This document shows positions 1 through 64,000 of a stretch of DNA of 64,000 nt, in pieces (position 1 is the first letter of the stretch; each line of letters begins with the position of its first letter). The translations under genes and the position numbers were made by a program. Origin of the DNA: Eubacteriales bacterium (GTDB lineage Bacteria; Bacillota; Clostridia; Oscillospirales; Oscillospiraceae); contig JAUNNH010000001.1 of assembly GCA_030531505.1 (NCBI GenBank), forward strand, positions 124,001-188,000. The letters are read 5' to 3'. Below the pieces are notes generated by a model, which saw nothing but the letters and a program-made list of their open reading frames with translations, did not search any database and had not been told where the DNA came from.

Positions 1-1
1 C

Positions 2-511
2 AGCATGTCCGTCAAGATCTTTGCGCAGATGTCCCCCCTGAGCTTCTTCAAGAAGGTGTTCCCCGCCGCCGCCTTTGCCTTTACCTCCACCTCCTCCGTG
101 GCGACGCTCCCGATCACGCGTGAGTGCTGCGACGATATGGACGTGAAGGGCGAGGTCTCGTCCTTTGTGCTGCCGCTCGGCGCCACGATCAACATGGACG
201 GCACGGCGATCTACCAGTGCGTGGCCGCGATCTTTCTGGCCAAGTGCGTCGGAATCGACCTGACGCTGACCCAGATGATCCTGATCATCATCACCGCGAC
301 GCTGGCCTCCATCGGTACCGCCGGCATCTCCGGCGCCGGCATGATCATGCTGGCCATGGTGCTCGACGCCGTCGGCGTGCCCACCACCTATATCGGCATC
401 ATCTACGGCATCGACCGTCTCTTCGATATGGGCCGCACCACCCTGAACGTCGTGGGCGACGCCTCCTGCGCCGTCTGCGTGAGCCACTGGGAGGGCAAGG
501 ACGCTGCCTGA
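2..511 (+). CDS. Dicarboxylate/amino acid:cation symporter (DAACS), C-terminal part
   Basis: Only the last 170 or so codons are in the window; the reading frame is open to its left edge. The visible protein has the hallmark serine-rich re-entrant segment (TSTSSVATLP), the NMDGTAIYQ cation/substrate motif and the SIGTAGISGAGMIML segment of the glutamate/aspartate/dicarboxylate:Na+ or H+ symporter family (GltP/DctA fold). The protein would sit in the cytoplasmic membrane and import acidic amino acids or C4-dicarboxylates; which of these cannot be told from the fragment. It ends with a hydrophilic tail (WEGKDAA) and is followed 20 bases on by a terminator shared with the convergent HAD gene. Confidence 0.9.
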   Translation, partial: SMSVKIFAQMSPLSFFKKVFPAAAFAFTSTSSVATLPITRECCDDMDVKGEVSSFVLPLGATINMDGTAIYQCVAAIFLAKCVGIDLTLTQMILIIITATLASIGTAGISGAGMIMLAMVLDAVGVPTTYIGIIYGIDRLFDMGRTTLNVVGDASCAVCVSHWEGKDAA

Positions 512-530
512 GGACAGAGACAAATATAAT

Positions 531-563
531 AGAAAAAGACAGGCTTTGCAGCCTGTCTTTTTT
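531..563. terminator. Bidirectional intrinsic terminator
   Basis: Perfect 8-bp stem GACAGGCT/AGCCTGTC (538-545 and 550-557) with a TTGC loop, an A-run before it and six T after it, so it can stop transcription from both converging genes. Confidence 0.9.
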
Positions 564-1200
564 AGTCGGCGGGAAAGAGCCCGGGAATCTCCCACAGATC
601 GTGTACGACGAAACTCTCACAGCCCGTTGCCTGCACGGGGCTTCCCGGTTCGAGGTAGAGGATGCTCCCTACCCCGGCGTTCACGGCTGCTTCCACATCG
701 AGCCTTCGGTCGCCGACGTAGAAGCTCTGCGCCCTGTCCAGCCCGTATTTGTCGAGCAAATGCAGGATCGCGTCGGGCTCCGGCTTGCGCGGGAAGCCGC
801 TCAGCGCGGTCAGCACCTCGGTGAAATACGGTGTGAGGCCGGTCTGCGCCAGGATAGCCGGGCAGGACGCGCCGCGGTGGGTGTAGACGAAGTTCCGGTG
901 CCCGGCGCGCACGAGCGCCTCCAGCGTCTCCCGGGCGTGGGGGATCGGGCGGATGGCGTCGATGCTGCCGTCGTTAAAGGCGTCAAAGCGCGCCTTGAGC
1001 GGGGCGAAGGGTACACCTCGCTCCGCCGCGACCTGCTCAAGCAGCGTCCCGACAGAGGTTCGGATCACGAAATCGCGGATGAAAGCGTCGGTATAGTCGA
1101 CGCCCCATTCGGCGCAGGCCTGCCGGGCGGCGGGCACAATGGCCGGATAGGAATCGACCAGGGTCCCATCCATGTCCCAGATAAAAGCATAGTGCGGCAT
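562..1200 (-). CDS. HAD-superfamily hydrolase (phosphoglycolate-phosphatase-like)
   Basis: A 212-residue cytoplasmic phosphatase-like protein of the haloacid dehalogenase superfamily. The nucleophile motif DMDGT is at residues 9-13, the second motif is the Thr of FVYTHRG near residue 107, the catalytic Lys is in PRKPEP near 137, and the Mg2+-binding acidic motif is GDRRLD near 163. The cap lies between motifs I and II, as in the Gph/YhcW-type subgroup. Its substrate is unknown; 2-phosphoglycolate or a sugar phosphate is possible from family membership only. It is transcribed alone, convergent with the symporter gene. Confidence 0.9.
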   Translation of the reverse strand: MPHYAFIWDMDGTLVDSYPAIVPAARQACAEWGVDYTDAFIRDFVIRTSVGTLLEQVAAERGVPFAPLKARFDAFNDGSIDAIRPIPHARETLEALVRAGHRNFVYTHRGASCPAILAQTGLTPYFTEVLTALSGFPRKPEPDAILHLLDKYGLDRAQSFYVGDRRLDVEAAVNAGVGSILYLEPGSPVQATGCESFVVHDLWEIPGLFPAD

Positions 1201-1350
1201 GCGGCGCTCCTTTTCTGTTTTTTGCCCATCTTAATCTGCCCGCAGAACCTTGTCAAGAGAAAAGGCGCTGCCCGGCTTTTCTCTTGACAAGCCCCTTTCG
1301 GGAAAATAGAATAAGAACCGGTCATTTTTAATCGGAAACGAGGCGCAGGA

Positions 1351-2118
1351 ATGAGGAAACGCATCTATGAGGTGATCGAGCTCGCCCGCGACGGCGACCG
1401 TCTGAGCGAGATCTATGACGCGGCGATGATGCTGCTGATCACACTGAGCCTGGTGCCTCTCCTGTTCAAGGAGACGACGCCGCTGCTGCAGGGGATCGAC
1501 CGCTTCTGTGTGGCGATCTTTATCGTGGATTATCTGCTCCGCTGGACGACGGCGGACTTCAAACTGGGAAAGGCCGGCCCGACCTCCTTTGTCCGCTATC
1601 CCTTCACCTTCATGGCGCTGGTGGACCTGCTGTCCATCCTGCCCTCGCTCACCGTGCTCAACGGCGGCTTCAAGCTCCTGCGCATCCTGCGCATGAGCCG
1701 GGTCTTCCGCGTGCTGCGCGTGCTGCGGGCCGTCCGGTATTCGCGGAGCCTGCGCATCATCGGGAATGTGCTGCAGCGCTCGAAGGATTCCCTGATCGCG
1801 GTCGGGACCCTGGCCATCGCCTTTATCCTGATCTCCGCCATGATCATCTTCAACGCCGAGCCGGACTCCTTCGACAACTACTTCGAGGCAGTCTACTGGG
1901 CTACGATCTCCCTCACTGCCGTGGGCTACGGCGATATCTATCCCGTGACCGTGATCGGCCGGGCCGTCGCGATGATCTCCTCCCTCTTCGGGGTGGCAGT
2001 CGTGGCGCTGCCGGCCGGCATCATCACCGCCGGCTACATGCGCGCCATCGAGCAGCGCCTGGACCAGATGGAGGCCGGGGCGGAAAAGAAAAAGCAAGAA
2101 AAAGCGGAGGAACTCTGA
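1351..2118 (+). CDS. Voltage-gated potassium channel, six-TM
   Basis: A 255-residue integral membrane protein with Kv-channel architecture. The S1-S3 helices span roughly residues 22-100. An arginine-rich S4 covers about residues 108-137, with Arg at every third position. The pore helix and selectivity filter TAVGYGD lie near residues 189-195, followed by S6 (about 203-228). The C-terminus is short and Lys/Glu rich, without an RCK domain. It should tetramerise into a K+ channel. The stop is one base before the ATG of the following amylase gene, so the two are probably cotranscribed, although no functional link is obvious. Confidence 0.93.
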   Translation: MRKRIYEVIELARDGDRLSEIYDAAMMLLITLSLVPLLFKETTPLLQGIDRFCVAIFIVDYLLRWTTADFKLGKAGPTSFVRYPFTFMALVDLLSILPSLTVLNGGFKLLRILRMSRVFRVLRVLRAVRYSRSLRIIGNVLQRSKDSLIAVGTLAIAFILISAMIIFNAEPDSFDNYFEAVYWATISLTAVGYGDIYPVTVIGRAVAMISSLFGVAVVALPAGIITAGYMRAIEQRLDQMEAGAEKKKQEKAEEL

Positions 2119-2119
2119 C

Positions 2120-3409
2120 ATGGCGAAAAACACCGATCCGAATCTGCAGAAGCAGGTCATCTACAGCATCTATGTCCGCAGCCACACCGAGGAGGGGACC
2201 TTCCGCGCCATCCTCCCCGATCTCGACCGCATCCGCGCCCTGGGCACGGACATCATCTGGTTCATGCCCATCCACCCCATCGGGGTCAAAGGCAAGAAGG
2301 GGAGCCTTGGCTGCCCCTACGCCAACCGCGATTACCGCGCCGTGAACCCGGCCTATGGCACGCTGGAGGATTTCCGGGAGCTCGCGGACGCGATCCACGC
2401 GCGCGGCATGAAGGTCATGATCGACGTGGTGTATAACCACACGTCCCCCGACAGCGTGCTCTATGAACAGCATCCGGAGTTTTTCTACCATGGCCCCAAC
2501 GGGAAGCCCGGCAACAAGATCGGGGACTGGGCCGACGTCATCGACCTGGACTATACGAATCCTGCCCTCTGGGACTATCAGATCGAGAGCCTCTGCGGCT
2601 GGGCGCAGATCGTGGACGGCTTCCGCTGCGACGTGGCCTCCTTTGTGCCTGTGGCCTTCTGGGAGAAGGCGCGCGCCGCGGTGGAGAAGGTGAGGCCCGG
2701 CTGCATCTGGCTTGCGGAGACTGTACACGGGGGCTTCGGCGCCTTCGCACGGCACAGCGGCTTTTACTCCGCGACTGATTATGAGATGTTCTCCGCCTTC
2801 GACCTGGAGTACGAGTACGACATCCGGGAATACTTCGACCGCTATCTGCGCGGGGAGATCGCGCTCAGCCACTGGCTGGACATGATGAACCTGCAGGAGG
2901 CCATCTACCCCGCCAACTACAACAAAATGCGCTGCCTCGAGAACCACGACCAGCCGCGCATCGCCTCTTTCGTCCCGGAGGAGAGCGACCTCATCAACTA
3001 CACGGCGCTGCTCTATTTCCTCAAGGGCACCACCCTGATTTATGCCGGGCAGGAGGTGGAGGCGGCGCACAAGCCCAGCCTCTTCGAGAGAGAGCCGGTG
3101 GACTGGCACACGGGGAAGGACCTGAGCCCGCTGATGACGCGCCTCGCGGCGATCAAGCACGGCGTGCTCAGCCCCGACGACAGCTTCCGTGCCGCCGCGG
3201 ATGACGAGCACCGTATCGCCGTCCTGGAGCGCGACGACGGGGAGCGGATCTGCTGCGGGATCTTCTCGCTGCACTCGCAGAACGCGGCGGTCGAGGTCAA
3301 GGTCCCGGACGGGCGCTACGAGAATTTGATCGACGGCGCGCCGGTCCTTGTGGAAAACGGCCAGACTTTCTGTGCCGGAAAGCCCCTAATTTTTACATAT
3401 AAGAAATGA
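2120..3409 (+). CDS. GH13 alpha-amylase-family glycoside hydrolase
   Basis: A 429-residue protein without signal peptide, so cytoplasmic. The four conserved GH13 regions are visible: DVVYNH (residues 102-107), GFRCDVAS (nucleophile Asp171), WLAETVHGG (acid/base Glu200) and ENHDQ (transition-state stabiliser Asp277). The catalytic (beta/alpha)8 barrel is followed by a short C-terminal beta domain. The likely role is hydrolysis or transfer on alpha-glucans or maltodextrins taken up by the cell; the precise specificity (amylase, neopullulanase, glucosidase) cannot be assigned. It starts one base after the K+ channel stop and ends about 70 bases before the guaA start. Confidence 0.93.
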   Translation: MAKNTDPNLQKQVIYSIYVRSHTEEGTFRAILPDLDRIRALGTDIIWFMPIHPIGVKGKKGSLGCPYANRDYRAVNPAYGTLEDFRELADAIHARGMKVMIDVVYNHTSPDSVLYEQHPEFFYHGPNGKPGNKIGDWADVIDLDYTNPALWDYQIESLCGWAQIVDGFRCDVASFVPVAFWEKARAAVEKVRPGCIWLAETVHGGFGAFARHSGFYSATDYEMFSAFDLEYEYDIREYFDRYLRGEIALSHWLDMMNLQEAIYPANYNKMRCLENHDQPRIASFVPEESDLINYTALLYFLKGTTLIYAGQEVEAAHKPSLFEREPVDWHTGKDLSPLMTRLAAIKHGVLSPDDSFRAAADDEHRIAVLERDDGERICCGIFSLHSQNAAVEVKVPDGRYENLIDGAPVLVENGQTFCAGKPLIFTYKK

Positions 3410-3417
3410 GTTTCCCG

Positions 3418-3446
3418 TTGCAGGCGGAGTATGAAAAAGGTATAAT
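3418..3446 (+). promoter_or_regulatory. sigma-A-type promoter of guaA
   Basis: TTGCAG at 3418-3423, a 17-bp spacer, then TATAAT at 3441-3446, 36 bases before the guaA start codon. Confidence 0.75.
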
Positions 3447-3481
3447 ACGCCTGTAATTTGATTCATTGTGGAGGGATAGAA

Positions 3482-4462
3482 ATGGCAGACAACAAGCGCC
3501 CCGAAAGCATGCAGCGTATCACGACCCCGGAGCTGGCACAGGCCTTTATCGACGAACAGCTTGCCGCCCTGCGCGCGCAGATCGGCGATAAGAAGGTCCT
3601 GCTGGCGCTCTCCGGCGGTGTGGACTCCTCCGTCGTCGCGGCCCTGCTCATCAAGGCGGTGGGCAAGCAGCTCACCTGCGTTCACGTCAACCACGGCCTC
3701 CTGCGCAAGGGCGAGCCCGAGCAGGTCATCGAGGTTTTCCGCAACCAGATGGACGCCAACCTCATCTATGTCGACGCGGTCGACCGCTTCCTGGACAAGC
3801 TGGCCGGCGTGGCCGATCCGGAGACGAAGCGCAAGATCATCGGCAAGGAGTTTATCGACGTCTTCGCCGAGGAGGCCTATAAGCTCGACGGCATCGAGTT
3901 CCTGGCCCAGGGCACCATCTATCCCGACATTCTCGAGAGCGGCCCGGTCAAGTCCCATCACAACGTGGGCGGCCTGCCCGAAGATCTGAAGTTCGAGCTG
4001 GTCGAGCCGGTCAAGTTCCTGTATAAGGACGAGGTCCGTGTCGTCGGCAAGCAGCTCGGTCTGCCCGACAACATGGTCTTCCGTCAGCCCTTCCCCGGCC
4101 CCGGCCTGGGCGTGCGCTGCGTGGGCGCCATCACCCGCGACCGGCTTGAGGCCGTGCGCGAGTCCGACGCCATCCTGCGCGAGGAGTTCAGAAAGAACGG
4201 CCTCGAGGGCAAGGTCTGGCAGTACTTCACCATCGTGCCCGACTTCAAATCCACCGGCATCACCGACGGTCTGCGCACCTACGACTGGCCCGTCGTGATC
4301 CGTGCCGTCAACACCGTCGACGCCGTGACCGCCGAGGTCGCGGAGTTGGACTTCAAGCTGATGGCCCATATCGTGGACCGCATCACCCACGAGGTGAAGG
4401 GCGTCAACCGCGTCCTCTGGGATCTGACCCCGAAGCCCACCGGCACGATCGAGTGGGAATGA
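3482..4462 (+). CDS. guaA: GMP synthase, ATP-pyrophosphatase and dimerisation domains only
   Basis: Makes GMP from XMP, ATP and an amino-group donor in purine synthesis. The start ATG at 3482 has a GGAGGG site 6 bases upstream; an in-frame ATG at 3458 is less likely. The 326-residue protein has the PP-loop SGGVDSS (44-50), the XMP-binding FRQPFPGPGLGVR segment and the C-terminal dimerisation domain ending in GTIEWE. The N-terminal class-I glutamine amidotransferase domain (about 190 residues in ordinary bacterial GuaA) is absent, as in the split archaeal GuaAb. It must therefore use free ammonia or a separately encoded glutaminase. The last codons form attL of the inserted element, so the stop (TGA here) may come from the element; the other core copy reads TAA. 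Confidence 0.95.
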   Translation: MADNKRPESMQRITTPELAQAFIDEQLAALRAQIGDKKVLLALSGGVDSSVVAALLIKAVGKQLTCVHVNHGLLRKGEPEQVIEVFRNQMDANLIYVDAVDRFLDKLAGVADPETKRKIIGKEFIDVFAEEAYKLDGIEFLAQGTIYPDILESGPVKSHHNVGGLPEDLKFELVEPVKFLYKDEVRVVGKQLGLPDNMVFRQPFPGPGLGVRCVGAITRDRLEAVRESDAILREEFRKNGLEGKVWQYFTIVPDFKSTGITDGLRTYDWPVVIRAVNTVDAVTAEVAELDFKLMAHIVDRITHEVKGVNRVLWDLTPKPTGTIEWE

Positions 4463-4464
4463 TT
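4450..4464. other. attL: left junction of the integrated element in the 3' end of guaA
   Basis: CGAGTGGGAATGATT overlaps the last codons and stop of guaA. An 11-bp perfect copy (CGAGTGGGAAT), extended to 14 of 15 matches, lies at 19902-19916 in the same orientation. The guaA 3' end is a known integration site for tyrosine-recombinase islands. Confidence 0.88.
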
Positions 4465-4521
4465 GCAAAAACGCTGAGAAGGCGCATAAACACTGAATTT
4501 TTTCGGTGTGAAAACGTCTCG

Positions 4522-4539
4522 TGACAACGTTTTGACAAC
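4522..4539. other. Left candidate integrase arm-type sites
   Basis: Two TGACAAC heptamers at 4522-4528 and 4533-4539, starting 11 bp apart. The same pair with the same spacing occurs at 19784-19801 near the other end. Function as arm-binding sites of the integrase N-terminal domain is inferred from position and periodicity. Confidence 0.6.
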
Positions 4540-4563
4540 ACTTTAAGCATTACTCATAAAAAA

Positions 4564-4602
4564 GAGCTAACTGATTTTTGTTGGATCAGTTAGCTCTTTT
4601 TT
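4564..4602. terminator. Bidirectional intrinsic terminator
   Basis: Perfect 12-bp stem GAGCTAACTGAT/ATCAGTTAGCTC (4564-4575 and 4585-4596) flanked by an A-run and a T-run. It terminates the minus-strand membrane protein gene and any readthrough from guaA. Confidence 0.9.
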
Positions 4603-4606
4603 GCGA

Positions 4607-5446
4607 TTATTTTAATTCATTTTCTGTGTATATGCGGAAATCAAAAGACATCGAATGTTTGCTTGCGTAGTGATCAAGGCGCTCTTGAAGGCTCGATTTA
4701 TTTTCGTCAAGAGTAACGATCATTAGAATGCTTTTACTAAGTCGCTGTGATTTCGTTTCATATGCTAACCGTAGGTCTTCCATGCGCTTCACTACACGGT
4801 TCAATAAGGCTGCACTGGGAAAACTTGTCCAGTATTTGATCTCAAAAAGGTAATCAATTCTATCAATCTGTGAGACAGCAAGGATGTCACAAGCATAATT
4901 ATCAACTCTGATGTTTTGCTGGATATTGTAGCTTCGTGAATGCTGTTTAAAAACAAATGAATAGCAAAGGTTTTCGATCTCCAACGCCTTTACAACACGA
5001 GACTTTTCTAATGACACGTTAGAATCAATTGATGGCTGATTTTCGTGCTCATCTGCAGCCTCATCAATTGCTTTTTCTGCAATCTCCGTTGCACTAAGTT
5101 TCTCAACATTAATCTGCTGCTCTCGTGTTTTTAATTTGGTCTGCTCGTCAATTTCTTTTTGGATGCTATGCCATTTAATGCCGCCATATATTAAGCACCC
5201 CAGACCAAGAACAATCAGGCAAACAAGCAACCACGGCAAAACTCTCAGAACATACAGAATGGTTTGATCTCGTTGCTGAATGAATTGCATAGAAGAGTAT
5301 GATAATTCGTCATACTCGCTTTGACTTAGTAAAATCTGGTTCCCATTACACAGCAAATAATAGAGGCCTATTAAGGGAGCTGCAACTAAAACAACTCCTG
5401 CCGAAACCATGAATTTATAGAAACTATCATACTGTAGCTTCCCCAT
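4607..5446 (-). CDS. Unknown membrane protein with a PD-(D/E)XK-like nuclease domain
   Basis: No named family is recognised. The start was set at the ATG at 5446 because AGGTGA (5455-5460) sits 8 bases upstream; an overlapping GTG at 5458 is disfavoured. In the 279-residue product, two hydrophobic segments (about residues 12-33 and 63-88) form a hairpin with a short outside loop. A charged linker (about 92-140) follows, then a C-terminal domain with the arrangement E155..D187..E202-I-K204, where the D-(n)-ExK pair resembles the active site of restriction-endonuclease-fold nucleases. It is strikingly AT-rich against its surroundings and lies at the left end of the element, the usual place for cargo. 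A membrane-anchored defence or DNA-entry nuclease is an inference only. Confidence 0.8.
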   Translation of the reverse strand: MGKLQYDSFYKFMVSAGVVLVAAPLIGLYYLLCNGNQILLSQSEYDELSYSSMQFIQQRDQTILYVLRVLPWLLVCLIVLGLGCLIYGGIKWHSIQKEIDEQTKLKTREQQINVEKLSATEIAEKAIDEAADEHENQPSIDSNVSLEKSRVVKALEIENLCYSFVFKQHSRSYNIQQNIRVDNYACDILAVSQIDRIDYLFEIKYWTSFPSAALLNRVVKRMEDLRLAYETKSQRLSKSILMIVTLDENKSSLQERLDHYASKHSMSFDFRIYTENELK

Positions 5447-5489
5447 TATTAAGTTCACCTCATATGTTAAAAGTGATTAATAATTCTTG

Positions 5490-6005
5490 CTAATTATTTT
5501 GAGCTTTTATCAAGGCATCGCTTAACTCCTGGGACGGCACTTTTACCCAAATACGAGAGCTGTCGTATTGCGGATAGTTATAGCGCCACTTGTCATATTC
5601 TTCCTTGGTAATCTCCCCGGCGCGGTATTTTTCCGCGACAGGAGCCCAGGCATAGACCATTTCCGAGATGCGCGCGGCTTCTCTTCCTCTGCGGGGATCA
5701 ATACGGAAAACAACTTCTCCGTCTCTGACCTCAATGGTCAGCCCATAGCGATCCTCCAAAGCAAACAGCGTATGCATCAAACCAAGGTAGCTGTCAATAT
5801 CGGGAATGTCCAGCGCGAGAGGAGAAACCTCCAATGCATTGGCAAGTGCTTTGGTCAGATCTTCCTTGGGGGTGCGTGTCCCGGCTTCATATTGCGCCAT
5901 ACGAATATCCGCGGTCTTTTCAGGAAAGCCAACCAGCGTCCCCAGATACTTCTGTGTCATGCCCCGCAGATTGCGTATAAAGCGGATTCGTTCACCGATG
6001 GCCAT
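5490..6005 (-). CDS. XRE-family transcriptional regulator of the element
   Basis: A 171-residue protein with an N-terminal Cro/CI-type helix-turn-helix (GERIRFIRNLRGMTQKYLG, about residues 3-60) and a C-terminal domain of unknown type ending in a tryptophan/tyrosine-rich segment. The ATG at 6005 follows a clear AGGAGG site; the in-frame upstream extension is excluded because it would run into the -10 box. It is transcribed divergently from xis-int across a 44-bp gap between the two -35 boxes, so it probably represses its own promoter and the integration/excision promoter, as in other integrated elements. Confidence 0.88.
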   Translation of the reverse strand: MAIGERIRFIRNLRGMTQKYLGTLVGFPEKTADIRMAQYEAGTRTPKEDLTKALANALEVSPLALDIPDIDSYLGLMHTLFALEDRYGLTIEVRDGEVVFRIDPRRGREAARISEMVYAWAPVAEKYRAGEITKEEYDKWRYNYPQYDSSRIWVKVPSQELSDALIKAQNN

Positions 6006-6036
6006 AATAATTCCTCCTGTACATGCCCTTGCGTTG

Positions 6037-6065
6037 ATTATAGCAGATGTGCTTAATGTCGTCAA
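6037..6065 (-). promoter_or_regulatory. Promoter of the element regulator
   Basis: On the minus strand TTGACG (6060-6065), a 17-bp spacer and TATAAT (6037-6042). The -35 lies within an inverted pair GCTTAA/TTAAGC (6051-6056 and about 6072-6077) that may be a repressor site. Confidence 0.75.
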
Positions 6066-6108
6066 GGATAACTTAAGCAAATTTATTTAATTATTTTCTC
6101 AGAAGCCC

Positions 6109-6137
6109 TTGACATAAACAAATTCCGTTAGTATAAT
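6109..6137 (+). promoter_or_regulatory. Promoter of xis-int
   Basis: Consensus TTGACA (6109-6114), a 17-bp spacer and TATAAT (6132-6137). An exact inverted repeat TAAACA-AATA-TGTTTA follows at 6151-6166, just past the expected start site, and is a candidate operator. The roughly 200-base leader up to 6365 holds no gene that I can support. Confidence 0.8.
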
Positions 6138-6364
6138 AGCGTTCAGAGACTAAACAAATATGTTTATCTTCATTATTGAATGACCGTCTGTATGGGATAC
6201 TTCGCCACGACCTCTTGGTATGCTGCTAGGCAAGAGCGAGCGAGAAAACACCGCCGACAACAAGGGGGGCAGGAACGGCATACGGATAGAACGGCAGCGC
6301 AGGATTCCCGGCATTCCAGTAATAAAATAACTGCTCTCACTTTTTTGCAGGAGGAGGTGAAATC

Positions 6365-6565
6365 ATGTCAAGCAATACATTTATGAAAGTCGATGAAGTA
6401 GCGGAAACACTTGGAATATCCAAGTCCTATGCCTACAAGATCGTCCAGAAACTCAATGCAGAGCTGAAGGAGAAGGGGTATTTAACCATTTCCGGGCGGG
6501 TCAACAAACAGTACTTTATGGAAAAGACCTGCTACGGAACAAGTGACAGCAAGGAAAGGAAGTGA
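6365..6565 (+). CDS. Excisionase-like helix-turn-helix protein
   Basis: A 66-residue protein with a winged/MerR-like HTH (VDEVAETLGISKSYAYKIVQ, residues 9-28) followed by a short basic wing (ISGRVNKQYF). The size, fold and position five bases before the integrase gene fit a recombination directionality factor or small regulator of integration. A strong site (GGAGGAGGTG) precedes the ATG. It would bend DNA at the att arms to favour excision. A transcriptional role cannot be excluded. Confidence 0.82.
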   Translation: MSSNTFMKVDEVAETLGISKSYAYKIVQKLNAELKEKGYLTISGRVNKQYFMEKTCYGTSDSKERK

Positions 6566-6570
6566 TGTGA

Positions 6571-7650
6571 ATGGCTGTCTATAAAGAAGAAAAAACAAAC
6601 ACATGGAAGGTTTACTACCGCTATACCGATTGGAAGGGTGAGCGGAAGCAGACAACAAAGCGCGGGTTTGCCACAAAAAGAGAGGCACTGGCGTGGGAAC
6701 GAGAGCAGCTTAACAAAACCCAGGCCGATCTGGATATGACCTTTGCGAGCTTTGTGGAGACCTACACGGCGGACATGAAAAGCCGGATCAAAGAGAACAC
6801 CTGGCATACCAAGGATCATATTCTCCGGACAAAAATTCTCCCGTATTTCGGGAAAAGGAAGATTTGTGAAATCAAGCCAAAGGACATCATTGCCTGGCAG
6901 AACGAGATGCTTAAAGGCAAGGACAAAACCGGAAAGCCATATTCTCCCGTATATCTCAAAACACTGCACAATCAGCTCAGTGCCGTTTTTAATCATGCAG
7001 TGAAGTACTACGGACTGCATGAAAACCCGGCTGCAAAAGTCGGAAACATGGGAAAGGCACGGAGCCGGGAAATGCTGTTCTGGACCCAGGATGAGTATCA
7101 AAAGTTTTCTGATGCGATCATGGACAAGCCGGTTTCCTTTTATGCCTTTGAGATGCTGTACTGGTGCGGAATCCGTGAGGGCGAGCTTCTGGCGCTCACC
7201 CCGGCGGACTTCAATTTTGACCGCAAAATCGTTTCAATCACGAAATCCTATCAGCGTATTGAAGGCAGGGATGTAATTACCGATCCCAAAACACCCAAGA
7301 GTATCCGCGACATTGTCATGCCGGATTTCCTCGTCGATGAGATGAAGGATTATCTGAAGCAGTTATATGGGATCGGAGAAAATGACAGGATTTTTGAGAT
7401 TACCAAAAGCTATCTCCGCCGGGAAATGACCCGTGGTGCAGATGCAGCAGGGATCAAGCGAATCCGTATTCACGATCTCCGGCACAGTCACATCTCTCTC
7501 CTGATCGACATGGGCTATTCCGCAGTTGCGATTGCAGACCGTGTTGGGCATGAAAGCATCAACATCACCTACAACTATGCGCACCTGTTTCCGTCGACGC
7601 AAGCAGAAATGGCAAACAAACTCAACGATTTCAGAAAGGTGGATTTGTAA
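6571..7650 (+). CDS. int: Tyrosine-type site-specific integrase
   Basis: A 359-residue phage-type integrase. It has an N-terminal arm-type DNA-binding domain (about residues 1-50, three-stranded sheet with WKVYYRYTDWKGERKQ), a SAM-like core-binding domain (about 56-150) and a catalytic domain with the full residue set Arg202, Lys243, His301-x-x-Arg304, His327 and nucleophile Tyr336 (in NYAHLF). It should catalyse recombination between the element attachment site and the guaA 3' end. It belongs to the xis-int transcription unit under the promoter at 6109. All catalytic residues are intact, so the element could still be active. Confidence 0.96.
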   Translation: MAVYKEEKTNTWKVYYRYTDWKGERKQTTKRGFATKREALAWEREQLNKTQADLDMTFASFVETYTADMKSRIKENTWHTKDHILRTKILPYFGKRKICEIKPKDIIAWQNEMLKGKDKTGKPYSPVYLKTLHNQLSAVFNHAVKYYGLHENPAAKVGNMGKARSREMLFWTQDEYQKFSDAIMDKPVSFYAFEMLYWCGIREGELLALTPADFNFDRKIVSITKSYQRIEGRDVITDPKTPKSIRDIVMPDFLVDEMKDYLKQLYGIGENDRIFEITKSYLRREMTRGADAAGIKRIRIHDLRHSHISLLIDMGYSAVAIADRVGHESINITYNYAHLFPSTQAEMANKLNDFRKVDL

Positions 7651-7652
7651 AA

Positions 7653-7979
7653 ATGTCAGCCAAAAACAGAGATGAACACAACCGTTTTAGAAATATCACC
7701 GTAGGGTTCCGAGTATCGCCCGAGGAAAATGAGCAGATCAACATCGCCGTGGCGCTCTCCGGCTTACCGAAGCAGGAATACTGCTATCGTCGGTGTCTCA
7801 ACCGGGAAATCGTGGTACAGGGCAATCCCCGCGTGTACAAGGCGCTGCGGACTCAGCTTGCCGCCGTTCTCGATGAGCTGAAACGCATTGAGGCCGCCGG
7901 GGAAATCCGGGATGAACTGCTGGACAACATCGAACTGATCACCCGGACCCTTGACGGAATGAAGGAGGAACGACGATGA
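7653..7979 (+). CDS. Ribbon-helix-helix / MobC-like accessory protein
   Basis: A 108-residue protein with an RHH-like N-terminus (RNITVGFRVSPEENEQINIA, then a helix ending EYCYRRCLNRE) and a C-terminal amphipathic helix (about residues 65-105). This pattern resembles relaxosome accessory proteins of the MobC class and small RHH copy-control proteins. It begins two bases after the integrase stop and overlaps the following ATPase gene by ATGA, so translation is coupled. Assignment to a mobilization rather than replication-control role is not certain. Confidence 0.75.
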   Translation: MSAKNRDEHNRFRNITVGFRVSPEENEQINIAVALSGLPKQEYCYRRCLNREIVVQGNPRVYKALRTQLAAVLDELKRIEAAGEIRDELLDNIELITRTLDGMKEERR

Positions 7980-9097
7980 CAGAAGAAAAAGAAACGACTG
8001 TCCTCAACACATCTGTTGGCGCAGATGCAGGACAGCCGAATCAAAACCTTTGTGATGACAGTTTAGCAGATTCTCTCGAAGAATACAATAGATATTTTCG
8101 CCAGCTGAACGATCCCTCATACTTGCCGACTGTATCTATGAGAGAGCTGTATGAAACCGCGTATGAGAGCAAGCCGCCGCTGATCGACGGCCTGCTCTTT
8201 CCCGGAACCTATCTTCTGGTCGGCGCGCCGAAGCTGGGAAAGAGTTTCTTGGTCGCACAGCTCGCCTACCATGTCAGTACCGGGACGCCGCTCTGGAACT
8301 ACCCTGTGAGGAAAGGAACGGTTTTGTATCTGGCGCTGGAGGATGATAACCAGCGTCTGCAGAGCCGGCTGTATCAAATGTTCGATATGGAGATCGCGGA
8401 TCAGCTCTATTTTGCAACACGAGCGCGACAACTCGGAAAAGGATTGGACGAGCAGCTGGAGCGTTTTGTCCGCGAGCACCCGGATACCAGACTTAATATC
8501 ATCGACACCTTGCAAAAGGTTCGTGAGATCGGCGGTGAGGCGTACAGCTACGCAAGCGACTACGATATCATTACCCGGCTGAAAAGCTTTGCCGATTGCC
8601 GCGGTTTGTGCCTGATCCTGGTGCATCACACCCGCAAGCAAAAAGCGGACGATGTGTTCGATATGATCTCTGGCACAAATGGTTTGCTCGGTGCAGCGGA
8701 TGGAGCATTTCTTCTGCAGAAACCCAAGCGCACCGCAAACGAGGCCACGCTGGACATTTCCGGCAGAGACCAGCAGGACCAGAGGCTTCATCTGTTTCGG
8801 AATGAGGAAAAGCTGTGTTGGGAGTTGGAGCGATGTGAAACCGAATTGTGGAAGGCCCCACCGGAAGCACTCCTGGATGCTGTCGCCGGACTCGTAAACA
8901 TCGAACGGCCGGAATGGACCGGGAGTCCGACAGAGCTGGTCGAAGCGCTTGCAGTAGACATGAAAGCAAACGCACTGACCATGAAGCTGAATGTCAACAC
9001 AGGGCGCTTATATCGCGAGCATGGTGTCCGCTACTGGAACAGCAGGACGCACGATGGGCGAAAGATCGTTTTGCGGTATGAGCCGGAGAGCGCGTGA
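7976..9097 (+). CDS. RepA-like RecA-fold ATPase (element replication)
   Basis: A 373-residue AAA_25/RepA-type ATPase. Walker A is GAPKLGKS (83-90), a Walker B-like strand LNIIDTL follows near residue 174, and a sensor-like LCLILVHHTRKQ strand near 220. The C-terminal part (about 300-370) looks like a small winged helix (NALTMKLNVNTGRLY). Relatives are hexameric replicative helicases of plasmids and mobile elements. It starts inside the previous gene (ATGA) and is followed at once by GTGACG iterons, which supports a role in autonomous replication of the excised circle. Confidence 0.85.
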   Translation: MTEEKETTVLNTSVGADAGQPNQNLCDDSLADSLEEYNRYFRQLNDPSYLPTVSMRELYETAYESKPPLIDGLLFPGTYLLVGAPKLGKSFLVAQLAYHVSTGTPLWNYPVRKGTVLYLALEDDNQRLQSRLYQMFDMEIADQLYFATRARQLGKGLDEQLERFVREHPDTRLNIIDTLQKVREIGGEAYSYASDYDIITRLKSFADCRGLCLILVHHTRKQKADDVFDMISGTNGLLGAADGAFLLQKPKRTANEATLDISGRDQQDQRLHLFRNEEKLCWELERCETELWKAPPEALLDAVAGLVNIERPEWTGSPTELVEALAVDMKANALTMKLNVNTGRLYREHGVRYWNSRTHDGRKIVLRYEPESA

Positions 9098-9177
9098 CGA
9101 TGTGTGACGGTCGTGACGATGTTTTCGGCAGCGGGTACGGTATCCAAAACACCGTCACCATCGACACGGATCGTCAC
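9094..9177. other. Iteron region, candidate replication origin (oriV)
   Basis: Hexamer GTGACG occurs three times in direct orientation (9094, 9104, 9113) and twice inverted as CGTCAC (9153, 9172) in 84 bp directly after the RepA-like gene. Spacing of about 10 bp for the direct copies puts them on one helix face. Short ORFs crossing this area look like chance frames. Confidence 0.55.
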
Positions 9178-9283
9178 AGGGAGCGGAGGAAAGGTCAAGG
9201 GGGCATACCTGCGGGTGGAGATTTCCGAAAGGAAATACGACCCGAACCCCTTGAGCTTTTCTCACGGAAAACACTCGCGCAAC

Positions 9284-9394
9284 GGAGGGGAAAGAGAATG
9301 CTTTCCCCTCCTGCCTAACAGCGAGTGACGCGGCTCTTTATGCTTGCAAAATGAAAGCATTGTCATGATGGCCATGCTTTCAAATTGCAAGCAT
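9284..9394. repeat. Two large inverted repeats downstream of the iterons
   Basis: First, a perfect 11-bp hairpin GGAGGGGAAAG/CTTTCCCCTCC (9284-9294 and 9301-9311). Second, 21-bp arms (9340-9360 and 9374-9394) that are complementary except for two positions, around a 13-base spacer. They lie in the 490-base gene-free gap between the ATPase and the relaxase. Single-strand origin, primase loading or relaxosome roles are possible. Confidence 0.7.
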
Positions 9395-9503
9395 GGATCG
9401 GCGCGCGGGTGCAGCGGCGATCCGGTGAAGGGGTACAGGGGAAACGGGTGTTCCCCCTGTGCTCTCGGCAGAGCCCACGGCACTTTGCAACCCTATGGGG
9501 CTG

Positions 9504-9547
9504 AAAGTGTCATAGTGGGTTACACACTTTGAAAAAGTCGTGTAACC
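9504..9547 (+). other. Candidate origin of transfer (oriT)
   Basis: Nested inverted repeats 43 bases before the relaxase gene: AAAGTGT/ACACTTT (9504-9510 and 9524-9530) and a longer hairpin GGTTACACACTTT (9518-9530) with AAAGT and GTGTAACC (9534-9538 and 9540-9547), broken by one bulged C. MOBV origins characteristically lie just upstream of mob and carry such overlapping repeats; the nick site cannot be placed. Confidence 0.6.
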
Positions 9548-9589
9548 GCGCCCTGCTTTACCGTCGCATGGAAAGGAAGTGAGAAACGT

Positions 9590-10897
9590 ATGAATGATAA
9601 AAACTACAGTGTGGCCCGCGTCGAGCAGCACACGAAGGCGAGCATCGGAAAATCCGAGCGCCATATCGAGCGCAAGAACGAGAGCTACGAAAATATGAAT
9701 GTCGATTTGTCCCGGACGCCCATGAATGTCCACTACCAAAGCTGCGGCGATCTGACCTACAACGCCCATCTGGATAAGCTAGTGGAAGAAGGCAGTATCT
9801 CTCTCCGGGGCTTGAAGAAGGATGCAAAGGTGTTCGATGAAATGATCTTCGATGTGAACACCGCCTATTTCGAGGAACGCGGCGGCTATGAATATGCCTG
9901 TCGGTTTTATGAAGAGGCGTTCCGCTTTGCTCAGAAGGAGTATGGCTCGGAGAACATTGTCTCCGCCGTCATGCACGCTGACGAGCTGAACACTGCGCTG
10001 ACAGAACAGTTAGGCCATCCGGTCTACCACTACCATATGCACGTTGTCGCGTTGCCGGTGGTTGATAAAGAAGTCCTCTGGACAAAAAGGTGCAAAGACC
10101 TGGCGCTGGTAGGAACAGTCAAAGAGGTTATCCATCAGATCAGCCACTCCAAAAAATGGGCTTCACCGAAGATCACGGACGAGAACGGCCGCACACAGAT
10201 TATCAAATCCTACAGTCTGCTGCAAGACCGTTTTTTCGAGCATATGCGGGACGCCGGATTTGAGGACTTTGAGCGCGGAGAGCGCGGCAGCACAGCCCAG
10301 CACCTTTCGGTCACGGAGTTCAAGGTCAAAAAGGAGGCAGAACGGCTGGACAACCTGGAAACTACCGTTGCATTTATGGAGAACAGTATCAGTTTCCTCG
10401 AAGGACAGACAGAGGAAGCCCAAAAGAAAGCCGACAAAGCGCAGGCGCGGGTGGACAAGCTTGTCCCCAAGATGGAACAGATCGAAGACCTGGCCCGCAA
10501 ATATACCAACGATGCGGATCAGGTGCTTCCTCCGCCGGATGTGCTGGAATCCGCCAAGTCGTACCGGGAGAAAAAGGCAATGCCCCTGTACCGGAAGATC
10601 ATCGGTGTGCTGCGGAATCTATTCGACAAGTATCTGACGCTGAAACATGACTATGAGGATCTGCAGCGTAAATACGAACGGGAGATCGACAGCGGAAATC
10701 AAATGAAAAAGACGATCAAGCGCTTGAATGAGGAAAAGGACAGCCAATCCGGGATCGTTGCCAAGTTCTACGCCCTGTGCCGCGGCTTCGGAGAAGAGTA
10801 TATCGAATCCCAGGCCATGGGCATTCTGGAACGAGAGGCAATGGAACGACAGCAGAAAAAGCTCACCCGCAAGCGGCATGACCGGGATGCAAGGTAA
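9590..10897 (+). CDS. mob: MOBV-family relaxase (plasmid mobilization/recombination protein)
   Basis: A 435-residue relaxase of the Mob/Pre type. The conserved MOBV metal and catalytic motif is present as MHADE (His129, Asp131, Glu132) followed by HYHMHVVALP (His147, His149, His151). The N-terminal segment with SVARVEQHTKASIGKSERH matches motif I of the family. The C-terminal third (about residues 265-435) is strongly charged and predicted coiled coil. The protein nicks oriT and leads the DNA strand into a helper-encoded conjugation channel. The start ATG is preceded by GGAAGTGAG. It ends the mobility module; cargo genes follow. Confidence 0.93.
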   Translation: MNDKNYSVARVEQHTKASIGKSERHIERKNESYENMNVDLSRTPMNVHYQSCGDLTYNAHLDKLVEEGSISLRGLKKDAKVFDEMIFDVNTAYFEERGGYEYACRFYEEAFRFAQKEYGSENIVSAVMHADELNTALTEQLGHPVYHYHMHVVALPVVDKEVLWTKRCKDLALVGTVKEVIHQISHSKKWASPKITDENGRTQIIKSYSLLQDRFFEHMRDAGFEDFERGERGSTAQHLSVTEFKVKKEAERLDNLETTVAFMENSISFLEGQTEEAQKKADKAQARVDKLVPKMEQIEDLARKYTNDADQVLPPPDVLESAKSYREKKAMPLYRKIIGVLRNLFDKYLTLKHDYEDLQRKYEREIDSGNQMKKTIKRLNEEKDSQSGIVAKFYALCRGFGEEYIESQAMGILEREAMERQQKKLTRKRHDRDAR

Positions 10898-11048
10898 AGG
10901 GCGGTCTTTTTTGACCTACCACACAGCATGACCAAATGGTGTTTTTCACCCGGCCGGCCAAAGCGTCTTGACCTGCAGTTGTTGAATACTTGCAAGAGGA
11001 AACACAGGAAATAATAGTGCACAGGCTACTTGCCTTTCAATTCTCTCC

Positions 11049-11064
11049 CTTACGTTTTCGTAAG
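11049..11064. promoter_or_regulatory. Candidate response-regulator operator 1
   Basis: 16-bp palindrome CTTACGTTTTCGTAAG about 80 bases before the response-regulator gene. The same 16-mer in opposite orientation is at 12647-12662, before the ABC transporter operon. See that entry. Confidence 0.65.
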
Positions 11065-11067
11065 ATT

Positions 11068-11108
11068 GCCCCGCTGTCGTTGAAAGCGGGGCATTTTTCG
11101 TATATAAT
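11068..11108 (+). promoter_or_regulatory. Terminator overlapping the two-component system promoter
   Basis: GCCCCGCT/AGCGGGGC (11068-11075 and 11085-11092) followed by TTTTT ends upstream transcription. Overlapping it, TTGAAA (11080-11085), 17 bp and TATAAT (11103-11108) form the likely promoter of the response-regulator gene. Confidence 0.72.
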
Positions 11109-11144
11109 CCTAGCAAGAGATCACACCTCTTTTGGGAGGATGCT

Positions 11145-11798
11145 ATGCAAACAACGATCCTGCTTGTCGAGGACGATGCCGTTTTGCGCCGTGGGCTCGC
11201 GGAGCTGTTTACCCGCGAGGGCTACCGGGTGATCGAAGCCGCGTCCGTGCGTGAGGCAAAGGAAAAACTGAATAGCGAAGTGCAGGCCGTAGTGCTGGAC
11301 GTTGGCCTCCCAGACGGCGACGGGGTCACGCTCTGCCGCGCATGGCGGGAGGCCGGAGAGCAGAGGCCGATCCTGTTCCTCACGGCAAAAGACGAGGAGC
11401 TGGACGTGGTACGCGCGCTGGACTCCGGCGGAAACGACTATGTGACCAAGCCCTTTCGGATGCAGGAGCTGCTTTCCCGCGTCCGTGTCCTTTTGCGCAG
11501 CGCAAAGCCCCAGACCGTTCAGCGCGACAGCTTTACCGTTGACGAGAGCAAAATGCAGATCGTCAAGGACGGCACTCCGCTGCCTTTGACGCTGACGGAA
11601 TACAAGATCGTAAAAATGCTGATGGAGCGTCGGGGCGTTGTGCCGCGGAATCTTCTTCTGGAAGTCCTGTGGGACGACGGGAGCAAGTTCATCGACGACA
11701 ACACCTTATCCGTTCACATGAGCCGCCTGCGCGAGAAGATCGGCGCGGAGCATATCAAGACGATCCGGGGAGTGGGGTATCAATGGTCGGATACATGA
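11145..11798 (+). CDS. OmpR-family response regulator
   Basis: A 217-residue two-domain regulator. The receiver has the acidic pair Glu9-Asp10, phospho-acceptor Asp52 (in VLDVGLPDGDG), the Thr of FLTAK and the Lys of YVTKPF. The C-terminal winged helix (about 125-215) has the OmpR/PhoB pattern ending IKTIRGVGYQW. A GGGAGGA site precedes the ATG. It overlaps the kinase gene and should control the adjacent ABC transporter operon, probably through the 16-bp palindromes at 11049 and 12647. Confidence 0.95.
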   Translation: MQTTILLVEDDAVLRRGLAELFTREGYRVIEAASVREAKEKLNSEVQAVVLDVGLPDGDGVTLCRAWREAGEQRPILFLTAKDEELDVVRALDSGGNDYVTKPFRMQELLSRVRVLLRSAKPQTVQRDSFTVDESKMQIVKDGTPLPLTLTEYKIVKMLMERRGVVPRNLLLEVLWDDGSKFIDDNTLSVHMSRLREKIGAEHIKTIRGVGYQWSDT

Positions 11799-12661
11799 TT
11801 TCAGCCGTCCTCCTGCTTGTCGTGATCGTGCTGGCCGTGAAGCTCCTGTTGCAAAGGAAGCGCCTGCGGGACTTGGCCGAATCTATGGAGGACTATTTGA
11901 ACCAGGGCGGCGAGCCTGCGCCGTTTTCTCTCCGCGAGGACACGGTCGCTCCCGTGGAGAACGCTGCCTCGGAGCTGGAAAACCGCATTGCGGTACTGAC
12001 GGAACGGCTGCGAGAGGAAAACGAGCGTACCAGCTCCCTTACGGCGGACATTTCCCATCAGCTCAAGACGCCCCTTGCCTCCTTGCGCCTGTTTGTGGAG
12101 ATGGACGAGAGCGCACACATGGCCGAAGAACTCGGCCAGATCGAGCGCATGGAAAGGCTGATCGGCAGTCTCCTGCGGCTGGAAAAGCTCTGCGCGGACG
12201 GATATGTGTTTTCCTTTGCCGAGCATCCGATCCGCCCGCTGATCGAGGGCGTATGGGACGAGCTGCACGCCCTTTGGCCGGGCAAGCAGCTTTCTATCGA
12301 GGGAGACGCTCTGATCCGTTGTGACGAAAAATGGCTTGGGGAGGCCTTCCGAAACCTCCTCAAAAACGCCTGTGAGCACACAGCGGAGGATGGTCAAATT
12401 TGGGTTATACTTGAACAGACAGAGCACGCCTTCTATTGTTCCGTCGAGGATAACGGCGGCGGTGTACGGGAGAAAGATTTGCCGCACCTATTTGAGCGAT
12501 TCTATCGCTCAGAGGATCAGGCACAAAGCGGCTCCGGCCTGGGTCTTGCCATTGTGAAAGAGATCGTGTACCGGCACCACGGGCATGTCAGCGCTGAGGA
12601 CACGAGAAACGGACTGCGGATCAATTTGGAGATTCCGATCCTCAACCTTACGAAAACGTAA
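11783..12661 (+). CDS. Sensor histidine kinase without an extracellular sensor
   Basis: A 292-residue kinase. The ATG at 11783 follows GGAGTGGGG; an alternative ATG at 11795 overlaps the regulator stop as ATGA. A single membrane helix (about residues 4-23) is followed directly by a linker and the dimerisation domain with phospho-acceptor His92 (DISHQLKTPLAS), then the ATPase domain with N-box (FRNLLKNACEHT), G1 (VEDNGGGV) and G2 (GSGLGLAIV). The lack of a sensor domain fits kinases that read the activity of a partner ABC transporter, as in Bce-type peptide-resistance systems; the pairing here is inferred from gene order. Confidence 0.93.
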   Translation: MVGYMISAVLLLVVIVLAVKLLLQRKRLRDLAESMEDYLNQGGEPAPFSLREDTVAPVENAASELENRIAVLTERLREENERTSSLTADISHQLKTPLASLRLFVEMDESAHMAEELGQIERMERLIGSLLRLEKLCADGYVFSFAEHPIRPLIEGVWDELHALWPGKQLSIEGDALIRCDEKWLGEAFRNLLKNACEHTAEDGQIWVILEQTEHAFYCSVEDNGGGVREKDLPHLFERFYRSEDQAQSGSGLGLAIVKEIVYRHHGHVSAEDTRNGLRINLEIPILNLTKT

Positions 12662-12662
12662 G
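12647..12662. promoter_or_regulatory. Candidate response-regulator operator 2
   Basis: CTTACGAAAACGTAAG is the exact reverse complement of the 16-mer at 11049-11064 and overlaps the end of the kinase gene, about 40 bp before a TATGAT box (12695-12700) and 90 bp before the ABC ATPase start. Confidence 0.65.
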
Positions 12663-12698
12663 GTAAAAGTCACCGAAAAGTAAGATTGACCTTGTATG

Positions 12699-12734
12699 AT
12701 ACAGCCAAAGGGCAAAACCGCTCTTTGGCTGTAT
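12699..12734 (+). other. 12-bp hairpin in the leader of the ABC operon
   Basis: Perfect stem ATACAGCCAAAG/CTTTGGCTGTAT (12699-12710 and 12723-12734) with a 12-base loop and no T-run, ending 16 bases before the ABC ATPase start. It may stabilise or attenuate the mRNA between the two-component and transporter genes. Confidence 0.6.
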
Positions 12735-12750
12735 TGATGGAGGAATCTAT

Positions 12751-13437
12751 ATGAACATTATCAGCTGTGAAAATCTGACCAAGACCTACGGCAGCGCCGC
12801 CGCGCCTGTTCATGCGCTGCAGGACGTGAGCCTCACCTTTGAGCAGGGCTCCTTTACCGCGATTACCGGCAAATCCGGCAGCGGCAAATCCACGCTTCTG
12901 CATCTGCTCAGCGGGCTGGACAGGCCGACCAGCGGCGAGGTCATCTATCAAGGGAAGAATCTCTTTTCCTACAACGACAACCAGCTTTCGGTGCTGCGCC
13001 GTCGCCGCTTCGGTTTCGTGTTCCAGAGCTATAACCTTGTCCGGGAACTGACGGCACAGGAGAACATCCTGTTGCCCGTGATGCTGGATGGACGCAAGCC
13101 GGACGAGGCGCACATCGGCCATCTGATCGAGCTGCTTGGTATTGAGGATCGTCTTTCCCATCTGCCCGGCGCCATGAGCGGCGGCCAGCAGCAGCGGGTG
13201 TGTATTGCCCGCGCCCTTTCAAACAAACCCGCGATCCTGTTTGCAGACGAGCCCACCGGCAACCTGGACGGCAAGACCGGGCGCGAGGTACTGTCCCTCA
13301 TGCGCACTGTGGGCAAGGAGCTTGGAATCACGCTCATCATGGTCACGCATGATATCACTGTGGCAGAGCAGGCCGAGCGCGTGATCCGTCTGGAGGACGG
13401 CCAGGTGGCCGAGGACAGCGGGGCGGTGAGCATATGA
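12751..13437 (+). CDS. ABC transporter ATP-binding protein (MacB/LolD type)
   Basis: A 228-residue ATPase with Walker A GKSGSGKST (about residues 39-47), Q-loop near 93, signature MSGGQQQRV (about 143-151), Walker B ILFADEP and the H-loop His of VTHD. The sequence style (FxxQSYNL, TGNLD) is that of the family that pairs with FtsX-like permeases for export of peptides, lipoproteins or drugs. A GGAGG site lies nine bases before the ATG, and the stop overlaps the permease start by ATGA. Confidence 0.95.
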   Translation: MNIISCENLTKTYGSAAAPVHALQDVSLTFEQGSFTAITGKSGSGKSTLLHLLSGLDRPTSGEVIYQGKNLFSYNDNQLSVLRRRRFGFVFQSYNLVRELTAQENILLPVMLDGRKPDEAHIGHLIELLGIEDRLSHLPGAMSGGQQQRVCIARALSNKPAILFADEPTGNLDGKTGREVLSLMRTVGKELGITLIMVTHDITVAEQAERVIRLEDGQVAEDSGAVSI

Positions 13438-16199
13438 AGCAGCTCAGCATCAACCACATTTCTGCCGCCTCGATCCGCGCCAACCGCAAGACTTACGTCA
13501 GCCTCGCCGCCGGGATCGTGCTTGCGGTGGTACTGGCAACGGTCATGACGCTCTGTGCCTTTGGACTCATCGAAGCCCGGGAGCAGCAGGTCGTGCAGAC
13601 CGTGGGTCATACAGACTGTGTTTTGCTGGACGAGCCGGACATTACAGACGAATCCTTGCGACAGAGCGGCTTGTTTGACAGGATCGGGCATCAGTTCGTC
13701 GCCGCCTCGATCAAGGACAGCAACGTATATCTGGGTTATCTGGACGAGGCGGGACAGGACATTCTCTGCCGCGCCCTGGCCGAAGGGCGTATGCCGGAAG
13801 CCAGAGGTGAGATCGCCATCGAGCGCAGCGCGCTGGAAAAACTGCGGCTGGAAGCGGAAGTGGGCGACACGGTGACCTGGACGCTGCTGCCCGTGGACGG
13901 AGTGGAAGAAGAACGCAGCTTTACTATCGTGGGTATTCTTCGGGAGCAATCCGGGGCGCTGGACGTGAGCGGCTTCGCCTGGTCCTCCGATGGCGTTCTG
14001 AACTGGCCTTCGGCGCTCATTTCTCCCGAAGAATCCTTTGCAACCGGCCGTCTCGTGCAGCACCGCGCCATGACCTACGCCCCCTTTGCTTCTCTCTCCC
14101 AGGTGGAGAAGCGCTATGACTATGGCTGTTTCTTCGGCGTAAGCCGCACCCAGGCCGCAGTTTATCCCGTCGATCCCGCCGATACCGATATGGCGGCGTA
14201 CACACAGTTGACGGGTATGCTGCTCATTCTCGGCGGTGCGCTGCTGCTGGCGGTCTGCATCGGTATCTCCTCGGCGATGGAGGGGGTGCTCGCCTCCAAG
14301 ACCGAAGAGATCGGGATGCTGCGTGCTGTCGGCGCGACCAGGCGGCAGATCCGGCGCATTTTCGGACGCGACGCCTGGCTGCTTAGTCTCGTGGCGCTGC
14401 CTGTCGGCTTGCTGATCGGTCTTGCGGTCACATGGCTCCTTTGCCGCATGGCGCCGGACGAAATGGTCTTTGCCCCTCGTCTCTGGCTACTGTTTCCGAT
14501 CCTGCTCATTTCCGCGCTATGTATTGTGATCGCGTCCGGCCTCCCTCTGCGCCGGGCGTCCAGGCAAATGCCCATGGGCGTACTGCGTGATACGGCGCTG
14601 CTGCGCAAGGCGGGCAGCTTCAAGAGCAAAAGCAGCTTTCACGCTACCCAGCTGATCGCTGCGAGGCAGCTGCGTATCCATCCCTGGAGGCAGATCGGCG
14701 CCGCCCTGCTGGTGGCGGCCACTCTTATCTGCGCCGCGATTATTGGTGAGCAAAGCTACGATGCGGTGGCGGAGTTTGCACGCAGCCGACCGGTGGCCTT
14801 CTCGCTGACAAACCAGAAAGCGACCTTCTCCAACATGCCCTTTTCTGTGGTGCGGCCGGAGGTGCAGCTAAGTGAACAGGACGTGGCGCAGGTTCGAAAT
14901 CTCCAGCTGGTGGACTATGCCAGCCTGGAGGCGGAAACAAAGGTCAATATGCTTCTTTACGGTGAGGTGCCGGATTACTTTCTGCCCTTTACAGGCGGCA
15001 TCCTCGGCCAAGGGACGGACGGGGACGCCACCTGGATCTACAACATCTTCGGCGGAGGCAGCGGTCTGAACTATCTCAGTATTTCGCCGGACGACCCGGA
15101 GCCTCCGGCCCCGGGGAAGGACGCCAGTACGACCGAACGGCAGCAGAGCAGAGCATGGGAACAATATCGCCAGATGCGCGCCCTCATGGAGGCGCAGGGG
15201 CTGGCGGGAAAGCCGGTACGCTTCACGCTCTATGTCACCGATCTAAGCCGGGTGGATTACGCCGACCGGATCGCCGAGGGCAAGGTGGATCTGGCAGCCA
15301 TCGACGCCGGACAGCAGGTGCTGGTCTACGCGCCGACCTATCATCTTTTCCGTCTGGAGGACGGGATGCGCATCGCCGCCGCCTCGGACGCCTGGGGCCG
15401 CGCGGCGTCTGAGGCGGAATTTGAAAACGACTTTTTTCACGCGGGCCAGACGCTGGAGCTGGTGCAGTTTGTACAAGAGCACCTGTTTGACGATATGAGC
15501 GAAGAGGCTCTGCGAACGAACTTTGCGCAGTTAACAAGGCACGATGCCTCGGTCACCGTCGGTGCCGTTTTGAACGGCAAACCGATCCGCAACAGTGAGG
15601 TTTGTATTTTAACTACAGAGGCCGGCGCAAAAGCGCTGGGCTTTGAAATGACAGAAATCACCGGCATGGAAATTTCTCTGACGCAGGACGTGGACAGGGA
15701 GACGGAGCAGGCGCTGGAAAAGCGTCTGGAGCGGATCGCCATGCGCGGCGATATGACGCTCTTCAACTGGCTGCAGAGCTGGCGGGATGAGGTCGCCTCT
15801 ATTCGCTCCGCCATGGGCCTGTTTGCGGCTATGCTGCTCCTATTCTTCACGGTCGCTGTCGCCATGCAGGTGGGCAATGCCGGGCGGCGCATCCGCGCGG
15901 ACGCCCGTATGATCGGTACGCTCCGTGCCGTGGGCGCGGATGAGAAAGCTCTGCTGGGCTGCTACCGTCTGCCGCTGCTGTTGACCACCGGCATCGGCGC
16001 TGTTTTGGGTGCCGGTGCGTACATCGCTGTTGCGATTTGGTATCATGCGCAAACGACGATGCACATGCACACGATCCCTGTCCTTGCCGCCATGCTGATC
16101 CTCGCCGCTCTTTGCGCTCTGTGCTGCCTTGCCGGGCTGCGGATGCGGCTGAAAGGCGTGTTGGATCAGAGTATCGTTGAGAACATTCGGGAGCTGTGA
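13434..16199 (+). CDS. FtsX-like ABC permease with two large extracellular domains
   Basis: A 921-residue permease predicted to have eight membrane helices in two FtsX halves. TM1 (about 22-45) is followed by an outside domain (about 46-255), then TM2-TM4 (about 260-367). TM5 (about 423-445) is followed by a second, larger outside domain (about 446-780), then TM6-TM8 (about 789-908). The EEIGMLRAVGATRRQIRRIF and DARMIGTLRAVGADEKALLG segments are the cytoplasmic coupling motifs typical of FtsX permeases. It works with the ATPase encoded by the overlapping upstream gene. Substrate unknown; peptide-antibiotic export or sensing is suggested by the adjacent two-component system. Confidence 0.93.
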   Translation: MKQLSINHISAASIRANRKTYVSLAAGIVLAVVLATVMTLCAFGLIEAREQQVVQTVGHTDCVLLDEPDITDESLRQSGLFDRIGHQFVAASIKDSNVYLGYLDEAGQDILCRALAEGRMPEARGEIAIERSALEKLRLEAEVGDTVTWTLLPVDGVEEERSFTIVGILREQSGALDVSGFAWSSDGVLNWPSALISPEESFATGRLVQHRAMTYAPFASLSQVEKRYDYGCFFGVSRTQAAVYPVDPADTDMAAYTQLTGMLLILGGALLLAVCIGISSAMEGVLASKTEEIGMLRAVGATRRQIRRIFGRDAWLLSLVALPVGLLIGLAVTWLLCRMAPDEMVFAPRLWLLFPILLISALCIVIASGLPLRRASRQMPMGVLRDTALLRKAGSFKSKSSFHATQLIAARQLRIHPWRQIGAALLVAATLICAAIIGEQSYDAVAEFARSRPVAFSLTNQKATFSNMPFSVVRPEVQLSEQDVAQVRNLQLVDYASLEAETKVNMLLYGEVPDYFLPFTGGILGQGTDGDATWIYNIFGGGSGLNYLSISPDDPEPPAPGKDASTTERQQSRAWEQYRQMRALMEAQGLAGKPVRFTLYVTDLSRVDYADRIAEGKVDLAAIDAGQQVLVYAPTYHLFRLEDGMRIAAASDAWGRAASEAEFENDFFHAGQTLELVQFVQEHLFDDMSEEALRTNFAQLTRHDASVTVGAVLNGKPIRNSEVCILTTEAGAKALGFEMTEITGMEISLTQDVDRETEQALEKRLERIAMRGDMTLFNWLQSWRDEVASIRSAMGLFAAMLLLFFTVAVAMQVGNAGRRIRADARMIGTLRAVGADEKALLGCYRLPLLLTTGIGAVLGAGAYIAVAIWYHAQTTMHMHTIPVLAAMLILAALCALCCLAGLRMRLKGVLDQSIVENIREL

Positions 16200-16200
16200 T

Positions 16201-17484
16201 ATGAAAAAATTTCTTTCTATTCTTTTGCTGGCCTTATTTGTCGCGGCCATGATTCCCCGCGCCTATGCCGAAGGTACGGACGCCTTTACCATTGATGAAC
16301 GCGCCGTTTTCAATGACATGAGCCGGTCTTATTTGCAAGGCTATGAGCCCGTTATTTCCTGGGATCGTCTGACGCTGGTGATTCCGATCCGTTCGGAAAA
16401 GGCGGTCGGCAATATCCAGGCGGAGCTGATCGTTGCCAACGAGGATATTTCTCCCTTCAAGCCACAGAGTATGAGTGCCAGGACGCAGCGCGTGGAGGAC
16501 GGCCTTTGGGCGGTACGCTTCAATCTCAACCTGTTCTCTGACCGCACGAATGGAGACTACCCCTGCACCGTGCGGATCAGCGGAGCAGACGCGGACGGCA
16601 AGGAGCTGACGACAGATCTTCCCACAGTCATCCATATCCGGGACGGTCAGACAAACACAGAGCCTGCGCAGATCAGCATTTCAGAGAACACATCGAGCTT
16701 GAGCGTGGGTGAGGATGGTGTAATTGCAGTCAAACTCACAAACGCAAGCCGTAGCATCGGCTTTGAAAACCTGTCTCTCACGTTGAGCGATCCCAGCGGC
16801 GATATTCTCCCCAAGGAGCTGGACACTGTTGTGCTGGGCGATCTGATGCCCGGCGAAAGCCTTGATCTCTCTTTCCCCGTCACTGTGCTTTCTTCCGCAA
16901 AGGTTACGCCGCACAGCCTGCACTTTGATTTCAGCGGGCAGTCTTTGGGGCAAGAGGCAAAGCTCTCCGTCAGCTATACCATTCCTGTCCGGCAGGAGAT
17001 CCGCCTGGAGCAGGGCGGGCTTCGCATGGCTGAAAGCGTCGTGGCCGGGGACTCCATCACGGCGACATTGCCTCTTATGAACATGGGCAAAGCAGACATT
17101 ATAAACGCTATGGTCACAATCTCCCTGCCGGGGATCACCGAGCGCCAGAGTGTGCTTGTCGGCACGATCCAGCCCGGTGAAACAAAGCAGGCACAGATTA
17201 CCCTCACCGCGCCGAAAAATGCTTTGGGTGAGAGTAGTGGAACGGTCACCGTCTCCGGCGAGGATAATGACGGCAATTCCGTCTCCTTCGATCTCCCCGT
17301 CAGCCTCAACGTTGAGGAAGCCGTCAAAACTGACGCACTGGACACCCAGGGGACGGCCAAACAAAAAACGCCTGCGTCTGTGATCGTCCTCTCCATCATC
17401 TGCGCCGTGCTTGTCGCCGCACTGATTGCACAGAGCATTCTCCTCAGAGGCAAGCTCCACAGGCTGGAAGAAGAACGACTGTAA
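16201..17484 (+). CDS. Exported NEW3/CARDB-like beta-sandwich protein with C-terminal anchor
   Basis: A 427-residue secreted protein. It has a signal peptide (residues 1-23, cleavage after AYA), an N-terminal domain (about 30-155), then at least two immunoglobulin-like repeats of the NEW3/CARDB type (about 165-270 and 285-385) with the phrases VLGDLMPGESLDLSF and VGTIQPGETKQAQITL. A C-terminal membrane helix (about 398-418) ends in a basic tail. This is the COG1361 style of protein found beside ABC transporters. The ATG at 16201, one base after the permease stop, was chosen over an upstream frame extension. It is probably an extracellular accessory of the transporter. Confidence 0.88.
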   Translation: MKKFLSILLLALFVAAMIPRAYAEGTDAFTIDERAVFNDMSRSYLQGYEPVISWDRLTLVIPIRSEKAVGNIQAELIVANEDISPFKPQSMSARTQRVEDGLWAVRFNLNLFSDRTNGDYPCTVRISGADADGKELTTDLPTVIHIRDGQTNTEPAQISISENTSSLSVGEDGVIAVKLTNASRSIGFENLSLTLSDPSGDILPKELDTVVLGDLMPGESLDLSFPVTVLSSAKVTPHSLHFDFSGQSLGQEAKLSVSYTIPVRQEIRLEQGGLRMAESVVAGDSITATLPLMNMGKADIINAMVTISLPGITERQSVLVGTIQPGETKQAQITLTAPKNALGESSGTVTVSGEDNDGNSVSFDLPVSLNVEEAVKTDALDTQGTAKQKTPASVIVLSIICAVLVAALIAQSILLRGKLHRLEEERL

Positions 17485-17489
17485 GATAC

Positions 17490-17518
17490 TTGACAAATAA
17501 GCGAACACATGATAGAGT
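17490..17518 (+). promoter_or_regulatory. Possible promoter before the DUF4143 ATPase gene
   Basis: TTGACA (17490-17495), 17 bp, TAGAGT (17513-17518). Its predicted start would lie inside the hairpin at 17517-17557, so transcripts begun here would not form that hairpin. Confidence 0.45.
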
Positions 17519-17565
17519 ATCGACAAATCCAGATTCCGTTTCTGGATTTGTCGATACTTTTGTTT
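17517..17565 (+). terminator. 17-bp perfect hairpin, terminator of the ABC operon
   Basis: GTATCGACAAATCCAGA (17517-17533) pairs perfectly with TCTGGATTTGTCGATAC (17541-17557) around a 7-base loop, followed by TTTTGTTTT. Confidence 0.8.
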
Positions 17566-17576
17566 TGGTGATCTAT

Positions 17577-18836
17577 ATGAACTATATTAAGCGCAGTATT
17601 GAGGATTTAGTTAGATCCTCGGACAAGACCTTTAAATGCGTGCTGGTCACTGGCGCAAGGCAGACAGGGAAATCCACTATGCTCAAAGCCCTGTTTCCCG
17701 ACAAGAAGTATGTGCCCATTGACGATCCCTTTATCGAGGAACAAGCGAATGAGAATCCCAATATGTTCATGATGCTCAATCCGCCCCCTGCGTTTTATGA
17801 TGAGGTGCAGCGCGCGCCGGGTCTGTTCCGCTTTATCAAAATCAAGTGTGATGAAAGCGATAAACGCGGGCAATTCTGCCTGTCAGGATCACAGCCTCTG
17901 GAACTGATGGAGAGCGCTTCCGAATCCTTATCCGGCCGTGTCAGCATCATAGAATTGGCCGGCTTATCTCTGCGTGAGATCCAGGGGTCCCCGTTCAACG
18001 AACCGTTTGTCCCGACAATGGAGCATGTGCAAAGACGCAGCAGTTCCGCGAAAGCACCTGATAATCTCTGGGCCATTATCCATCGCGGAAGCTATCCAGA
18101 GTTGCAAAACCCGGAGTTGGACTGGTCGGCGTTTTTCTCAAGCTATGTGAAGACCTATCTGGAGCGCGATGTGCGCAAGCTGTCTGCTGTCCAGGATCTG
18201 GACGATTTCCGCCGCTTCATGGTAGCGGTGGCCGCCAGAACCGGGCAGATGTTGAACTATGCAAACATTGCTGACGAAATCAGCAAGGACGCCATGACGG
18301 TCAAAAAATGGATGTCCATTCTGGAGGCGTCCGGAATTGTGTATTTGTTGGAGCCCTATACACCATCCGTGCTAAAAAAAGCAATCAAGACCCCGAAGGT
18401 CTATTTCCGCGATACTGGCCTAGCTGCCTATCTCACTCGCTGGCTCACGCCAGAGGCACTTGCTTACGGTGCCATGAGCGGCGCTATGTTTGAAACCTTT
18501 GTCATTTCAGAAATCCTGAAATCCTATTCCAATCGCGGTATCGATTACCGGTATTGCGTTTCCTATTACCGTGGCCGTGATAAGAAAAAAGTCCGAAAGG
18601 ATGGGCAAGAATACGAGACCGAGAGCGAAATTGACCTGATCATTGAAGAAAACGGAACGCTCTATCCCATTGAGATCAAGCAAAGCCCCGCAGTCACGGC
18701 AGATGAGGCAAGCACGTTCACCGTACTGGACAAGGTTGAGGAAAAGCGCCGTGGAATGGGAGCAATCATCTGCACTTGCCCACAGCCCAATTTGCTTAGG
18801 GATAATTTGCTTCAGTTACCGGTGTGGTATATCTAA
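17577..18836 (+). CDS. AAA ATPase with DUF4143 domain
   Basis: A 419-residue protein of the widespread archaeal-type AAA/DUF4143 family. Walker A is GARQTGKST (near residues 24-32), and an arginine-finger/sensor region lies around FCLSGSQPLELM. The C-terminal DUF4143 domain carries a PD-(D/E)XK-like pattern (SEIDLIIEENGTLYPIEIKQS). Start set at the ATG at 17577; the longer frame reads through the upstream hairpin. The cellular role of this family is not established. Members are often found in variable regions, and its composition differs from the flanking ABC genes, which suggests a separate acquisition within the element. Confidence 0.9.
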   Translation: MNYIKRSIEDLVRSSDKTFKCVLVTGARQTGKSTMLKALFPDKKYVPIDDPFIEEQANENPNMFMMLNPPPAFYDEVQRAPGLFRFIKIKCDESDKRGQFCLSGSQPLELMESASESLSGRVSIIELAGLSLREIQGSPFNEPFVPTMEHVQRRSSSAKAPDNLWAIIHRGSYPELQNPELDWSAFFSSYVKTYLERDVRKLSAVQDLDDFRRFMVAVAARTGQMLNYANIADEISKDAMTVKKWMSILEASGIVYLLEPYTPSVLKKAIKTPKVYFRDTGLAAYLTRWLTPEALAYGAMSGAMFETFVISEILKSYSNRGIDYRYCVSYYRGRDKKKVRKDGQEYETESEIDLIIEENGTLYPIEIKQSPAVTADEASTFTVLDKVEEKRRGMGAIICTCPQPNLLRDNLLQLPVWYI

Positions 18837-18912
18837 TAAGCAAGGAGGATATCTCAACTTTGTTAAATCATTTGATGAGATATGAGTAGCAATTGTTTGG
18901 AGTAAATGCTAT

Positions 18913-19764
18913 ATGGTAAAACATACGAGACAATCGAAGATAGAATCGTATTTTTATAATGAAACAAAAGGACTTGAAATTTCAAAAATAACTTTAATCG
19001 AGACAAAAGCAACATATCTATGGGCACTGGATTGTTATCTGATAGAAACGGTCCAAGGCCCTCGCTTTTATGTCTTCGATGGAGATACTCTTCCTATTAA
19101 TCTTTATCCTATCACTAAAAACGAGTCGCTTGATGAGTGTTATTATCTGCATATCGGATTAATGTCTGAACTTTGTTCAAAATCTATTGCAAACAACTTC
19201 ATCCTAAATTTCTTGAACAATTACTCGATTTTTCCTGTAATTGACAGGCGAATAGCTGAGATTGAAAAGGATATTACTCTAGATAAAAACGCCAGTCAGC
19301 TATCTGGACTTGCAAATCAAATTCGAGATTGCTACTTAAATCTAACTGATTATCTTATGAACAAGGTTCGAAGTAACAATCCGTCGTTCAAAAATGATAA
19401 TTTTACCGATAACCTCGAAGAATTCCTTAAGACTATACTTCCTGGAAAGCAATCAGAAACAAGGCGAAATACAATTAACGGTATCGCTCAGAAAGGCTGG
19501 AAACTAAACTCAGAGCTTGTGCACAAAGAGTCTGTAACTGTTTTCGATATTATGATCTCTTTTAATATATTTCAGCTCATAGTTTCCATTCTCTGCAATG
19601 TGATTGTTGGAAACAACATGCCGTTCAACAAGATAAAGTGTCCAACTTGCCAAGGAGAGGATCATGATCTGATAAAGACAAATAATGCGGAGTACGAATA
19701 TGTCTGCAGAAATTGCAAGACCCATTTTGATGTTGCGCTGGAGGACATTATTAAAAAGATCTAA
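18913..19764 (+). CDS. Unknown AT-rich protein with C-terminal zinc ribbon
   Basis: A 283-residue protein of no recognised family. The N-terminal half (1-115) is a mixed alpha/beta region. A helical segment (about 125-235) with an RNxxxG...LNSELVHKE stretch (His204) loosely recalls abortive-infection/HEPN-type helical domains, but the canonical R-x4-6-H motif is not clear. The C-terminus is a zinc ribbon (Cys243, Cys246, Cys265, Cys268). GGAG lies 10 bases before the ATG. It is markedly AT-rich and is the last gene before attR, a position where defence genes often sit. A defence role is only a hypothesis. Confidence 0.75.
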   Translation: MVKHTRQSKIESYFYNETKGLEISKITLIETKATYLWALDCYLIETVQGPRFYVFDGDTLPINLYPITKNESLDECYYLHIGLMSELCSKSIANNFILNFLNNYSIFPVIDRRIAEIEKDITLDKNASQLSGLANQIRDCYLNLTDYLMNKVRSNNPSFKNDNFTDNLEEFLKTILPGKQSETRRNTINGIAQKGWKLNSELVHKESVTVFDIMISFNIFQLIVSILCNVIVGNNMPFNKIKCPTCQGEDHDLIKTNNAEYEYVCRNCKTHFDVALEDIIKKI

Positions 19765-19783
19765 TGTGTTCATTGTTGTGTTG

Positions 19784-19801
19784 TGACAACACAGTGACAA
19801 C
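19784..19801. other. Right candidate integrase arm-type sites
   Basis: TGACAAC at 19784-19790 and 19795-19801, starting 11 bp apart, matching the pair at 4522-4539 in sequence, spacing and orientation and lying about 100 bp inside attR. Confidence 0.6.
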
Positions 19802-19901
19802 AAAAATCTTGATAGCCCATAATTTATAGGTAATGCAAATAATCCTGATAATCTAAGCTAAATGGTCTATACAAAATCGTTTAGCTCATGGTTTGCAGGA
19901 G

Positions 19902-19916
19902 CGAGTGGGAATAATT
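19902..19916. other. attR: right junction of the integrated element
   Basis: CGAGTGGGAATAATT repeats the end of guaA (4450-4464) with one mismatch, in the stop codon (TAA here, TGA at guaA). This is the expected remnant of the original guaA 3' end. Confidence 0.88.
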
Positions 19917-19930
19917 TCGATAAAATTAGC

Positions 19931-19976
19931 AACCCGAAAACCCTTGATTTATCAGGGCTTTCGGGTTTTGTTTTTT
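19931..19976 (+). terminator. Intrinsic terminator next to attR
   Basis: Long, slightly imperfect stem (19931-19948 with 19951-19967) followed by TTGTTTTTT. It lies where the terminator of an undisturbed guaA would be, 15 bases past the core repeat. Nothing coding is supported from here to 20166 except, at most, a 30-codon frame from TTG at 20041 behind a strong AAAGGAGG. Confidence 0.75.
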
Positions 19977-20166
19977 CTCCTTTGCCTCCTGATTATACTG
20001 AATTATTACTGTATGATGGAACAAAAAGGAGGTGTATTTTTTTGGAGAAATATGTTGCCTCGTGTTCTGTCTTGATTAAGCTAAAAAAGGGTAAGCGCTT
20101 CGCACGATATAGTCAGCTATGTAGAGAAGCTTGACTTTCTGACTTGCTACTTTTGGCATAGTTCTC

Positions 20167-21150
20167 TTATTTCCTACCTCTGCTATCTAAACTATCAACA
20201 TATTCTAATAGTGCTTTCCAATAGTCCTCGTGGTATTGACTTCTTTTCACTTCATTGTGAAGCCTTCTTGCTTCCGCTATGTCCATCATTGAAATATGGT
20301 ATTCTTCAATTTCCTCTTCAATTACATCACGCTTTTGGGGGGAGTTGTATTTGCTGAAGGGTTTTCGCCTTCCCATTTCTTCTATCTCATTCTTCCAAGG
20401 TTCCTGTTCTTGCCATAAGGTTTCAAGAGCAAAGAAGTCTTCAACATTCAGCTCATTTGACATAGCAATATCGTGAAGAGAAACAATTATGCTCTGTTCT
20501 TCTTGCCTGATAATTCTATGAAAAACATCCCCTTCAGCTCCTGTAAAAAGGCACACGCTATAATTGGGCTGATAGATTGGCGGTCCTTCTTCTACAAATT
20601 TCCTTCTGTAGAGCCATTTGAAGCTTTTTGATTTATATGGTCCTTCGGCTCTCCAATTATTCTCTTTTGCTAATTTCCCATTCTTGTTGTATTTCTTGTT
20701 GTATGACTCTTCATCAGCGTCTTTCCAGCTTTCATCAAAGAGCCATACAAGCCTTCGCCCTTCTTTCAGATGGAACATTGTCCTATCTAAAAACTCTTTC
20801 TTCTTTATTGAGCTATATTGAAACTCTAATACAGTATTAGCTTCTTTGATGAAAACATCTGCGATATGCTTTTCACCTGTCGTTTTTTCTGTGAAAATAT
20901 GCTCTCGCTCTTCTTTTGGAAAATACTCCTGCATTCTAATATGCCATTCAGACATATTCTTGTAGTCAGCATTATAATCATAAGGGCACTTCACATCATT
21001 TCTCTTTCTTGGGTCATGAGCAAAATGGTGTCTGTTAGTATCCCCTCGCCTTTGTATAACAGGACTACCGCAAGCAGGGCAAACACAATGCGTAAACTCG
21101 CCATCTTCAGCATTTACTCTAATGTTATTTTCATCTAAAGCGAAAAACAA
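20167..21150 (-). CDS. CoiA-like competence/nuclease-family protein
   Basis: A 327-residue protein. The TTG start at 21150 is preceded at five bases by GGAGGGG. The N-terminus carries the zinc-binding Cys/His set of CoiA-like proteins (CVCPACGSPV, then RHHFAH, residues 22-45). Next is the nuclease-type core ADVFIKEANTVLEFQYSSI (about 107-125), where Asp and E-x-Q fit the CoiA variant of the PD-(D/E)XK site. The C-terminal half is highly charged and helical. CoiA acts in DNA uptake and recombination in competent Firmicutes; homologues such as this one also occur in accessory regions. AT-rich and outside attR. Confidence 0.8.
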   Translation of the reverse strand: MFFALDENNIRVNAEDGEFTHCVCPACGSPVIQRRGDTNRHHFAHDPRKRNDVKCPYDYNADYKNMSEWHIRMQEYFPKEEREHIFTEKTTGEKHIADVFIKEANTVLEFQYSSIKKKEFLDRTMFHLKEGRRLVWLFDESWKDADEESYNKKYNKNGKLAKENNWRAEGPYKSKSFKWLYRRKFVEEGPPIYQPNYSVCLFTGAEGDVFHRIIRQEEQSIIVSLHDIAMSNELNVEDFFALETLWQEQEPWKNEIEEMGRRKPFSKYNSPQKRDVIEEEIEEYHISMMDIAEARRLHNEVKRSQYHEDYWKALLEYVDSLDSRGRK

Positions 21151-21172
21151 TTTTGCCCCTCCCGATACTTGA

Positions 21173-21201
21173 TAAAAAAGGGGTAGAACAATCTACCCCT
21201 T
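21173..21201 (-). terminator. Terminator of the lipoprotein gene
   Basis: Perfect 10-bp stem AAGGGGTAGA/TCTACCCCTT (21178-21187 and 21192-21201), followed on the minus strand by a T-run (A-run 21173-21179). Confidence 0.85.
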
Positions 21202-21221
21202 CTTGCGCTCTCTTGCCTCAA

Positions 21222-21884
21222 CTAACCACGATACTCATAGCTATCCAAGTTATTAAGACATTCATCAATCGCATTTCCAAAGTTCATCAGCAGAACCTTC
21301 TCTATGAAATCATCAGGTATTTCTTTCAATTCCCATATCTTACTTGAGTTCTTTATACAGTCAAAGCGAACTTTTGTAAAAGTCTCAGTTGGCTTTGTTT
21401 TTGCTACCGCTTCTTTAATTGATTGCGAGATTAAAGGCATTAACAAATCCATCAATTCATCCTCGTCTTCAGGGACTTCTACACCTGAAGCGTCAAGGTC
21501 CATAACCTTGTTGTAGAAAATGCCCAAAGCGCTATCAATTACAGGGGACATATCAAAATGTGTTATTAGAACTGTAACTGTAGCCTTGTCTCCATTGATT
21601 GTTGTATTAGTGATGTTATAGCTAATACAGCGAACATTATCAAGCAGTAACGATTTTACGCTTGAAGAAGTAAGAACATCTACCCAAAAGGCTGTAGCAA
21701 TATCATCTACATCTTCAGAAGAAAAGTCATCAAACCTTGATAATACCTCCATCAGACTGTCTTGCGTCATAAACTCATTCACAGCATCTTCAGGTTTGCT
21801 AAGGAAGGGGACGCTGAACTCACATCCGCAAAGCATAGCTGTCATAGCCAATATCAAGACAACAGCAATAATCTGACGCTTCAC
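21222..21884 (-). CDS. Unknown lipoprotein
   Basis: A 220-residue protein with a lipoprotein signal (LAMTAMLCGC, lipidated Cys at 21). GTG start at 21884 with AGGGGG eight bases upstream. After the signal come a short helical region and a cystatin-like alpha/beta pattern (about 70-200) with the strand TTINGDKATVTVLITHFDMS, reminiscent of DUF4878/DUF5105-type lipoproteins of Firmicutes. Function unknown. Transcribed alone in an AT-rich patch with the CoiA-like gene downstream. Confidence 0.8.
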   Translation of the reverse strand: MKRQIIAVVLILAMTAMLCGCEFSVPFLSKPEDAVNEFMTQDSLMEVLSRFDDFSSEDVDDIATAFWVDVLTSSSVKSLLLDNVRCISYNITNTTINGDKATVTVLITHFDMSPVIDSALGIFYNKVMDLDASGVEVPEDEDELMDLLMPLISQSIKEAVAKTKPTETFTKVRFDCIKNSSKIWELKEIPDDFIEKVLLMNFGNAIDECLNNLDSYEYRG

Positions 21885-21940
21885 AATGCTTTCCCCCTTA
21901 GGTCAGTTTAGAAAAATAATAGCATATACTCTATCTTCTT

Positions 21941-22234
21941 TCAAGAAAAAGCGCCTTCTTCTTTACTGCGACAAGCTGTTTTCTTCCCTCTTATCAGCGT
22001 GCTCTTGGATATACCTGTCAGTTCCTCAACCTGTCTGTAGGTTTTACCCTCTTTCAAAAGCTCAAGCGCGTGATTGAGCTGTGAAGGAGAATACTTATAT
22101 ACAAGTCTGAGGTTGTTAATATATGCATCTTGTTTTTGGCTTGAATAGTGAAAGCAACCAGACAGAGAAGCCTTGATTTTACTGGCTTTTTGGGGTGCTC
22201 TTTTTCGCATTTGGCCTTTGAATTTACTGAACAT
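21941..22234 (-). CDS. Small helix-turn-helix protein, possibly a recombinase remnant
   Basis: 97 residues. A basic N-terminus (about 1-45) is followed by a resolvase/transposase-type HTH ([32 protein letters not shown], about 49-85). The HTH resembles the C-terminal DNA-binding part of serine recombinases, but there is no catalytic domain, so this may be the broken end of a larger gene or a small regulator. No strong ribosome binding site precedes the ATG. No longer open frame continues it upstream. Confidence 0.5.
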
Positions 22235-22306
22235 TTACTGTACGATGCGTCCTGAACGGAATCAGTTAAGTCCTGCCGAGCAGGAAAAATAGGTTCACCG
22301 CAAGAC

Positions 22307-22336
22307 AAAGCGGCGGGGATTACTCCCCGCCGCTTT
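22307..22336. other. Perfect 12-bp GC-rich hairpin
   Basis: AAAGCGGCGGGG/CCCCGCCGCTTT with a 6-base loop. No T-run on either side. It marks the return from AT-rich to GC-rich sequence. Confidence 0.7.
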
Positions 22337-22432
22337 GAAACTATGCCGGTGCATCTTGTCGCGTCAAAATGCATCTTGGGCGCCGCACCCTTGAAAGAAG
22401 CGGAAAAACCGGTACAATAGCGCCGAAGCTTA

Positions 22433-23806
22433 ATGAAAGGTACGGTGACCGATATGGGTATGACCGCGTTTGTTGTTTTGGCTGTGCTGGAGATTGCACT
22501 GGCCGTGAGGACCTGCCGGCGGAAACCGGACAAAAAGACCTGGCGCCGGGATCGGCTGGTGATCCGCCTTGTGGAGACCGGTGCCCTGGCCCTGTGCCTG
22601 GTGTTCTCCGCAGCGCAGAAGTGGCGCTTTGTGCCCGCCCTCTGCCTGCTCGCGCTGCTGCTGGTGATCGCGGCGCTGGCCTGGCTGATCGGGCGGAAGA
22701 AGAGCGGCGTGAAGAAGCCTGCCGGGGCCATTGTCGGCTGCCTGCTGTGCGTGCTGCTTTTCTGCATTCTGCTGGTCCCGGCCTTCGTGTTTACGGACTA
22801 TAACGGGCTGCCGGTATCCGGCACGCATCCGGTCGGGGAGGCCGCGGCCATCCTGATCGACGCGTCCCGGACGGACCCCTTTGAGCAGGACGGCAGCGCC
22901 CGCGAGATGCCGGTGCACTTCTACTTCCCGACCGACGGCGGCGCGGAGACTTATCCGCTCATCGTCTTCTCCCACGGCGCCTTCGGCTATTATCAGAGCA
23001 ACACGTCCACGTATACGGAGCTTGCGAGCAACGGCTATGTCGTCGCCGCGCTGGATCATCCGCACCACGCCTTCTTCACGCAGGACACGGACGGGAAGAT
23101 GGTGCTCGTGGACAGGGACTTCATCAGCACCGCGCTGAACCTGAACAGCATTGCCGACAGAGAGGCGCAGTACGCGCTCTACCGGGAGTGGATGGGGCTG
23201 CGCGTGCCGGATATGAGCTTTGCGCTCGATGCGATCAAAACCGCGGTGCAGACCGGCATGACGGATGAGAGCTGGTTTATGACCGACAAGGATGCGGAGG
23301 GGATCCGGACTGTGCTGAGCATGACGGACGTCTCCCGGATCGGCCTTATGGGCCATTCCATGGGCGGTGCCACCGCGGTGGAGATCGGCCGGGAGCGGGA
23401 CGATATAGCCGCTGTCGCCGACCTGGACGGGACCATGCTCGGGGAGTATCTGGGCGTGGAAAACGGGGAAATGCTCGTCAGCGATACCCCTTATCCCATT
23501 CCGGTGCTTGATTTTAACAACTGGGAATCGTATAGTGATAATCAGGAATACTTGGCCGAGGGCTACCGTTATCCGAACACGGAGGTGATCGGCCATGCCG
23601 CCGACGGCTTTGCCGTCGCGATCCGGGACACCGGGCACATGGATTTCACCGATCTGCCGCTGCTCTCCCCGACGCTGGGGAAGCTGCTCGGCAGCGGTGA
23701 GCGCAGCACGGAGGAAACCATGACCATCGTCAATTCCCTGGTGCTGTCCTTCTTCAACTGCTATCTGAAAGGGGAGGGCGTCTTTACCGCACAGGAGATC
23801 TATTAA
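22433..23806 (+). CDS. Membrane-anchored alpha/beta-hydrolase (PAF-acetylhydrolase/dienelactone-hydrolase-like)
   Basis: Up to 457 residues. Starts at 22433, 22454 or 22460 are all possible, with no decisive ribosome binding site. Three hydrophobic helices lie at the N-terminus (about 8-27, 45-86, 96-118). An alpha/beta-hydrolase domain follows, with oxyanion segment VFSHGAFGYYQS, nucleophile elbow GHSMGG (Ser309 from the first ATG), the acid probably Asp in AAVADLDGTM and a late His in DTGHMDF. This looks like the PAF-AH-like esterase/lipase group. It probably acts on ester substrates outside the membrane; substrate unknown. Confidence 0.88.
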   Translation: MKGTVTDMGMTAFVVLAVLEIALAVRTCRRKPDKKTWRRDRLVIRLVETGALALCLVFSAAQKWRFVPALCLLALLLVIAALAWLIGRKKSGVKKPAGAIVGCLLCVLLFCILLVPAFVFTDYNGLPVSGTHPVGEAAAILIDASRTDPFEQDGSAREMPVHFYFPTDGGAETYPLIVFSHGAFGYYQSNTSTYTELASNGYVVAALDHPHHAFFTQDTDGKMVLVDRDFISTALNLNSIADREAQYALYREWMGLRVPDMSFALDAIKTAVQTGMTDESWFMTDKDAEGIRTVLSMTDVSRIGLMGHSMGGATAVEIGRERDDIAAVADLDGTMLGEYLGVENGEMLVSDTPYPIPVLDFNNWESYSDNQEYLAEGYRYPNTEVIGHAADGFAVAIRDTGHMDFTDLPLLSPTLGKLLGSGERSTEETMTIVNSLVLSFFNCYLKGEGVFTAQEIY

Positions 23807-23824
23807 GCGCCCAAAGGGAAACGC

Positions 23825-24265
23825 ATGGACGTTCGCATCGAAGAGATCGGGAAAGAGGGCGAGGAACTCGTTCTGATCCGCTGCCGCGCGGTTACGGAGG
23901 AGGTGCGCGAGATTGCGGCCTTCGTCAAATCCCGGCAAGGCAGCCTTTCCGGCACCGCCGACGCCAGACAGTACGAAGTCGCCGTGGCGGACATCTGCTA
24001 TATCGAGTCGGTAGACGGCAAGACCTTCCTCTATACGAACGAGCGGGTCTACGAGACGGCGTACCGGCTCTATGAGCTGGAGGAGAGGCTGCAGAGCAAG
24101 CATTTCCTCCGTATTGCCAAGTCCATGCTGGTCAACCTCATGAAGATCCAGTCGATCCAGCCCGCTTTCAACGGACGCTTCACAGCGGTGCTGCGCTCCG
24201 GAGAGAAGATCATCATCTCGAGAAGCTACGTCAAGGCGCTCAAAGCGGCGCTGAAGGGAGAATGA
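23825..24265 (+). CDS. LytTR-family DNA-binding regulator
   Basis: 146 residues with a LytTR domain in the C-terminal two-thirds (about 48-142: VADICYIESVDGKTFLYTNE, LQSKHFLRIAKSMLVNL, IIISRSYVKALK). It has no receiver domain, so it is the stand-alone type that is coupled to a small membrane protein. The partner is the DUF3021 gene 4 bases downstream. The pair is a known regulatory module in Firmicutes in which the membrane protein is thought to restrain the regulator. Targets unknown. Confidence 0.93.
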   Translation: MDVRIEEIGKEGEELVLIRCRAVTEEVREIAAFVKSRQGSLSGTADARQYEVAVADICYIESVDGKTFLYTNERVYETAYRLYELEERLQSKHFLRIAKSMLVNLMKIQSIQPAFNGRFTAVLRSGEKIIISRSYVKALKAALKGE

Positions 24266-24269
24266 CACG

Positions 24270-24707
24270 ATGGAATTCAAGCGTTTTCTGATCCATAAGC
24301 TGAGTCTGTTTTTCATGCTGTCGACGCTGATCACGCTTGCGGTCTCCCTGCTCGGCACCGCCTTCGACAGCGGGGCCCGTTTCGGCTACGACACGCTGCT
24401 GACGCCGATCAAATACGCGGCGCTCTGCCTGCTGCCGACCTTTGTGACCTGGTCGCGGCATGAGCTCTCGCTGAAGGCGCTTCTCCTGCGCAAGGCGCTG
24501 ATGCTCGCCCTCATCGAGGCGGAGATCCTCCTGATCGCCTTCACGAGCCCTGCCATTGACACCGAAAATCCGCTGGTCGTCCTCAGCCTCGCGGGGAGCG
24601 TGCTCGTTATCTTCGTGCTGGCCAATTTCCTGACATGGATGCGGGAGACCGCAGAGGCGAAGAAAATGAATCTCGACTTGGCACGCTTCCAGAAGCTCCA
24701 TGAGTGA
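24270..24707 (+). CDS. DUF3021 membrane protein, partner of the LytTR regulator
   Basis: 145 residues with four predicted membrane helices (about 11-31, 46-66, 72-95, 104-125) and a charged C-terminal tail (EAKKMNLDLARFQKLHE). It follows the LytTR gene by four bases and is the usual second gene of this module. The next gene begins about 25 bases after its stop. Confidence 0.9.
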   Translation: MEFKRFLIHKLSLFFMLSTLITLAVSLLGTAFDSGARFGYDTLLTPIKYAALCLLPTFVTWSRHELSLKALLLRKALMLALIEAEILLIAFTSPAIDTENPLVVLSLAGSVLVIFVLANFLTWMRETAEAKKMNLDLARFQKLHE

Positions 24708-24732
24708 TCACGGAGAGAAGGAGAGGATGACA

Positions 24733-25212
24733 ATGTACAGCTTTATCCATTATCCGTCCCCGCAGGGAACGCTGACGGTCGCAGAGGAAAACGGCGCTCT
24801 GACGGCGCTGGTGATCGAGGGGCAGAAGTATGCCGACCGGCATCTGGCCGGAGAGGGGCGGGAAGAGGAAACGCCCGTCCTCCGCGCGGCCGCGCGCTGG
24901 CTGGACGATTACTTCGCCGGAGAGAACCCGGACCCGACTGCCCTTCCGCTCTCACCCAAGGGTACGGCATTTCAACTGCGTGTTTGGCGGGAGCTGCGGC
25001 GCATCCCCTATGGAGAGACCGAGAGCTACGGCGCGCTGGCCGCACGTCTCGGCAGCTCCGCGCGGGCGGTCGGCAGCGCCGTCGGACGCAACCCGCTTTC
25101 CATCCTGATCCCCTGCCACCGCGTCCTCGCGGCGGACGGCAGCCTGACCGGTTATGCGGGCGGGCTGGAGAACAAAGCGAAGCTGCTGCGGCTGGAAGGG
25201 AGCCTCGGCTGA
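24733..25212 (+). CDS. ogt: Methylated-DNA--protein-cysteine S-methyltransferase
   Basis: 159-residue suicide repair enzyme that takes alkyl groups from O6-alkylguanine. The active site PCHRV holds Cys128, and the DNA-binding helix has the SYGALAARLGSSARAVGSA pattern with its Arg finger. The N-terminal Ogt/Ada-like domain (1-75) is present. Start at 24733 follows AGGAG by nine bases; ATG 24727 is possible. Confidence 0.94.
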   Translation: MYSFIHYPSPQGTLTVAEENGALTALVIEGQKYADRHLAGEGREEETPVLRAAARWLDDYFAGENPDPTALPLSPKGTAFQLRVWRELRRIPYGETESYGALAARLGSSARAVGSAVGRNPLSILIPCHRVLAADGSLTGYAGGLENKAKLLRLEGSLG

Positions 25213-25230
25213 AGCGAGTTTCTCAGCATT

Positions 25231-25425
25231 GAAAAGGCGCCGAAGCCTATCGCTTCGGCTTGAGCGGCAAAAGGGGAACCCCCGAAAGAGTGCCCCTTTT
25301 GCTTGAATCAAATGCGAGAGGGAATACCCAATCCCCTCTCGCGCTCTCCCCATGCTCGTTCCAACCGCCTGTGAGTAGTTTGCCTACAGTCTGAGGCGCC
25401 GAAGCATATTGCTTCGGCGCCTTTT
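25231..25425. repeat. Hairpin-rich intergenic element bounded by two near-identical hairpins
   Basis: Four hairpins in the gap between two convergent genes: GCCGAAGC/GCTTCGGC (25239-25259), GCAAAAGGGG/CCCCTTTTGC (25267-25302), GCGAGAGGG/CCCTCTCGC (25314-25342) and a 13-bp stem (25394-25422) followed by TTTT. The first and last share the sequence GGCGCCGAAGC-x-TAT-x-GCTTCGGC as direct repeats about 158 bp apart. The last works as terminator for the regulator gene and ogt. Confidence 0.7.
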
Positions 25426-25435
25426 GGTCACCATA

Positions 25436-26269
25436 TTATTTTGCGACGGAGGAGTGGATCCAGAGAAATTTCGCCTTCCGCCTGGAGGGGTTCCACCAGC
25501 TGTGCAGATCGGAGCCGCGGTAGTAGAAGGAATCGCCCGCGTGCAGCACATAGGGAGGACCGTCGTTGATCCTCAGCTCCAGCGTGCCGGAGAACATATA
25601 GATGAACTCCTCGCCGTTGTGGGTGTGGGGCGATTTATTGCCCGAGCCAGGCTGTACCTCGCAGAGCACGGGATACATGATGTGATCGCGCATGGCCACC
25701 AGTGAATGCATATCGATCCCGGGGTCGCCGTTGAGATCGAGCGGATCACCGCTGCCTTTCTCCACCAGATGCTTTTCGTCCCGTACGGGCTCGAGGAAGT
25801 ACAGCGGGCTCTCGCCGTAGAAGTGCGCCAGGTCGCGCAGCAGCTCGAGTGAGACATTGCCCCCGTTTTCCAGCTTGCTCAGATGAGCCACCGAGATGCC
25901 GACACCGTGGCTCACATCCTCAAGCGTGTAGCCCTTCTGCTTGCGCAGCTCGCGCCATTTCTCGCTTGTCAGCCTCTTGGAGTATTGCTTCTCCGCCTGC
26001 TGGCGGATGCTCTCCTCAAAATCACTGGAGCCTTCGCCGCCGCCCAGCAGGAGCTTGATGGCCTGCGCGCCCATGTGCTTGTCGATAGAGTACTCCTTGA
26101 CGCGCCGCAGCGTCGCCAGGTCATCAACGGTGAAGATTCGGTAGTTGCTGTCCGAGCGCTTGACGCTGATCAGCCCGGCCTTTTCCCAGTTGCGGATGGT
26201 GCCGGGCACCACGCCCAGCATTTTGGCCACCTGACTGATGGAAAATGTAATACTGTCGTTATGATCCAT
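25436..26269 (-). CDS. MerR-XRE-cupin three-domain transcriptional regulator
   Basis: 277 residues. A MerR-type winged HTH (about 9-76: ISQVAKMLGVVPGTIRNWEKAG) comes first, then a Cro/CI-type HTH (about 104-160: WRELRKQKGYTLEDVSHGVG) and a C-terminal cupin_2 domain (about 198-272: PHTHNGEEFIYMFSGTLEL). Start set at ATG 26269, because the -10 box covers the upstream TTG. Cupins in XRE-cupin regulators bind small metabolites. With two different DNA-binding domains it is unusual. It lies directly downstream of the acyl-CoA synthetase/aminotransferase operon on the same strand but with its own promoter, and probably controls that catabolic region. Confidence 0.92.
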   Translation of the reverse strand: MDHNDSITFSISQVAKMLGVVPGTIRNWEKAGLISVKRSDSNYRIFTVDDLATLRRVKEYSIDKHMGAQAIKLLLGGGEGSSDFEESIRQQAEKQYSKRLTSEKWRELRKQKGYTLEDVSHGVGISVAHLSKLENGGNVSLELLRDLAHFYGESPLYFLEPVRDEKHLVEKGSGDPLDLNGDPGIDMHSLVAMRDHIMYPVLCEVQPGSGNKSPHTHNGEEFIYMFSGTLELRINDGPPYVLHAGDSFYYRGSDLHSWWNPSRRKAKFLWIHSSVAK

Positions 26270-26301
26270 AAAAACCAGAATCCTTCGCACTTTATAAAAC
26301 A

Positions 26302-26361
26302 ATTCTACGGGATATGGAATGAATTGTCAAGAAAAACCCCCGTGCCGGAGCACGGGGGTTT
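26302..26361 (-). promoter_or_regulatory. Back-to-back terminator and promoter
   Basis: Terminator stem AAACCCCCGTGC/GCACGGGGGTTT (26334-26361), read on the minus strand into TTTTTC, ends the acyl-CoA synthetase gene. The next bases on that strand are TTGACA (26325-26330), a 17-bp spacer and TAGAAT (26302-26307), the promoter of the cupin regulator gene. Confidence 0.85.
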
Positions 26362-26369
26362 GCCATTTG

Positions 26370-29213
26370 TCAATCGCGGCGGATGCGTCCGTCAACGGCG
26401 AAGAAGCCCTGCCGTTCGGGATCATAGATCAGGGGGTTGATATCCATCTCCTGGATCTCCGGGTGATCGAGCAGGAGCTGGTTGACGCAGTAGAGGATGC
26501 GCAGGAATTTGGCCTTGTCCACCGGGGCGCTTCCGCGGTAGCCGTCCAGCAGCCGGGCGCAGCGCAGGGAGGAGAGCATCTCCTCGGCGTCGGTCGGGCT
26601 CAGCGGGACATGGCCGATCGCCACGTCCTTCAAAACCTCCACCAGCGTGCCGCCCATGCCGGTCAGGATGCTGTGGCCGAGTGCGGGATCCACCGAGGCG
26701 CCGATGATCATTTCGAGCGAACCGGAGACCTGCTGCTGCACCTGAATACCGCGCAGGCCGGGGAACTTCTCCGTCCACTCCGCGAGCAGCGCGCCGAGTT
26801 CCTCCGCGCTTCCAACGCCGAGCCGCACGCCGCCCACGTCGGATTTGTGGACGATGTCGGGGTGGTCGATCTTGGCGACGACAGGATAGGGCAGCGCCAG
26901 CGCGGCCGGATCCCCGCCGCAGGGGAGATAGGCGCTGGCAGCCACCGGGACGCCATAGAGCGCGAGGAGACGGAAGCAGTCGTCCGGGGCGAGATAGGCG
27001 CCGCGCGGCGTATGCGCGAGGATGGCGTTGGCCTCGAGACGGGCGTCCAAGCTGAGCTGGTTTTCAAAGGCGAAGGGCTCACGCTTCGGCTTCTCCACCA
27101 TATAGGCCATCGTGCGGACCATCTGATCGGGGAAGGAGAAGGTGGGGATGCCGCCCTTCTTCATCACGGCGCGCCCCTTGGCGCCGAGGTTCGGGCCGAA
27201 GAAGCAGGAGAAGATCGGGGTGTCGGTGGAGTTGAGGATATCGACCATGGCCTGCGCCACCTCGCCGGTATCGATCAGCGCGGGCGGGACGCAGTCGACG
27301 ATGATCGCGTCGTAGCGGCCGCTGTCGATCATGGCGTGGGCCGCGGCGGCATAGTGGGCCGGGGGCGCGGGAGCGACCAGGTCCAGCGGATTGTGGGTGG
27401 AGGCCTCCGGCAGAAGCTGCGGCGCCAGAGCCGCCTGCTCTTCGGTGCTGAGCTCCGGCAGTTCGAAACCGTACTTGACCAGCACGTCGGTCGTGAGCGT
27501 GCCGAGACCGCCGGCGTTGGAGATGATACCCACGCGCTTGCCCTTGATGCGCGGCATCTTGCCCATGGCGGAGGCCAGCAGGAAGGCGTCCTCCAGGTTC
27601 TCGGCGCGGATCACGCCGCACTTGCGCAGCAGCGCGTCGGCGACGTTGTCGTTGCAGGCCATGCTGCCGGTGTGGGAGCTCGCGGCCTTCGCGCCGGCGG
27701 CGGTACGGCCGGACTTGACCATAATGACGGGCTTGGTCATCCGGGCCATGACGCGCTCGAAGCGATAGGGCTCGGGGAGCGTCTCCATATACATGCAGAT
27801 GAGCTCGGTGTTTTCGTCCTCCTCCAGCATGGGAAGCAGGTCGCAGGGGTTGATGTTGGCCATATTGCCGAGGGAGACCACGACACTGAAGCCCACGTCC
27901 AACTCATCGGCAAAGTCGATCAGGCTCGCACCGAGAGCGCCGGACTGGGTCAGGAAGGCGACGTGGCCCTTGCGGGGGGACTTGTCGAGGATCGTGGCGC
28001 TCAGACGCACGCGGTCGTTGGTGTTCGCGAGGCCCATGCAGTTGGGACCGGTGACACACATGTTGTATTTGTCCACGATCTCGAGGAGCTTCCGCTCGCG
28101 CTCCACGCCCTCGCCACCGACCTCGCGGAATCCGGCGGTGATGCAGATCATGGCCTTGACGCCCTTTTTCCCGCAGTCCTCCGCGACGCTCAGAACGCCG
28201 GCGGAAGGGACGGCGAGCACGGCGGTGTCCACCGTGTCGGGGATGTCCAGCACCGAGCTGTAGCCGGGCACGCCGTGGACAGGCTCACCCTTGCGGTTGA
28301 CCGCGTAGAGCCGGCCGGTGTAGCCGAGCTCCAGCATGTTGTGGACGATGGCGTTTCCCATACCCGGACGAGAGGAGGCGCCGATGACCGCTACGGAGTC
28401 CGGGTAGAACAGCTTCGTGCGGTCCCGCTCAAAAAAAGGTTTGTTCTCTTCCCAGCTCTCAAAGCAGAGCCCGGTGGGCGCAGGCGCGCCCTTGTAGAAG
28501 AGGCGGCCTTCCTCGTCGGTGGTGAAGTTGCCGAGCGCGAGCTCCAGCACGGTGCGTGCGCCGACCAGACGGGCCTGATCGTTGACGAGCTTCAGGTAGT
28601 GGCGGAAACGCTCCTCCTCATCGGTGAAGAGACTGTAATCCACCGGCACCTTGGGGGAACGGACCAGCAGAGGACCTGCGTCCAGCTCCTTGGTGGCGAT
28701 ATGGGAGCTCGCGCGCAGATAGTCCATATTATAGGAGAAGGCGGACTTGATGCCGTTGGCCCCGGCGAGAAGACGGTGCCCGTCCTCACCGGTGACGGCG
28801 AGATCGGCGGGATGCACGTTCACGACCGTGTAGCGGTCGAGCACGGCGTCGGTGGTGGCCCAGACATAACCGGCCAGCAGGATCATGTCGGCCTGGAAGG
28901 GCTCGACCTTCTCCAGCACTTCGCGGTCGAACTCCGCCCGGACTTCACGGTCCTTGAGAGGCTTGTTGCGATCGGCGTAATACTGGCGGATGTCGACCGC
29001 CACATAGGGCACGCCATAGGCCTGCGCGGTTGCGACGGCCTTGGAATCCGGCTTATCGGCGAAAATGCCGACGATTTCGAAGGGGCAGCCCTCCGGCATC
29101 TTCTCCATTTCTTTCTGGAGCTCGTAGGCCTTCCACAGCGTATTGCCGGAGCCGGAGCAGTAGCCCAGGACACGCAGCTTGCCGCGGGCGGGGTCGATGA
29201 TGGGTTTCAGCAT
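26370..29213 (-). CDS. Formyltransferase-ADP-forming acyl-CoA synthetase fusion
   Basis: 947 residues in two parts. Residues about 13-245 form a PurN/Fmt-type formyltransferase domain with GSGNT (21-25), LLAGY (112-116) and the catalytic set Asn132-x-His134 (NVHP) and Asp178 (KELDAGP), all matching glycinamide-ribonucleotide formyltransferase. Residues about 265-947 form a complete NDP-forming acyl-CoA synthetase: CoA-binding Rossmann domain (VAVIGASSRPGMGN), flavodoxin-like domains with phospho-His514 (SSHTGS), and an ATP-grasp domain (about 720-940, HKSDVGGVRLG). The ligase half would make ATP from acyl-CoA, ADP and phosphate, or the reverse. What the formyltransferase half does is unknown. 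A GAGGAA site precedes the ATG; the gene lies 26 bases after the aminotransferase in one operon. Confidence 0.93.
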   Translation of the reverse strand: MLKPIIDPARGKLRVLGYCSGSGNTLWKAYELQKEMEKMPEGCPFEIVGIFADKPDSKAVATAQAYGVPYVAVDIRQYYADRNKPLKDREVRAEFDREVLEKVEPFQADMILLAGYVWATTDAVLDRYTVVNVHPADLAVTGEDGHRLLAGANGIKSAFSYNMDYLRASSHIATKELDAGPLLVRSPKVPVDYSLFTDEEERFRHYLKLVNDQARLVGARTVLELALGNFTTDEEGRLFYKGAPAPTGLCFESWEENKPFFERDRTKLFYPDSVAVIGASSRPGMGNAIVHNMLELGYTGRLYAVNRKGEPVHGVPGYSSVLDIPDTVDTAVLAVPSAGVLSVAEDCGKKGVKAMICITAGFREVGGEGVERERKLLEIVDKYNMCVTGPNCMGLANTNDRVRLSATILDKSPRKGHVAFLTQSGALGASLIDFADELDVGFSVVVSLGNMANINPCDLLPMLEEDENTELICMYMETLPEPYRFERVMARMTKPVIMVKSGRTAAGAKAASSHTGSMACNDNVADALLRKCGVIRAENLEDAFLLASAMGKMPRIKGKRVGIISNAGGLGTLTTDVLVKYGFELPELSTEEQAALAPQLLPEASTHNPLDLVAPAPPAHYAAAAHAMIDSGRYDAIIVDCVPPALIDTGEVAQAMVDILNSTDTPIFSCFFGPNLGAKGRAVMKKGGIPTFSFPDQMVRTMAYMVEKPKREPFAFENQLSLDARLEANAILAHTPRGAYLAPDDCFRLLALYGVPVAASAYLPCGGDPAALALPYPVVAKIDHPDIVHKSDVGGVRLGVGSAEELGALLAEWTEKFPGLRGIQVQQQVSGSLEMIIGASVDPALGHSILTGMGGTLVEVLKDVAIGHVPLSPTDAEEMLSSLRCARLLDGYRGSAPVDKAKFLRILYCVNQLLLDHPEIQEMDINPLIYDPERQGFFAVDGRIRRD

Positions 29214-29239
29214 GTTAGATTCCTCACTTTATAGAAAAC

Positions 29240-30433
29240 TTATTTCAGATACTCGTTGATCGCCTCGGCCAGGATCTGGATGCCGCGCTCGATGTTCTCC
29301 TTGGAGGGCGTGGAATAGTTCAGACGGAAGGCGGGGCAGGGGGCGCTGTCGTTGACCATGAAGGAGCAGCCGGGCACGAAGGCGACGCCCTTCCTGGCGG
29401 CCATGTTGGCGAAGTCCAGGCTGTCGTAGCCCTCGGGCAGCGAGCACCAGAGGAACAGACCGCCGTCGGGGTGGGTCCAGGTCACGCGCTTGTCGACATA
29501 CTTGTCGAGGCAGCTGAGCATGAAATCGCACTTGTCGCGGTAGATGCCGCGGATCTTCTCGATGTGCGCGGGCACGTCATAGTGGCGGAAAAACTCGTCG
29601 CAGACCATCTGGAAGAAAATGTTGGTATGACAGTCGCCGCCCTGCTTGGCGATGATGAGCTTCTGGATGATGGGCTTCGGGGCGCAGATGAAGCCGATGC
29701 GCATGCCGGCGGAGAGCACCTTGGAGTAGGAGCCGTTGTAGACAACGAGCCCCTCGGTGTCCATGGACTTGATGGTGGGCACGTCCTCGCCGCGGAAGCG
29801 CAGCTCACCGTAGGGGTTGTCCTCCAGGATGATGATGCCGTGCTTTTTGCAGAGCTCATACACGTCCTTGCGGCGCTGCAGGCTCATGGTGGAGCCGCGG
29901 GGATTCTGGAAGGTGGGGATCAGATACAGGAGCTTGACGTTCTTCTGCGTCCGGACGGCCTCCTCCAGCAGGTCCATGCGGATGCCCTCGTCGTCCATTT
30001 CGATGCCGACGACGTTGGCGCCGTTTGACTTCATGGCGATGATGCCGCTGACGAAGGAGGGGCTTTCGACGATCACGGTGTCGCCGCGGTTGATGAGCAC
30101 CTCGGGCGTCATGTAAAGGCCCTGCTGGCCGCCGGTAGTGATGATGACGTCGTTTTGCTCGGTGTCGATGCCGAAGACGTCGTGAAGACGCTGCGCCGTG
30201 ATCTCGCGCAGGGGACCGTAGCCTTCGGTCACGCTGTACTGCAGGGACTGCAGCGCACGCTCGCGGAAGATCTTCTCGGAGATCTCGTGGATCGCCTCCA
30301 CGGGGATCGCTTCATTGGACGGGCTGCCGGTGGAGAGGGAGATGATGCTCGGGTTCGCGGCCACCATTTTCAGGATCTCGCGGATCGCGGAGGGCTTGAC
30401 GCTGGAGATGTTGTCGGAGAAGGTGTAGTTCAT
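29240..30433 (-). CDS. PLP-dependent class I/II aminotransferase (2-aminoadipate/aromatic type)
   Basis: 397 residues with fold-type I PLP motifs: NPYGELRF substrate/cofactor segment, YNGSYSKVLSAGMRIGF with the Schiff-base Lys, and the terminal arginine region PAFRLNYS. The start ATG 30433 has AAAGGAG 8 bases upstream. The N-terminal style (FSDNISSVKPSAIREILKM) is that of the LysN/ARO8-like aminotransferases that take 2-aminoadipate, leucine, aromatic or other bulky amino acids. It is the first gene of the operon with the fused acyl-CoA synthetase, suggesting conversion of an amino acid to a 2-oxo acid. Confidence 0.93.
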   Translation of the reverse strand: MNYTFSDNISSVKPSAIREILKMVAANPSIISLSTGSPSNEAIPVEAIHEISEKIFRERALQSLQYSVTEGYGPLREITAQRLHDVFGIDTEQNDVIITTGGQQGLYMTPEVLINRGDTVIVESPSFVSGIIAMKSNGANVVGIEMDDEGIRMDLLEEAVRTQKNVKLLYLIPTFQNPRGSTMSLQRRKDVYELCKKHGIIILEDNPYGELRFRGEDVPTIKSMDTEGLVVYNGSYSKVLSAGMRIGFICAPKPIIQKLIIAKQGGDCHTNIFFQMVCDEFFRHYDVPAHIEKIRGIYRDKCDFMLSCLDKYVDKRVTWTHPDGGLFLWCSLPEGYDSLDFANMAARKGVAFVPGCSFMVNDSAPCPAFRLNYSTPSKENIERGIQILAEAINEYLK

Positions 30434-30494
30434 GACAAGAACTCCTTTCATGCTTTTTTTCCGTTGAAACATCCGTGTTTCTCTCGCTGTTAAC

Positions 30495-30523
30495 AGTATA
30501 TCAAGGGGCGGAAAACTTGTCAA
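30495..30523 (-). promoter_or_regulatory. Promoter of the aminotransferase-synthetase operon
   Basis: Minus strand TTGACA (30518-30523), 17-bp spacer, TATACT (30495-30500). Divergent from the promoter at 30728; the 355-base gap between the two start codons holds no other gene that I can support. Confidence 0.8.
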
Positions 30524-30727
30524 TCCGCTTGGTAAGCTTAGGAAAAGAGGCGTACAGGACAGGAAAACGCCTGTTTCCGGCATTGTGTCAAAAAAGAGGA
30601 GACGTTTTTTGTCGCTTTAGCCGGCACTTGCCGGGCAACGGGGAATTATCCTGTGCCAACTGCACAAAAGACAGCCTGTATTTTTATCGAAAACAGGGAA
30701 TCGATTCTTTTAACATTAACTCAAATG

Positions 30728-30756
30728 TTGACAAGGTTTGCGGCGTATAGTATTGT
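30728..30756 (+). promoter_or_regulatory. Promoter of the second acyl-CoA synthetase operon
   Basis: TTGACA (30728-30733), 17-bp spacer, TATTGT (30751-30756), about 33 bases before the ATG at 30789. Confidence 0.75.
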
Positions 30757-30788
30757 TTGAGATGAACAGTAGAAGGGGGAGGATCGCT

Positions 30789-32870
30789 ATGCTTTCCGAC
30801 GGCTTCTTTTTTCCGGGATCCGTTGCGATCATCGGTGCCTCCGAAACGCCCGGCCGCATCGGCAGCGGCCTCTATAAGAGCATGCGCCCCTGCGTGGAGA
30901 CCCTCTGGTGTGTGAACCCCAACCGGGAGACGCTGTTCGGGGAGCCCTGCTACCGCTCCGTGGAGGAGCTGCCGGGTCGGCCGAGCCACGCCTGGATCGC
31001 CGTGCGGCGGGACCTGGTGCTGCCGTATCTGCGCGCCTGCGCGGCGGCGGATATCCGCAATGTCGTGGTCATCAGCGCGGGCTTCAAAGAGACAGACGCC
31101 GCCGGGGCCGCGCTGGAGCGGGAGATCTCTGTCCTCGCACAGCGGGAAAAGATGAACATTCTGGGGCCGAACACCCTGGGTTTTATCCATACCGGCATCG
31201 GCTTCAACGGGAGCTTTCTGCCGGCGGAATTTGAACGAGGCGGCATTTCCGTCATCAGCCAGTCCGGCGGCGTGGGCATGGCCCTGCTGGCCTCGCTGGC
31301 GGACCAGCGCTGCGGCGTCGCCAAATGGGTCGGCGTCGGGAACGAGGCCGGGATCACGGCCCTGGAGGTGCTGGAGTATCTTGCGGAAGATGAGGAGACG
31401 CGCGCGATCGCCGTATGCTTCGAGGGCCTGCGCGAGCTGCCGCGTTTTCTGCGCCGGGCGGCCGAGGTGAATCGGGTGAAGCCGGTCGTGCTCCTGCGTG
31501 ACGGGAAGAGCCGCGTGGGACTGCAGGCCGCCGCCTCCCATACCGGCGCGATGGTCTATGCAGGGAACGTGCTGCCCTCGTTGTTCAATCAGTTCGGGCT
31601 GCTGGAGGCCGCCTCCTGCCGGGACTGCGCTGTGATGCTCAAGGCCTTGAGCCTTGCGCCCCGCGCCGCGGGGGAGCGCGCTGTGCTGCTGACAAACACG
31701 GCCGGGCCCTCTGTGCTCGCGGCCGACCGGCTCGAGGAGCTGGGGGTAAGCCTGCCGCCCGTGCCGGAGACGTTGCGGCGGGAGATCGACGAGGAAGCGG
31801 GGATCCCAATGGGCCTCAAAAACCCGGCGGATATCTCCTCCAACGGGCTCGACCCGCGCAATTACGGCATTGCGGCGCGGCGCCTGCTGGCCAGCGAAAG
31901 CTACGATCTGCTGCTGGGCTTCTTCTCACTGAATGACCATTTGCGGCTGCCGGAAGAGCAGTTGATCGACGCGGCGCGCCTGACCGGGAAACCGGCCGTC
32001 GCCTGCTTTCTGTCCACACAGCGGCGTTTCGCCGCCTATCCGCTCACGCCGGAGCACGCGGGGATCCCCTGCTTCTGCGATCCGCAGGACGCCGCCGTCG
32101 CGGCGGCGGCCATCCTCCGCTACGGGGAGGCGCTGCGCCGGAAGGAGCAGGCGCCCCCGGCGCTGAAGGAGACGCAGGAGCAGGCCTGTGCGGCCTGGCT
32201 CGCGACCTTCGATGCGAAGGGTGGGGAACGGCTGCTCTCCGAACGGGAAAGCCGCGAGCTGCTGAGGCTCGCCGGCGCGGAGCTTACGGTGCCGCTGCGT
32301 GCCCTATCCGCGGAGGAGGCGGCCGAGGCGGCGGAATACTGTGGCTTCCCGGCCGCGCTGAAGCTCGAATCCCGGCACATCACACACAAGAGCGCCGTCG
32401 GCGGCGTGCGATTGCACCTGGCCTCGCGCGAGGCTGTGCTGGCCGCGGCGGAGGAGATGCTGCCTCGCCTGCGCGCGCTGGATCCGGATGCGGCGCTGAG
32501 TGTGCAGCCGATGGCGGGAGACGGCTTTGAGATGATCCTCGGCGCGGTGCGCTCGCCCCTGGGCGTGCTGTTGATGGCCGGCATGGGCGGGAGCTTCGCC
32601 GAGTCTATCGGGGACGACGCCTTCTGCGCGCTCCCTGCCGGGCGGGAGGACATGCGCCGGATGCTGCGTGCCCTGCGCTGTGCGGGCGTTCTCTATACGC
32701 CGGACGGGACACCGCTTCTGGATGAGGCGGGGCTGCTGGATCTGCTGGAGATCCTTGCCGGGCTGATGGCGCACTTCCCGCAGATCGCGGAGCTGGAGAT
32801 CAATCCCTGTCGTGTGGCAAAAGACCGTGTGAGCGTGCTGGACGCCCGGACGGTCCTGAGATACGAATAA
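30789..32870 (+). CDS. ADP-forming acyl-CoA synthetase (acetate-CoA ligase family)
   Basis: 693 residues. CoA-binding Rossmann domain (about 8-130, VAIIGASETPGRIGSGL), two flavodoxin-like subdomains with SQSGGVG (158-164) and phospho-His251 (AASHTGAMV), then the ATP-grasp half (about 490-690) with HKSAVGGVRLHL. The start at 30789 was chosen for the GGGGAGGA site six bases upstream. It converts an acyl-CoA plus ADP and Pi to the free acid, CoA and ATP in fermentation, or activates the acid. It shares only the ligase part with the minus-strand fusion, lacking a formyltransferase domain. Probably cotranscribed with the DRE-TIM gene 26 bases downstream. Confidence 0.94.
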   Translation: MLSDGFFFPGSVAIIGASETPGRIGSGLYKSMRPCVETLWCVNPNRETLFGEPCYRSVEELPGRPSHAWIAVRRDLVLPYLRACAAADIRNVVVISAGFKETDAAGAALEREISVLAQREKMNILGPNTLGFIHTGIGFNGSFLPAEFERGGISVISQSGGVGMALLASLADQRCGVAKWVGVGNEAGITALEVLEYLAEDEETRAIAVCFEGLRELPRFLRRAAEVNRVKPVVLLRDGKSRVGLQAAASHTGAMVYAGNVLPSLFNQFGLLEAASCRDCAVMLKALSLAPRAAGERAVLLTNTAGPSVLAADRLEELGVSLPPVPETLRREIDEEAGIPMGLKNPADISSNGLDPRNYGIAARRLLASESYDLLLGFFSLNDHLRLPEEQLIDAARLTGKPAVACFLSTQRRFAAYPLTPEHAGIPCFCDPQDAAVAAAAILRYGEALRRKEQAPPALKETQEQACAAWLATFDAKGGERLLSERESRELLRLAGAELTVPLRALSAEEAAEAAEYCGFPAALKLESRHITHKSAVGGVRLHLASREAVLAAAEEMLPRLRALDPDAALSVQPMAGDGFEMILGAVRSPLGVLLMAGMGGSFAESIGDDAFCALPAGREDMRRMLRALRCAGVLYTPDGTPLLDEAGLLDLLEILAGLMAHFPQIAELEINPCRVAKDRVSVLDARTVLRYE

Positions 32871-32895
32871 TCTTTTTTTAGGAGGTACTGAAGCT

Positions 32896-34119
<1,224 letters not shown>

Positions 34120-34196
34120 GGCATGGTTCATTGACGGCCCGCAACGGCCGTTCATGATAAAACGGAAAAAAGGGAAAAAAGTTAGGAGGTACATTT

Positions 34197-35564
34197 ATGG
34201 ACAACAAGAAACCCCGTGAACAATGGTCGGGGCGTCTCGGCTTCGTTCTCGCTACAGCGGGCTCGGCGGTCGGCCTCGGCAACATCATGAAATTCCCGTG
34301 GATGACGGGACAGAACGGCGGCGCGGCATTCCTCTTCACCTACATCGTCATCATGCTGATCGTCGGTATCGGCATGCTGATCTGCGACTTCCTGATCGGC
34401 CGCAACGGCAAAGCCAACGCCGTCGCGTCCTACCGCAAGCTCCTCGGCAACGGCCACTTCACCTGGATGGGCTACCTGGGCATCTTCAGCGCCATGCTGG
34501 CCCTGGCTTACTACGCGGTGTTCGGCGGCTGGATGCTGCACTACATCATCAATTCCTTCACCACCCTGGCCCACATCGACCCCGCTGCTGTCGGTGACTT
34601 CTTCGGCGGCGCAGTCAGCGCGGTCTGGACCCCGATCCTCGGCACCTTCATCTTCCTGGCGATCACTGTCATCATCGTCTGCGGCGGCGTCAAGAAGGGC
34701 ATCGAGGCGGCCAGCAAGTTCATGATGCCGGCTCTGATCATCATCCTGATCGTCCTGATCTTCCGCGCCGTCACGCTTCCCGGCGCCGGCGAAGGCATCA
34801 AGTACTACCTGAAGCCCGATCTGTCCAAGATCACGCTCCCGGTCATCGCGGCGGCCGTCGGCCAGTGCTTCTTCTCCCTGAACGTCGGCACCACCGGTAT
34901 GGTCAACTACGGCAGCTACCTGAGCGACGACGAGGACGTGTTCAAGTCCACCATGCAGGTGGCCTTCACCGACTTCGGCGTGGCCTTCTTCGCGGGCCTC
35001 ATCATCATCCCGAGCGCCTTTGCTTTCAGCATCGACGTCGGCTCCGGCCCGGGCCTGCTCTTCGTCACCATGCCCTCCCTGTTTGCGCAGCTCCCGGCGG
35101 GCGGCTTCTTCTGCTTCCTGTTCTTCGTGCTGCTGCTCTTCGCTTCCCTGACCTCGTCCGTCTCGATCCTGGAGATCTTTGTCCCCTTCATGACCGAGAC
35201 CTTCCCCAAGACCTTCAACCGCACCAAGGCCTCCATCCTCGGCGGCATCATCTGCCTGGTGCTCGGCATCCCCGTGAGCCTGAGCTTCGGCATCTGGGGC
35301 GACGTCCGGATCCTGGGGCAGGACATCTTCAGCCTGTATGACAACTTTATCTGCATCTTCGCCTATCCTCTGATCGCCCTCTGCACCGCCATCATCGTCG
35401 GCTGGGTCTGGGGCAAGAAGAACGCGCTGGATGCGATCTCCAACCATGGCAAGCTCGGCCACCGGAAGGTCTACGATGTGTGGTTCTTCCTGGTCAAGTT
35501 CGTCTGCCCGATCCTGCTGCTCGTGGTCGTCATCACCGGCCTGAAGAGCTTCTTCGGCTTCTGA
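34197..35564 (+). CDS. SNF-family Na+-dependent amino acid transporter
   Basis: 455 residues, about 11-12 membrane helices. Helix 1 carries the LeuT/NSS signature LATAGSAVGLGNIMKFPW, where the unwound stretch binds Na+ and substrate. AGGAGG lies eight bases before the ATG. It should import a neutral amino acid. Its place after the DRE-TIM gene, with the aminotransferase nearby, suggests it brings in the amino acid fermented by the cluster. The gap of 77 bases from the previous stop holds no obvious terminator. Confidence 0.94.
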   Translation: MDNKKPREQWSGRLGFVLATAGSAVGLGNIMKFPWMTGQNGGAAFLFTYIVIMLIVGIGMLICDFLIGRNGKANAVASYRKLLGNGHFTWMGYLGIFSAMLALAYYAVFGGWMLHYIINSFTTLAHIDPAAVGDFFGGAVSAVWTPILGTFIFLAITVIIVCGGVKKGIEAASKFMMPALIIILIVLIFRAVTLPGAGEGIKYYLKPDLSKITLPVIAAAVGQCFFSLNVGTTGMVNYGSYLSDDEDVFKSTMQVAFTDFGVAFFAGLIIIPSAFAFSIDVGSGPGLLFVTMPSLFAQLPAGGFFCFLFFVLLLFASLTSSVSILEIFVPFMTETFPKTFNRTKASILGGIICLVLGIPVSLSFGIWGDVRILGQDIFSLYDNFICIFAYPLIALCTAIIVGWVWGKKNALDAISNHGKLGHRKVYDVWFFLVKFVCPILLLVVVITGLKSFFGF

Positions 35565-35595
35565 TCGGCCCTCACCGGCAAAACGCAATTATTCT

Positions 35596-35637
35596 GAAAA
35601 AAACACCCCGGATACCGCTGTATCCGGGGTGTTTTTA
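35596..35637. terminator. Bidirectional intrinsic terminator
   Basis: Perfect stem AACACCCCGGATAC/GTATCCGGGGTGTT around CGCT, with an A-run before and TTTTT after it, closing the transporter operon. Confidence 0.9.
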
Positions 35638-35649
35638 CTGTTTTCCCCG

Positions 35650-35678
35650 TTGACAAGCGGGCGGGGATACCGTATACT
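35650..35678 (+). promoter_or_regulatory. Promoter of fhs
   Basis: TTGACA (35650-35655), 17-bp spacer, TATACT (35673-35678), 73 bases before the fhs start. Confidence 0.82.
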
Positions 35679-35750
35679 GAAAGTGGAAAAAAATCCACTA
35701 ACCTTAATAAAATCAATATCAAGATGATGAAAAACACAGGAGGGACCAGC

Positions 35751-37427
35751 ATGAGCTTTAAATCCGATATCGAGATCGCCCAGAGCTGCGAGAAACAGAA
35801 GATCACCGCGATCGCGGCGCGCGCCGGGATCGACGAGCGTTATCTGGAGCAGTACGGCAGTTATAAGGCCAAGGTAGACCTGAGCCTGCTGCGGGATCTG
35901 GCAGACCGGCCCGACGGCAAGCTGGTCCTTGTGACCGCGATCACCCCCACCCCTGCGGGCGAGGGCAAGACCACGACCAGCGTGGGGCTGGCCGACGGCC
36001 TGCGGAAGATCGGCAAGAATGCCGTTGTGGCGCTGCGCGAGCCCTCGCTCGGCCCCGTGTTCGGCATCAAGGGCGGCGCGGCCGGCGGCGGCTATGCGCA
36101 GGTCGTCCCCATGGAGGACATCAATCTCCATTTCACCGGCGACTTCCACGCCATCGGCGCGGCCAACAACCTGCTGGCTGCCATGCTCGACAACCACATC
36201 CAGCAGGGCAACGCCCTCGGCATCGACCCTAAGGCCATCACCTGGAAGCGCGCGGTGGATATGAATGACCGGCAGCTGCGCCACATCGTGGATGGTCTCG
36301 GCGGGCGCATGCAGGGCGTGCCGCGGGAGGACGGCTTCGAGATCACGGTCGCCTCAGAGATCATGGCGGTCCTCTGCCTTTCCTCCGGCATCCTCGATCT
36401 GAAGGAGCGCCTCGCACGCATCATCGTGGGCTACACTTACGACGGGCGGCCCGTCACCGCGCACGACCTCAAGGCCGAGGGCGCAATGGCCGCGCTGCTG
36501 AAGGACGCGATCAAGCCGAACCTTGTGCAGACCCTCGAGGGTACGCCGGCCTTCATCCACGGCGGCCCCTTTGCGAACATTGCCCACGGCTGCAATTCCA
36601 TCATGGCGACGCGCCTTGCCCTCAAGCTCGGTGACTACGCCGTCACCGAGGCCGGCTTTGCCGCGGACCTCGGCGCGGAGAAATTCATGGACATCAAGTG
36701 CCGTGCCGCGGGCCTGCACCCCTCCGCGATCGTGATCGTCGCGACGGTGCGCGCGCTCAAGTACCACGGCGGCGTGCCGAAGGCGGAGCTTAACCAGGAG
36801 AATCTGGAGGCGCTGGAGAAGGGCCTGCCCAACCTGCTGCAGCACGTCAGCAATGTGCGCGAGGTCTTCGGCGTGCCCTGCGTCGTCGCGGTCAACGCCT
36901 TCCCGACCGACACACAGGCGGAGCTGGAGCTGGTGGAGAAGAAATGCGCTGAGCTCGGCGTGAATGTGGCGCTCAGCGAGGTCTGGGCCAAGGGCGGCGA
37001 GGGCGGCATGGCCCTGGCCGAAGAGGTGGTCCGCCTCTGCGAGCAGCCCAACGACTTCCGCTTCGCCTATGAGCTCGACACCTCGATCGAAGAGAAGCTG
37101 GAGACGATCTGCCGCAAGGTCTACCACGCCGACGGCGTGGTGCTCGACGCCAACGCGAAAAAGCAGCTCAAGCAGCTCACGGATCTGAGCTTTGACAAGC
37201 TGCCCATCTGCATGGCCAAGACACAGTATTCCTTCTCCGACAACCCTGCCCTGCTTGGCGCGCCGAAGGGCTTCACCGTCACGGTGCGCAACCTCAAGGT
37301 CTGCGCCGGCGCCGGCTTCCTCGTCGCCCTGACCGGTGACATCATGACGATGCCCGGCCTGCCGAAGGTCCCGGCCGCCGAGAAGATCGACGTGGACGAA
37401 AACGGTGTCATCACGGGCCTGTTCTGA
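35751..37427 (+). CDS. fhs: Formate--tetrahydrofolate ligase
   Basis: 558 residues; makes 10-formyl-THF from formate, THF and ATP. The P-loop [16 protein letters not shown] (about 68-83) and the long conserved stretch [24 protein letters not shown]... characteristic of the enzyme are present, and length fits the family. The start ATG 35751 follows GGAGG; an upstream in-frame ATG at 35724 is less likely. It stands alone between a terminator and its own promoter, but its product is the usual cosubstrate of PurN-like formyltransferases such as the fused domain encoded at 26370-29213. Confidence 0.97.
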
Positions 37428-37450
37428 TCGTTTCAAAAAAGAATAAAAGA

Positions 37451-37482
37451 CATCCCCGGCTTCGCCTTTGAAGCCGGGGATG
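37451..37482. terminator. Bidirectional intrinsic terminator
   Basis: Stem CATCCCCGGCTTC/GAAGCCGGGGATG (37451-37463 and 37470-37482) between the convergent fhs and Pr6Pr genes. Confidence 0.85.
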
Positions 37483-37484
37483 TG

Positions 37485-38039
37485 TTATGACAGGGAGGAG
37501 AGCAGCAGACAGAGGAGCGCCGTGGCGCCGACCATGGCGGCGAAGCTGAGCCGCCATTTCCCGTCCCGGTTGAAGCCGTAGAAGTCGTCCCACTGCTTTC
37601 GGAATACGACCTTGTTCAGGTACAATAGTCCGTAGAGCAGGACCGGAATCAGACCAACAAGTGAGTGCAGCGGCGGGACCGGCATCCGGTCCCAGGCGAG
37701 CCACACGGACAGGGCCAGCAGCGGGCAGATCAGATGCAGCCAGAGATCCGGACCGCTGAAGAGAAGCTTGTAGCCGTAGTGCGGACCGAGGAAGAGCAGC
37801 ACGGTCAGCAGCGTTACGAGCACGGCGACCGTCGCGGCAAATTTGAACAGAAGCAGCGGACCGGGGACCCCGCCGCGCAGGCGCATCACGGCGACGGCGA
37901 GCGCGGCCACGGCACAGAGGACGTTGGACTGCGCCGTGAAGTAGCGCAGGACCAGACGCAGAGAGCTGTGCCGGGCGTGGGCGGCGACGGCGGCCAGGAC
38001 CAGGACGGCGATCAGCAGATTACAGAGGATCGACCCCAT
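37485..38039 (-). CDS. Pr6Pr-type six-helix membrane protein
   Basis: 184 residues with six predicted membrane helices and the family features YFTAQSNVLC (about 33-42), a conserved His in WLHLICPLLAL and the DFYGFN segment before the last helix. This resembles the Pr6Pr/FAR-17a/AIG1-like family. No reaction can be assigned. Transcribed alone, convergent with fhs. Confidence 0.85.
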   Translation of the reverse strand: MGSILCNLLIAVLVLAAVAAHARHSSLRLVLRYFTAQSNVLCAVAALAVAVMRLRGGVPGPLLLFKFAATVAVLVTLLTVLLFLGPHYGYKLLFSGPDLWLHLICPLLALSVWLAWDRMPVPPLHSLVGLIPVLLYGLLYLNKVVFRKQWDDFYGFNRDGKWRLSFAAMVGATALLCLLLSSLS

Positions 38040-38122
38040 AAAAAACCTCCCGGACGGAAAAGACTGCCCCTATTGTAACACGCTCCGGCCCGGGGTACAA
38101 GCCGCAAGACCGGGCTCCTTGC

Positions 38123-38151
38123 TTGACCGGCTTCCTGCCTTGTGGTATAGT
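38123..38151 (+). promoter_or_regulatory. Promoter of the cobalamin-riboswitch operon
   Basis: TTGACC (38123-38128), 17-bp spacer, TATAGT (38146-38151), just upstream of the riboswitch. Confidence 0.75.
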
Positions 38152-38157
38152 GTCTGG

Positions 38158-38290
38158 GCAAGCGATCGAACCGGGATCGGACAACTGTCCGTCAACAGGG
38201 GAATGAGGGTGCAATTCCCTCGCGAGGCCGTCACTGTGAAGCGGAGCCGGCGGGCTCCCGAAGTCAGAAGACCTGCCCGGGCTGCCCAGA
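38158..38290 (+). ncRNA. Cobalamin riboswitch
   Basis: Conserved blocks of the B12 aptamer occur in order: CAACAGGGGAAT, GGTGCAATTCCC, GCCGTCACTGTGAAGCGGAG and the B12 box AGTCAGAAGACCTGCC (38262-38277). They sit between a promoter and the DUF4430 gene. A GCATGGC/GCCATGC hairpin with a weak T-rich tail (38340-38370) follows and may be the expression platform. Binding of adenosyl- or methylcobalamin should lower expression of the two downstream genes. Confidence 0.93.
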
Positions 38291-38426
38291 TGGACGGCGT
38301 CGTGCAAAGTTCCGCGTCACCCGGACAAAACGGAAGCTTGCATGGCTTTGCCATGCCGGTTCTCTCTTTTGCTTTGTGCGATTTTCGATGGGAATATCCC
38401 AGAACAAGAAAGGAGAGGATTTGACA

Positions 38427-38828
38427 ATGTCAAAGAAAACAAGAAACATCATCATTGCCGTGGCCGTTTTGCTTGTACTGGTCGTCGGCACCCTGCTGGT
38501 CTGGAACCACTTTAAACCTGCGGCCCAGGTCGGCGCGAAAGCCATCGCGCTGGAGGTCGTCCACGGGGACGGCAGCAAGAAAAGCTTTTCCATCCGTACC
38601 GATGCGGAAAATCTCCGCGGTGCGCTGGAACAGGAGGAGGGTCTGATTTCGGGCTCCGAGAGCGACTACGGCCTGTATGTGGAGACTGTGGACGGCGAGA
38701 CGGCCAACATGGACAACCAGGAGTGGTGGTGCTTCACCAAGGGCGGCGAGATGCTGATGACCGGTGTGGACGATACGATGATCGCGGACGGCGAGCAGTA
38801 TGAAGCCACGTTCACCGTCGGCTGGTAA
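38427..38828 (+). CDS. DUF4430 (transcobalamin-like C-terminal domain) protein
   Basis: 133 residues. An N-terminal membrane anchor or signal (about 5-25), then a DUF4430/transcobalamin-C-like domain with the hallmark ending NQEWWCFTKGGEMLMTGVDDTMIADGEQYEATFTVGW. AGGAGAGG precedes the ATG at 38427. The domain resembles the part of eukaryotic B12 carriers that covers the ligand. With the cobalamin riboswitch upstream and an ECF S-component downstream it is probably an outside, membrane-tethered partner in uptake of cobalamin or a corrinoid precursor. Confidence 0.9.
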   Translation: MSKKTRNIIIAVAVLLVLVVGTLLVWNHFKPAAQVGAKAIALEVVHGDGSKKSFSIRTDAENLRGALEQEEGLISGSESDYGLYVETVDGETANMDNQEWWCFTKGGEMLMTGVDDTMIADGEQYEATFTVGW

Positions 38829-39318
38829 GCTCAGCGCCCGGGAGCTCTGTATCCTGTCGCTGATGGCGGCGCTGATCTTCGGGACCAAGGTCGCCCTGGC
38901 CTCGCTCCCGAACATCAACCTTAACAGCGTCCTCATCATCCTGACGACGCTCTTTTTCGGCTGGAAGGCCCTCTACACGGTCTATGTCTATGTCCTCCTG
39001 GAGGGGCTGGTTTTCGGCTTCAGCGTCTGGTGGGTCGGCTACCTCTACGTCTGGGCGGTCCTGGTCGTGGTCGTGATGCTCTTTCGCCGCAACGACTCCG
39101 CACTCTTCTGGGCGGTCGTCGCCGGGGTTTTTGGCCTCTGCTTCGGCCTCATGATGTACCTGGAGTGGTTTGCCATCAACGGCGGTTGGGAGGCCTTTTT
39201 TGCCATGTGGGTCGCGGGCATCCCCTACGATCTCACCCACTGCGCCGGGAATTTTGCCTTCACGCTGGTGCTCTATCGGCCGCTGCACACGGTGCTGAAA
39301 AAGCTCACGGAGCGCTGA
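38800..39318 (+). CDS. ECF transporter S-component under B12 riboswitch control
   Basis: 172 residues, about five to six membrane helices starting KLSARELCILSLMAALIFGTK, the usual opening of ECF substrate-specificity subunits. It overlaps the DUF4430 gene by 29 bases, so their translation is linked. No energy-coupling ATPases are encoded here, so it would use a shared ECF module elsewhere. Riboswitch control points to cobalamin, a corrinoid or a lower-ligand base as substrate; the exact one is not shown by the sequence. Confidence 0.88.
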   Translation: MKPRSPSAGKLSARELCILSLMAALIFGTKVALASLPNINLNSVLIILTTLFFGWKALYTVYVYVLLEGLVFGFSVWWVGYLYVWAVLVVVVMLFRRNDSALFWAVVAGVFGLCFGLMMYLEWFAINGGWEAFFAMWVAGIPYDLTHCAGNFAFTLVLYRPLHTVLKKLTER

Positions 39319-39340
39319 CCGGGCAAAGAAAAGAATCCAT

Positions 39341-39375
39341 AAAAAGCAGGAGCTGTCTTTGACAGCTCCTGTTTT
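39341..39375. terminator. Bidirectional intrinsic terminator
   Basis: CAGGAGCTGTC/GACAGCTCCTG (39347-39357 and 39361-39371) with TTT loop, A-run before and TTTT after, between the convergent ECF and beta-galactosidase genes. Confidence 0.9.
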
Positions 39376-39392
39376 CATGTGAAGAAGCAGGA

Positions 39393-42300
39393 TCAGATGC
39401 CCCTGAAGCAGAAGCTCAGGTGCAGATCCTCTCCGGCGGGGAGCAGGTACTCCGGATGCGTGCGCGCGCCCCAGGTGTCGTCCCCGGCGACGCCCATCTG
39501 CTGCAGGGCGACGCGCACCACCGTGTGGTATACCGGCGGCAGCTCGCAGGCATGGAGGGCGTTCTCCAGCTCGTGGGGTGTATAGGGCAGCACGTTCACG
39601 GAGAGCTCGTCGCCGCTGAAGAGGAGGCCGCGCCCGCGCCGGTCCGTGACCTTGGCCCAGCGCACGCCGCACTTGTTGCCGCTCTCCTGCGGCGTCAGAT
39701 AGCGCGCGAGGTTCTCCCCGACGCTCTTCTCATAGACGCCGAGCTTCCCGCCGCGCAGGCGGTCGACATAGGTCTCCTCCGGGCCGAGACCGTACCAGGC
39801 GACACGGTCCAGATCGGCATCCAGGCGGAAGAGCATCCCAAACTCCGGCATCTCGGGCAGACCCTGGACAGCCTTGTAGTCTAGCGTAGTGCGGATAGTG
39901 CCGTCGCCAAAGACCTCGTAACTCACCGTGCAGGCGCTTGCGGGCACGGTGGGCAGCGAATAACGGAAGCTCACCAGCACGCTGTGCTCGCGCTGTTCCC
40001 ATACGGGGAAGGAGGGCGTGTCGGGGCCGAGGGGCGTGGGATAGAGGCTCGCGAGCTTCCACTGCCCATAGCGCTGCGGCATGCTGTTGGCGCGGTCATT
40101 GTTGTTCGGCGCACGCCAGAAATTCGGCAGGGGGCTCTGCCCGATAAACTCCACGCCGTCATACACGTAGGACGTGAGTCCTGGGCGAATGGCGGAGAAT
40201 TGGCAGGAGAAGTTCCGCCCGCGCACGCCGAGGTTGCGTTTGCCCTGTACGACCGTCAGCGGCTCACAGCAGGCGAAGGGCGCGCGCTCGCGCTTAAAGA
40301 CGGTCTGCCCGAAGGCGACTTCATGCCCGGCTTTGGCCCAGAGCGTGTCCTCACGCAGGGTGAAGGAGACTGTAACCGCGAATTCCGGCAATTCTCTGCC
40401 GAGAGAGCGGGCGGCGTCTTCCAGCAGCGCCCTCTCCTCCAGCAGCGCCTCCGGCAGCGCAAAGCTCGCTTCGGAGAGCGGGGGCACGGCGACGGTGAGC
40501 TCCCAACGCTTCCGTTCCAAACCGTCCTGCAGCAGGATGGCCTCGGCACGGTAGGCGTCGGTATTCAGGAAGAGGTTTTTGTTCCGCACGGTAAAAGAGG
40601 TTCCGGAGAAATCGACCGTGATATTCTGGTAGTTGAACTTGACCTCCTGCATCTTGGGGGAGGGGCTGCGGTCGCCGCCGTAGACGATGCCGTTGCCGCT
40701 GAACTCATAGTCGGTGGGGCGCTCGCCGCAGTCGCCGCCGTAGGCCTGGTACCACTGCCCATAGCGGTTCTTTTTGTAGAGGGACTGATCCACATAGTCC
40801 CAGATGAAGCCGCCCTGATAGCGCGGCTCCCGGTCGCTCAGGTCGGTATACTTGTGCATGCCGCCGCAGGAGTTGCCCATCGCGTGGGTGTACTCACAGC
40901 AGATAAAGGGCTTTTCCGGGTGCTCGTGAAGGAAGGTCTCGATCGAAGCGGCGGAGGGGTACATCTGGCTCTCCATGTCGCTCGTGGCGGGGTAGCTGCG
41001 GTCCCAGAAGATACCCTCGTAGTGGACGAGACGGTGCGGATCCAGACGGCGGAAAAGCTGGCTCATCTCATAGATCACCTTGCCGCCGTAGCTCTCATTG
41101 CCGCAGGACCAGATCAACACGCAGGGGTGGTTCTTGTCGCGCTCATAGAGCGAACGGACGCGGTCGAGCAGCAGCGGCGCGAACTCCTCGTGATCTTTCG
41201 GCACGGCAAAATCCGGTCCGGCCTGCTTCTGCAGCATCGCATCCCAGCTCCCGTGAGTCTCCATGTTGTTCTCATCGATCACATAGAGACCGTAGCGGTC
41301 GCAGAGCGCGTAGAGTGCGGACTGGTTGGGGTAGTGGGAGGTGCGGATGGCGTTGATGTTGTGGCGCTTCATGGTCACGATATCGAGCAGCAGCTCCTCC
41401 CGGTTGGGGACGCGCCCGCTGATCGAGCTGAAGTCGTGCCGGTTCACGCCCTTAAAGACGATGCGCTTCCCGTTGAGGAGCATCAGCCCGTCCCGCAGCT
41501 CGAAGCGCCGGAAGCCGCACGCCTGCTCCATTACCTCCGTGACTGCGCCGCACTCATCCAGCACCTCGACGCGCAGCGTGTAGAGCTGCGGAAGCTCCGC
41601 GCTCCAGAGCGCGGGCCTCTCCACCGTGAAGAGCCCGACTGCCTCGCCGCTCTCAAAGGGGCAGCGCTGCTCGGCGAGAAGCGTACCTTCGCGCTCAAGG
41701 CGCAGACGCAGCGCGCCGCTGCCGCGGACGAGAGCCTTCACCGCGACTTCGCCGCGCGTGAAGCTATCATCCAGCGTCGGGACGACGGAGAGATCGAGCA
41801 CCGCGGTCCGGGGGACTGCACAGAGCCAGACGCTGCGGAAAATGCCGGAGAAGCGGTAAAAGTCCTGATCCTCGAACCAGCTGCCGGGGGTCCATTTGAA
41901 CACACGCACCGCGAGCTTGTTGCGCCCCTCATGCAACGCAGGGCTCAGGTCGAACTCCGCGGGGTCGAAGCTGTCCTCGCTGTAACCGATGTAGATGCCG
42001 TTCAGCCAGCAGGCGAAGCCGCTCTCCACGCCCTCAAAGAGGATATGCAGCTCCTCGCCCCGCATCCGTTCCGGCACCGTAAACTCCGTCACATAGTCCG
42101 CCACGGGGTTAAAAAAGGTCGGCACCTCACCGGGCCGCAGCGCCTCGGCCGCGTCCCAAGGGTACTGGGTGTTCACGTAGGCCGGAACGTCGTGGCCCTC
42201 AAGCTGAATGTGCGCCGGGACGCGGATCGTGTCCCAGCCGGCCGTGTCGTAGTCGGCTTTCCAGAAGCCGTCCGGCGCGGTCTGCACAGATTTGGCGTAG

Positions 42301-42461
42301 TGGAATTTCCACACGCCGTCGAGGCAGAGACGCAGGCTGCTCTCTCCGATGGCCATCTCCTCCGCCGAGCGGAAAGGCAGATGATCGGAGCAGGCGGGAA
42401 GGCGATTGTCCGCAAACACGGCGGGGTCCTTGACAAGTTTTTCGTAGCTGTATTCGTTCAT
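39393..42461 (-). CDS. lacZ: GH2 beta-galactosidase, LacZ type
   Basis: 1022 residues, close to the E. coli LacZ length, with the five-domain order sugar-binding, Ig-like, TIM barrel, Ig-like, and small-chain domain. The acid/base Glu456 lies in LIWSCGNESYGG and the nucleophile Glu523 in FICCEYTHAMGNS. No signal peptide, so it acts in the cytoplasm on imported galactosides. ATG at 42461 has GGAG nine bases upstream; the long in-frame extension in front is not credible. Last gene of the sugar operon (binding protein, two permeases, hydrolase). Confidence 0.97.
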   Translation of the reverse strand: MNEYSYEKLVKDPAVFADNRLPACSDHLPFRSAEEMAIGESSLRLCLDGVWKFHYAKSVQTAPDGFWKADYDTAGWDTIRVPAHIQLEGHDVPAYVNTQYPWDAAEALRPGEVPTFFNPVADYVTEFTVPERMRGEELHILFEGVESGFACWLNGIYIGYSEDSFDPAEFDLSPALHEGRNKLAVRVFKWTPGSWFEDQDFYRFSGIFRSVWLCAVPRTAVLDLSVVPTLDDSFTRGEVAVKALVRGSGALRLRLEREGTLLAEQRCPFESGEAVGLFTVERPALWSAELPQLYTLRVEVLDECGAVTEVMEQACGFRRFELRDGLMLLNGKRIVFKGVNRHDFSSISGRVPNREELLLDIVTMKRHNINAIRTSHYPNQSALYALCDRYGLYVIDENNMETHGSWDAMLQKQAGPDFAVPKDHEEFAPLLLDRVRSLYERDKNHPCVLIWSCGNESYGGKVIYEMSQLFRRLDPHRLVHYEGIFWDRSYPATSDMESQMYPSAASIETFLHEHPEKPFICCEYTHAMGNSCGGMHKYTDLSDREPRYQGGFIWDYVDQSLYKKNRYGQWYQAYGGDCGERPTDYEFSGNGIVYGGDRSPSPKMQEVKFNYQNITVDFSGTSFTVRNKNLFLNTDAYRAEAILLQDGLERKRWELTVAVPPLSEASFALPEALLEERALLEDAARSLGRELPEFAVTVSFTLREDTLWAKAGHEVAFGQTVFKRERAPFACCEPLTVVQGKRNLGVRGRNFSCQFSAIRPGLTSYVYDGVEFIGQSPLPNFWRAPNNNDRANSMPQRYGQWKLASLYPTPLGPDTPSFPVWEQREHSVLVSFRYSLPTVPASACTVSYEVFGDGTIRTTLDYKAVQGLPEMPEFGMLFRLDADLDRVAWYGLGPEETYVDRLRGGKLGVYEKSVGENLARYLTPQESGNKCGVRWAKVTDRRGRGLLFSGDELSVNVLPYTPHELENALHACELPPVYHTVVRVALQQMGVAGDDTWGARTHPEYLLPAGEDLHLSFCFRGI

Positions 42462-42528
42462 TGTTTTACTCCAGACGTAAAAAGGGCGCTCTCCGCGCGT
42501 TTGGAGAGCGCGCCTTTTTACAGGGTTT

Positions 42529-43383
42529 TTATTTGACTGCGCCGGTGATGCCTTCCGCAAACTGCTTCTGCAGGATGAAGAAGATGATGACGGTGGGCAG
42601 CGAGCAGAACACAACGCTCATCATCAGCGCGCCGTAGTCGATGGTATAGCCACCGGCGAGGTTCGCGATGAACAGCGGCATGGTCTGTGCCTCCGGGGCC
42701 TTCAGCACGACCCGGGGCCAGAGATAGGCATTCCAGGCGTTCATGAAGGTGATGACCGCGGCGGCGGCATAGGTGGACTTCATAACGGGCATGTAGATGC
42801 GGAAAAAGATCCCGAACTCATTCAGCCCGTCGATGCGCGCGGCATTCATGATCTCAACCGGGAAGTTCCGCGAGTTCTGGCGGAACATCATGATCATGAA
42901 GGGCGTGGCCAGCGAGGGGAGGATGAAGCCCCATACGCTCGAGAGCATTTTCATCTTGCTCATCATCGAGAACAGCGGGATCATCGTCGCAACGCCGGGG
43001 ATCATCATCGCCATCAGCAGCACGCCGAAGAGCGCGTCCTTGGCCTTGTCATGGTAAAGCTCAAAGCCGTAACCGGCCAGCGAGCAGATGAAGAGGCTCA
43101 GGATCGTCTGCACGCCGGCATAGAAGAAGGAGTTGCGCATGGCGCTCCAGAGCTTGGACTGGAAGAAGGGAGCGCCCTCCAGCAGAGTCTTGAAATTCTC
43201 GGCACTGAAGGAGCCGAACCAGAGACGGCCGAGCGACACATCAACAGTCGTGTTGGTCGCGGCGGTCACCATCCAGAAGAGGGGAAAGATCGAGAAGAGA
43301 GAGAAGAGGATCAAAAAGATGTAGCTGGGGATCAGGCGGCGCTGGATCGCGCCGATCTTTTTCTTCTCAGTCACGCTTATCAC
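42529..43383 (-). CDS. Carbohydrate ABC transporter permease, MalG type
   Basis: 284 residues, six membrane helices, with the EAA coupling loop ...EIMNAARIDGLNEFGIFFRIYMP typical of CUT1-family inner permeases. The start is GTG; 43383 is given, but GTG 43374, inside the overlap GTGACTGA with the previous gene, is also possible. It forms a heterodimer with the adjacent MalF-type permease. No ATPase gene is in the operon, so a shared MsmK-type ATPase is probably used. Confidence 0.94.
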   Translation of the reverse strand: MISVTEKKKIGAIQRRLIPSYIFLILFSLFSIFPLFWMVTAATNTTVDVSLGRLWFGSFSAENFKTLLEGAPFFQSKLWSAMRNSFFYAGVQTILSLFICSLAGYGFELYHDKAKDALFGVLLMAMMIPGVATMIPLFSMMSKMKMLSSVWGFILPSLATPFMIMMFRQNSRNFPVEIMNAARIDGLNEFGIFFRIYMPVMKSTYAAAAVITFMNAWNAYLWPRVVLKAPEAQTMPLFIANLAGGYTIDYGALMMSVVFCSLPTVIIFFILQKQFAEGITGAVK

Positions 43384-44239
43384 CCACTTTCAGGTTGATG
43401 ACAGCCAGAACCGCCACCAGGATGAAGACGACGAAGGACAGCGCAGAGGCGTAGCCGAAGTTGGCCTTGCCCTGGAAGGCGGTGTTGTAGATGTGGTGCG
43501 ACATGGTCATCGTCGTGCCCGCCGGACCGCCGTTGGTGAGGTTCACCGACTCGTCATAGAGCTGCAGCGTACCGTTGATGGACATGATGAAGGTCATAAT
43601 GATGACGGGACGCAGCTGCGGAACGGTGATGTGCCAGAAGGTATCCCAGCCGTTGGCGCCGTCGATGCGGGCAGCCTCATAGACGGAGTAGTCCAGGTTC
43701 TGCAGACCTGCCAGGTAGAACACCATGTTATACCCGGTCCAGCGCCAGATCAGCGCGAAGATGATGACACCGCGGGCAGTCTGGGTCTGGCCGAGCCATT
43801 TCACGTTCTCATGGATGATGCCGAGCTTCATCAGGATTGTGTTGATCATGCCGGTATCATAGAAGAGCGTGCGGAAGATCAAAGAATAGGAGACGAGGGA
43901 GATTGCGCAGGGAAGGAAAATGCAGGTGCGGAACAGCCCGCGGCACTTGAGATTGGGGTTATTCAGCAGCTGCGCCAGCAGGATCGCCAGAACCAGCATG
44001 ACGGGGACCTGAACGATCAGGTAGAGGAAGGTGTTTTTCAGCGCGGTGATGAAGGTCTTGTCCTTGAACATGCGCACGTAGTTGTTGAACCACGGCGTCG
44101 CCCACTTCATATTGGCGCTCGAGCCGGTTTTGAACGAGGTGATCAGCGCGGAGACCATGGGGTAGAAGCTGAAGATGAAGATCATGATCGAGGCCGTGAA
44201 CAGGAAGGCCCAGCCGACGGCTCTCCGTCTTTTCTCCAC
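43367..44239 (-). CDS. Carbohydrate ABC transporter permease, MalF type
   Basis: 290 residues, six membrane helices, EAA loop YEAARIDGANGWDTFWHITVP. The start was set at GTG 44239 because AAAGGAGGA lies five bases upstream and the earlier in-frame ATGs would be inside the terminator-like hairpin at 44263-44292. Pairs with the MalG-type permease and the upstream binding protein for oligosaccharide uptake. Confidence 0.93.
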   Translation of the reverse strand: MEKRRRAVGWAFLFTASIMIFIFSFYPMVSALITSFKTGSSANMKWATPWFNNYVRMFKDKTFITALKNTFLYLIVQVPVMLVLAILLAQLLNNPNLKCRGLFRTCIFLPCAISLVSYSLIFRTLFYDTGMINTILMKLGIIHENVKWLGQTQTARGVIIFALIWRWTGYNMVFYLAGLQNLDYSVYEAARIDGANGWDTFWHITVPQLRPVIIMTFIMSINGTLQLYDESVNLTNGGPAGTTMTMSHHIYNTAFQGKANFGYASALSFVVFILVAVLAVINLKVGDKRD

Positions 44240-44262
44240 AGGAATCCTCCTTTCATGGGAAA

Positions 44263-44292
44263 GTTGCCCCGCCATGTTCATGGCGGGGCAAC
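44263..44292 (-). terminator. Intercistronic hairpin between binding protein and permease genes
   Basis: 14-bp perfect inverted repeat GTTGCCCCGCCATG/CATGGCGGGGCAAC with a minimal 2-base loop and only TTT after it on the minus strand. A partial terminator or mRNA-stabilising structure would give more binding protein than permease. Confidence 0.8.
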
Positions 44293-44331
44293 GCCGTTTT
44301 TATGTTTTGATTCGAAGAAGGGAATCTGCTA

Positions 44332-45615
44332 TCAGCCCATCTCGAACTCGACCTGGTCCTGAGCGTCCTTCAGCTCGCTCATCAGGTCGCCGCCGTTGAT
44401 GATGTTGGTGATGGCATTGCCGATGTAGGTACGGGCAGTGTAGTGGAAGTCGTTCTGCTCAATGACAGGAACGAAAGCGCCCATGCCGACGATGTCGGCA
44501 TAGATGGCCTGGCCGCCGAAGTACTCGACGCCTTCCTGATACACGTCGGACTGGCCGGCGCTGATGCAGCAGGTGATGACGCCGCCGTTGCGCAGCGCGT
44601 TGTCATAGGTCTCCATGGAGCCCTCACCGCCGCCGAAGGTATAGGCGAGGAATTCCTTGGCCAGTTCCACGTTCTTGCAGTTGCCGGTGATGTACAGGGA
44701 GGAGCCGCCGTTGGCCGCATAGCCTTCCTTGCCGCCGTCGAGGGTGGGCAGAGTGGTGAGGCCCCACTTGCCGCTGTTGTCCGCGACCTGCTCGATGGTC
44801 GGGATGATCCAGTTGCCGTTCATGACGCCGGCGACCTGGTTGCCGACGATGGTCTGGTCGCAGTACTCGGACCAGGAGTTGGCCAGCAGGATGGTGCCGT
44901 CCTTGGCGCCCTGGACAATGACCTCAATGATGCGCTGCAGCGGCTCATTGTCAACGAAGTTGGGCTGGCCGTCGGCCCACTGGGACAGACCCTCGGCCTG
45001 CATCAGCATATAGGGCAGGTCGTCGCCGGAGTGGTCCATGGACAGGAGAGCATAGCCGGTCTTGTCCTTGACGTCGCGGGCGATCTCAAGCCAGCGGTCC
45101 CAGCTGATGCCGGTGACGTCGGCCAGGGTGTAGCCGCACTCCTCGAGCACGTCGGTACGATAGGCGAAGATCGCGGTGCCGTTGTCCACAGGCACACCGT
45201 AGTGCACGCCGTCGATGGTGCTGTAGCTCAGCTTCTCAGCGCCGAAGTCGTCCCAGTTCACACCGGCGTCTTCCATATCCATCCAGCAGTCGGGATAGTC
45301 GGCCACGTAGGACTGGATGAAGTGGTCCTGGAACAGGACGATGTCGGGCAGGGAGCTCAGGTCGCCGGAAGAGCCGGCGAGCGTCATGGCCTGCTCCACG
45401 TCGCTGGAGCCGGACTGGGTGGCGATGTCAAGTTTGAAGTCGGGATTGACCTTCTGATAGGCGGCCTCGGCAGCCTTCAGAGCCGGAATGTTGAAGTTGG
45501 CGTCCCAGGCATAGACGGTCAGGGTGTTGTCCCCGTCGGCAAAGGCGGTGCCGGACATGGCCAGCAGGCCGACCGCCATCGTCAGAACCAAGACAAGTGC
45601 GAGAAGCTTTTTCAT
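44332..45615 (-). CDS. Extracellular sugar-binding protein of the ABC transporter
   Basis: 427 residues, family 1 solute-binding protein. A signal peptide (MKKLLALVLVLTMAVGLLA...) ends at AFA-DG. The mature part has typical features (ADYPDCWMDMEDAG, WDRWLEIARDVKDKTG, GVMNGNWIIPTIEQV). There is no lipobox cysteine, which is unusual for a Gram-positive binding protein that should be lipid-anchored. ATG at 45615 has GGAGG upstream. It is the first gene of the operon and defines the sugar, probably a galactoside or beta-oligosaccharide judged from the LacZ gene. Confidence 0.93.
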   Translation of the reverse strand: MKKLLALVLVLTMAVGLLAMSGTAFADGDNTLTVYAWDANFNIPALKAAEAAYQKVNPDFKLDIATQSGSSDVEQAMTLAGSSGDLSSLPDIVLFQDHFIQSYVADYPDCWMDMEDAGVNWDDFGAEKLSYSTIDGVHYGVPVDNGTAIFAYRTDVLEECGYTLADVTGISWDRWLEIARDVKDKTGYALLSMDHSGDDLPYMLMQAEGLSQWADGQPNFVDNEPLQRIIEVIVQGAKDGTILLANSWSEYCDQTIVGNQVAGVMNGNWIIPTIEQVADNSGKWGLTTLPTLDGGKEGYAANGGSSLYITGNCKNVELAKEFLAYTFGGGEGSMETYDNALRNGGVITCCISAGQSDVYQEGVEYFGGQAIYADIVGMGAFVPVIEQNDFHYTARTYIGNAITNIINGGDLMSELKDAQDQVEFEMG

Positions 45616-45843
45616 GATGTGTCCTCCAATATAGATTATTTTGGCTTGCAAGGAAGAAAGAGATGACTGTCTGTGAAAAAGTGACAGTTTTTTGGATCCT
45701 TCTCCTGTCGCTGTATATGCATAATAACATGCATGGATGGAATAAAGCAACTGTTTTCAATGAAAAAAACGGCAAATTCGATCATCTAAAAAATAACTTG
45801 AGCAGAGTGCACAAATGAAAAGCGGCAGACTTTGTACAGAGTG

Positions 45844-46788
45844 CTACAATGTCTGCCAGCCCTTCTGCGCGGTGATGTGATACTCCGTGGGAGAATGCAG
45901 GTTGCCGCCGCCCCGCTTCCAGTGATAGGGCGTGGTGCCGAGGAATTTCCGGAAATTGCGCGTAAAGGTGGAGATCGAAGGAAAGCCACAGTCGGCCGCG
46001 ATGATCTCCATGGAGGTGTCTGTCTTCCGCATAAGCTTGCAGGCCTTCTGGATGCGGATCAGATTCAGATAATCCATGGGCGTCATGCTGATATGGTCCT
46101 CGAAGACACGGCGGAAATGCGGCTCGCTCAGCCCGCAGCGGCTCGCGAGCTCCGAGGCGCGGATCGGCATGGCGTAATGCTCGTCGATGTGACGCAGCGC
46201 GGGCAGGATCTGATTGAGGGAGGCGAGATCCGGCGGCGGGAGGAGCGGCCGCTCGTCGATGCGCTCGCGCTGGATGCGCAGCAGCTCCAGAAGGCAGATC
46301 TGGGTGAGGCGCTGCACGGTCTCCCGCTGATAGGGTTTCTTCTGCCTCACCTCCCGCAGAATCTTGCGGACGGTGGAGGCAAATTCCGGCTGCTCCTCCA
46401 CCGGGAAGAGATCGGCCCGGCTGTTCAGCGCGCGCAGCGCTTCGCCCTGTGCGAGGGGATCGCCGGGGAACAGCTCCCGAATCAGCTCCTCGGTGTCGAG
46501 GAACAGGAACTCCCAGGAGTCTACATCCTCGCTGATGGTGATGTGCGGGTAGTGCGCGGGGATGGCAGAGACCATGCCGTCCTCGTAGACGTGTTCCGTC
46601 TCTCCCAGCCCCAGCAGGCCGCGCCCGTGGTGGCAGTATCCGATCTCAAGCAGGTTGTGAAAGTGCATGCAGATGTCGTTGTGCCCGTAAGTCCCGATCC
46701 AGGATTCGCCGCAGAGGGCGAGGACAGACTCACCCTGCGGGATCTCGTAAAAGCGAAACTCCAGTTTATCCCGTTTCTTGCGGCCCAT
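45844..46788 (-). CDS. AraC-family regulator of the sugar operon
   Basis: 314 residues: an N-terminal cupin-like ligand domain (about 10-120, MHFHNLLEIGYCHHGRG) and a C-terminal double HTH (about 190-290, ASRCGLSEPHFRRVFEDHISMTPMDYLN and IAADCGFPSISTFTRNFRKFLGTTP). GGAGGTGGAGG lies before the ATG at 46788. It should activate the downstream sugar-uptake operon, on the same strand with 228 bases between, and possibly the divergent esterase gene in response to a sugar. Confidence 0.95.
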   Translation of the reverse strand: MGRKKRDKLEFRFYEIPQGESVLALCGESWIGTYGHNDICMHFHNLLEIGYCHHGRGLLGLGETEHVYEDGMVSAIPAHYPHITISEDVDSWEFLFLDTEELIRELFPGDPLAQGEALRALNSRADLFPVEEQPEFASTVRKILREVRQKKPYQRETVQRLTQICLLELLRIQRERIDERPLLPPPDLASLNQILPALRHIDEHYAMPIRASELASRCGLSEPHFRRVFEDHISMTPMDYLNLIRIQKACKLMRKTDTSMEIIAADCGFPSISTFTRNFRKFLGTTPYHWKRGGGNLHSPTEYHITAQKGWQTL

Positions 46789-46817
46789 GCCTCCACCTCC
46801 CGACATTTGATAAATCC

Positions 46818-46886
46818 AGTATACCCCCGGCACCGCGCTTTGACAAGCGCTTCCGGCTTGCAGGCAGGGCAGAGAGCGGGTATAAT
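46818..46886. promoter_or_regulatory. Divergent promoters of the AraC regulator and esterase genes
   Basis: Minus strand: TTGTCA (46841-46846), 17 bp, TATACT (46818-46823). Plus strand: TTGCAG (46858-46863), 17 bp, TATAAT (46881-46886). The two -35 boxes are 11 bp apart. Confidence 0.78.
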
Positions 46887-46929
46887 ACTTATTAGATGGA
46901 GAACAGAAAACGGACAAGGAGGCAAAACG

Positions 46930-48498
46930 ATGATTCATTCCTTTCGCAGCGACCGGGAGACGGCGCTGGTGCGCACGGCAAAGGGCCTGGTCCGGGGTTA
47001 TGCCCAGGACGGGCTGCTGATCTTTAAAGGTATCCCCTATGCGCGTGCGCAGCGCTTCCACGCCCCGGAGGAGACGGAGAGCTGGGAGGGCGTGTTCCAG
47101 GCGTCCAGCTACGGCTTCGTCTGCCCGCTGCTCTCGAACGACCGGCCCGCCGGCGAGCTGCGCGTGCCGCACCGTTACTGGCCGATGGATGAGGACTGCC
47201 TGAACCTGAACATCTGGACCCCGGGGACGGACGAAGCGAAGCGCCCGGTCCTGGTCTGGCTGCACGGCGGCGGTTACTACGCGGGCTCGTCGATCGAGCA
47301 GCTCGCCTACGACGGGGCCAATATGAGCCGCTTCGGGGACGCGGTCGTCGTCTCCATAAACCACCGCCTCAACATCCTCGGTTATTTCGATCTCTCCGAT
47401 TTCGGGGAGGGATATATAAACTCCGGGAATGCCGGCGGGGACGACATCATCGCGGCCCTGCGCTGGGTGCGGGAGAACATCGCCGCCTTCGGCGGCGATC
47501 CCGACCGGGTGACGGTCTTCGGTCAGTCGGGCGGCGGGGCGAAGGTGACGACGCTGCTGCAGTCCCCGGCCGCGGACAGACTGTTTGCACGCGGCATCGT
47601 GATGAGCGGCGTGATCGGCCCTATGCTCGCCGACGCCGTCGGGAGCGGGCGGGAGCTTGCGGAGGCGATGATGGCGGAGCTCGGGCTGCATGAGGTCCGG
47701 GAGCTGGAGACGGTGGACTATCATCTGCTGGCCAAAGCCTATCTCAAGCTGCAGCCCGCCTTTGAGCGGGAGGGGAAATACGTCGGCTGCTGCCCGCACC
47801 CCAACGCCTTCTACCGCGGCGATCCGCTCCGGCACGGCTTCCGGGAGGAGACAAAGGATGTGCCCCTGCTGGTGGGGAGCGTGTTCGGGGAATTTGCCTC
47901 CTTTACCCCGGCCCCGTATGACCGCGGCCGCATGAGCGAGGAGGAACAGCTTGCGGCGCTGCGCGGCTTCGTCGGCGAGGAGGGCCTCAACGTGCTGCTG
48001 CCGCTCTTCCGAACCGCCTACCCCGAGCGGCCGCTGATCGACCTGCTGCGCCTCGACTTTGTGTTTCGCGCGCCCGAAATCGCGTATCTCGCCGCGCGCA
48101 GCCGTCTGAACGGACGTACCTGGTCCTATCTCTTCAACATGGACCAGCCCATCGACGACGGCGGCTCGACGCCCTGGCACTGCAGCGACATCCCCTATGT
48201 CTTCCGTAACATCGGCCTCGTGGAGCATGCACACGGTCCGCTGGCGGACCCGACGCTCCCGGAGCGCATCCAGGATCAGGTCTTCGAGAGTGTGCTCGCC
48301 TTTGCGCGCTGCGGCGACCCGGCGAATCCCGCGATCCCGGCCTGGCCGCCCTGCGGTCCGGACGGGGAGCACACGCTGCTGATCGATGCCAACACGCGTG
48401 TGCGCACGGACTTTGATCACGCGCTCATCGCGGCGCAGACGCAGTATATGGGTCCGGTCTTCGAGCGCATGATGCGCGAGCAGGACGTCCAGCACTGA
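46930..48498 (+). CDS. Type-B carboxylesterase
   Basis: 522 residues, cytoplasmic. The oxyanion motif is WLHGGGYYAGS (about 115-125). The nucleophile elbow reads FGQSGGGA with Ser200, where FGESAGG is usual. The catalytic acid and His are expected later; HCSDIPYVF near 417 holds the likely His. AAGGAGG precedes the ATG at 46930. It is divergent from the AraC gene of the galactoside operon, so it may de-acylate an imported sugar or plant ester, an inference from context only. Confidence 0.93.
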   Translation: MIHSFRSDRETALVRTAKGLVRGYAQDGLLIFKGIPYARAQRFHAPEETESWEGVFQASSYGFVCPLLSNDRPAGELRVPHRYWPMDEDCLNLNIWTPGTDEAKRPVLVWLHGGGYYAGSSIEQLAYDGANMSRFGDAVVVSINHRLNILGYFDLSDFGEGYINSGNAGGDDIIAALRWVRENIAAFGGDPDRVTVFGQSGGGAKVTTLLQSPAADRLFARGIVMSGVIGPMLADAVGSGRELAEAMMAELGLHEVRELETVDYHLLAKAYLKLQPAFEREGKYVGCCPHPNAFYRGDPLRHGFREETKDVPLLVGSVFGEFASFTPAPYDRGRMSEEEQLAALRGFVGEEGLNVLLPLFRTAYPERPLIDLLRLDFVFRAPEIAYLAARSRLNGRTWSYLFNMDQPIDDGGSTPWHCSDIPYVFRNIGLVEHAHGPLADPTLPERIQDQVFESVLAFARCGDPANPAIPAWPPCGPDGEHTLLIDANTRVRTDFDHALIAAQTQYMGPVFERMMREQDVQH

Positions 48499-48513
48499 CA
48501 CCCTGAATAACCG

Positions 48514-48548
48514 AAATCGCCCCGCACATTCGTGCGGGGCGATTCTTT
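48514..48548. terminator. Bidirectional intrinsic terminator
   Basis: AATCGCCCCGCAC/GTGCGGGGCGATT (48515-48527 and 48532-48544) between the convergent esterase and PFOR genes. Confidence 0.88.
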
Positions 48549-48560
48549 CTGTATGGGGCT

Positions 48561-51500
48561 TTATTTGTCGGCGAGCTTCTTGTACTTGGCATAGCGCCGG
48601 GCCGTGAAGGTCTCGGCCTCCGCGAAGAGGAGCTCGGCCCGTTCGGGGAAGGTGCGGGTCAGGGAGGCGAAGCGGTTTTCTCCCATCATGTACTCGCGCA
48701 GCTTGCCGTTGGGTTCCGCGGAGTCGAGCGAGAAGGGGTTCTTCCCGTCCTTCTCGTTGTCGGGGTTGTAGCGGTAGAGGGGCCAGAAGCCGCAGTCCAC
48801 AGCCGCCTTGCCCTCGTCGATGGAGTGGCCCATGCCCTTGGAGAGGCCGTGGTTGATGCAGGGGGCGTAGGCGATGACGATGGAGGGGCCGTTGTAGGCG
48901 GCGGCCTCCTTGAGGCACTTGATGAGGTGCTCGGGATTCGCACCGATCGAGACCTGCGCGACGTAGACATAGCCGTAGCTGGAGAGAATCAGGCCGAGGT
49001 CCTTCTTCGGCGTGCCCTTGCCGGCGGCGGCAAACTGCACGGAGGCGCCGGTGGGTGTGGCCTTGGAGGCCTGGCCGCCGGTGTTGGCGTAGAGCTCATT
49101 GTCCATGACCAGCACGTTCAGATCGCGGCCGCTCGCCATGACGTGGTCGAGACCGCCGTAGCCGATGTCGTAGGCCCAGCCGTCGCCGCCGACCATCCAG
49201 ACGGACTTCTTGGTGAGCGCGTCCTCGCGCTCGCGCAGGAAGGTGATGTCCTCGCTCTCCTCCGCGGTCGCGGCCAGCGCCTCGCGCACGGCGTCGGAGA
49301 GCGCGGCGGTCTGATCCATGTCATCGCCGTCCTGAAGCCAGGCGTCGAGCGCCGCCTTGAGCGCTTCGTCGCCGCTCTCGGCGAGGACTTTCCGCGCGTG
49401 CAGCTTGGCCTGGTCGCGCAGCTGCTCGGCGGAGAGGCTGATACCCAGCGCGAACTCGGCGTTGTTCTCAAAGAGGGAGTTGGAGAAGGCGGGGCCGAAG
49501 CCGCGCTTCGTCACGGTCTGCGGATAGGAGGGCGAGTAGAAGCCGTAGGCCTGGGAGCAGCCGGTGGCGTTTGCAACGTAGAGCCGGTCGCCGAAGAGCT
49601 GGGTCAGGAGCTTGATGTAGGGCGTCTCACCGCAGCCGGGGCAGGCGCCGGAGAACTCATAGAGCGGCTGCTCGTACTGGCTGCCCTTGGCGGAGAAGCG
49701 GCTCATGGGGTTGGGCTTCTCCGAGAGAGTGAGGCAGTGGTCCCAGTTGCGCTGCTCGTCGAGCACGTCGTCCAGCGGGACCATCTTCAGCGCCTTCTCC
49801 TTGGCCGGGCAGACATTGGCGCAGCTGGAGCAGCCCTGGCAGTCGAGCACGTCGACCTGGATGCGGTAGCGCAGACCCTCGAAGCCCTTGCCGGGCGCTT
49901 TCTTCGTTACGCAGCTCCCAGGCGCGGCGGCTGCCTCCTCCTCGGTGAAGAGGAAGGGGCGGATGGCCGCGTGCGGGCAGACCAGCGCGCAGCGGTTGCA
50001 GCCGATGCACTTGTCGGCGTCCCAGACCGGGACGTTGTCGGCCACGCCGCGCTTTTCAAAGCGGGCGGTGTCGGTCGGCATGACGCCGTCGGTGTACTGT
50101 GCGAAGACGCTGACCGGGAGCTTGTCACCCTCGGCGCGGTTCATCGGGATCAGTACCTCGCGCACGAAAGCGGGGAGCGAAGCATCCGGCGTCGTATCCT
50201 CGTCCTGCAGCGCCGCCCACTCGGCCGGAATCTCGATCTTCACGGCGCCGGTGAGGCCGCGCTCAATGGCGGCGAGGTTCATATTGACGATCTTTTCGCC
50301 CTTGCGGGAGAAGGTCTTGACGGCGGCCTCCTTCATGTAGCGCTCGGCCTCGTCGATGGGCAGCACGCCGGAGAGCTTGAAGAAGGCGGCCTGCAGCACG
50401 GTGCTCGTGCGGTTGCCGAGACCGATCTCGGCCGCGATGTCGGTCGCGTCGATGACGAAGAAGTTCACCTTCCGCTCGGCCAGCAGGCGCTTGGCGCGGT
50501 TGGGGAGATTGGCGAAGAGCTGTTCCCCCTTCCAGCGGGTGTTGAGCAGGAAGATGCCGCCGGGCTTGACCTCGCTCACGATGTCGTAGCTGTGCATGTA
50601 GCTCTGCTTGTGGCAGGCGACGAAGTCCGCCATCGTGACGTAATAGGTCGAGAGGATCGGCTCATGCCCGAAACGCAGGTGGCTGCGCGTGAGGCCGCCG
50701 GACTTCTTCGAGTCGTACTGGAAGTAGGCCTGGACGTACTGATCGGTGTTGTCGCCGATGATCTTGCAGGAGTTCTTGTTCGCGCCGACCGTGCCGTCGG
50801 AGCCGAGCCCCCAGAACTTGCAGGAGATGATCGACTTGCCGGAGGTGACGATGTTCTCGCCCACGGGCAGGGAGAGGAAACTCACATCGTCCGTGATGCC
50901 GACGGAGAAGTGGTTTTTCTGCTCGCCGGCCATGTTGTCGAAGACGGCTTTGATCTGCGCCGGGGTGGTGTCCTTGGAGCTCAGACCGCAGCGCCCGCCG
51001 AGCAGCGGCAGGTGCAGCCCGCTCTCGAGCAGGGCCGCACTCACGTCCTCATAGAGCGGCTCACCGAGCGCGCCGGGCTCCTTGGTGCGGTCGAGCGTGG
51101 TGAGGATGCGGCAGCTCGCGGGGATCGCGGCGGTAAAGTATTTGAGGGAGAAGGGGCGGTAGAGATGTACCTGGATGAAGCCCACCTTCTCGCCGCGCGC
51201 GCACAGATAGTCCACGACCTCACGGACCGTGTCGCTCACGGAGCCCATCGCGACGATGATGCGCTCGGCGTCGGGCGCACCGAAGTAGTTGAAGGGCCTG
51301 TAATCCCGTCCCGTGAGCGCGGAGATCTTCGCCATGTAGTCTGCGACGATGTCGGGGAAGGCGGCGTAAGTGGGGTTGATGGACTCGCGGTGCTGGAAGA
51401 AGGTGTCGTCGTTCTCGCCGGTGTTGCGGATCGTGGGGTGCTCCGGGTTCAGCGCACGGTCGCGGAAGCGCTTGAGCGCGGCGCGGTCGACGAGCTGCGC

Positions 51501-52079
51501 CATATCCTCGAAGTCCAGCACCTCGATCTTCTGGATCTCGTGGGAGGTGCGGAAGCCGTCGAAGAAGTGCTGCACGGGGAGATGACCTTTGATAGCCGCA
51601 AGATGGGCCACTGCGCCGAGATCCATGCACTCCTGGACGCTCGAGGAGGCCAGCTGCGCCCAGCCGGTCTGGCGGCAGGCCATGACGTCGGAATGGTCGC
51701 CGAAGATGGAGATGGAGTGGGTACCGACGGTGCGCGCCGCGACGTGCATCACCGCGGGCAGCTGCAGGCCCGCGATGCGGTACATCGGCGGGATCATCAG
51801 CATCAGGCCCTGGGACGAGGTATAGGTCGTGCCGAGGGAGCCGGCCTCGAGCATGCCCTGCAGCGTGCCGCAGGCGCCGGCCTCGGCCTGCATCTCCACG
51901 ATGCGGACAGAGGTCCCGAAGATGTTCTTGAGACCGTTTGCGGACCATTCATCCACATGCGTGGCCATGGGACTTGAGGGTGTGATGGGGTAGATGGCGG
52001 CGGTCTCCGTAAAGGCGTAGGAGATATACGAGGCGGCCTCGTTGCCGTCCATGGATTTGAAGACTTTGTTCTTTGACAT
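48561..52079 (-). CDS. nifJ: Pyruvate:ferredoxin (flavodoxin) oxidoreductase
   Basis: 1172 residues, single-chain homodimeric PFOR. Domain I has YPITPSSPMATHVDEW near residue 30, then the gamma and CoA-binding domains. The inserted 8Fe ferredoxin domain (about 680-780) has CIGCNRCALVCPH and CQGCSSCANVCP. The C-terminal TPP domain carries the proximal-cluster cysteines (GACPGCGETPY) and GGDGWAYDIGYGGLDH. It oxidises pyruvate to acetyl-CoA and CO2 with reduction of ferredoxin, the central step of anaerobic fermentation. AGGAGG precedes the ATG. Confidence 0.97.
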   Translation of the reverse strand: MSKNKVFKSMDGNEAASYISYAFTETAAIYPITPSSPMATHVDEWSANGLKNIFGTSVRIVEMQAEAGACGTLQGMLEAGSLGTTYTSSQGLMLMIPPMYRIAGLQLPAVMHVAARTVGTHSISIFGDHSDVMACRQTGWAQLASSSVQECMDLGAVAHLAAIKGHLPVQHFFDGFRTSHEIQKIEVLDFEDMAQLVDRAALKRFRDRALNPEHPTIRNTGENDDTFFQHRESINPTYAAFPDIVADYMAKISALTGRDYRPFNYFGAPDAERIIVAMGSVSDTVREVVDYLCARGEKVGFIQVHLYRPFSLKYFTAAIPASCRILTTLDRTKEPGALGEPLYEDVSAALLESGLHLPLLGGRCGLSSKDTTPAQIKAVFDNMAGEQKNHFSVGITDDVSFLSLPVGENIVTSGKSIISCKFWGLGSDGTVGANKNSCKIIGDNTDQYVQAYFQYDSKKSGGLTRSHLRFGHEPILSTYYVTMADFVACHKQSYMHSYDIVSEVKPGGIFLLNTRWKGEQLFANLPNRAKRLLAERKVNFFVIDATDIAAEIGLGNRTSTVLQAAFFKLSGVLPIDEAERYMKEAAVKTFSRKGEKIVNMNLAAIERGLTGAVKIEIPAEWAALQDEDTTPDASLPAFVREVLIPMNRAEGDKLPVSVFAQYTDGVMPTDTARFEKRGVADNVPVWDADKCIGCNRCALVCPHAAIRPFLFTEEEAAAAPGSCVTKKAPGKGFEGLRYRIQVDVLDCQGCSSCANVCPAKEKALKMVPLDDVLDEQRNWDHCLTLSEKPNPMSRFSAKGSQYEQPLYEFSGACPGCGETPYIKLLTQLFGDRLYVANATGCSQAYGFYSPSYPQTVTKRGFGPAFSNSLFENNAEFALGISLSAEQLRDQAKLHARKVLAESGDEALKAALDAWLQDGDDMDQTAALSDAVREALAATAEESEDITFLREREDALTKKSVWMVGGDGWAYDIGYGGLDHVMASGRDLNVLVMDNELYANTGGQASKATPTGASVQFAAAGKGTPKKDLGLILSSYGYVYVAQVSIGANPEHLIKCLKEAAAYNGPSIVIAYAPCINHGLSKGMGHSIDEGKAAVDCGFWPLYRYNPDNEKDGKNPFSLDSAEPNGKLREYMMGENRFASLTRTFPERAELLFAEAETFTARRYAKYKKLADK

Positions 52080-52130
52080 GTTGGCTGTTCCTCCTGTATG
52101 GGCAATGTTATGACCGGATCAGGTGCTTCC

Positions 52131-52159
52131 AGTATAAACCAAGAGTCGCCACCGCGCAA
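52131..52159 (-). promoter_or_regulatory. Possible promoter of the PFOR gene
   Basis: Minus strand TTGCGC (52154-52159), 17-bp spacer, TATACT (52131-52136), about 55 bases before the start. Confidence 0.5.
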
Positions 52160-52189
52160 GACGGAACGAACAGGATCGAACAAAAGAAA

Positions 52190-52399
52190 GACCCGGCGGA
52201 TCGAGGGATCCGCCGGGTCGGGGCATTAAAACTTTGTCTCCACATCCGCCAACGGCGGACGTATACGGGCTATAGCCCGAACCTGACGCACAAAGTGCGT
52301 TAGGCGGAGACTACGTTGCAACGGTATCCCCGAGAAACACAGATTATTCTGTGTTTTTCATGCGAAGCAGTGTTTCGCATGCGCGCATTTCATGCGCGC
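52190..52399. repeat. Array of hairpins, including a 76-nt four-stem element
   Basis: In 210 bases: a 13-bp stem GACCCGGCGGATC/GATCCGCCGGGTC (52190-52219). Then a unit closed by GTCTCC/GGAGAC (52236-52241 and 52306-52311) that encloses TCCGCC/GGCGGA, CGGGC/GCCCG and a roughly 10-bp stem around ACGCAC/GTGCGT. Then AAACACAGA/TCTGTGTTT with TT after it (52335-52358), CATGCGAA/TTCGCATG (52359-52381) and GCGCGCAT/ATGCGCGC (52381-52399). It lies between the PFOR promoter and the end of the feo operon. No gene is visible; some stems must be terminators for feo. Confidence 0.75.
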
Positions 52400-52409
52400 G
52401 GGGATTTCG

Positions 52410-52589
52410 TTATGGCGTTTTCCGCGCCGCGGCACAGGAGCAGGCGCCGCAGCTTTGGCAGCTGCCGCCGCAGGCACTCCGGCCGGCCTTCCGGTCCCGG
52501 AGCATGCTGCGGATGACCAGACCGACGACCAGCGCCAGCACGGCGAGGATCACAATATTGACAAGATTGGCAGAGAGCCATGTGAGCAT
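52410..52589 (-). CDS. FeoB-associated Cys-rich membrane protein
   Basis: 59 residues: one membrane helix (about 5-27) and a cysteine-rich tail CGGSCQSCGACSC. This is the small protein commonly encoded right after feoB in Firmicutes and thought to help ferrous iron transport. ATG 52589 was chosen because AAAGGAG lies eight bases upstream; the GTG at 52598 touches that site. Last gene of the feo operon, 33 bases after feoB. Confidence 0.88.
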   Translation of the reverse strand: MLTWLSANLVNIVILAVLALVVGLVIRSMLRDRKAGRSACGGSCQSCGACSCAAARKTP

Positions 52590-52622
52590 GGCGTTCACTC
52601 CTTTCCTATGGGATCGGCGCTC

Positions 52623-54962
52623 TCAGCCGATGCGGAGGGTGGTGGCCTCCTTGTAGGGCCGGAAGAGCTGATAGAGCATGGCGGCCAGCAGGAGCAGCGC
52701 CGCAACCAGGCCGACCACGTTCAGGCTTCCGGTGAAGAGTCCGCCGATCTGGTAGACCATCAGGGCCACGGCGTAGGCAAAGACGCACATGTAACCGATC
52801 GCGAACCAGGTCCACTTGGCGTTGTTCATCTCGCGCCGGATGGCACCCATGGCGGCGAAGCAGGGGGCGCAGAGGAGGTTGAAGAGCATGAAGCTGAAGG
52901 CGGCGAGCTTGCCGTGACCGCCGGAGAAGCGGTCAAAATCGTCGGCGACGTTCGTCCAGATCTGGGAGCCCTCCTCATCGAGCTCCTCCATGACGGCCTC
53001 GCCGGTCTCCTCGTCGAAGAGCGCCTCGCCGGTCTCCTCATCCACGGCCTGGCCGGCCTTGGCGTCGTAGTTATACAGCACGCCGAAGGTGCCGACCACC
53101 TCTTCCTTGGCGATCAGACCCGTCACCGTGGCGACCGTCGGCTTCCACGAGCCGAAGCCCAAGGGACGGAATATAACGGAGACGGGCTGCGCCGCGCGGG
53201 CCAGGATGGAGTCGTCGGTCGCGGTGACGTCCTCCTCGTCCACGCCCATGCGCTCGGCGACTTCGGCTATGTAGGCGCTGTCGTTCTCATCCCAGAGTTC
53301 GTCGACCATGCCGAACTTGCCGTTGACGGTGCCGAAGCCCTGCAGGAACCACAGGATGATGGAGGAGAGCAGGATCACCGTGCCGGCGCGCTTGATGAAG
53401 GACCAGCCGCGCTCCCAGGTTCCGCGAAGGACATTGCGCAGGGAGGGCACGTGATAGGCGGGCAGCTCCATCACGAAGGGAGCCGGGTCGCCCGCGAACA
53501 TTTTGGTCTTCTTGAGCATGATGCCGGAGACGATGATCGCAGCCACGCCGATGAAGTAGGCAGAGGTAGCGACCCAGGTGGCGCCGCCGAAGAGAGCACC
53601 GGCGATGAGGCCGATGATCGGCATCTTGGCGCCGCAGGGGATGAAGCAGGTGGTCATGATGGTCATGCGGCGGTCACGCTCACTCTCGATGGTGCGGGAG
53701 GCCATGACGCCCGGAACACCGCAGCCTGTGCCGACCAGCATGGGGATGAAGGACTTGCCGGAGAGACCGAACTTGCGGAAGATACGGTCCATGATAAAGG
53801 CGATGCGGGCCATGTAGCCGCAGTCCTCCAGCAAGCAGAGGAAGAGGAACAGGACCAGCATCTGCGGCACGAAGCCGAGCACCGCGCCGACGCCGGCAAA
53901 GATGCCGTCGGCGACGAGGCCGGTCAGCCAGCCCGCTGCGCCCAGGCTCTCCATAATACCGCGCGAGCCCTCGGTCAGCCACTCGCCGCCGAGCACGTCG
54001 TTGGCCCAGTCGGTCAGGAAGGTGCCGAGGCCGATGCCGCCGTCGGCGATGGAGCTGCCCATCGAGACGGCATAGACGATGTACATCACGACCGCGAAGA
54101 TCGGCAGGGCCAGCCAGCGGTTGGTGACGATGCGGTCGATCTTGTCGGAGACGGAGAGCTGTCCTTTGTTCTTTTTCCGGTAGCAGCCCTTGATGAGATT
54201 GGCGATGTAGATATAGCGCTCGTTCGTGATGATGCTCTCGGCGTCGTCATCCAGCTCCTTCTCGGCGGCCTGGATGTCCAGCTCGATGTGGGAGCGGGTT
54301 TCCTCGCTCAGCTGCAGCTTCTCGAGCACCTTGTCGTCGCGCTCGAAGACCTTGATGGCGTACCAGCGCTGCTGCTCGTCGGGCAGGGCGTGCACGGAGA
54401 CCTCCTCGATGTGGGCGAGGGCGTGCTCCACCGGGCCGGAGAAGCTGTGCTGCGGGACGGTGCGGGGGCCGGAGGCGGCCTCCACGCAGGCCTTGACGGC
54501 CTCGTCGATCCCCTCGCCCTTGAGAGCGGAAATCTCCACGACGCGGCAGCCGAGCTCACGGCTGAGCTCCTTGACGTTGATGCTGTCGCCCGCGCGGCGG
54601 ACGAGGTCCATCATGTTCAGGGCCACGACCACGGGGATGCCGATCTCGACCACCTGCGTGGTGAGATAGAGGTTGCGCTCCAGGTTTGTGGCGTCAACAA
54701 TGTTCAGCACCACATCCGGGCGCTCATCGATCAGGTAGTTGCGCGCAACGACCTCTTCGAGCGTATAGGGGGAGAGAGAGTAGATACCGGGCAGGTCGGT
54801 CACGAGGACGTCCTTCTGCCCGCGGACGCGGCCCTCCTTCTTCTCCACGGTGACGCCGGGCCAGTTGCCCACATACTGCTGGGTGCCGGTCAGGGCGTTG
54901 AACAGGGTCGTCTTGCCGCAGTTGGGGTTCCCGGCAAGCGCGATGCGAATCGATTTATCCAT
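52623..54962 (-). CDS. feoB: Ferrous iron transporter FeoB
   Basis: 779 residues. N-terminal G-protein domain with GNPNCGKTT (G1, 11-19), a DLPGIYSLS G3 region, NMMD G4, followed by a helical GDI-like domain and a C-terminal membrane domain with about nine to ten helices, gate motifs and GTGCGVPGVMASRTIE. A long acidic insertion rich in DEETGEALFDEETGEAV lies in an extracytoplasmic or loop part near residue 650. Takes up Fe2+ with FeoA as partner. Confidence 0.97.
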   Translation of the reverse strand: MDKSIRIALAGNPNCGKTTLFNALTGTQQYVGNWPGVTVEKKEGRVRGQKDVLVTDLPGIYSLSPYTLEEVVARNYLIDERPDVVLNIVDATNLERNLYLTTQVVEIGIPVVVALNMMDLVRRAGDSINVKELSRELGCRVVEISALKGEGIDEAVKACVEAASGPRTVPQHSFSGPVEHALAHIEEVSVHALPDEQQRWYAIKVFERDDKVLEKLQLSEETRSHIELDIQAAEKELDDDAESIITNERYIYIANLIKGCYRKKNKGQLSVSDKIDRIVTNRWLALPIFAVVMYIVYAVSMGSSIADGGIGLGTFLTDWANDVLGGEWLTEGSRGIMESLGAAGWLTGLVADGIFAGVGAVLGFVPQMLVLFLFLCLLEDCGYMARIAFIMDRIFRKFGLSGKSFIPMLVGTGCGVPGVMASRTIESERDRRMTIMTTCFIPCGAKMPIIGLIAGALFGGATWVATSAYFIGVAAIIVSGIMLKKTKMFAGDPAPFVMELPAYHVPSLRNVLRGTWERGWSFIKRAGTVILLSSIILWFLQGFGTVNGKFGMVDELWDENDSAYIAEVAERMGVDEEDVTATDDSILARAAQPVSVIFRPLGFGSWKPTVATVTGLIAKEEVVGTFGVLYNYDAKAGQAVDEETGEALFDEETGEAVMEELDEEGSQIWTNVADDFDRFSGGHGKLAAFSFMLFNLLCAPCFAAMGAIRREMNNAKWTWFAIGYMCVFAYAVALMVYQIGGLFTGSLNVVGLVAALLLLAAMLYQLFRPYKEATTLRIG

Positions 54963-54976
54963 GTCTGCATTCTCCT

Positions 54977-55198
54977 TTATTCCACTTCGATCATATCTGC
55001 GTCGGCCTTGCGGATCGAGAGCTCATAGCCGCGCACCGTGACTTCGATGGGGTCGCCCAGCGGCGCGACCTTGCGCACATAGACCTCCACGCCCTTGGTG
55101 ATGCCCATGTCCATGATCCGGCGCTTCACGGCGCCCTCTCCATGCAGCTTTACGACCTTCACGGTCTCTCCGATCCCGGTCTCTTTCAGCGTCTTCAT
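54977..55198 (-). CDS. feoA: FeoA-domain protein
   Basis: 73 residues, SH3-like FeoA fold (MKTLKETGIGETVKVVKLHG...GVEVYVRKVAPLGDPIEVTVRGYELSIRKADADMIEV). Start at ATG 55198 after AAAGGAG. 14 bases before feoB; regulates or assembles with FeoB. Confidence 0.93.
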   Translation of the reverse strand: MKTLKETGIGETVKVVKLHGEGAVKRRIMDMGITKGVEVYVRKVAPLGDPIEVTVRGYELSIRKADADMIEVE

Positions 55199-55211
55199 CC
55201 TCTTCTCTCCT

Positions 55212-55424
55212 TTACACCATGATTTTACCAGCCATCTCCCGGCTGATAGCAACGCGGGATTCCTTCACGTTCACGATCAGATTGCCCGCGATGGTATTCA
55301 CGATCGTGACGGCTCCTCCCACGACGAAGCCCATGTCCTCCAGGTGCTTCTTTGTCTCCGCGTTCCCGCCGACCTTCCGGATGATGTTCTCCTCGCCGAC
55401 GGATGCGAGCACAAGCGGCATCAT
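55212..55424 (-). CDS. feoA: Second FeoA-domain protein
   Basis: 70 residues with the FeoA pattern KKHLEDMGFVVGGAVTIVNTIAGNLIVNVKESRVAISREMAGKI. First gene of the operon; two tandem FeoA genes before feoB are common in Clostridia. AAAGGAGG lies upstream; start could be either of two adjacent ATGs. Confidence 0.92.
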   Translation of the reverse strand: MMPLVLASVGEENIIRKVGGNAETKKHLEDMGFVVGGAVTIVNTIAGNLIVNVKESRVAISREMAGKIMV

Positions 55425-55488
55425 GCAGCTCCCTCCTTTGCGCCCAGCCGTTGGATTAAAGCCATTTAACTGCCGGGCAGATAAAAAA

Positions 55489-55541
55489 GTTAGTTTTGCC
55501 TAACCAAACGATAGTTTAACGCATTTAATGATAGTTGTCAA
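55489..55541 (-). promoter_or_regulatory. feo promoter and candidate iron-regulator operator
   Basis: Minus strand TTGACA (55536-55541), 17-bp spacer, TAAACT (55513-55518). Just downstream, inverted repeat GTTAG-N6-CTAAC (55489-55504) is a plausible site for the divergently encoded DtxR-family protein. Confidence 0.7.
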
Positions 55542-55631
55542 GAGCTAACTTTCGCTTCGGAAAAGCCGACTTGCTTTTTCCCGGGGACGGTGGTATGTTA
55601 AAGATATCAAACCAGAAAAGGCGGTGCGCAC

Positions 55632-56000
55632 ATGAAGATCCAGAAGGCGGCGGAGGATTATCTGGAGGCCATGCTGATGATGAGGGAACAGCACGGTTAT
55701 ATCCGATCCATCGACGTGGCCGAGCAGATCGGCGTGACCAAGCCGAGCGTCAGCTATGCCACCAAGCGTCTGCGCGAAAGCGGCTATATCACCATGGACC
55801 CGGACGGGCTCATCACGCTGACCGACAAAGGCCTTGAAATCGCTGAGCGGATGTATGAGCGGCATAAGCTCCTGACAAAGCTGCTGATCCGACTGGGCGT
55901 GGATCCGGAGACTGCGCGCGAGGATGCGTGCCGTATCGAACACGATCTGAGCGTGGAGAGCTTTGATGCGATCCGCCGCTGGTCGGAAAAGATCCTGTAG
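55632..56000 (+). CDS. DtxR/MntR-family metal-dependent regulator
   Basis: 122 residues: winged HTH (about 8-62, [24 protein letters not shown]) and metal-binding/dimerisation helices (about 68-122, [30 protein letters not shown]). It lacks the SH3 domain, as in MntR-type members. Divergent from the feo operon, so Fe2+ (or Mn2+)-dependent repression of feo is likely. A weak promoter TTGCTT-17-TATGTT lies at 55571-55599. Confidence 0.92.
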
Positions 56001-56095
56001 CACCGACGGGTATAAAAGTTCACACTTCATGGGACAATAACAGCAGCGCCCTACATAGAATGGTGCGGGCCTTTGTTTTACGGAGTGTGAAGGAA

Positions 56096-56446
56096 ATGGT
56101 CAAACGAGGAGATATCTACTTTGCCGACCTGAGCCCGGTGGTCGGCAGCGAGCAGGGCGGTATGCGCCCGGTGCTGATCGTGCAGAACGACACCGGCAAC
56201 CGTCACAGCCCCACGGTGATCGCCGCGGCGATCACCAGCCAGACCGGCAAGGCGCGGCTGCCGACGCATATCAATCTCGCCGGGCGCAGCGCCGGGCTCA
56301 ACCGGGACAGCGTGATCCTGCTCGAGCAGATCCGCACGCTGGATAAATCCCGGCTGCGCGAGCGCATGGGCCGACTCGATCCGGGCACGATGAGCGCCGT
56401 TGACGAGGCGTTGGCGGTGAGCTTCGGACTCGGGAAAACAGAATAA
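56096..56446 (+). CDS. mazF: MazF/PemK-type mRNA endoribonuclease toxin
   Basis: 116 residues with the CcdB/MazF fold: [30 protein letters not shown] (catalytic Arg in GGMRPVLI), then [15 protein letters not shown] and the RTLDKSRL segment. It should cut single-stranded RNA. Start at ATG 56096, with GGAG ten bases upstream. No antitoxin gene is adjacent: the 95 bases to the dtxR-like gene are too short and the downstream gene is different. Confidence 0.93.
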
Positions 56447-56451
56447 AGTCC

Positions 56452-56486
56452 GATCCCTGTTCATACGCTGTGAACAGGGATCTTTT
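56452..56486 (+). terminator. Intrinsic terminator after mazF
   Basis: GATCCCTGTTCA/TGAACAGGGATC (56452-56463 and 56471-56482) then TTTT. Confidence 0.88.
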
Positions 56487-56506
56487 GCTGCGGAGGAGGG
56501 AAGGGG

Positions 56507-56857
56507 ATGGAGCTGCCGGTCTATGGGGAACGGGAACGGATCGGGGCACTCGATATCCGGCGGGAGGGACTATACCTGGTGTTTCGCGCGGAACTGCCGC
56601 TGTGGGACGGCCTGCCGCACCTCTGGCTCTGCGGGGAGGCAGGGTGCGTCAGCCTCGGTCTGCCGGAGCCGCGGGACGGGCGCCTCCGGCTGGAAAAGCG
56701 TCTTAGCCGTGCCGCCTGTGCCGCCCTCCCGCGGCCCCTCCTGTGCGCCGTGCTCTCTCCCGAACGGCCTCCGCTGCGGCCTGCACCGACACCGGAGCCG
56801 GAGGCGATGGGGGAGCGGCTGATCTTCGGGCGGCGCTTTATCGTGTTTCGCACTTGA
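56507..56857 (+). CDS. Unknown 116-residue protein
   Basis: Not recognised. GGAGGAGGGAAGGGG directly precedes the ATG. N-terminal half is beta-rich (ALDIRREGLYLVFRAELPLWDG...LWLCGEAGCVSLGL), the middle is rich in Arg/Leu/Pro, and it ends in a short strand GERLIFGRRFIVFRT. No signal or membrane helix. Lies between a terminator and the pdp gene. Confidence 0.65.
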   Translation: MELPVYGERERIGALDIRREGLYLVFRAELPLWDGLPHLWLCGEAGCVSLGLPEPRDGRLRLEKRLSRAACAALPRPLLCAVLSPERPPLRPAPTPEPEAMGERLIFGRRFIVFRT

Positions 56858-56920
56858 AGAACACCGCAAGCGGGTGTAAAATAAATAAAAAAATACCATA
56901 ACGAAAAGGGGCGTACGGAG

Positions 56921-58225
56921 ATGCAGATGACCGAGCTGCTGGCCAAAAAGCGTGACGGCGGGACGCTGAGCACAGAGGAGATCGACTTCATGATCCAGGG
57001 CTATACCCGCGGAACGATCCCGGATTATCAGATGTCCGCCATGTGCATGGCGATCCTGCTGCGCGGCATGGACGAGCGCGAGACCCTGGACATGACCATG
57101 TCGATGATGCACTCCGGCGAGACGCTGGATCTCAGCCCCATCCACGGCGTCAAGGCGGACAAGCACTCCACCGGCGGCGTGGGCGACAAGACGAGTCTTG
57201 TGCTCTGCCCGATGGTTGCGGCAACGGGGCTGAAAATCGCCAAGATGTCCGGCCGCGGTCTCGGCCATACGGGCGGCACCATCGACAAGCTGGAGAGCTT
57301 TCCCGGCTTTTCCACCGCGATCTCGGAGGAGACTTTCTTCCGCAACGTCAACGATATCGGCATCGCCATCATCGGCCAGACCGCCGATCTCGTCCCGGCG
57401 GACAAGAAGATCTATGCCCTGCGGGACGTGACCGGCACGGTGCCCTCCATCCCGCTGATCGTCTCCTCGATCATGTCCAAGAAGCTCGCGAGCGGCGCGG
57501 ACGTGATCGTGCTCGACGTCAAGTGCGGCGACGGGGCCTTCATGAAGACGGAGGAGGATGCGCGCCGGCTCGCGGAGGGCCTGACGCGGGTGGGCCGCCT
57601 GGCCGGGCGCAAGTGCGCCGCTGTCATCACCGATATGGATCAGCCCCTCGGCTATGCCGTCGGCAACGCCCTGGAGGTCAAGGAGGCGATCGCTGTGCTG
57701 CGCGGCGAAGCGCAGGGCGACCTGCTGGAGCTCTGCCTCACGCTCGGCGCCTGCATGATGGCGGAGGCCGGCGTGGCCCTGAGCGTGCAGGAGGCCAAGC
57801 TCGAGCTGATGGAGACCATCGAAAACGGCAGCGCCCTCGGCAAGCTTGCTGCGATGGTGGAGGCGCAGGGCGGGGACGCGCGTGCCGTATACGATCCCTC
57901 ACTCCTGCCCGATGCCCCGCTGAAGCTGGAGGTCTACGCGGAGCAGAGCGGTTATGTGAGCCATATCCGGGCCGAGCAGGTCGGTCTGGTTTCCATGCAT
58001 CTCGGCGGCGGGCGCGCCACCAAGGAGGACGTGATCGACCTGAGCGTCGGCGTCGTGCTGCGCAAGAAGGTCGGTGACCGCGTGGCGAAGGGGGAGAGCC
58101 TCGGTACGATCCACGCCTCCGATCCCCAGAAAGCGGCCGAGGCCTACGGCATGCTGCGCGACTGCTTCGAACTCAGCGCCGAGCCGGTCGAGACGCCGCC
58201 TTTCATCAAGGCGATCATCCGCTGA
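56921..58225 (+). CDS. pdp: Pyrimidine-nucleoside phosphorylase
   Basis: 434 residues, full length for the thymidine/pyrimidine phosphorylase family. HSTGGVGDKTSL phosphate loop (about 85-96), the signature SGRGLGHTGGTIDKLES (about 109-125) and VKCGDGAFMKT (about 202-212). Splits uridine, thymidine or deoxyuridine with phosphate to base and (deoxy)ribose-1-phosphate for salvage. A weak GGGGCG site precedes the ATG. Confidence 0.96.
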   Translation: MQMTELLAKKRDGGTLSTEEIDFMIQGYTRGTIPDYQMSAMCMAILLRGMDERETLDMTMSMMHSGETLDLSPIHGVKADKHSTGGVGDKTSLVLCPMVAATGLKIAKMSGRGLGHTGGTIDKLESFPGFSTAISEETFFRNVNDIGIAIIGQTADLVPADKKIYALRDVTGTVPSIPLIVSSIMSKKLASGADVIVLDVKCGDGAFMKTEEDARRLAEGLTRVGRLAGRKCAAVITDMDQPLGYAVGNALEVKEAIAVLRGEAQGDLLELCLTLGACMMAEAGVALSVQEAKLELMETIENGSALGKLAAMVEAQGGDARAVYDPSLLPDAPLKLEVYAEQSGYVSHIRAEQVGLVSMHLGGGRATKEDVIDLSVGVVLRKKVGDRVAKGESLGTIHASDPQKAAEAYGMLRDCFELSAEPVETPPFIKAIIR

Positions 58226-58231
58226 ACATAA

Positions 58232-58260
58232 GAAAGCCCCGCTCTCGCGGGGCTTTCTTT
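58232..58260 (+). terminator. Intrinsic terminator after pdp
   Basis: GAAAGCCCCGC/GCGGGGCTTTC (58232-58242 and 58247-58257), TCTC loop, then TTT. Confidence 0.88.
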
Positions 58261-58293
58261 CATCGCAAACTCTACAGCTACTGGAGGTTTTCC

Positions 58294-59133
58294 ATGGATC
58301 TCAAGATCGGCGCTGTCGCCAAAATGACCGGCCTCTCTCCGAGCGGTATCCGCTTTCTCGAGGAGCAGGGTCTGCTCTCCCCCTCCGGCGGACGCAAGGG
58401 CAGCTACCGCTCCTACAGCCTCGCGGACGTGGCCACCCTGCTGGACTACCGCAACTACCGCAAATGCGGGCTCTCCCAGGAGACGATCGTACACCTGCTG
58501 ACGAGCGAAGACGGCGCTGCCGCTTCCGCCATTTTCGAACAGCGCTGCGACGAGCTGGAAGCGGAGATCCTCGAGGCCGCACGACTGTTGCGTTTTCTGC
58601 GCCGCCGCAGCCGGGACGCCGTCGACCTTCCCGCAGCGGGGACCGGCTGGGAGTTCACCGAGCGCCCGGCGCTTGTCTGGCTGCCGCTGCGCTCGGAGAA
58701 CGGGCATGCGGACTGGCCCGAGGATGCGGGCTTTGACATCCCATACACCGACTCCGTCCTGCTCTTTGACGCGGCGGGACTCGCCGCCGGTGAGGATCCT
58801 GCGCTGCCCTCGGAGCTCGGGATCGGGCTGCTCGAGGTGGACAGCCTCGGCGGGAGCTTTCTCGGACAGGCTGGCGTGCGCCACTTTGCGCCAGGCCCCG
58901 CGCTGCACACCGTCGTCGAGATCACCGACGACTTCCTCCTTGCGGGGGAAAGCCTGGCGCGCTGCCGCGCTGATCTGCGCGAAACGCTTGCGGAAAACGG
59001 TCTCGCACTGCGAAGCGATCATCCGGCCGTCACAAGGCGTATCCTTACCATGCGGCGCGACGGACGGCCCCGCCGCTATGACCACCTCTGGGTCGATCTC
59101 CAACCTGTGAAAAAAATCACGAAAAGAACTTGA
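58294..59133 (+). CDS. MerR-family regulator with effector domain
   Basis: 279 residues. MerR winged HTH (about 3-70: IGAVAKMTGLSPSGIRFLEEQGLL), a coiled-coil dimerisation helix (about 78-108) and a large C-terminal domain (about 120-270) that may be a GyrI-like effector pocket. GGAGG lies before the ATG. No metal-binding cysteine pattern, so an organic effector is likelier. Its stop codon lies inside the -35 region of the promoter that drives the downstream flavoprotein gene and that has a MerR-type operator. Confidence 0.9.
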   Translation: MDLKIGAVAKMTGLSPSGIRFLEEQGLLSPSGGRKGSYRSYSLADVATLLDYRNYRKCGLSQETIVHLLTSEDGAAASAIFEQRCDELEAEILEAARLLRFLRRRSRDAVDLPAAGTGWEFTERPALVWLPLRSENGHADWPEDAGFDIPYTDSVLLFDAAGLAAGEDPALPSELGIGLLEVDSLGGSFLGQAGVRHFAPGPALHTVVEITDDFLLAGESLARCRADLRETLAENGLALRSDHPAVTRRILTMRRDGRPRRYDHLWVDLQPVKKITKRT

Positions 59134-59160
59134 CTCTTCAGCGGCTGTAGAGCTTACACT
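59130..59160 (+). promoter_or_regulatory. MerR-type promoter with 19-bp spacer and dyad operator
   Basis: TTGACT (59130-59135), a 19-bp spacer, TACACT (59155-59160). The dyad CTCTTCAGCGGCTGTAGAG (59134-59152) is centred in the spacer with one mismatched pair. Overlong spacers of 19-20 bp with such a dyad are the hallmark of MerR-activated promoters. Confidence 0.82.
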
Positions 59161-59223
59161 GATCTCAGAGTACGGAGGACCGAAGTGCCTCCGACATAAA
59201 AACTACAAAGGAGAAGTGAGATC

Positions 59224-60858
59224 ATGAAAGAAATCAGCCGCCGTTCCTTCCTGAAGGGCACCGTCGCCGCCGCTGCGGCGCTGGGTGTGTCCAGCCTGCA
59301 TCCCCTCGCCTTTGCCGACGAGGCCGCCGAGGAAAAGCCGGAATTTGCCGCGCTTGACTACGCCGAGGCCGTCGCCGCTGCCGAAGAGGAGACCGACGTC
59401 GTCGTAGTCGGCATCGGCGTCTCCGGTACCACCGCCGCTGCGGGCGCGGCCGACAAGGGCTGCCGCGTCATCGCCATCGACCGCGCGGTCGGCTTCCTCG
59501 GCACCAATAACGTCAACACCACCGGAGCCTGGCACGTCGAGTCCAGCGAGCAGGTCAAGTACGAGGGTTACCTCACCAAGCAGGAAGCCTTCGAGCACAT
59601 CATGGCCGGCACGAATTACCAGTGCAACGCCCGCCTGGTCCGCAACCTCCTCGAGGTCAGCGGCCGCGCCATCGACATCGTGATCAACAGCGGCATGCCG
59701 CTGCTCTACCCCTTCTCCTTCGGCGCCACCGACTGGCTGAGCCGCGGCGGCCACGTCTATCTGGTGGACGGCTCCGACCGCGTGCCCTTCCTGGAGAAGA
59801 TCTTCTCCGACCGCCCGAGCATCGACCTGCGCTGGAGAACCCAGGTCACGAACCTCCTGATGGAGGACGGCGCCGTTGTGGGTGTGCTGACCGAGGACCA
59901 CGAGGGCAACACCGTGAAGATTCGTGCCAAGAGCGTGATCGTCTGCACCGGCGGCTTCCTGCAGAACAAGGAGATGGTCGCCAAGTACTACGGCGGAGCC
60001 GAGCTCGTCCCGCAGGACAACATCTACAACGACGGTGAGGGTATCCGGCTGCTGCAGAACGCCGGCGCGCAGATGGGCAAGAACTTCTCCATCTCCATGA
60101 ACGAGATGGGCGCTGCCAACTTCAAGGCTACCCCGACCTTCTCATGGGCCCCCGGCCGCGGCACCAACGCCACCTTCTATTTCCCCAACTTCGGTCTGAT
60201 GCTCGTCAACCGCGCCGGCGACCGCTTCATGGATGAGGGACGCATGTGCGAGGCCACCATGTACAGCGGCGAGCAGGCTCTGCGCGAGAGCACCTACTTC
60301 ACCATCGTCGACCAGGATCTCATGGACCGCATCAGCAGCACGCCCGTTATGGACTTCCTCGGCGAGGGCGCCAAGGCGAACATGGGTCCCGCGCTGCTCG
60401 CGGGCTTCGACGGCGTCGTGCTCGACAACATCTATGACGACTTCGAAGAGGCCGTCTCCCAGGGCTGGGCCTTCAAGGCCGACACCATCGAGGAGCTAGC
60501 CGAACACTTTGGCATGCCGAATCTCGTCAAGACCGTCGAGGCGTATAACGCCGCCTGCGAGAGTGGTGTGGACGAGCAGATGTACACCCCCGCCGAGTAT
60601 CTTAAGCCGGTCAAGACCGGACCCTTCTATATGGTCGAGTACAACGTCGGCGCCTGGCTCACGCTCGGCGGTATCAAGACCGACGGCAATCTCGCCGCTC
60701 AGACCGCCGACGGCAAGAGCATTCCAAACCTCTTCGTCTGCGGCGCGGACGCCGATCTCTGGAGCGTGCCCTATTATCAGGGCGGCAGCGCGCTGGGCTT
60801 CTGCTATGCCTCCGGTCTGCTGGCCGGTGAGAGCGCGGCGGCCAACGCGATGGAATAA
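59224..60858 (+). CDS. Tat-exported FAD-dependent reductase (fumarate-reductase-like flavoprotein)
   Basis: 544 residues. A twin-arginine signal (SRRSFLKG, Arg6-Arg7; hydrophobic core 12-28; AFA-DE cleavage near 31) exports the folded flavoprotein. The mature part is a FAD_binding_2 protein: VVVVGIGVSGTTAAAGAADKG dinucleotide motif near 59-79, NRAGDRFMDEG, and a C-terminal GGIKTDGNLAAQ...GG-SALGFCYASGLLAGE FAD-closing segment. No FMN-binding or haem domain, so electrons must come from a partner. Relatives are extracellular respiratory reductases for fumarate, urocanate, cinnamates and other organic acceptors. The acceptor here is unknown and is probably also the MerR inducer. Confidence 0.92.
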   Translation: MKEISRRSFLKGTVAAAAALGVSSLHPLAFADEAAEEKPEFAALDYAEAVAAAEEETDVVVVGIGVSGTTAAAGAADKGCRVIAIDRAVGFLGTNNVNTTGAWHVESSEQVKYEGYLTKQEAFEHIMAGTNYQCNARLVRNLLEVSGRAIDIVINSGMPLLYPFSFGATDWLSRGGHVYLVDGSDRVPFLEKIFSDRPSIDLRWRTQVTNLLMEDGAVVGVLTEDHEGNTVKIRAKSVIVCTGGFLQNKEMVAKYYGGAELVPQDNIYNDGEGIRLLQNAGAQMGKNFSISMNEMGAANFKATPTFSWAPGRGTNATFYFPNFGLMLVNRAGDRFMDEGRMCEATMYSGEQALRESTYFTIVDQDLMDRISSTPVMDFLGEGAKANMGPALLAGFDGVVLDNIYDDFEEAVSQGWAFKADTIEELAEHFGMPNLVKTVEAYNAACESGVDEQMYTPAEYLKPVKTGPFYMVEYNVGAWLTLGGIKTDGNLAAQTADGKSIPNLFVCGADADLWSVPYYQGGSALGFCYASGLLAGESAAANAME

Positions 60859-60880
60859 GCGAGCCCCTCTCATGAGAAAA

Positions 60881-60913
60881 ATCGGGCATGCCGTTTGGCA
60901 TGCCCGATCTTTT
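60881..60913 (+). terminator. Bidirectional intrinsic terminator
   Basis: ATCGGGCATGCC/GGCATGCCCGAT (60881-60892 and 60897-60908) with GTTT loop, AAAA before and CTTTT after. Confidence 0.9.
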
Positions 60914-60925
60914 ATTCGGTCCTGT

Positions 60926-61429
60926 TTATTCCACGGTGAAGACGATCACGGTCCCGCCGCGAAGATGCAGGCGACCGAAATCCGCCATTGTCATGCGGCA
61001 GTCCTCCTCCCCGTCGGCGACGTTGAAGAAGCGGAAGGTCCTGTCCTCCGTCCGAATATAGCTGATAAAATGCGGCTCGCGCTTTTCGCGGTAGCGGAAG
61101 ATGCCGGCACGGCTCCGTGCCGCGGCGGCCAGCGCCTCTTCCCGCCCCACCGTCTCACGGGCCTCGGGGACCCAGCGCTGCAGGTAGGCGCGCATGACCG
61201 TCATCAGGGTCGGACCCGGCACGTTCCAGAGATGCATTCCCTCCAGCTCACGCAGCACCTCCCGCCAGTCCGGCTCCTGCCCGAGGAAGCGGCGGAGATT
61301 GAAGGCAGCGATCCAGCCGCAGCCGTTGATGTCGGCGGGCATGGTGCGGTAGCGCAGACTGTGGAAGCAGTCCTGGTCCACGATGTACCCGTCTGCGGAA
61401 AAGCCCTCTTCGATCGGCTTCGCTTCCAT
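60926..61429 (-). CDS. Unknown protein, possible C39-like cysteine-peptidase fold
   Basis: 167 residues, no signal. ATG 61429 has GGAGG nine bases upstream. The segment INGCGWIAAFNLRRFLG, followed by an ELEG...WNVPGPTLMTVMRAYL region and later PHFISYIRTEDRTFRFFNV, has the order Cys...His seen in C39-type papain-like domains (NxCGxxAxxN helix, then H before an aromatic strand). Whether it is catalytic is uncertain. Confidence 0.75.
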   Translation of the reverse strand: MEAKPIEEGFSADGYIVDQDCFHSLRYRTMPADINGCGWIAAFNLRRFLGQEPDWREVLRELEGMHLWNVPGPTLMTVMRAYLQRWVPEARETVGREEALAAAARSRAGIFRYREKREPHFISYIRTEDRTFRFFNVADGEEDCRMTMADFGRLHLRGGTVIVFTVE

Positions 61430-61459
61430 ATCTGTCCACCTCCCCGTTTTGTTTTTCCC

Positions 61460-61523
61460 AGTATAGCACAAAGCCGCGCGGCTTGCAATTTCCCTTGACG
61501 GACCTTCGCTGTACGCGTATACT
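61460..61523. promoter_or_regulatory. Divergent promoters of the unknown gene and the CDF gene
   Basis: Minus strand: TTGCAA (61483-61488), 17 bp, TATACT (61460-61465). Plus strand: TTGACG (61495-61500), 17 bp, TATACT (61518-61523). The -35 boxes are only six bases apart. Confidence 0.78.
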
Positions 61524-61559
61524 TTGGTTGTTTAAAACTAATTGAAAAGAAGGACAAGT

Positions 61560-62660
61560 ATGGACCGCAGTCAGAAAATCATCCGCACCAGCGTACTCGG
61601 GATCGTCATCAACCTGATCCTGGTCGCTTTCAAGAGCCTGGTCGGCCTGCTCAGCCACTCCTTTGCCGTGTTGCTGGACGCGATCAACAACCTCAGCGAC
61701 GCGCTCTCGTCGCTCATCACGATCCTCGGGACCAAGCTTGCCAACCGTCCGCCCGACAAAAAACATCCCTACGGCTACGGACGCATCGAGTACCTGACGG
61801 GCATGCTGATCGCCGTGATCGTGCTCGTTGCGGGTCTGAGCGCGCTGAAGGAATCGATCGGGAAGATCCTGCATCCGCAGGAGGTGAGTTACACCTTGGT
61901 CTCGATCCTCATCATCGTCGTCGGTATTGCGGTGAAATTCCTGACCGGGCGGCACGTCAAGCGCGTGGGTACGGAGCTCAATTCCTCGGCGCTCGTCGCC
62001 TCCGGCTCCGACGCCTTCTTTGATTCCATCCTCTCCGCCGGCACGCTTGTCGGCGCGCTGCTCAACCTCTTTCTCGGCTGGAATCTCGAGGGTTGGATCG
62101 GCGCGCTTATCGCGCTCATCATCGTCAAGGCCGGTATTGAGATGCTGCTCGAGACGCTCAACAGCATCACCGGGGAGCGCGCGGACAAGGAGCTCACGGA
62201 TGAGATCAAGGCGGCGGTGACAGCCTATCCGGCGGTCCACGGGGCCTATGACCTGACGCTGCACAGCTACGGCCCGACCAATACCATCGGCTCGGTGCAC
62301 ATCGAGGTGGACGACGACACGCCCGCCCGGGAACTGCACCGTCTGAGCCGCCAGATCGCCTCCGAGATCTATCAGCGCTTCGGGGTCGTGCTGACCGTCG
62401 GTGTCTATGCCAGCGGCAACGCGGATCCCGCCCATGCCGCTATGCGCGAACAGCTCGAGGGGATCGTCGCGGCGCATCCGGAGATCCTGCAGATGCACGG
62501 CTTCTACGTGGACGAGAGCGAAAAGCGCGTCATGTTCGATCTGATCGTGGATTTCAGCGCCGACGCGAAGGCCGTGTGCGCGGCCGTGCAGCGCGAGCTG
62601 AAGCCGCTTTGGCCGGACTACCGCATCGATGTCGTGCTCGACAGCGATTTTTCGGACTGA
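61560..62660 (+). CDS. Cation diffusion facilitator (CDF) metal exporter
   Basis: 366 residues. Membrane domain of six helices with the metal-site pattern HSFAVLLDAINNLSDALSS in TM2 (Asp pair) and GSDAFFDS in TM5, then a cytoplasmic CDF C-terminal ferredoxin-like domain (about 215-290) and a further C-terminal extension (about 295-366). The NxxSD / SDxxxD set resembles the manganese/zinc-type clade, so Mn2+, Zn2+ or Fe2+ export is plausible. Start ATG 61560 follows AGAAGGA. Own promoter at 61495. Confidence 0.93.
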   Translation: MDRSQKIIRTSVLGIVINLILVAFKSLVGLLSHSFAVLLDAINNLSDALSSLITILGTKLANRPPDKKHPYGYGRIEYLTGMLIAVIVLVAGLSALKESIGKILHPQEVSYTLVSILIIVVGIAVKFLTGRHVKRVGTELNSSALVASGSDAFFDSILSAGTLVGALLNLFLGWNLEGWIGALIALIIVKAGIEMLLETLNSITGERADKELTDEIKAAVTAYPAVHGAYDLTLHSYGPTNTIGSVHIEVDDDTPARELHRLSRQIASEIYQRFGVVLTVGVYASGNADPAHAAMREQLEGIVAAHPEILQMHGFYVDESEKRVMFDLIVDFSADAKAVCAAVQRELKPLWPDYRIDVVLDSDFSD

Positions 62661-62692
62661 GCCGTTTTGCGTCAAAAAAATAATCATCTCCC

Positions 62693-62728
62693 GCCCCTCT
62701 TGCAAAGAGGGGCATTCTTTTCTATAAT
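62693..62728 (+). promoter_or_regulatory. Terminator overlapping the ppaC promoter
   Basis: Stem GCCCCTCTT/AAGAGGGGC (62693-62701 and 62705-62713), followed by a T-rich tract, ends the CDF transcript. Its loop and right arm contain the -35 TTGCAA (62700-62705), 17 bp from TATAAT (62723-62728). Confidence 0.8.
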
Positions 62729-62770
62729 GAATAAGTCATACCAGTATACGATCACAAGGAGGGTGTACCT

Positions 62771-64000
62771 TTGGCCGACGTCTATGTGACCGGGCATCGC
62801 AACCCGGATACCGACTCCATCGTCGCCTCCATCGCCTACGCCTATCTGCGCAACGCCACCGGCGACCGGAACTACAAGGCCGTGCGCATCGGGACGATCA
62901 ACGATGAGACCCAGAAGCTGCTGGACTACTTCGCCTTCGAGGCGCCTCCGCTCGTCAAGAACATGCGCACGCAGGTGCGCGACCTGGATTTTGACCGCCC
63001 GCCCGCCTTCAACAGCTCCGTCACCATGGATCTGGCCCTGCGCACCATGCAGGAGGACAAGCTGAACGTCGTCCCCGTCACGGATGAGGAGGGGAGACTG
63101 CGCGGCATGCTCTCGATCGGCGATATCGCGGCCTACGATATCCAGACCATGAACGAGAACCGCGTCGACGATCTGCCGCTCTTCAACCTCCTCAGCGTGC
63201 TGGAGGGCCGCCTTATCAACGAGTACCACGTGACACGGGATCTCATCGGGGGCGAGCTGTTCATCACGCTGCCCCAGAACTTTGAGGACCAGGCCCTTAC
63301 GAACCCGGACGCGATCCTGATCTGCGGCAACCAGCCGGAGCTCGTCGAGCGCGCCATCGCCGCAAAGGTGGGTACCGTTATCCTCTGCCGCGCCGACGTG
63401 AAGAGCGCCTGGGCCGATACAAGCGGGGACACGGTGCTGATCTCCACCCCGTTGAGCGCACGGCGCGTCTCGCGCATCATCTATCAGGCGCTGCCGGTCG
63501 GCCGCATCAGCACGAAGGGCGAGATCGTCGCCTTCCATCTCGACGACTATCTGGACGATGTGCGGGAGACACTGCTGGAGAGCCGGTACCGCTCCTACCC
63601 GATCCTCGACGAGAACGAGAAGGTCGTCGGTACGCTCTCACGCTACCATCTGCTGCGCCCCAAGCGCAAGCAGGTCGTGCTCGTGGACCACAACGAGGCG
63701 GCGCAGTCCGTCGTCGGGCTCGACCAGGTGGATATCCTGGAGATCATCGACCACCACCGCCTGGCGGATATCCAGACGGGCCAGCCCATCCATGTGCGCA
63801 ACGAGCCCGTCGGCAGCACGAACACGATCCTGACCTCGATGTATCAGGAGAACGGTGTGGTGCCGCCCCCGAAGATCGCGGGACTCATGGCCGGCGCGAT
63901 CCTCTCCGATACGGTGCTCTTCAAATCGCCCACCTGCACGAAGAAGGACATCGCCATGGCCGAGCGCCTCGCGCGCATTGCGAACATCTCCCTCGACGAG
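62771..64000 (+). CDS. ppaC: Mn-dependent inorganic pyrophosphatase with CBS and DRTGG domains, 5' part
   Basis: 410 codons in the window, frame open at the right edge. A TTG start at 62771 follows AAGGAGGG. The DHH phosphoesterase domain begins with VTGHRNPDTDSIVASIAYAYL (metal ligands His and Asp). A CBS domain (about 73-125), a DRTGG domain (about 135-240) and a second CBS (about 250-300) are inserted before EIIDHHRLADIQ (DHH motif, about 322). This is the nucleotide-regulated family II pyrophosphatase of Clostridia, inhibited by AMP/ADP and activated by diadenosine polyphosphates. About 130 residues are missing beyond the edge. Confidence 0.95.
   Translation, partial: MADVYVTGHRNPDTDSIVASIAYAYLRNATGDRNYKAVRIGTINDETQKLLDYFAFEAPPLVKNMRTQVRDLDFDRPPAFNSSVTMDLALRTMQEDKLNVVPVTDEEGRLRGMLSIGDIAAYDIQTMNENRVDDLPLFNLLSVLEGRLINEYHVTRDLIGGELFITLPQNFEDQALTNPDAILICGNQPELVERAIAAKVGTVILCRADVKSAWADTSGDTVLISTPLSARRVSRIIYQALPVGRISTKGEIVAFHLDDYLDDVRETLLESRYRSYPILDENEKVVGTLSRYHLLRPKRKQVVLVDHNEAAQSVVGLDQVDILEIIDHHRLADIQTGQPIHVRNEPVGSTNTILTSMYQENGVVPPPKIAGLMAGAILSDTVLFKSPTCTKKDIAMAERLARIANISLDE

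Follow-up and report, generated by a model that had tools for sequence, protein, structure and literature searches.

Which chemistry would place a formyltransferase and an ADP-forming acyl-CoA synthetase in one polypeptide? The question is raised by a gut-bacterial gene in the window, a stretch of 64,000 nucleotides from a draft Eubacteriales genome (73.94% complete, 4.36% contaminated). We analyzed the protein, its relatives and their gene neighborhoods.

A single gene joins a formyltransferase domain to an acyl-CoA synthetase

The original prediction described one 947-codon frame holding a formyltransferase and a full acyl-CoA synthetase with an ATP-grasp domain, and this is borne out by Pfam, alignments and relatives. 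The frame is a single gene, read from an ATG at 29213 to a stop ending at 26370 (Table 1). A 971-aa plus-strand ORF that overlaps it (26319-29234) was taken as a shadow ORF. Between the Succ_CoA_lig and ATP-grasp_5 domains, a Ligase-CoA domain scores slightly below the Pfam cut-off (22.7 vs 23.7 bits).

Table 1. Coordinates of the fusion gene, its domains and neighboring genes in the window; Pfam scores are for the window protein.
Feature	Position	Strand	Basis
Fusion gene, 947 aa, PurN-like formyltransferase and ADP-forming acyl-CoA synthetase	26370..29213	-	Frame, Pfam, alignment
Formyltransferase domain, residues 1-262; His134 at 28812-28814, Asp178 at 28680-28682	28428..29213	-	Pfam (Formyl_trans_N at residues 39-192, 36.5 bits, cut-off 26.1), AF2, Foldseek
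CoA-binding domain, CoA_binding_2, residues 273-397	28023..28397	-	Pfam (71.4 bits, cut-off 22.8)
Succ_CoA_lig flavodoxin domain, residues 415-549; phospho-His514 at 27672-27674	27567..27971	-	Pfam (147.2 bits, cut-off 27.4), alignments
ATP-grasp_5 domain, residues 739-945; second phospho-His789 at 26847-26849	26379..26999	-	Pfam (176.7 bits, cut-off 27.6), alignments
MerR-HTH / HTH_3 / cupin regulator, directly downstream of the fusion gene	25436..26302	-	Cluster C3, 16/30 loci
PLP aminotransferase, 26 bp upstream of the fusion gene, same strand; true start probably an internal ATG	29240..30583	-	Cluster C2, 17/30 loci
Another ADP-forming acyl-CoA synthetase, unfused (listed length 710 aa)	30738..32870	+	Pfam; 30% identity with the fused synthetase
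HMGL-like protein, 407 aa, isopropylmalate/homocitrate-synthase fold, altered active site	32896..34119	+	Profile, fold, alignments, co-occurrence
SNF sodium symporter	34197..35564	+	Nearest solved relative 4us3; 11/30 loci
fhs, formate--tetrahydrofolate ligase	35724..37427	+	Profiles; at the locus in 4/30 loci

The N-terminal domain belongs to the Formyl_trans_N superfamily by both profile, above the curated cut-off, and fold. Its AF2 model has a mean pLDDT of 92.8, and the best 30 Foldseek matches are all PurN (glycinamide-ribonucleotide formyltransferase), with TM scores by target of 0.70-0.87 (at least 0.80 in 21 of the 30) and 18-24% sequence identity. In NCBIfam the domain is nearest to PurN (TIGR00639) and lies far under its cut-off (51.7 vs 150.1 bits), which places it outside the PurN equivalog. 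It is conserved at least as well as the rest of the protein, with 59% identity to the L048 relative compared with 52% over the whole length.

We compared catalytic residues in an alignment of 27 rows (the window and 26 loci; L061-L063 hold only the gene start at contig ends and were omitted, L062 and L063 being two Spirochaetaceae rows with 83 residues visible). His134, Asp137, Asp178, Arg92 and Trp118 are invariant in all 27 rows, as is a DxGP pattern. The PurN-like SGSGxT loop is kept here and in the alignment of fused proteins. Arg92 aligns with PurN Arg64, while Trp118 replaces PurN Arg90 throughout. Position 132 is Asn in 19 rows and Gly in 8, the change lying in one clade. The "whole catalytic set" of Asn132, His134 and Asp178 is present in the window protein, with each residue at the position originally given, and its His and Asp hold in all 27 rows, but the Asn is no family trait. 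Given the Gly at position 132 and the Trp in place of Arg90, folate binding by the domain is not assured.

The rest of the protein is nearest to ADP-forming CoA ligases in NCBIfam, likewise under the cut-offs of those models. It aligns with the solved 4-hydroxybutyrate--CoA ligase 8wzu over nearly the whole length; further relatives are 4xyl, 9y43 and the protein acetyltransferases 9isq/9it0, and all of these lack the N-terminal formyltransferase that the fusion adds. His514 aligns with H256 and His789 with H535 of 8wzu, whose roles as phosphohistidines are given in an excerpt of PMC11494057. Both are invariant across the fused rows. The CoA-binding, Succ_CoA_lig and ATP-grasp_5 domains, together with both phosphohistidines as aligned, point to an ADP-forming acyl-CoA synthetase, complete in its parts. 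The phospho-His514 of the original prediction is where it was placed, and His789, which was not named there, adds the second.

The fusion is conserved and its synthetase half was apparently lost twice

We found the family at 29 loci besides the window, in Bacillota, Synergistota, Spirochaetaceae and a MAG labelled Sumerlaeota; counts out of 30 are the window plus these 29. A further locus, from Aquimarina (L066; 25% identity over residues 63-183), was presumed to hold an ordinary PurN/PurU-type protein and removed. Twenty-four full-length fused proteins were aligned, window included, making up 24 of 26 aligned rows; L051 is truncated after 702 residues. Additional Synergistota genomes hold four more unbroken fused proteins and one split into two frames (L092). 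The 24 aligned fusions and the four unbroken Synergistota copies show that the fusion is no accident of a single assembly. Named carrier strains are Lactonifactor longoviformis DSM 17459 and Cuneatibacter sp. NSJ-177.

Within the window's family, 52 other genomes gave weak matches (at most 45.5 bits and 34% identity), which we presumed to be ordinary PurN/PurU-type proteins and left uncounted. Plasmid records gave 23.9-29.7% identity among the matches listed (20 of 34 records), where the annotated genes are purN or purU. A scan of viral contigs, limited to close relatives, found no relatives of the fusion.

Two loci (L058 and L065) lack the synthetase half and keep the formyltransferase and an HMGL-like protein. 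Each is nested among fused proteins, and the synthetase has apparently been lost twice, leaving the formyltransferase alone. In the L065 genome (G813) no synthetase relative was found; at the locus itself, two genes downstream, lies a class III CoA-transferase-like gene. In the L058 genome (G809), the only synthetase relative is one 33% match elsewhere. Since the formyltransferase and HMGL-like protein persist without it, the two halves need not share an intermediate.

The fusion lies in a conserved locus with two alternative entry modules

Across the 30 loci, we grouped neighbors into clusters named from the window's proteins or from one representative each, with counts uncorrected for kinship. 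The aminotransferase occurs at 17 loci, a D-2-hydroxyacid dehydrogenase at 7, and both at none, which points to a 2-oxo acid. All 11 symporter loci carry the aminotransferase, and all 7 dehydrogenase loci carry a TRAP transporter. This supports the view that the fusion is part of a conserved amino- or 2-oxo-acid locus. The solved relatives nearest to the aminotransferase are PH0207 (an aminotransferase II homologue) and 2-aminoadipate and kynurenine/aminoadipate aminotransferases, and that of the symporter is 4us3 (MhsT). These kinships point to hydrophobic amino acids or 2-aminoadipate as substrates, for which a formyl step would not be obvious. For the unfused synthetase, an ATG at 30789 that follows a purine-rich stretch looks like the real start. 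The L048 copy is flanked by hydantoinase and N-carbamoylase-like genes; other gene families named at the loci are GntR, M20, racemase and kinase-family.

The original prediction took 10-formyl-THF, made by the neighboring fhs product, as the expected formyl donor. It is a reasonable partner: fhs follows the HMGL and symporter genes at four loci, including Sedimentibacter, and formate--tetrahydrofolate ligase (FTHFS) occurs in 24 of 27 carrier genomes, six of which hold only pieces. The three carriers in which none was seen are all MAGs and possibly incomplete.

An HMGL-like protein with an altered active site nearly always accompanies the formyltransferase

The HMGL-like protein was found in 26 of 27 carrier genomes. 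Its threshold of 1e-150 was set after inspecting matches in carrier genomes (main matches at most 1e-180; paralogs from 1.5e-131 to 3e-90, in four carriers). Script-based ORF choice can be misled by shadow ORFs: the HMGL gene of L037 was masked and recovered by genome search. The formyltransferase and the HMGL-like protein are each present in 15 of 185 Synergistota and occur together in 14 (hypergeometric 6e-19, uncorrected for kinship), and all five Synergistota carriers outside the model-building set possess the HMGL-like protein. In the window's phylum, the two proteins occur in the same 2 of 398 genomes. G802 has the formyltransferase, with no HMGL-like protein detected. Relatives of the HMGL-like protein also occur at TRAP loci without a nearby formyltransferase (L068, L091), and a distant one adjoins phosphate-butyryltransferase-like and acetate-kinase-family genes (L073). 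The original prediction had missed this strongest partner, as well as the two loci lacking the synthetase half.

The HMGL-like protein matches 6ktq with a TM score of 0.85. It shares the fold of isopropylmalate/homocitrate synthases and their aligned metal ligands (Asp39, His221 and His223, in 25 of 25 rows), which we take to be the Asp, His, His ligands of a divalent metal; Arg38 and Thr194 are also kept. These enzymes use a catalytic Glu and His to deprotonate acetyl-CoA. At the aligned positions of the HMGL-like protein, by contrast, all 25 rows have Ala or Ser in place of the Glu and Pro in place of the His, so that the Claisen Glu/His pair is absent.

A possible link between folate and CoA in 2-oxo-acid fermentation

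The closest precedent is HypX, which according to an excerpt of PMC6802093 is proposed to make formyl-CoA, a compound known from oxalate metabolism, from formyl-THF and CoA. Both proteins join a Formyl_trans_N-type domain to a CoA-using domain; the His and Asp are kept, the third triad residue is replaced and there is an extra Asp. The partner in HypX, however, has an enoyl-CoA-hydratase fold and is thought to release CO, whereas our fusion has no such C-terminal domain and carries an ADP-forming synthetase instead; and the HypX N-domain was compared with FDH/FMT/ArnA in PMC6802093, while ours is nearest to PurN. Among open-licence PMC articles on this architecture, on formyl-CoA with formyltransferases or on the pathway of the HMGL locus, judged by title and abstract start, we found none beyond HypX that deals with this protein.

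We tentatively favor, with a probability of roughly 0.4, a two-site enzyme in a 2-oxo-acid fermentation that depends on folate and CoA; it would move a formyl group between 10-formyl-THF and CoA while its synthetase makes ATP. External amino acids would enter through the sodium symporter and be converted by the aminotransferase to 2-oxo acids; 2-hydroxy acids would enter through the TRAP transporter and reach the same stage through the dehydrogenase. The HMGL-like protein may bind the 2-oxo acid on its metal and either cleave it or condense it with a thioester of CoA. One carbon would then be shuttled by the formyltransferase domain between 10-formyl-THF and a thiol. This thiol is most likely CoA, and the product would be formyl-CoA, as in the HypX proposal. 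Through His514 and His789, the synthetase would turn a CoA thioester, either formyl-CoA or the left-over acyl-CoA, into acid and ATP; for formyl-CoA, such an outlet would be redundant in the 24 of 27 carriers that have FTHFS. The sequences show the architecture, the conserved catalytic residues, the genetic linkage and the alternative entry modules, whereas CoA as the acceptor, an intermediate shared by the halves, the substrate, the direction and the linking reaction are inferred.

Rather doubtful is a tethering of two steps, in which formyl passes between 10-formyl-THF and a non-CoA acceptor (an amine or the enolate of a 2-oxo-acid route) and ATP is gained separately, when the synthetase acts on an ordinary acyl-CoA of the same fermentation. 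The two separate, nested losses of the synthetase, the CoA-transferase-like gene standing in for it at L065 and the butyryltransferase- and kinase-like neighbors at L073 argue for this, yet it leaves unexplained both why fusion is the rule and why the HMGL-like protein has lost the acetyl-CoA-type pair. The favored reading can accommodate the latter: as formyl-CoA lacks an alpha carbon, there would be nothing to deprotonate, which would allow the loss. In a bolder form of that reading, formyl-CoA would be the working intermediate of an undescribed fermentation, joined to or split from a metal-bound 2-oxo-acid enolate by the HMGL-like protein, with the fusion passing formyl among formyl-CoA, 10-formyl-THF, and formate plus ATP. 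We consider this version unlikely.

To our knowledge, PurN-fold enzymes other than HypX place formyl on nitrogen or water. This, the kept SGSGxT loop and the hydantoinase and N-carbamoylase-like neighbors would suit a synthetase that makes an aminoacyl-CoA whose amino group the N-domain formylates or deformylates, but such neighbors were seen at L048 only and the conserved aminotransferase or dehydrogenase leads to substrates without an amino group, making this route distinctly improbable. The originally suggested ATP recovery, replacing FTHFS by converting 10-formyl-THF, ADP and Pi to formate and ATP via formyl-CoA, is very unlikely: the catalytic parts suffice on paper and three carriers show no FTHFS, but those are possibly incomplete MAGs, FTHFS in the other 24 (four at the locus) makes the outlet redundant, and the HMGL-like protein is left without a role. 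Just as improbable is an N-domain that departed from folate chemistry, transferring another acyl group or merely sensing a ligand, since the changes at Asn132 and PurN Arg90 stand against the invariant His134, Asp178 and DxGP, the kept Arg92, the PurN fold and the FTHFS of most carriers.

Altogether, the gene probably marks an undescribed fermentation of amino or hydroxy acids. If the favored reading is true, it would be a new junction of one-carbon and CoA metabolism in anaerobes of the gut, the rumen and elsewhere, tied genetically to an altered isopropylmalate-synthase-like enzyme, and its carriage by L. longoviformis DSM 17459 and Cuneatibacter sp. NSJ-177 makes it directly testable.

The window gene joins a formyltransferase to an ADP-forming acyl-CoA synthetase

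As the original prediction held, a formyltransferase and an acyl-CoA synthetase share one 947-codon frame, which lies on the minus strand, and four Pfam domains score above their curated cut-offs (in order, Formyl_trans_N, CoA_binding_2, Succ_CoA_lig and ATP-grasp_5). The fusion is not a PurN equivalog in a membership test: PurN is the nearest model to its N-domain, with a score below that model's cut-off. The nearest models to the remainder are ADP-forming CoA ligases, all scoring below their cut-offs, and the fusion falls outside the substrate-specific ligase models tested. With the N-domain modelled by AlphaFold2 (mean pLDDT 92.8), the 30 best Foldseek hits are all PurN structures, at a TM by target length of 0.70-0.87 (at least 0.80 in 21 of the 30). 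In a comparison with solved structures, the synthetase part, residues 268-944, matches 4-hydroxybutyrate--CoA ligase 8wzu. The phosphohistidine predicted at His514 aligns with H256 of this ligase, and a second one that the prediction lacked, H789, aligns with H535; both are invariant in our alignment, and H256 and H535 are the two phosphohistidines of 8wzu (PMC11494057). A 971-aa open frame antisense to the whole gene is taken to be a shadow of its coding strand. A 6-O-methylguanine DNA methyltransferase-family gene also lies near the locus.

Locations of the fusion gene and of features noted around it and at related loci
Feature	Location	Strand	Remarks
Fusion gene	window 29213 down to 26370	minus	947 codons, ATG start
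HMGL-like gene	window 32896..34119	plus	
971-aa open frame	window 26319-29234	plus	antisense to fusion gene
6-O-methylguanine DNA methyltransferase-family gene	window 24700-25212	plus	
Second HMGL-like copy, window's genome	C40:292943-294166 (L068 7923-9167)		TRAP transporter and SDR gene
Distant HMGL relative with its neighbours, Sedimentibacter (genome of L047)	L073 4639-10647		
Sumerlaeota-labelled fusion with its flanking genes	L048 3388-15524		
Fusion in two frames, genome G851	L092 6780-9613		726 aa + 184 aa

Fourteen positions are invariant across 27 N-domains (S20-G-S-G23, T25, R92, W118, H134, P135, D137, L138, D178, G180 and P181). The predicted catalytic set of Asn132, His134 and Asp178 is present in the window protein but is not a family trait, because position 132 is Asn in 19 of the 27 N-domains and Gly in 8, the latter forming one supported Synergistaceae clade in the tree. 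When aligned with E. coli PurN, R92 matches Arg64 and W118 stands in place of Arg90 (PurN numbering). HypX, the NiFe-hydrogenase CO-biosynthesis protein, offers a precedent: it too keeps the His and Asp while missing the third catalytic residue, and uses an extra Asp (PMC6802093). Folate use by the N-domain is therefore likely.

The fusion is rare and recurs across lineages

The original prediction had called for a mapping of lineages and neighbours. One scan of genome contigs, with a two-sequence N-domain alignment as query, gave 30 loci, and 29 further loci were kept besides the window; L066, a 25% match covering part of the N-domain, was dropped. The 29 loci carry the labels Oscillospiraceae, Ruminococcaceae, Lachnospiraceae, Clostridia, Mogibacterium, Cuneatibacter, Lactonifactor, Sedimentibacter, Acidaminobacter, Soehngenia, Acetomicrobium, Synergistaceae/Synergistales, Spirochaetaceae and Candidatus Sumerlaeota. 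Neither chance nor faulty assembly accounts for the fusion, and 24 of 26 alignment rows are fused, two unfused. Formyltransferases of this type are rare: counting the window's genome, strong matches occur in 1/120 genomes drawn from its family (two congeners have none), 1/295 from its order and 2/398 from its phylum, and in 15/185 Synergistota. The broken G851 fusion may be an assembly error or a real split.

An HMGL-like protein is a near-constant partner of the formyltransferase

Gene clustering around the fusion at 30 loci, window included, placed an HMGL-like protein, of the isopropylmalate/homocitrate-synthase fold, at 27. At L037 the gene is present, masked by a shadow ORF in the ORF choice; at L048 it lies on another contig of the same genome; and in the genome of L051 none was found. 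Of the 27 genomes carrying the formyltransferase, 26 have the HMGL-like protein. Among the 185 Synergistota, 15 have the formyltransferase, 15 the HMGL-like protein (E 1e-150 or better, a threshold set after the carrier-genome results) and 14 both (hypergeometric 6e-19, not corrected for kinship). All five Synergistota carriers outside model building have it, and in the window's phylum (398 genomes) the same two genomes have both proteins.

The exceptions are G802, with the formyltransferase only, and G972, with HMGL only. TRAP and SDR genes adjoin the G972 copy (L091), as they do a second copy in the window's genome (L068), which has no formyltransferase in the surrounding 17 kb, so some members of this HMGL group may act independently of the formyltransferase. 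The distant relative at L073 neighbours M20 peptidase-family, galactarate/altronate dehydratase-family, phosphate butyryltransferase-like and acetate-kinase-family genes; this setting suggests an ability of HMGL proteins of this kind to feed an acyl-CoA.

The nearest solved relatives of the HMGL-like protein are homocitrate, isopropylmalate and methylthioalkylmalate synthases (Foldseek TM 0.85 to 6ktq). Its metal ligands D39, H221 and H223 are invariant, as are R38 and T194; the protein has therefore probably kept the ability to bind a 2-oxo acid. In isopropylmalate/homocitrate-type synthases a catalytic Glu and His enolise acetyl-CoA, whereas these positions are Ala/Ser and Pro in all 25 HMGL-like rows, a loss that argues against normal acetyl-CoA condensation. 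The AlphaFold2 model has a mean pLDDT of 83.3, falling below 50 at 299-315, adjoining the replaced His.

Two entry modules lead to a 2-oxo acid

With neighbour family names checked on cluster representatives, an aminotransferase occurs at 17 of the 30 loci, a D-2-hydroxyacid dehydrogenase at 7 and both at none (Fisher 8e-4, not corrected for kinship); 6 have neither, four of them (L051, L060, L061 and L062) cut by contig ends. Every symporter locus has the aminotransferase (11/11) and every dehydrogenase locus has TRAP genes (7/7); L041 and L064 combine aminotransferase and TRAP genes, L041 with the symporter as well. Going by the taxonomic labels of the records, neither module is confined to a single phylum, and on a 1.97-Mb contig (L093) a GntR regulator, the fusion, HMGL, aminotransferase and symporter stand in a row. 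The product of either module is a 2-oxo acid. The closest relatives of the symporter are 4us3 and LeuT, and those of the aminotransferase are PH0207 and 2-aminoadipate and kynurenine/aminoadipate aminotransferases, a kinship that suggests hydrophobic or 2-aminoadipate-like amino acids as substrates. In the window, L038, L039 and L047, fhs comes next after HMGL and the symporter. At L048, hydantoinase, N-carbamoylase/allantoate-amidohydrolase-like, Asp/Glu/hydantoin racemase, chlorohydrolase-family and cysteine-synthase-like genes flank the fusion, a setting absent from the other listed loci.

A proposed role in 2-oxo-acid fermentation

The most likely role of the fusion is a folate- and CoA-dependent 2-oxo-acid fermentation. 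At the N-domain a formyl group would be exchanged between 10-formyl-THF and CoA; the synthetase domain would draw ATP from a CoA thioester of the same route. The parts, their conserved residues, the linkage and the two entry modules are established, whereas the substrate, the direction, and the use of CoA as formyl acceptor with formyl-CoA as shared intermediate are inferred.

The main rival is a simple tethering of two activities, which is favored by loss of the synthetase half. Two loci, L058 and L065, encode a formyltransferase that stops at residue 257-258 with no synthetase after it, and the two stand apart in the tree, each among fused relatives, so the half was probably lost twice; the formyltransferase is independent of fusion to the synthetase. 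The genome of L058 has one relative of the fused synthetase, 33% identical and located elsewhere, and in that of L065 none was found. The second gene downstream at L065 is class III CoA-transferase-like, scoring below every model's cut-off, and thus a CoA thioester is perhaps still handled there. ATP recovery by the fusion in the manner of FTHFS is a weak alternative, because FTHFS is usually present in carriers (24/27 genomes, in pieces only in six of these).

Our search of open-licence PMC found no paper on this fusion. It is not a HypX member; it joins its domains on a logic like that of HypX, but with different components.
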